Source of the DNA: Lachnospiraceae bacterium
Lineage (GTDB): Bacteria; Bacillota_A; Clostridia; Lachnospirales; Lachnospiraceae
DNA length: 7,358 bases
Assembly (NCBI GenBank): GCA_017416505.1
Contig: JAFQCI010000054.1
Location: forward strand, 1 to 7,358
Direction of reading: 5' to 3'
Shown: piece by piece, positions 1 to 7,358 of the stretch
How positions within the stretch are numbered: position 1 is the stretch's first letter
How the letters are laid out: every line of letters begins with the position of its first letter
The notes under the pieces: model-generated
The model's database searches: none
The model's input: only the letters and a program-made list of their open reading frames with translations
What the model was told of the DNA's origin: nothing
Made by a program: the position numbers and the translations under genes

Positions 1-141
1 CTGATGGCGATTGGATTGAAAGCAAAGACCAATCGGAGGAAGGCATCCGATTGGTTCAAACCGGAAATATTGGTGAAGGCATATATTTAGAGAAAGAATC
101 AAGAGCAAAGTATATTTCTGAAGATACTTTTAAACGGTTAA
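1..141 (+). repeat. Exact 141-bp terminal direct repeat, left copy
   Basis: Bases 1-141 are identical to 7218-7358. Both copies lie inside hsdS in the same frame. The repeat ends exactly at the window edges, so its true length cannot be seen. An overlap of exactly 141 bases is what a de Bruijn assembler using k=141 leaves on a circular contig (inference). A real duplicated hsdS 5' region is the alternative. Confidence 0.97.
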
Positions 142-1145
142 AGTGTACAGAGATATTCGCAGGAGATATTTTGGTTTCAAGATTACCTGAACCAGTTGGA
201 AGAGCATGTATTATTCCAGATAAAACAGAACGAATGATTACAGCGGTGGATTGTACTATATGTAGGCCTGATTCAAATTTGATTAGCAAGGAATATCTGT
301 GCTATTTCATGCGTTCAAATACATATTACACACGATTGCTTGGCAATGTTACCGGAACGACAAGAAAAAGAATTTCTAGAAAGAATTTAGGAAATGTGGA
401 ATTGAGAGTTCCGTCAAAAGAAGAACAGAAGTCGGTAGTAGAACGATTAGATTGTCTATTAAAGGTGATTGAATCAAGAGCAAAAGAATTACAATTGTTA
501 GACGACCTCATCAAAGCCCGATTTGTCGAGATGTTTGGGGATACAGTAACGAACTCTATGAACTGGGAAGAACACGTTTTGAGTGAATATATTGTTTTCC
601 TAACTTCTGGCTCACGTGGATGGGCACAGTACTTTACAGATGAGAGTGGTGAAGTGTTTATAACCATCAAAAATGTGAAGAACAATCATATTAACCTGGA
701 CAATGTGCAATACATTATGGCACCGAATAATAAAGAAGCAGAAAGAACGAAAGTGCAGGCGGGTGATTTATTAATTAGTATTACAGCTGATTTAGGAAGA
801 ACGGGAGTTGTTGATGAAGATATAGCAAGTAAGGGAGCCTATATTAATCAACATTTGTCGTTAGTAAGATTAGATAGCAGTAAAATCAGTCCTTTATATG
901 TTTCATATTTTCTAGAAACAGAAGGTGGAAAACGACAATTTGAAAGCAGAAATCAAAATGGAGTGAAAGCTGGACTGAATTTTGATGCTATTAAATCACT
1001 TAGAATATTGGTACCAGATAAAAAACTGCAAGAGGAATATTTGCAGTTTGTCAAACAAGTCGACAAATCAAAAGTTGTGATACAAAAAGCTTTGGATGAA
1101 ACACAATTACTATTTGATAGCTTAATGCAGAAATATTTTGGTTAG
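1..1145 (+). CDS. hsdS: Type I restriction-modification specificity subunit HsdS (3' 95% of the gene; 5' end lies at 7187-7217)
   Basis: HsdS gives the type I methylase/restriction complex its DNA target. The frame is open from base 1. Joined to the copy starting at 7187 it makes an uninterrupted 391-residue protein, a normal length for a two-domain HsdS. In full-length numbering, TRD1 spans about residues 1-148. The central conserved helical region is about 149-191 (EEQKSVVERLD through ARFVEMFGD), TRD2 about 192-348, and the C-terminal conserved helices about 349-391, ending FDSLMQKYFG. The central and C-terminal segments resemble each other (VPSKEEQ... / VPDKKLQ..., then a coiled helix ending in M-F/Y-FG), the expected pseudo-repeat of HsdS. 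A TTG at 51 could be mistaken for a start, but the true start is upstream. No hsdM or hsdR is in the window. The gene is followed after 12 nt by the DUF3990 gene, so the two are probably co-transcribed. Confidence 0.93.
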   Translation, partial: DGDWIESKDQSEEGIRLVQTGNIGEGIYLEKESRAKYISEDTFKRLKCTEIFAGDILVSRLPEPVGRACIIPDKTERMITAVDCTICRPDSNLISKEYLCYFMRSNTYYTRLLGNVTGTTRKRISRKNLGNVELRVPSKEEQKSVVERLDCLLKVIESRAKELQLLDDLIKARFVEMFGDTVTNSMNWEEHVLSEYIVFLTSGSRGWAQYFTDESGEVFITIKNVKNNHINLDNVQYIMAPNNKEAERTKVQAGDLLISITADLGRTGVVDEDIASKGAYINQHLSLVRLDSSKISPLYVSYFLETEGGKRQFESRNQNGVKAGLNFDAIKSLRILVPDKKLQEEYLQFVKQVDKSKVVIQKALDETQLLFDSLMQKYFG

Positions 1146-1157
1146 GAGGGGCGGTAT

Positions 1158-1622
1158 ATGGCAATGATGACAGTCTACCATGGAGGGTATCAACCAATTG
1201 ACCAGCCTGAAATTCGAAAAGGAAGAAATACAAAAGATTTTGGTACAGGGTTTTATTGTACAATTATTAAAGAACAGGCTCAAAGATGGGCAAGAAGATA
1301 TGACTCAGGCATTGTTTCTATTTATGATGTTGTAATGAATATGAATCTGAAAATCAAAGAATTTAAAGAAATGTCAGAAGAATGGCTAGATTTTATTATT
1401 GAATGCAGGTCTGGAAAAAGTCATGACTATGATATTGTAATTGGAGCAATGGCTGACGACCAAATTTATAATTATATTTCAGATTATATGGATGGCACGA
1501 TTACAAGAGAGCAATTTTGGGTGTTGGCTAAATTCAAATATCCTACGCATCAGATAGTGTTTTGTTCAAATGAAGCTCTGAAATGTTTGCGTTACAGAGG
1601 TTACGAGGAGGCACAAGAATAG
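1158..1622 (+). CDS. DUF3990 family protein, probable ADP-ribosyltransferase-like fold
   Basis: A 154-residue protein with the landmarks of DUF3990 as I know them: VYHGG near the N-terminus (6-10), FGTGFYCT (28-35), QAQRWARR (40-47), EEWLDFI (74-80), DYDIVIGAMADD (90-101) and a terminal HQIVFCSNEALKCLRY (131-146). The family has been compared with the ADP-ribosyltransferase (ART) fold; the YHG, GxGFYxT and late HQ motifs fit the three ART core positions, but activity is inference. The start at 1158 has AGGAGGGG six bases upstream; in-frame ATGs at 1164 and 1167 are less well spaced. There is no signal peptide or membrane segment. It sits 12 nt after hsdS and 2 nt before an unassigned partner gene, an arrangement suggesting a toxin/partner pair carried in a restriction specificity locus. 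A catalytic toxin role is plausible but unproven. Confidence 0.82.
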   Translation: MAMMTVYHGGYQPIDQPEIRKGRNTKDFGTGFYCTIIKEQAQRWARRYDSGIVSIYDVVMNMNLKIKEFKEMSEEWLDFIIECRSGKSHDYDIVIGAMADDQIYNYISDYMDGTITREQFWVLAKFKYPTHQIVFCSNEALKCLRYRGYEEAQE

Positions 1623-1624
1623 AA

Positions 1625-2080
1625 ATGAATGGACGAGAAGATCAAAAAGATAATGATTTGTTTTATACATGTAGTTTGATTGATTATATAGCAAGACAGA
1701 CAAAAAATACTCGTGTGGTTGTGGTAAACCAGTTAGGTAAAACGAGACTTCAGAAAATATATGAGTATGCTGATGTTTTCCATTGTGATAACATCGAGAA
1801 AGTGAGTGACGATTTCATAAATGAAGCTCAAATTAAAATGGGAACGTTTGATAACGTAAAGACTTGTAAATATGCGATTCCATCCTATTGGGATATTGGA
1901 AAAGTATATAAGAGACTAATTAAGCAAGTGGCACAGGAAGAAGAGAAAGCGGTTATTGATGCTTTGATAGAGGTATATAACTCTTTTATCAGTGCTAAAA
2001 TTGATGATTATAACAGTAGTGTATATTATGAGAATCCGTCATATATATTCGAATGTTATAGAGAAAAGGCAATGATATAA
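1625..2080 (+). CDS. Unassigned 151-residue partner of the DUF3990 protein (distant DUF3791-like N-terminus)
   Basis: I cannot name this family securely. The N-terminal part (residues 10-65; DLFYTCSLIDYIARQTKN, then LGKTRLQKIYEYADVFHC and VSDDFI) has the layout of small helical proteins encoded beside DUF3990 genes, and loosely resembles DUF3791 (a helix with an aromatic/Cys start, then an 'xxYADVxH' segment). The rest (75-151) includes YAIPSYWDIGKVYKRLI and a helical tail ending YIFECYREKAMI. It is soluble and highly charged, with no membrane helix. The frame is open from an ATG at 1583, but that would overlap the DUF3990 gene by 40 nt. ATG 1625, two bases after its stop and 13 nt after GAGGAGG at 1605-1611, is preferred. 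Translational coupling with the DUF3990 gene is likely, and it may be the cognate neutraliser or a co-factor (inference). Confidence 0.6.
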   Translation: MNGREDQKDNDLFYTCSLIDYIARQTKNTRVVVVNQLGKTRLQKIYEYADVFHCDNIEKVSDDFINEAQIKMGTFDNVKTCKYAIPSYWDIGKVYKRLIKQVAQEEEKAVIDALIEVYNSFISAKIDDYNSSVYYENPSYIFECYREKAMI

Positions 2081-2225
2081 AAATAATAGAGCATGCGTAA
2101 TTGTTTAGGTAGATCGAAGCATTTATTGCTGAGAATGTAAGAATATGAATCGATAAGCAAATGGACAAATAAAGATGGAATGATCGGGAGAAGGATGTTG
2201 GTACGGGTGGAAGGAATGTATCAAC
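2081..2225. other. 145-bp intergenic gap before the XerD-like gene
   Basis: No gene, clear hairpin terminator or consensus promoter is visible here. A GGAAGGA stretch at about 2209-2215 is the only ribosome-binding candidate for the recombinase start at 2226. An ATG at 2216 is out of frame with the recombinase. Confidence 0.5.
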
Positions 2226-3038
2226 ATGGAAGAAAAAGTAGTAAGAATTATCAATGAAATGGCAGAATATCTTAATGTTTCGCAAATGAAGAAATTGCAG
2301 GAGGTATTACTGAAGACTTTTTCAGAACATGAATCTGAAAAAGTAGAAATAAGCAATCAAGACTATCTTGGGATGTTTTTGGATGCGAAAAAGATTGAAG
2401 GATGTTCAGAACGAACAATACATTATTATAGAGCCACTATTGAACGATTACTTCTCAATATTTCAACACCAATACGAAAAATTACAACAGAGGAAATAAG
2501 ACACTATCTTGTTGATTATCAGCAAATAAATAATTGTAGCAAGGTGACAGTAGATAATGTTCGACGAAATATTTCTAGCTTCTTTTCATGGTTAGAAGAA
2601 GAGGACTACATTTTAAAAAGTCCTATGAGAAGAATACATAAAATCAAGACGAAACAGCAGGTTAAGGAAACGATATCTGACGAAGCAATAGAGCAATTAA
2701 GAGATAAGTGTAATTGCTTAAGGGATTTGGCAATGATAGACTTATTATATTCTACAGGAATACGAGTAGGTGAATTAGTGAATCTGAATATTTCAGATGT
2801 GGATTTGGAAGCAAGAGAATGTGTGGTGTTTGGGAAAGGTGATAAAGAGAGAAAAGTGTATTTTGATGCAAAGGCAAAAATACATTTGCAAGAATATCTA
2901 AACAGCCGGAGTGATAGTAACCCAGCGTTGTTTGTTACATTAGATGCGCCATTTGATAGGCTGAAAATTAGCGGCGTTGAGATAAGGATGCGGAGATTGG
3001 GCAGAATGCTTAATATGGAGAAAATACATCCACACAAA

Positions 3039-3044
3039 TTCAGA
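3039..3044 (+). repeat. Left junction hexamer TTCAGA (candidate crossover site)
   Basis: TTCAGA encodes Phe272-Arg273 of the interrupted recombinase, and TTTAGA at 6502-6507 encodes the same two residues on the far side. The single C/T difference is synonymous. It suggests one copy came from the element and the other from the target, as expected for a 6-bp overlap in tyrosine recombinase exchange (inference). Confidence 0.7.
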
Positions 3045-3074
3045 AATCACATCTTTTATGAAATCCAAACTTTC
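3039..3074 (+). repeat. RIT left terminal inverted repeat (36 bp)
   Basis: It begins TTCAGAAATCACATC and ends AAATCCAAACTTTC, and is a perfect reverse complement of 6444-6479. The first six bases coincide with the junction hexamer, so the repeat runs right to the crossover on this side. On the right the matching repeat stops 22 bp short of the junction. Confidence 0.95.
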
Positions 3075-3125
3075 AATATAAAGTATACACTATTCGCTTA
3101 TTGATGACTCAAAAAGTTTGGATTT
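3061..3125. repeat. Left subterminal palindrome (13-39-13)
   Basis: AAATCCAAACTTT at 3061-3073 is repeated inverted at 3113-3125 with 39 bp between. A weaker inner pair, TCAATA/TATTGA, lies at 3073-3078 and 3099-3104. The geometry is the same as at the right end (6393-6457), which points to a recombinase-binding array. Confidence 0.85.
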
Positions 3126-3133
3126 TATTTTGA

Positions 3134-3166
3134 TAAATCACCGATGTATATTTCGGAGGTGATTTA
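3134..3166 (+). promoter_or_regulatory. Leader hairpin that buries the ritA ribosome binding site
   Basis: TAAATCACC (3134-3142) pairs with GGTGATTTA (3158-3166), a 9-bp stem that contains most of the ritA Shine-Dalgarno sequence GGAGGTGA (3155-3162). Folding would limit ritA translation. This may guard against expression from read-through host transcripts (inference). Confidence 0.6.
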
Positions 3167-3169
3167 CAA

Positions 3170-4399
3170 ATGGATATTAAAAAACTACAAGAAACTTATC
3201 CTAAACTTTTGGAATACATGACTTCTGACGATTATTCCAAGCACTATATTAGATTGTTAAAAACTGAAATCAATTGGATTCTTAACAATCACGACTACAA
3301 AGAAATTTTATCTTATGAACAAGCATGCTTCATAAGAAGTGAACAGACTTCATCTTATGACATGAAGAGAAGGTACCATCTTTTTTATGGAATATTAAAA
3401 CGCTTTGAGGAAGATAACCTATTTCCTAATCGAAGGAGACAGGAACCACTTATTAAACGAGGTTCCTATCATCTTCTTTGTCCAGAGTTTAAAGAAGTAA
3501 TTGATACCTATTGTGTTGCTGATAAAGCACGTGGTTTAAAAGAACACACGATATATGGAAATGCATCCGGTGGTTCCTGTTTTCTTCTAAAAATGCAGGA
3601 ATTAGGGCATACTTCATTATCAACTATTACAGAAGAGGATGCTCTGTCCTTCTTTGTAGGTGATGATGGGAACGCTTGGACTAGTAGCTGTTACAAAAAA
3701 GAAATTTCGGCTGTATTTAAGGCTGACTTGGGAGATTATTCAAAGGAAGCATATCGTATTCATACATATATGCCTAAAATCAGACCTAAAAGAAAAACTG
3801 TTCCATACCTTCAGTCAGAAGAGATAAAAGCTATTCATGATATCATTCAGCCGGAATGTTCTGCATTATCGCTTCGCAACAAAGCCATTGCAACGCTTTT
3901 GTTTTTTACGGGTTTAAGAGGCTGCGACATAGCAATTCTAGAGTTTAATGATATAGATTGGGATTCGGAAGAAATAAGATTAACCCAAGAAAAAACCGGA
4001 ATTAATCTAACCTTGCCATTAACTCCAACAATCGGGAATGCTATATATGATTATATATCAAATGAAAGACCTGCCAGCAGTGATACTCATATATTTTTAT
4101 CAGAGCAAAAACCATATGATCCTTTAAAGCCAAAGGCACTGTACTATATCTCTGGAAAAATCTATGATGCGGCAAATATCAGAATGAATTCTGGGGAACG
4201 TCGAGGAACTCATTTATTTCGTTATAATCTTGCAACATCATTTATTGGAAAAGGTGTCGCTAGACCGGTAATTAGTGAAACATTAGGTCATGCAGATCCT
4301 AATTCTTTGGATTACTATCTTTTTTCAGATATCATTCATCTTCGCGAATGCGCATTAAGTATCGAAAGATATCCAGTGTGTCAGGAGGTGTTTGAATAA
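3170..4399 (+). CDS. ritA: RIT element tyrosine recombinase A
   Basis: A 409-residue site-specific recombinase, the first of the trio. The N-terminal part (about 1-205) carries an extended DNA-binding region. The catalytic domain (about 210-400) has all expected residues: R250 in FFTGLRGCDI, K275 in TQEKTG, H348 and R351 in GTHLFRYNLA, H374 in LGHADPNS, and nucleophile Y383 nine residues later. It is therefore predicted to be active in strand cleavage. ATG 3170 is preceded by GGAGGTGA seven bases upstream, part of which is in a hairpin. The TAA stop overlaps the ritB ATG by one base (TAATG), implying translational coupling. RIT proteins are thought to act together on the element ends; the division of labour is not known from the sequence. 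Its DNA-binding half is longer than that of a minimal XerD protein. Confidence 0.93.
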   Translation: MDIKKLQETYPKLLEYMTSDDYSKHYIRLLKTEINWILNNHDYKEILSYEQACFIRSEQTSSYDMKRRYHLFYGILKRFEEDNLFPNRRRQEPLIKRGSYHLLCPEFKEVIDTYCVADKARGLKEHTIYGNASGGSCFLLKMQELGHTSLSTITEEDALSFFVGDDGNAWTSSCYKKEISAVFKADLGDYSKEAYRIHTYMPKIRPKRKTVPYLQSEEIKAIHDIIQPECSALSLRNKAIATLLFFTGLRGCDIAILEFNDIDWDSEEIRLTQEKTGINLTLPLTPTIGNAIYDYISNERPASSDTHIFLSEQKPYDPLKPKALYYISGKIYDAANIRMNSGERRGTHLFRYNLATSFIGKGVARPVISETLGHADPNSLDYYLFSDIIHLRECALSIERYPVCQEVFE

Positions 4400-5367
4400 T
4401 GATAGAGTATATATCTGGATTTTCTGAACTAATAAATAGATTTGTATCCTATCGGAATGCTTCGGGTTCATGGAATGATATATCATATGGGATGAATCTA
4501 AAATTCTTTGACCATTATTGTGAAGAAAAATATCCTGGTCAGGAATTACAGCAAAAGATGGTTAATGAATGGTGTACTAAAAGAGACACCGAAAGCAATC
4601 GCTCTTACAATTGTAGAATTCTAGTAATACAGGCTTTCATAACTTATTTAAGAGATAGAAATCTTACACACGTTATATCTCCAGCATCACTAAAGGAAGA
4701 AAAGAAACAGTATATTCCACATGCATTTACAGATGAAGAATTGTGTAGATTTTTTTATGAATGTGATCATATAAATCCGTCTCAAAAGCATGGTCGTGTA
4801 TCAGCAATTAGAAAACTAACCTGTCCTGTATTTTTCAGACTTTTATATAGTAGTGGTATTCGAACAACAGAGGCACGTTTGTTAAAGGTTGAGGATGTTG
4901 ACCTTACCCATGGAGTTTTAAATATAAGAGCTTCAAAAGGATATGATCAACACTACGTGGCTCTGCATGAATCTATTATACCGGTTCTTTCTAAATATGA
5001 TGATGCAATTAAACAGTATGAACCTAATAGAACTTATTTTTTTGAATCATACAAAGGCAATCATTATACACGTGACTGGGTGCAGGATAACTTTGAAGCG
5101 TTATGGAAAAAGGCGAATGGATCTGTAAAGGCAGTTGCATACGATTTAAGGCATCACTATGCAATAACAAATATAAATAGTTGGGATGGAGATGCTTTTG
5201 AATTTGATGATAAACTTCATTATCTCTCAAAATCCATGGGACACAGATGGATAGAATCTACTTTGTATTATTATTCGATAGTACCAGGATTGGCTGAAAC
5301 AATTCTGGAAAAGACAGAGTCTGGATTCAATGAGATTGTGCCGGAGGTGGATTATGAAGAAGAATAA
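4399..5367 (+). CDS. ritB: RIT element tyrosine recombinase B, with Tyr replacing the box II His
   Basis: A 322-residue tyrosine recombinase, second in the trio. The core-binding domain spans about 5-95 (SELINRFVSYRNASGSWND and onward) and the catalytic domain about 105-305. R155 is in YSSGIRTTEARLL, K180 in ASKGYDQHYV, R251 in AYDLRHHYAI, H282 in SMGHRWIES and nucleophile Y291 nine residues on. The usual His three residues before R251 is Tyr248, a substitution seen in some family members that may change proton transfer rather than abolish activity. The ATG at 4399 shares a base with the ritA stop and has AGGAGG at 4383-4388, ten bases upstream. It overlaps ritC by 14 nt, so the three genes are probably made from one transcript in fixed ratio. 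Confidence 0.92.
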   Translation: MIEYISGFSELINRFVSYRNASGSWNDISYGMNLKFFDHYCEEKYPGQELQQKMVNEWCTKRDTESNRSYNCRILVIQAFITYLRDRNLTHVISPASLKEEKKQYIPHAFTDEELCRFFYECDHINPSQKHGRVSAIRKLTCPVFFRLLYSSGIRTTEARLLKVEDVDLTHGVLNIRASKGYDQHYVALHESIIPVLSKYDDAIKQYEPNRTYFFESYKGNHYTRDWVQDNFEALWKKANGSVKAVAYDLRHHYAITNINSWDGDAFEFDDKLHYLSKSMGHRWIESTLYYYSIVPGLAETILEKTESGFNEIVPEVDYEEE

Positions 5368-6388
5368 TGAAGCCTACCAGCTTGCAAAATATATATCGGA
5401 TTTTTTAAATGATTATGCACCTTCTTTTCTTACAACCAGCCAATGTACAATAAAATCTTACAAAGATGCGTTGATTTTATATGTGACATACTTAGCTGAA
5501 AAAGAGATAACACCGAATCAATTCAACCGTAAATATTTTGAAAGAGATTATATCGAAGGCTGGATAAGTTGGCTGAAAGAAAAAAGAGGATGCTGTCCAG
5601 ATACATGTAATGTTCGCCTAGCATCTATCCGTGTATTTCTGGAATATCTTGGTGCAAGGGATGTTGAGTTATTGTATTTATACCAACAGGCCAAGCAGGT
5701 CAAGCGTCAAAAAACAAGCAAGAAAAAAGTGACAGGATTAACCAGATATGCCGTGAGTGCTATGTTAGAAGCGCCAGATTTAAATACCAGAACAGGAAAA
5801 AGAGACATTGTGTTTCTTACATTGCTTTATGCCACAGCAGGCAGATTAGATGAGATTCGTTCCATAAAAATATCTCATATAAATTTATCAGCAGACAAGC
5901 CCTATATTAATCTACATGGGAAAGGTGATAAAATCAGAACCTCATACTTACTGCCACGAGCAGTTGCTCATTTGAAAGTATATCTTAAAGAGTTTCATGG
6001 AGATGCCCCCAAGCCAGATGACTATTTATTCTATTCAAGAGTTGGAAGCAATAAGGGAAAACTCACTGAAGCAGCTCTTGATAAAAGAATAAAAAAATAT
6101 GCAAAGAAAGCTCATGAAAAATGTCCAAATGTTCCATTGAATACACATGCCCATCAATTTCGCCATGCCAAGGCTTCTCATTGGATCGAAGATGGATTAA
6201 GTGTCGTTCAGGTAAGCTTTTTACTTGGACATTCGAATCTAGAAACTACCATGAAATATCTGGACATTACTACAGAAGATAAAATCAAGGCTCTTTCAAC
6301 ACTTGAAAATGAAGCCGAGAAAAAAGTTTCGAAGAAATGGAAAAAAACAGATGGCTCATTAATGGATTTTTGTGGATTAAAAAGATAA
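5354..6388 (+). CDS. ritC: RIT element tyrosine recombinase C
   Basis: A 344-residue tyrosine recombinase, last in the trio. It has a core-binding domain at about 10-115 (LAKYISDFLNDYAPSFL through FLEYLGARDVELL) and a basic linker KRQKTSKKK at 118-125. The catalytic domain has R164 (ATAGRLDEI), K190 (HGKGDKIRT), H267 and R270 (HAHQFRHAKA), H293 (LGHSNLETT) and nucleophile Y302, a complete set. The tail after 310 is charged and helical. The frame is open from 5330, but ATG 5354 has GGAGG at 5343-5347 with a six-base spacer and is the better start. It overlaps the end of ritB by 14 nt. The stop is five bases before the right subterminal palindrome; no T-rich terminator follows, so transcription may run into the host gene remnant. 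Confidence 0.93.
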   Translation: MKKNNEAYQLAKYISDFLNDYAPSFLTTSQCTIKSYKDALILYVTYLAEKEITPNQFNRKYFERDYIEGWISWLKEKRGCCPDTCNVRLASIRVFLEYLGARDVELLYLYQQAKQVKRQKTSKKKVTGLTRYAVSAMLEAPDLNTRTGKRDIVFLTLLYATAGRLDEIRSIKISHINLSADKPYINLHGKGDKIRTSYLLPRAVAHLKVYLKEFHGDAPKPDDYLFYSRVGSNKGKLTEAALDKRIKKYAKKAHEKCPNVPLNTHAHQFRHAKASHWIEDGLSVVQVSFLLGHSNLETTMKYLDITTEDKIKALSTLENEAEKKVSKKWKKTDGSLMDFCGLKR

Positions 6389-6392
6389 AATA

Positions 6393-6457
6393 AAATCCAA
6401 ACTTTAATCATCGGCGAATGGCGTGATTTAGTGTTATTCGCCGGAAAGTTTGGATTT
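6393..6457. repeat. Right subterminal palindrome (13-39-13) with inner hairpin
   Basis: AAATCCAAACTTT at 6393-6405 is inverted at 6445-6457, again with exactly 39 bp between. An inner perfect stem, CGGCGAAT (6412-6419) with ATTCGCCG (6436-6443), makes a strong cruciform or hairpin. There is no T run, so it is not a normal terminator. The right half overlaps the terminal inverted repeat. Confidence 0.87.
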
Positions 6458-6479
6458 CATAAAAGATGTGATTTCTGAA
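6444..6479 (-). repeat. RIT right terminal inverted repeat (36 bp)
   Basis: A perfect reverse complement of 3039-3074, reading GAAAGTTTGGATTTC and so on to TTTCTGAA on the plus strand. It lies 22 bp inside the right junction hexamer. Confidence 0.95.
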
Positions 6480-6508
6480 CAAATCCAAACTTTTGGATTT
6501 GTTTAGAA
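6473..6508. repeat. Right-end core palindrome, candidate recombination site
   Basis: Arms TTCTGAACAAATCCAAA (6473-6489) and TTTGGATTTGTTTAGAA (6492-6508) are inverted around a central CT with one mismatch. The mismatch falls at the C/T base that differs between the two junction hexamers. It covers the right junction and looks like a tyrosine recombinase core site with paired binding arms. Confidence 0.75.
6502..6507 (+). repeat. Right junction hexamer TTTAGA
   Basis: The partner of TTCAGA at 3039-3044. Host recombinase codons Phe-Arg are followed immediately by Arg-Thr-Met-Ala-Thr, in frame with the severed 3' end. Confidence 0.7.
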
Positions 6509-6657
6509 GAACGATGGCGACGAGGGCAATTGATAAAGGAATGCCAATAGAGCAGGTGCAAAAGCTCTTGGGACATTCGCAGATTGACACGACTATGCAG
6601 TATGCAATCGTAAATCAAACAAATGTAAAGACATCTCATCAGAAATTTATTGCGTAA
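6502..6657 (+). pseudogene. XerD-like tyrosine recombinase, severed 3' end
   Basis: This is the continuation of the gene that begins at 2226. After the shared Phe-Arg it reads RRTMATRAIDKGMPIEQVQ, then LLGHSQIDTTMQY, and ends HQKFIA with TAA at 6655-6657. In reconstructed numbering it supplies H296 and nucleophile Y305, exactly nine residues apart as in XerD, and completes a 322-residue enzyme. It has no start codon or ribosome site of its own at the junction. An internal ATG (6514) exists but lacks a convincing ribosome site. No decay is seen (no stops or frameshifts), which suggests a recent insertion or a reversible state. Confidence 0.92.
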
Positions 6658-6672
6658 GCGGTTTCGGATTTG

Positions 6673-6701
6673 TTGACGGAGAAAAAACTTAGTGGTATTA
6701 T
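6673..6701 (+). promoter_or_regulatory. Promoter for the plus-strand antisense RNA
   Basis: TTGACG (6673-6678), a 17-bp spacer and TATTAT (6696-6701). An overlapping TATAAT at 6699-6704 would give a 20-bp spacer. Transcription would begin near 6708 and run towards the toxin stop codon. Confidence 0.6.
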
Positions 6702-6707
6702 AATAAT

Positions 6708-6800
6708 TGAAAAAAGGTGCTACCGATAGACGGTTAGCCTGAATAATTAGTAGTTATAATAATAACCGCCAAGTTTTCTCAGGACAGGGCGGTTATTTTT
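6708..6800 (+). ncRNA. Candidate antisense RNA antitoxin, about 93 nt
   Basis: A short untranslated transcript is predicted from the promoter at 6673-6701 to the hairpin terminator ending near 6800. It is complementary to the 3' untranslated region and stop codon of the minus-strand toxin mRNA, the convergent arrangement of type I toxin-antitoxin loci. It begins with GGTGCTACC (6716-6724), which also matches the sense of the toxin mRNA 5' end, so it may compete with the mRNA's own 5'-3' pairing. The start site is inferred from promoter spacing. Confidence 0.5.
6761..6800 (+). terminator. Intrinsic terminator of the antisense RNA
   Basis: AATAACCGCC (6761-6770) pairs perfectly with GGCGGTTATT (6788-6797), with a 17-nt loop, followed by TTT and a U-rich stretch. 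It overlaps the toxin stop codon. The same stem exists on the minus strand but lacks a clear T run there. Confidence 0.75.
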
Positions 6801-6891
6801 GTGTTCTGTTATTCTTTCCAAACGAATAGCCAAGGCTGAAACAGGTTAAACATAGACTGATAACAGCAATTAAGCTTTCGATAGTTAGCAT
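6793..6891 (-). CDS. Small hydrophobic type I toxin-like membrane peptide, 32 residues
   Basis: The peptide starts MLTIESLIAVISLCLTCF and ends in the polar basic tail GKNNRTQK. One membrane helix (about residues 5-24) followed by a charged tail is typical of type I toxins and of the small 'holin-like toxin' peptides of Clostridia. ATG at 6891 has AGGAGG nine bases upstream (plus-strand 6901-6906), a consensus promoter at 7002-7030, a structured leader of about 105 nt and a convergent antisense RNA. It lies on the strand opposite to every other gene here, between the recombinase remnant and hsdS. Family assignment is from general resemblance. Toxicity is inferred from architecture; a small regulatory or structural membrane peptide is the alternative. 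Confidence 0.75.
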   Translation of the reverse strand: MLTIESLIAVISLCLTCFSLGYSFGKNNRTQK

Positions 6892-6900
6892 AAGCAAAGT

Positions 6901-6960
6901 CCTCCTCAGTAAAGATTTCTGCAAGCAGATATCTATGTAATCGGAGGTCACAGTCCTCCG
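6901..6960 (-). promoter_or_regulatory. Toxin leader with Shine-Dalgarno and competing hairpin
   Basis: On the minus strand CGGAGG (6960-6955) pairs with CCTCCG (6947-6942) over a 7-nt loop. The same CCTCC can instead pair with the real ribosome site AGGAGG (6906-6901). This gives two exclusive folds that could switch toxin translation on or off (inference). Confidence 0.55.
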
Positions 6961-7001
6961 TAGAAGACTAACCGCCTACCGTAAATGGTAGCACCCAGAA
7001 T

Positions 7002-7030
7002 AGGATAACAAACATATGTTTACATGTCAA
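7002..7030 (-). promoter_or_regulatory. Consensus promoter of the toxin gene
   Basis: On the minus strand TTGACA (7030-7025), a 17-bp spacer and TATCCT (7007-7002). The predicted start is near 6996-6994, so the mRNA begins GGGTGCTACC, the bases that pair with its own 3' end. Confidence 0.8.
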
Positions 7031-7125
7031 GAATGGACTTGAGATAAAATATAAAAAGTATTTTTAAAATATAACAGCAGGATGCAATAATTATTATTCT
7101 ATAAAGAATGAGTAATATCTATTAG

Positions 7126-7155
7126 TTGCTAACGAAATATAGATTTGGGTAGGAT
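7126..7155 (+). promoter_or_regulatory. Weak candidate promoter for hsdS
   Basis: TTGCTA (7126-7131), 18 bp, TAGGAT (7150-7155), with hsdS starting at 7187. The match is modest. It is the best I see in 7031-7186, which otherwise holds only AT-rich DNA without a gene. Confidence 0.25.
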
Positions 7156-7186
7156 ATCATCAATTCGGATTTGCAGGGATAAATAA

Positions 7187-7358
7187 ATGAGATTAAAAGA
7201 TGTATGTACTGTCTTTACTGATGGCGATTGGATTGAAAGCAAAGACCAATCGGAGGAAGGCATCCGATTGGTTCAAACCGGAAATATTGGTGAAGGCATA
7301 TATTTAGAGAAAGAATCAAGAGCAAAGTATATTTCTGAAGATACTTTTAAACGGTTAA
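7187..7358 (+). CDS. hsdS: HsdS specificity subunit, 5' end (continues at base 1 if the molecule is circular)
   Basis: ATG 7187 opens MRLKDVCTVFTDGDWIESK, a typical HsdS N-terminus entering TRD1, and the frame is still open at the window end. From 7218 on it is identical to bases 1-141, in the same frame. Joining it to base 1 (7187-7217 plus 1-1145) gives 1176 nt, 391 residues and a stop, with no break. A weak ribosome site (CAGGGA) lies about ten bases upstream. If the repeat is instead a second hsdS copy, its later TRD could differ from the first; the window cannot tell. No hsdM precedes it, which is unusual because hsdS normally follows hsdM closely. Confidence 0.92.
   Translation, partial: MRLKDVCTVFTDGDWIESKDQSEEGIRLVQTGNIGEGIYLEKESRAKYISEDTFKRL
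7218..7358 (+). repeat. Exact 141-bp terminal direct repeat, right copy
   Basis: Identical to 1-141. See the left copy for interpretation. Confidence 0.97.

Follow-up and report, generated by a model that had tools for sequence, protein, structure and literature searches.

The window, a 7,358-nucleotide stretch of DNA from a Lachnospiraceae bacterium, contains a complete recombinase-in-trio (RIT) element of 3463 bp, counting one core, within the gene of another tyrosine recombinase (YR; Table 1). The three rit genes are adjacent, on the same strand and overlapping, by 1 nt at ritA/ritB and by 14 nt at ritB/ritC when ritC is read from ATG 5354, a likelier start than that of the longest ORF at 5330. 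A possible R-HxxR-H-Y catalytic set can be read from the translations of all three Rit proteins, with YDLR replacing HxxR in ritB. No fourth ORF of at least 80 aa, and hence no TnpC- or Srap-like accessory gene, was found between the terminal inverted repeats of the element. Also present is hsdS, whose 5ʹ end (7187-7358) lies across the joint of the window, a contig closed by a 141-nt overlap. The RIT has probably frozen a recombinase of the phase-variation type associated with hsdS.

Table 1. Features of the window and the evidence for each.
Feature	Position	Strand	Basis
hsdS, type I restriction specificity subunit	3..1145	+	PF01420 1.3e-19; direct repeat across joint
Interrupted host YR gene, 5ʹ part to Arg273 of HKFR	2226..3044	+	PF00589 5.2e-23; P0121 96% identical over 2226-3041
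Host HxxR box codons CAC AAA TTC AGA (His270, 3033-3035; Lys, 3036-3038; Phe, 3039-3041; Arg273, 3042-3044)	3033..3044	+	sequence
Plain-end core S (TTCAG); host's own core by S/O rule	3039..3043	+	comparison with relatives
Left terminal inverted repeat, 36 bp including core	3039..3074	+	100% complementary to right repeat (repeat search)
Inner left repeat box (AAAGTTTGGATTTTATTTT)	3113..3131	+	perfect 19-bp inverted pair (repeat search)
ritA, 409 aa tyrosine recombinase (HLFR...LGH...Y)	3170..4399	+	PF00589 2.5e-21
ritB, 322 aa tyrosine recombinase (YDLR...MGH...Y)	4399..5367	+	PF00589 7e-16
ritC, tyrosine recombinase (HQFR...LGH...Y)	5354..6388	+	PF00589 2e-25
Inner right repeat box	6387..6405	-	perfect 19-bp inverted pair (repeat search)
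Right terminal inverted repeat, 36 bp including inner core I (6475-6479)	6444..6479	-	repeat search
22-bp palindrome CAAATCCAAACTTTTGGATTTG, inner to outer core	6480..6501		comparison with relatives
Outer core O (TTTAG), element-borne by S/O rule	6502..6506	+	comparison with relatives
Host recombinase 3ʹ part (FRRTMATRAIDKGM...LGH...Y...stop)	6502..6657	+	PF00589 3.2e-9; matched by 120/120 relatives among those listed

The host ORF starts at ATG 2226. Past Arg273 its frame enters the RIT and meets a stop at 3104, upstream of the portion carrying the catalytic tyrosine; host reading resumes at TTTAGA (6502-6507) and terminates at TAA (6655-6657). The two halves correspond to positions 6-134 and 132-170 of PF00589, and the closest relative among the matches listed (P0121, 322 aa, 96% identical) contains both without a gap (...IHPHKFRRTMATRAIDKGMPIEQVQK...). 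HKFR occupies the host site in 118 of 120 listed relatives. Because relatives span the join without a gap, the host has lost or duplicated nothing beyond one 5-bp core. The codons and the continuous relative bear out the preliminary description, which had placed the cut straight after HKFR. Its further claim, of a crossover hexamer that encodes the Phe and the catalytic Arg, is refined by the relatives, which give a core of 5 bp. An assembly artefact or a single accident is scarcely credible: although the contig was closed by overlap and a relative locus, L001, has palindromic ends, the junctions are internal to the contig, and the same insertion arrangement recurs in the complete Lentibacillus genome NZ_CP035925.1 (L034) as well as in the Salegentibacter MAG chromosome CP051246.1 (L060-L069).

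The ends of the element are asymmetric. One abuts the host directly (the plain end), and the other consists of a 22-bp palindrome flanked by two 5-bp cores. The element had been recognized in the preliminary description, which made no mention of the right-end palindrome; of 37 loci, 35 have a 22-bp palindrome arm, where the script permitted 20, 22 or 24. In L010, L030 and L095, the target core lies on one side and the circle core on the other (the S/O rule), and the Arg codon is regained only when the plain-side core is used. With the palindrome placed between two cores, a circle could integrate via either one. In the Salegentibacter record, identical 3439-bp copies occupy the same YR codons but face opposite ways, and their cores are exchanged, as a single circle able to use either core would produce; both orientations and the anatomy of palindrome and cores are as read from sequence. 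The window element recurs in L001 with 99.94% identity over 3454 nt, there within another YR gene and likewise at HKFR. The window RIT was probably active recently.

The RIT very probably inserted site-specifically into the hsdS-associated YR gene, with the DNA of the HxxR box as its attachment site and by way of a circle with two usable cores. The attachment site would be the DNA coding the HxxR catalytic box, approximately CAY-NNN-YTNMG-NCAY. We infer both the circular intermediate and the roles of the individual recombinases: these would act on the circular form, whose joint would comprise two inverted core sites sharing the 22-bp palindrome, each with its 5-bp core within AATCCAAAC boxes. 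Either circle core could recombine with the L/F-R codons of the target, giving insertion in either orientation; the target's own core would stay on the plain side and the circle core would remain on the palindrome side. The host recombinase would be truncated ahead of its catalytic tyrosine and presumably lose activity. The core spans the L/F codon and positions one and two of the Arg codon, so a precise exit should in most cases give back both the frame and the Arg. A regex search of the fetched loci returned no circle junction. None turned up in the viral contigs either, where one exact end type was sought, a palindrome end with a CG centre and the TTATCCAAAC repeat; this is a weak test, as known viral copies lack this end type.

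RitB relatives number 1732 at E <= 0.001 among 2244 candidates, and these include the RIT-rich plasmid pHG1 (26% identity); of 397 genomes in the L001 family, 6 have a close RitB (E <= 1e-100). The window and its relatives yielded 64 distinct junctions of a plain element end with host DNA, along with 37 loci having both ends. Scored in register with the junction, the pattern [H/Y]-x-[L/F/I/V]-R was found at 32 of the 64 plain-end junctions, versus 746 of 434,346 positions taken from those flanks as controls (0.17%; nominal P 6e-71, a value that overstates independence because the loci are related). A stricter pattern matched 26 of 64, versus 0.088% of control positions. One of the 32 matching junctions, L082, lies in a primase-like gene by Pfam and is thus a non-YR target. 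When flanks were joined, as the preliminary description had proposed, 22 of the 37 loci (including L060, L063 and L069, copies of one context) read in frame through an HxxR-type YR box without a stop in any of the joined windows; the box is YxxR in L030 and L041 and HxxK in L077. The general HxxR preference suggested earlier therefore holds, short of universality, as 32 junctions do not match. The outcome named beforehand as refuting this preference, close relatives flanked by unrelated genes without a shared core, was not observed.

The sequences show the same codons reused in many unrelated YR genes. PF00589 was matched by 22 of 47 host-flank ORFs; Pfam often misses short remnants, such as the 53- and 64-aa pieces of L103. 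In the comparison of flank ORFs, most YR pairs are less than 40% identical; a few short stretches reach 46-64%, and the closest long pairs, aligned over 67-200 aa, share 46-55% identity. YR-targeting elements occur in Bacillota, Actinomycetota, Bacteroidota, Spirochaetota, Myxococcota, Thermodesulfobacteriota and viral contigs, and also in Fidelibacterota, where the reading is of palindrome-side flanks only. Four loci of the close clade were fetched after the hypothesis was formed: L104 has a YR host (PF00589), L103 has by reading YR C-termini on either side, L099 has a TnpV-like junction, and the element ends were not found in L101.

Twelve of the other 32 junctions lie in genes of identified families that are not YRs (TnpV, IstB, DruA, Mutator transposase, Y1-like transposase or MutS-like genes), 3 appear to be degenerate HxxR boxes and 17 have no assigned gene. 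Eight of these 17 fall at one shared site type, G3, for which no gene family was found (L011, L013-L016, L018, L019 and L029, with L014 placed by tree only); further unassigned junctions are L020, L028, L051, L066, L073, L074 and L085. With half of the junctions not matching, YR genes are the target identified most often in the clade and not the sole one. The short motif CAYNNNYTNMGNCAY has 130-214 copies in three genomes (107-147 for a reversed-pattern control), versus 15-53 PF00589 matches there; the element must then either read additional sequence or lose its insertions elsewhere to selection. The motif's abundance would suit a reading in which RITs enter a wide range of loosely matching sites and those in YR and mobile genes are the insertions that selection tolerates; the identified targets do look dispensable or mobile, and the 17 unassigned junctions may include intergenic sites. 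HxxR codons are nonetheless likely to be a tiny share of dispensable DNA, yet half of the junctions lie on the same codon against the 0.17% expected, and survivorship of this kind is an improbable explanation.

The RIT seems to use the most conserved motif of a rival enzyme as its docking site, and disabling a rival recombinase could itself be the selected benefit, either because the rival is fixed in place or because excision of the RIT-carrying host island is stopped. Host YRs are cut upstream of the catalytic Tyr, and L033 lies inside the ritB of another RIT. Twenty YR-host loci have a host-side flank longer than 1.2 kb, and at 11 of them at least one further same-strand YR gene stands beside the victim, the profile having missed the hosts of L059, L077 and L104. 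The 11 are L009, L024, L030, L032, L033, L034, L040, L050, the L060 family, L061 (right) and L072. The remaining 9 victims showed no such neighbour, and a conserved, abundant and dispensable landing site would give the same pattern with no gain from killing; a selected benefit is accordingly rather doubtful. A broader proposal, to which we give about an even chance, is that RITs are motif-homing predators. The attachment site of each lineage would be the invariant, often catalytic, motif codons of one mobile-DNA gene family (YR HxxR, Y1-transposase HUH, the catalytic Glu of rve-type DDE transposases, ArdC HExxH), the recombinases of other RITs included; landing would disable the rival's catalysis and precise exit would restore it. 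Homing introns and inteins also land on codons of invariant active-site motifs and splice out, sparing the host gene, whereas the window RIT leaves its host gene truncated. If the clade reads YR catalytic codons, this would explain how one element finds sites in almost any genome, and would provide a directly testable attB and a prediction of where RITs occur. RITs could then act as a natural check on integrases, on hsdS shufflers and on one another, and their enzymes a recombinase set recognizing coding motifs.

RIT elements (Van Houdt 2009; Ricker 2013) were reportedly described in 2009. In the available portions of PMC3414803 and PMC2864759, known RITs have three tandem overlapping YR genes, ritA-ritB-ritC, of about 410/320/350 aa, a length of about 3.45 kb, terminal inverted repeats of about 34-36 bp and a palindrome beside one end, and they insert in mobile-element genes (IS66 tnpA, Tn6049-type transposase) and radC. 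The window element shares the gene trio, size, repeats, one-end palindrome and mobile-gene insertion, and differs in that the commonest identified target of its clade is the YR HxxR box. No common target rule for RITs was found in those portions, and the comparative table of PMC10214605, in the part available, gives RIT target specificity as not tested.

The same part of PMC10214605 describes a "fingerprint/footprint" rule for SEs, said to hold for Tn554-related elements. Like the window RIT, these have multiple YRs, fixed targets, and a target core on one side with a circle core on the other. They carry in addition tnpC/srap and tfp, genes that the window RIT lacks, and the SE core is 6 bp, versus 5 bp here; that portion of the text mentions no palindrome bearing two usable cores for them. 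The window RIT works like Tn554/SE in its core rule and is not a member of that group. GInts likewise have three consecutive genes for recombinases or recombinase-like proteins (PMC5385486, available part) and, according to the available part of PMC10214605, a fourth essential gene, ginD, with no equivalent ORF of at least 80 aa in the window RIT. The agreement of the S/O rule with that of SEs would fit copy-out/copy-in in place of cut-out/paste-in movement, the donor retaining its copy while a circle with one flanking core moves on. One chromosome does hold several identical copies, but these may stem from duplication of the host element, since their flanks are nearly identical too; by analogy, copying is conceivable, if somewhat less than likely.

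Some loci depart from the usual end arrangement: L033, L038, L044, L046, L057 and L061, and also L013 and L019, have plain ends on both sides, and L007 and L103 have the palindrome at both ends. No solitary palindrome occurs in the Salegentibacter genome at up to one mismatch. Deletion through the second core may account for these loci, but crossing-over between two oppositely oriented RITs would explain both kinds.

The element in the window interrupts a gene for another tyrosine recombinase (YR), the host. Both halves of the host gene occur together in database relatives of the first half, the best of which has 322 aa and is 96% identical. Because the listed relatives span both halves, with HKFR (the catalytic HxxR box, His270-Arg273) at the insertion point in 118/120 and a match to the 3ʹ remnant in 120/120, the insertion is exact and conservative, and the cut straight after HKFR that the preliminary description had claimed is upheld.

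Gene content of the 7358-nt window by ORF reading and Pfam search (all genes on the + strand)
Feature	Position	Strand	Remark
hsdS		+	PF01420
DUF3990 gene		+	Pfam match
Small ORF		+	without Pfam match
Host YR gene	two halves	+	three overlapping YR genes in between
Host YR gene, 5ʹ frame	to 3044	+	ATA CAT CCA CAC AAA TTC AGA (IHPHKFR); stop at 3104
Three overlapping YR genes	between host halves	+	bounded by perfect 36-bp inverted repeats
Host YR gene, 3ʹ half	from 6502	+	begins TTT AGA AGA ACG ATG (FRRTM)

Relatives of this recombinase-in-trio (RIT) element were gathered with 31 RitB sequences, taking the best 80 of 137 genome-contig loci and 5 viral-contig loci. Element ends, found through their repeats, are either plain, with host DNA directly touching the repeat, or carry a palindrome. 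Four end types were assigned by visual inspection (palindrome ends in L012, L025 and L067, a plain end in L073), and ends were set by hand in seven loci missed by the pattern (L003, L028, L072-L074, L084, L085); ends at a contig edge or not found were left out. The preliminary description had proposed joining the flanks of RIT relatives and looking for a YR HxxR box. Joined by script for the 37 loci with one end of each type, the window and L095 included, the flanks read in frame through such a box in 22. The boxes include HSLRHAFASHL (L003), HMFRRTRATNL (L009), YDLRHRFASGI (L030), HDLRHSFSVHS (L034), HAFRHSFATHM (L067), HIFRHTFATLM (L081) and HKFRRTMATRA (window), with YxxR variants in L030 and L041 and HxxK in L077; no stop codons were found in the joined windows. 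Since L060, L063 and L069 repeat a single context, 20 loci remain, counting L095 (same host gene, opposite orientation). Most compared pairs of YR host ORFs, L095 aside, are less than 40% identical, and the closest long pairs reach 46-55%. Four further close-clade loci were collected once the hypothesis stood. Of these, L104 has a YR host by PF00589; L103 has a palindrome at either end and, beyond these, two YR C-termini by reading (flank pieces of 53 and 64 aa, without Pfam match); L099 has a TnpV-like junction by reading; and in L101 the element ends were looked for and not found.

The plain ends support the same target. After removal of identical flanks and flanks shorter than 11 nt, 64 were kept. 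The strict pattern [C/T]A[C/T]-NNN-[C/T]TN-[A/C]G stood in register at 26/64, compared with 384 of 434,346 positions of the same flanks; with I, V or M also allowed at the third codon, it stood at 32/64 compared with 746/434,346 (P 6e-71, nominal because the loci share descent of the element). Host-gene diversity is the better argument. One of the 32 matching ends, L082, is CHC2 primase-like by Pfam. The remaining 32, by Pfam or reading, comprise 12 in other identified genes (5 TnpV, 2 IstB, 2 DruA, 1 Mutator transposase, 1 Y1-like, 1 MutS-like), three resembling degenerate HxxR boxes (L038 right, L053, L077) and 17 without a gene assignment (8 of target group G3; L020, L028 twice, L051, L066, L073, L074, L085 twice). 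Independent of the codon pattern, PF00589 matched 22/47 ORFs in plain-end flanks and 9/32 in palindrome-end flanks; the plain-flank ORFs were the longest stop-free frames at the junction, of about 46 aa or more, with shorter ones and copies omitted and the in-register frame chosen in L010, where two tied in length.

At the palindrome end, the order is repeat, 5-bp inner core, palindrome, 5-bp outer core and host again. The palindrome is made from the same AATCCAAAC box as the repeat and, among the even lengths tried (20-24), measures 22 bp in 35/37 loci and 24 bp in L070 and L073. Because the plain end occurs on either side (ritA in 15/22 YR loci, ritC in 7/22), element orientation is free. 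The plain-side core restores the Arg codon in 21/22 YR loci (L077 gives Lys), compared with 18/22 for the outer core (Ser in L010 and L030, stop in L095, Lys in L077). On this evidence, in which three loci discriminate, the target's own core stays at the plain side and the outer core is element-borne. In a Salegentibacter chromosome, L060/L063/L069 and L095 occupy the same host codons in opposite orientation; they share 3439 identical bases and their cores are exchanged, a pattern that would be expected of a circle with two usable cores. Furthermore, a second YR gene, in L001 (a Lachnospiraceae MAG from goat cecum), carries the window's element at 99.94% identity across 3454 nt, once more after HKFR. 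Through an assembly fault, the L001 contig repeats its left flank in inverted form at its right end, which leaves one usable flank.

In the proposed mechanism, the joint of a circular form would consist of two inverted core sites around a common palindrome; a circle core would recombine with the L/F-R codons of a YR gene, leaving the target core at the plain side. PMC10214605 describes the same core logic for SEs and Tn554-related elements. Movement may be by cut-out or by copy-out, and a regex search of the fetched loci and, for one end type (a weak test), of viral contigs found no circle junction. The bare motif CAYNNNYTNMGNCAY has 174, 130 and 214 copies in the three genomes scanned, where the reversed-pattern control gives 107, 147 and 135 and PF00589 has 15, 53 and 24 matches; thus either the RIT enzymes must read more than this motif or selection must remove other insertions.

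Some elements have two plain ends and lie between convergent target genes (L033, L038, L044, L046, L057, L061), and others have two palindrome ends (L007, L103); the two kinds may be the reciprocal outcomes of crossing-over between oppositely oriented RITs. Three contigs are almost wholly RIT (L017, L043 and L048, whose titles give assembler coverages of 2251x, 1326x and 462x) and are perhaps collapsed multi-copy elements.

Other targets are TnpV (L025 and L026 by Pfam; L004, L006, L008 and L012 by motif), IstB (L057 left, L071), DruA (L068, L078), a Mutator transposase (L070) and a MutS-I-like gene (L084). The L027 frame is cut just before NHVHLL and by reading resembles Y1 transposases; its 44-aa piece has no Pfam match. 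Among more distant RITs, L090 cuts an ArdC gene (PF08401) within HELTH; L107 and L109 interrupt ParA-like ATPase and amidoligase genes, each matched on both sides; L112 lies in a DUF4314 gene; and L091 lies in an IS66 transposase by Pfam on one side, its other 60-nt flank holding no convincing continuation of the family. Candidate targets are a YhcG nuclease gene (L092, L106) and a group II intron RT, on one side (L108). The rve (DDE) transposase genes of L113 and L120 join as ...KIERWF and ...KGKIERVF. Both are cut at a K-(G)-x-I-E motif, whose Glu is presumably catalytic. L093 (Cupriavidus necator pHG1, about 7111) splits a gene annotated 'site-specific integrase', without Pfam match, at ...STTE/RYLGY..., tentatively, perhaps, its catalytic Tyr box.

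In a RitB tree of 95 rows, 26 of which carry no target label and some of whose labels come from reading, the main clade has 87 rows, with YR targets in each of its halves; TnpV, G3, DruA and IstB targets fall in supported sub-clades. Near the root of the main clade, a YR target is plausible. No gene family was found for the target of the 8 G3 loci. G3 (L011, L013, L015, L016, L018, L019, L029; L014 by tree only) has sub-clade support of 100/100, and its elements insert at a common site like TGTGGGAATGTGTATAAC, near which similar TGTGGG(A/T)A stretches recur by eye.

A literature search found no study of RIT targets; Ricker 2013 or Van Houdt 2009, reportedly the main RIT papers, may contain a statement on YR targets. 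PMC3414803 and PMC2864759 report RITs within IS66 tnpA, radC and a Tn6049-type transposase and give no common rule, PMC8138268 defines RitA, RitB and RitC subgroups, and PMC10214605 enters RIT target specificity as not tested.

In the 20 YR-host loci whose host-side flank exceeds 1.2 kb, a purpose-built YR profile, which missed the hosts themselves in L059, L077 and L104, found at least one further same-strand YR gene adjoining the victim in 11 (L009, L024, L030, L032, L033, L034, L040, L050, the L060 family, L061 right, L072), several as trios. The gene interrupted by L033 is a ritB, 47-49% identical to five of the RitB proteins listed, and a RitA-like frame stands upstream of it. The profile detected no such neighbour in the window, L003, L067 and L081, among others. 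Relatives of the window's host gene are common, matching at E ≤ 1e-30 in 36/200 sampled genomes of the L001 family, some of these matches being broken or partial genes. In three of four loci viewed more widely (L135-L137) the relative sits between two hsdS genes; in the fourth (L138) it follows hsdS and a DUF3990 gene 81% identical to the window's, the same arrangement as in the window. By analogy with hsdS shufflers such as the recombinase PsrA, the host YR is probably an hsdS-switching enzyme.

Positions 1-141 and 7218-7358 of the window are identical (141 nt), the contig being closed by assembler overlap. The identical ends do not necessarily mean a real circle and are possibly due to two similar hsdS genes flanking the host recombinase. 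Positions 1158-2080 hold the DUF3990 gene (PF13151, 4.8e-52), with a weak ADP-ribosyltransferase-like match below that family's cut-off, and then an overlapping ORF without a family; together, the two genes resemble a pair of the toxin-antitoxin type within the hsdS locus.
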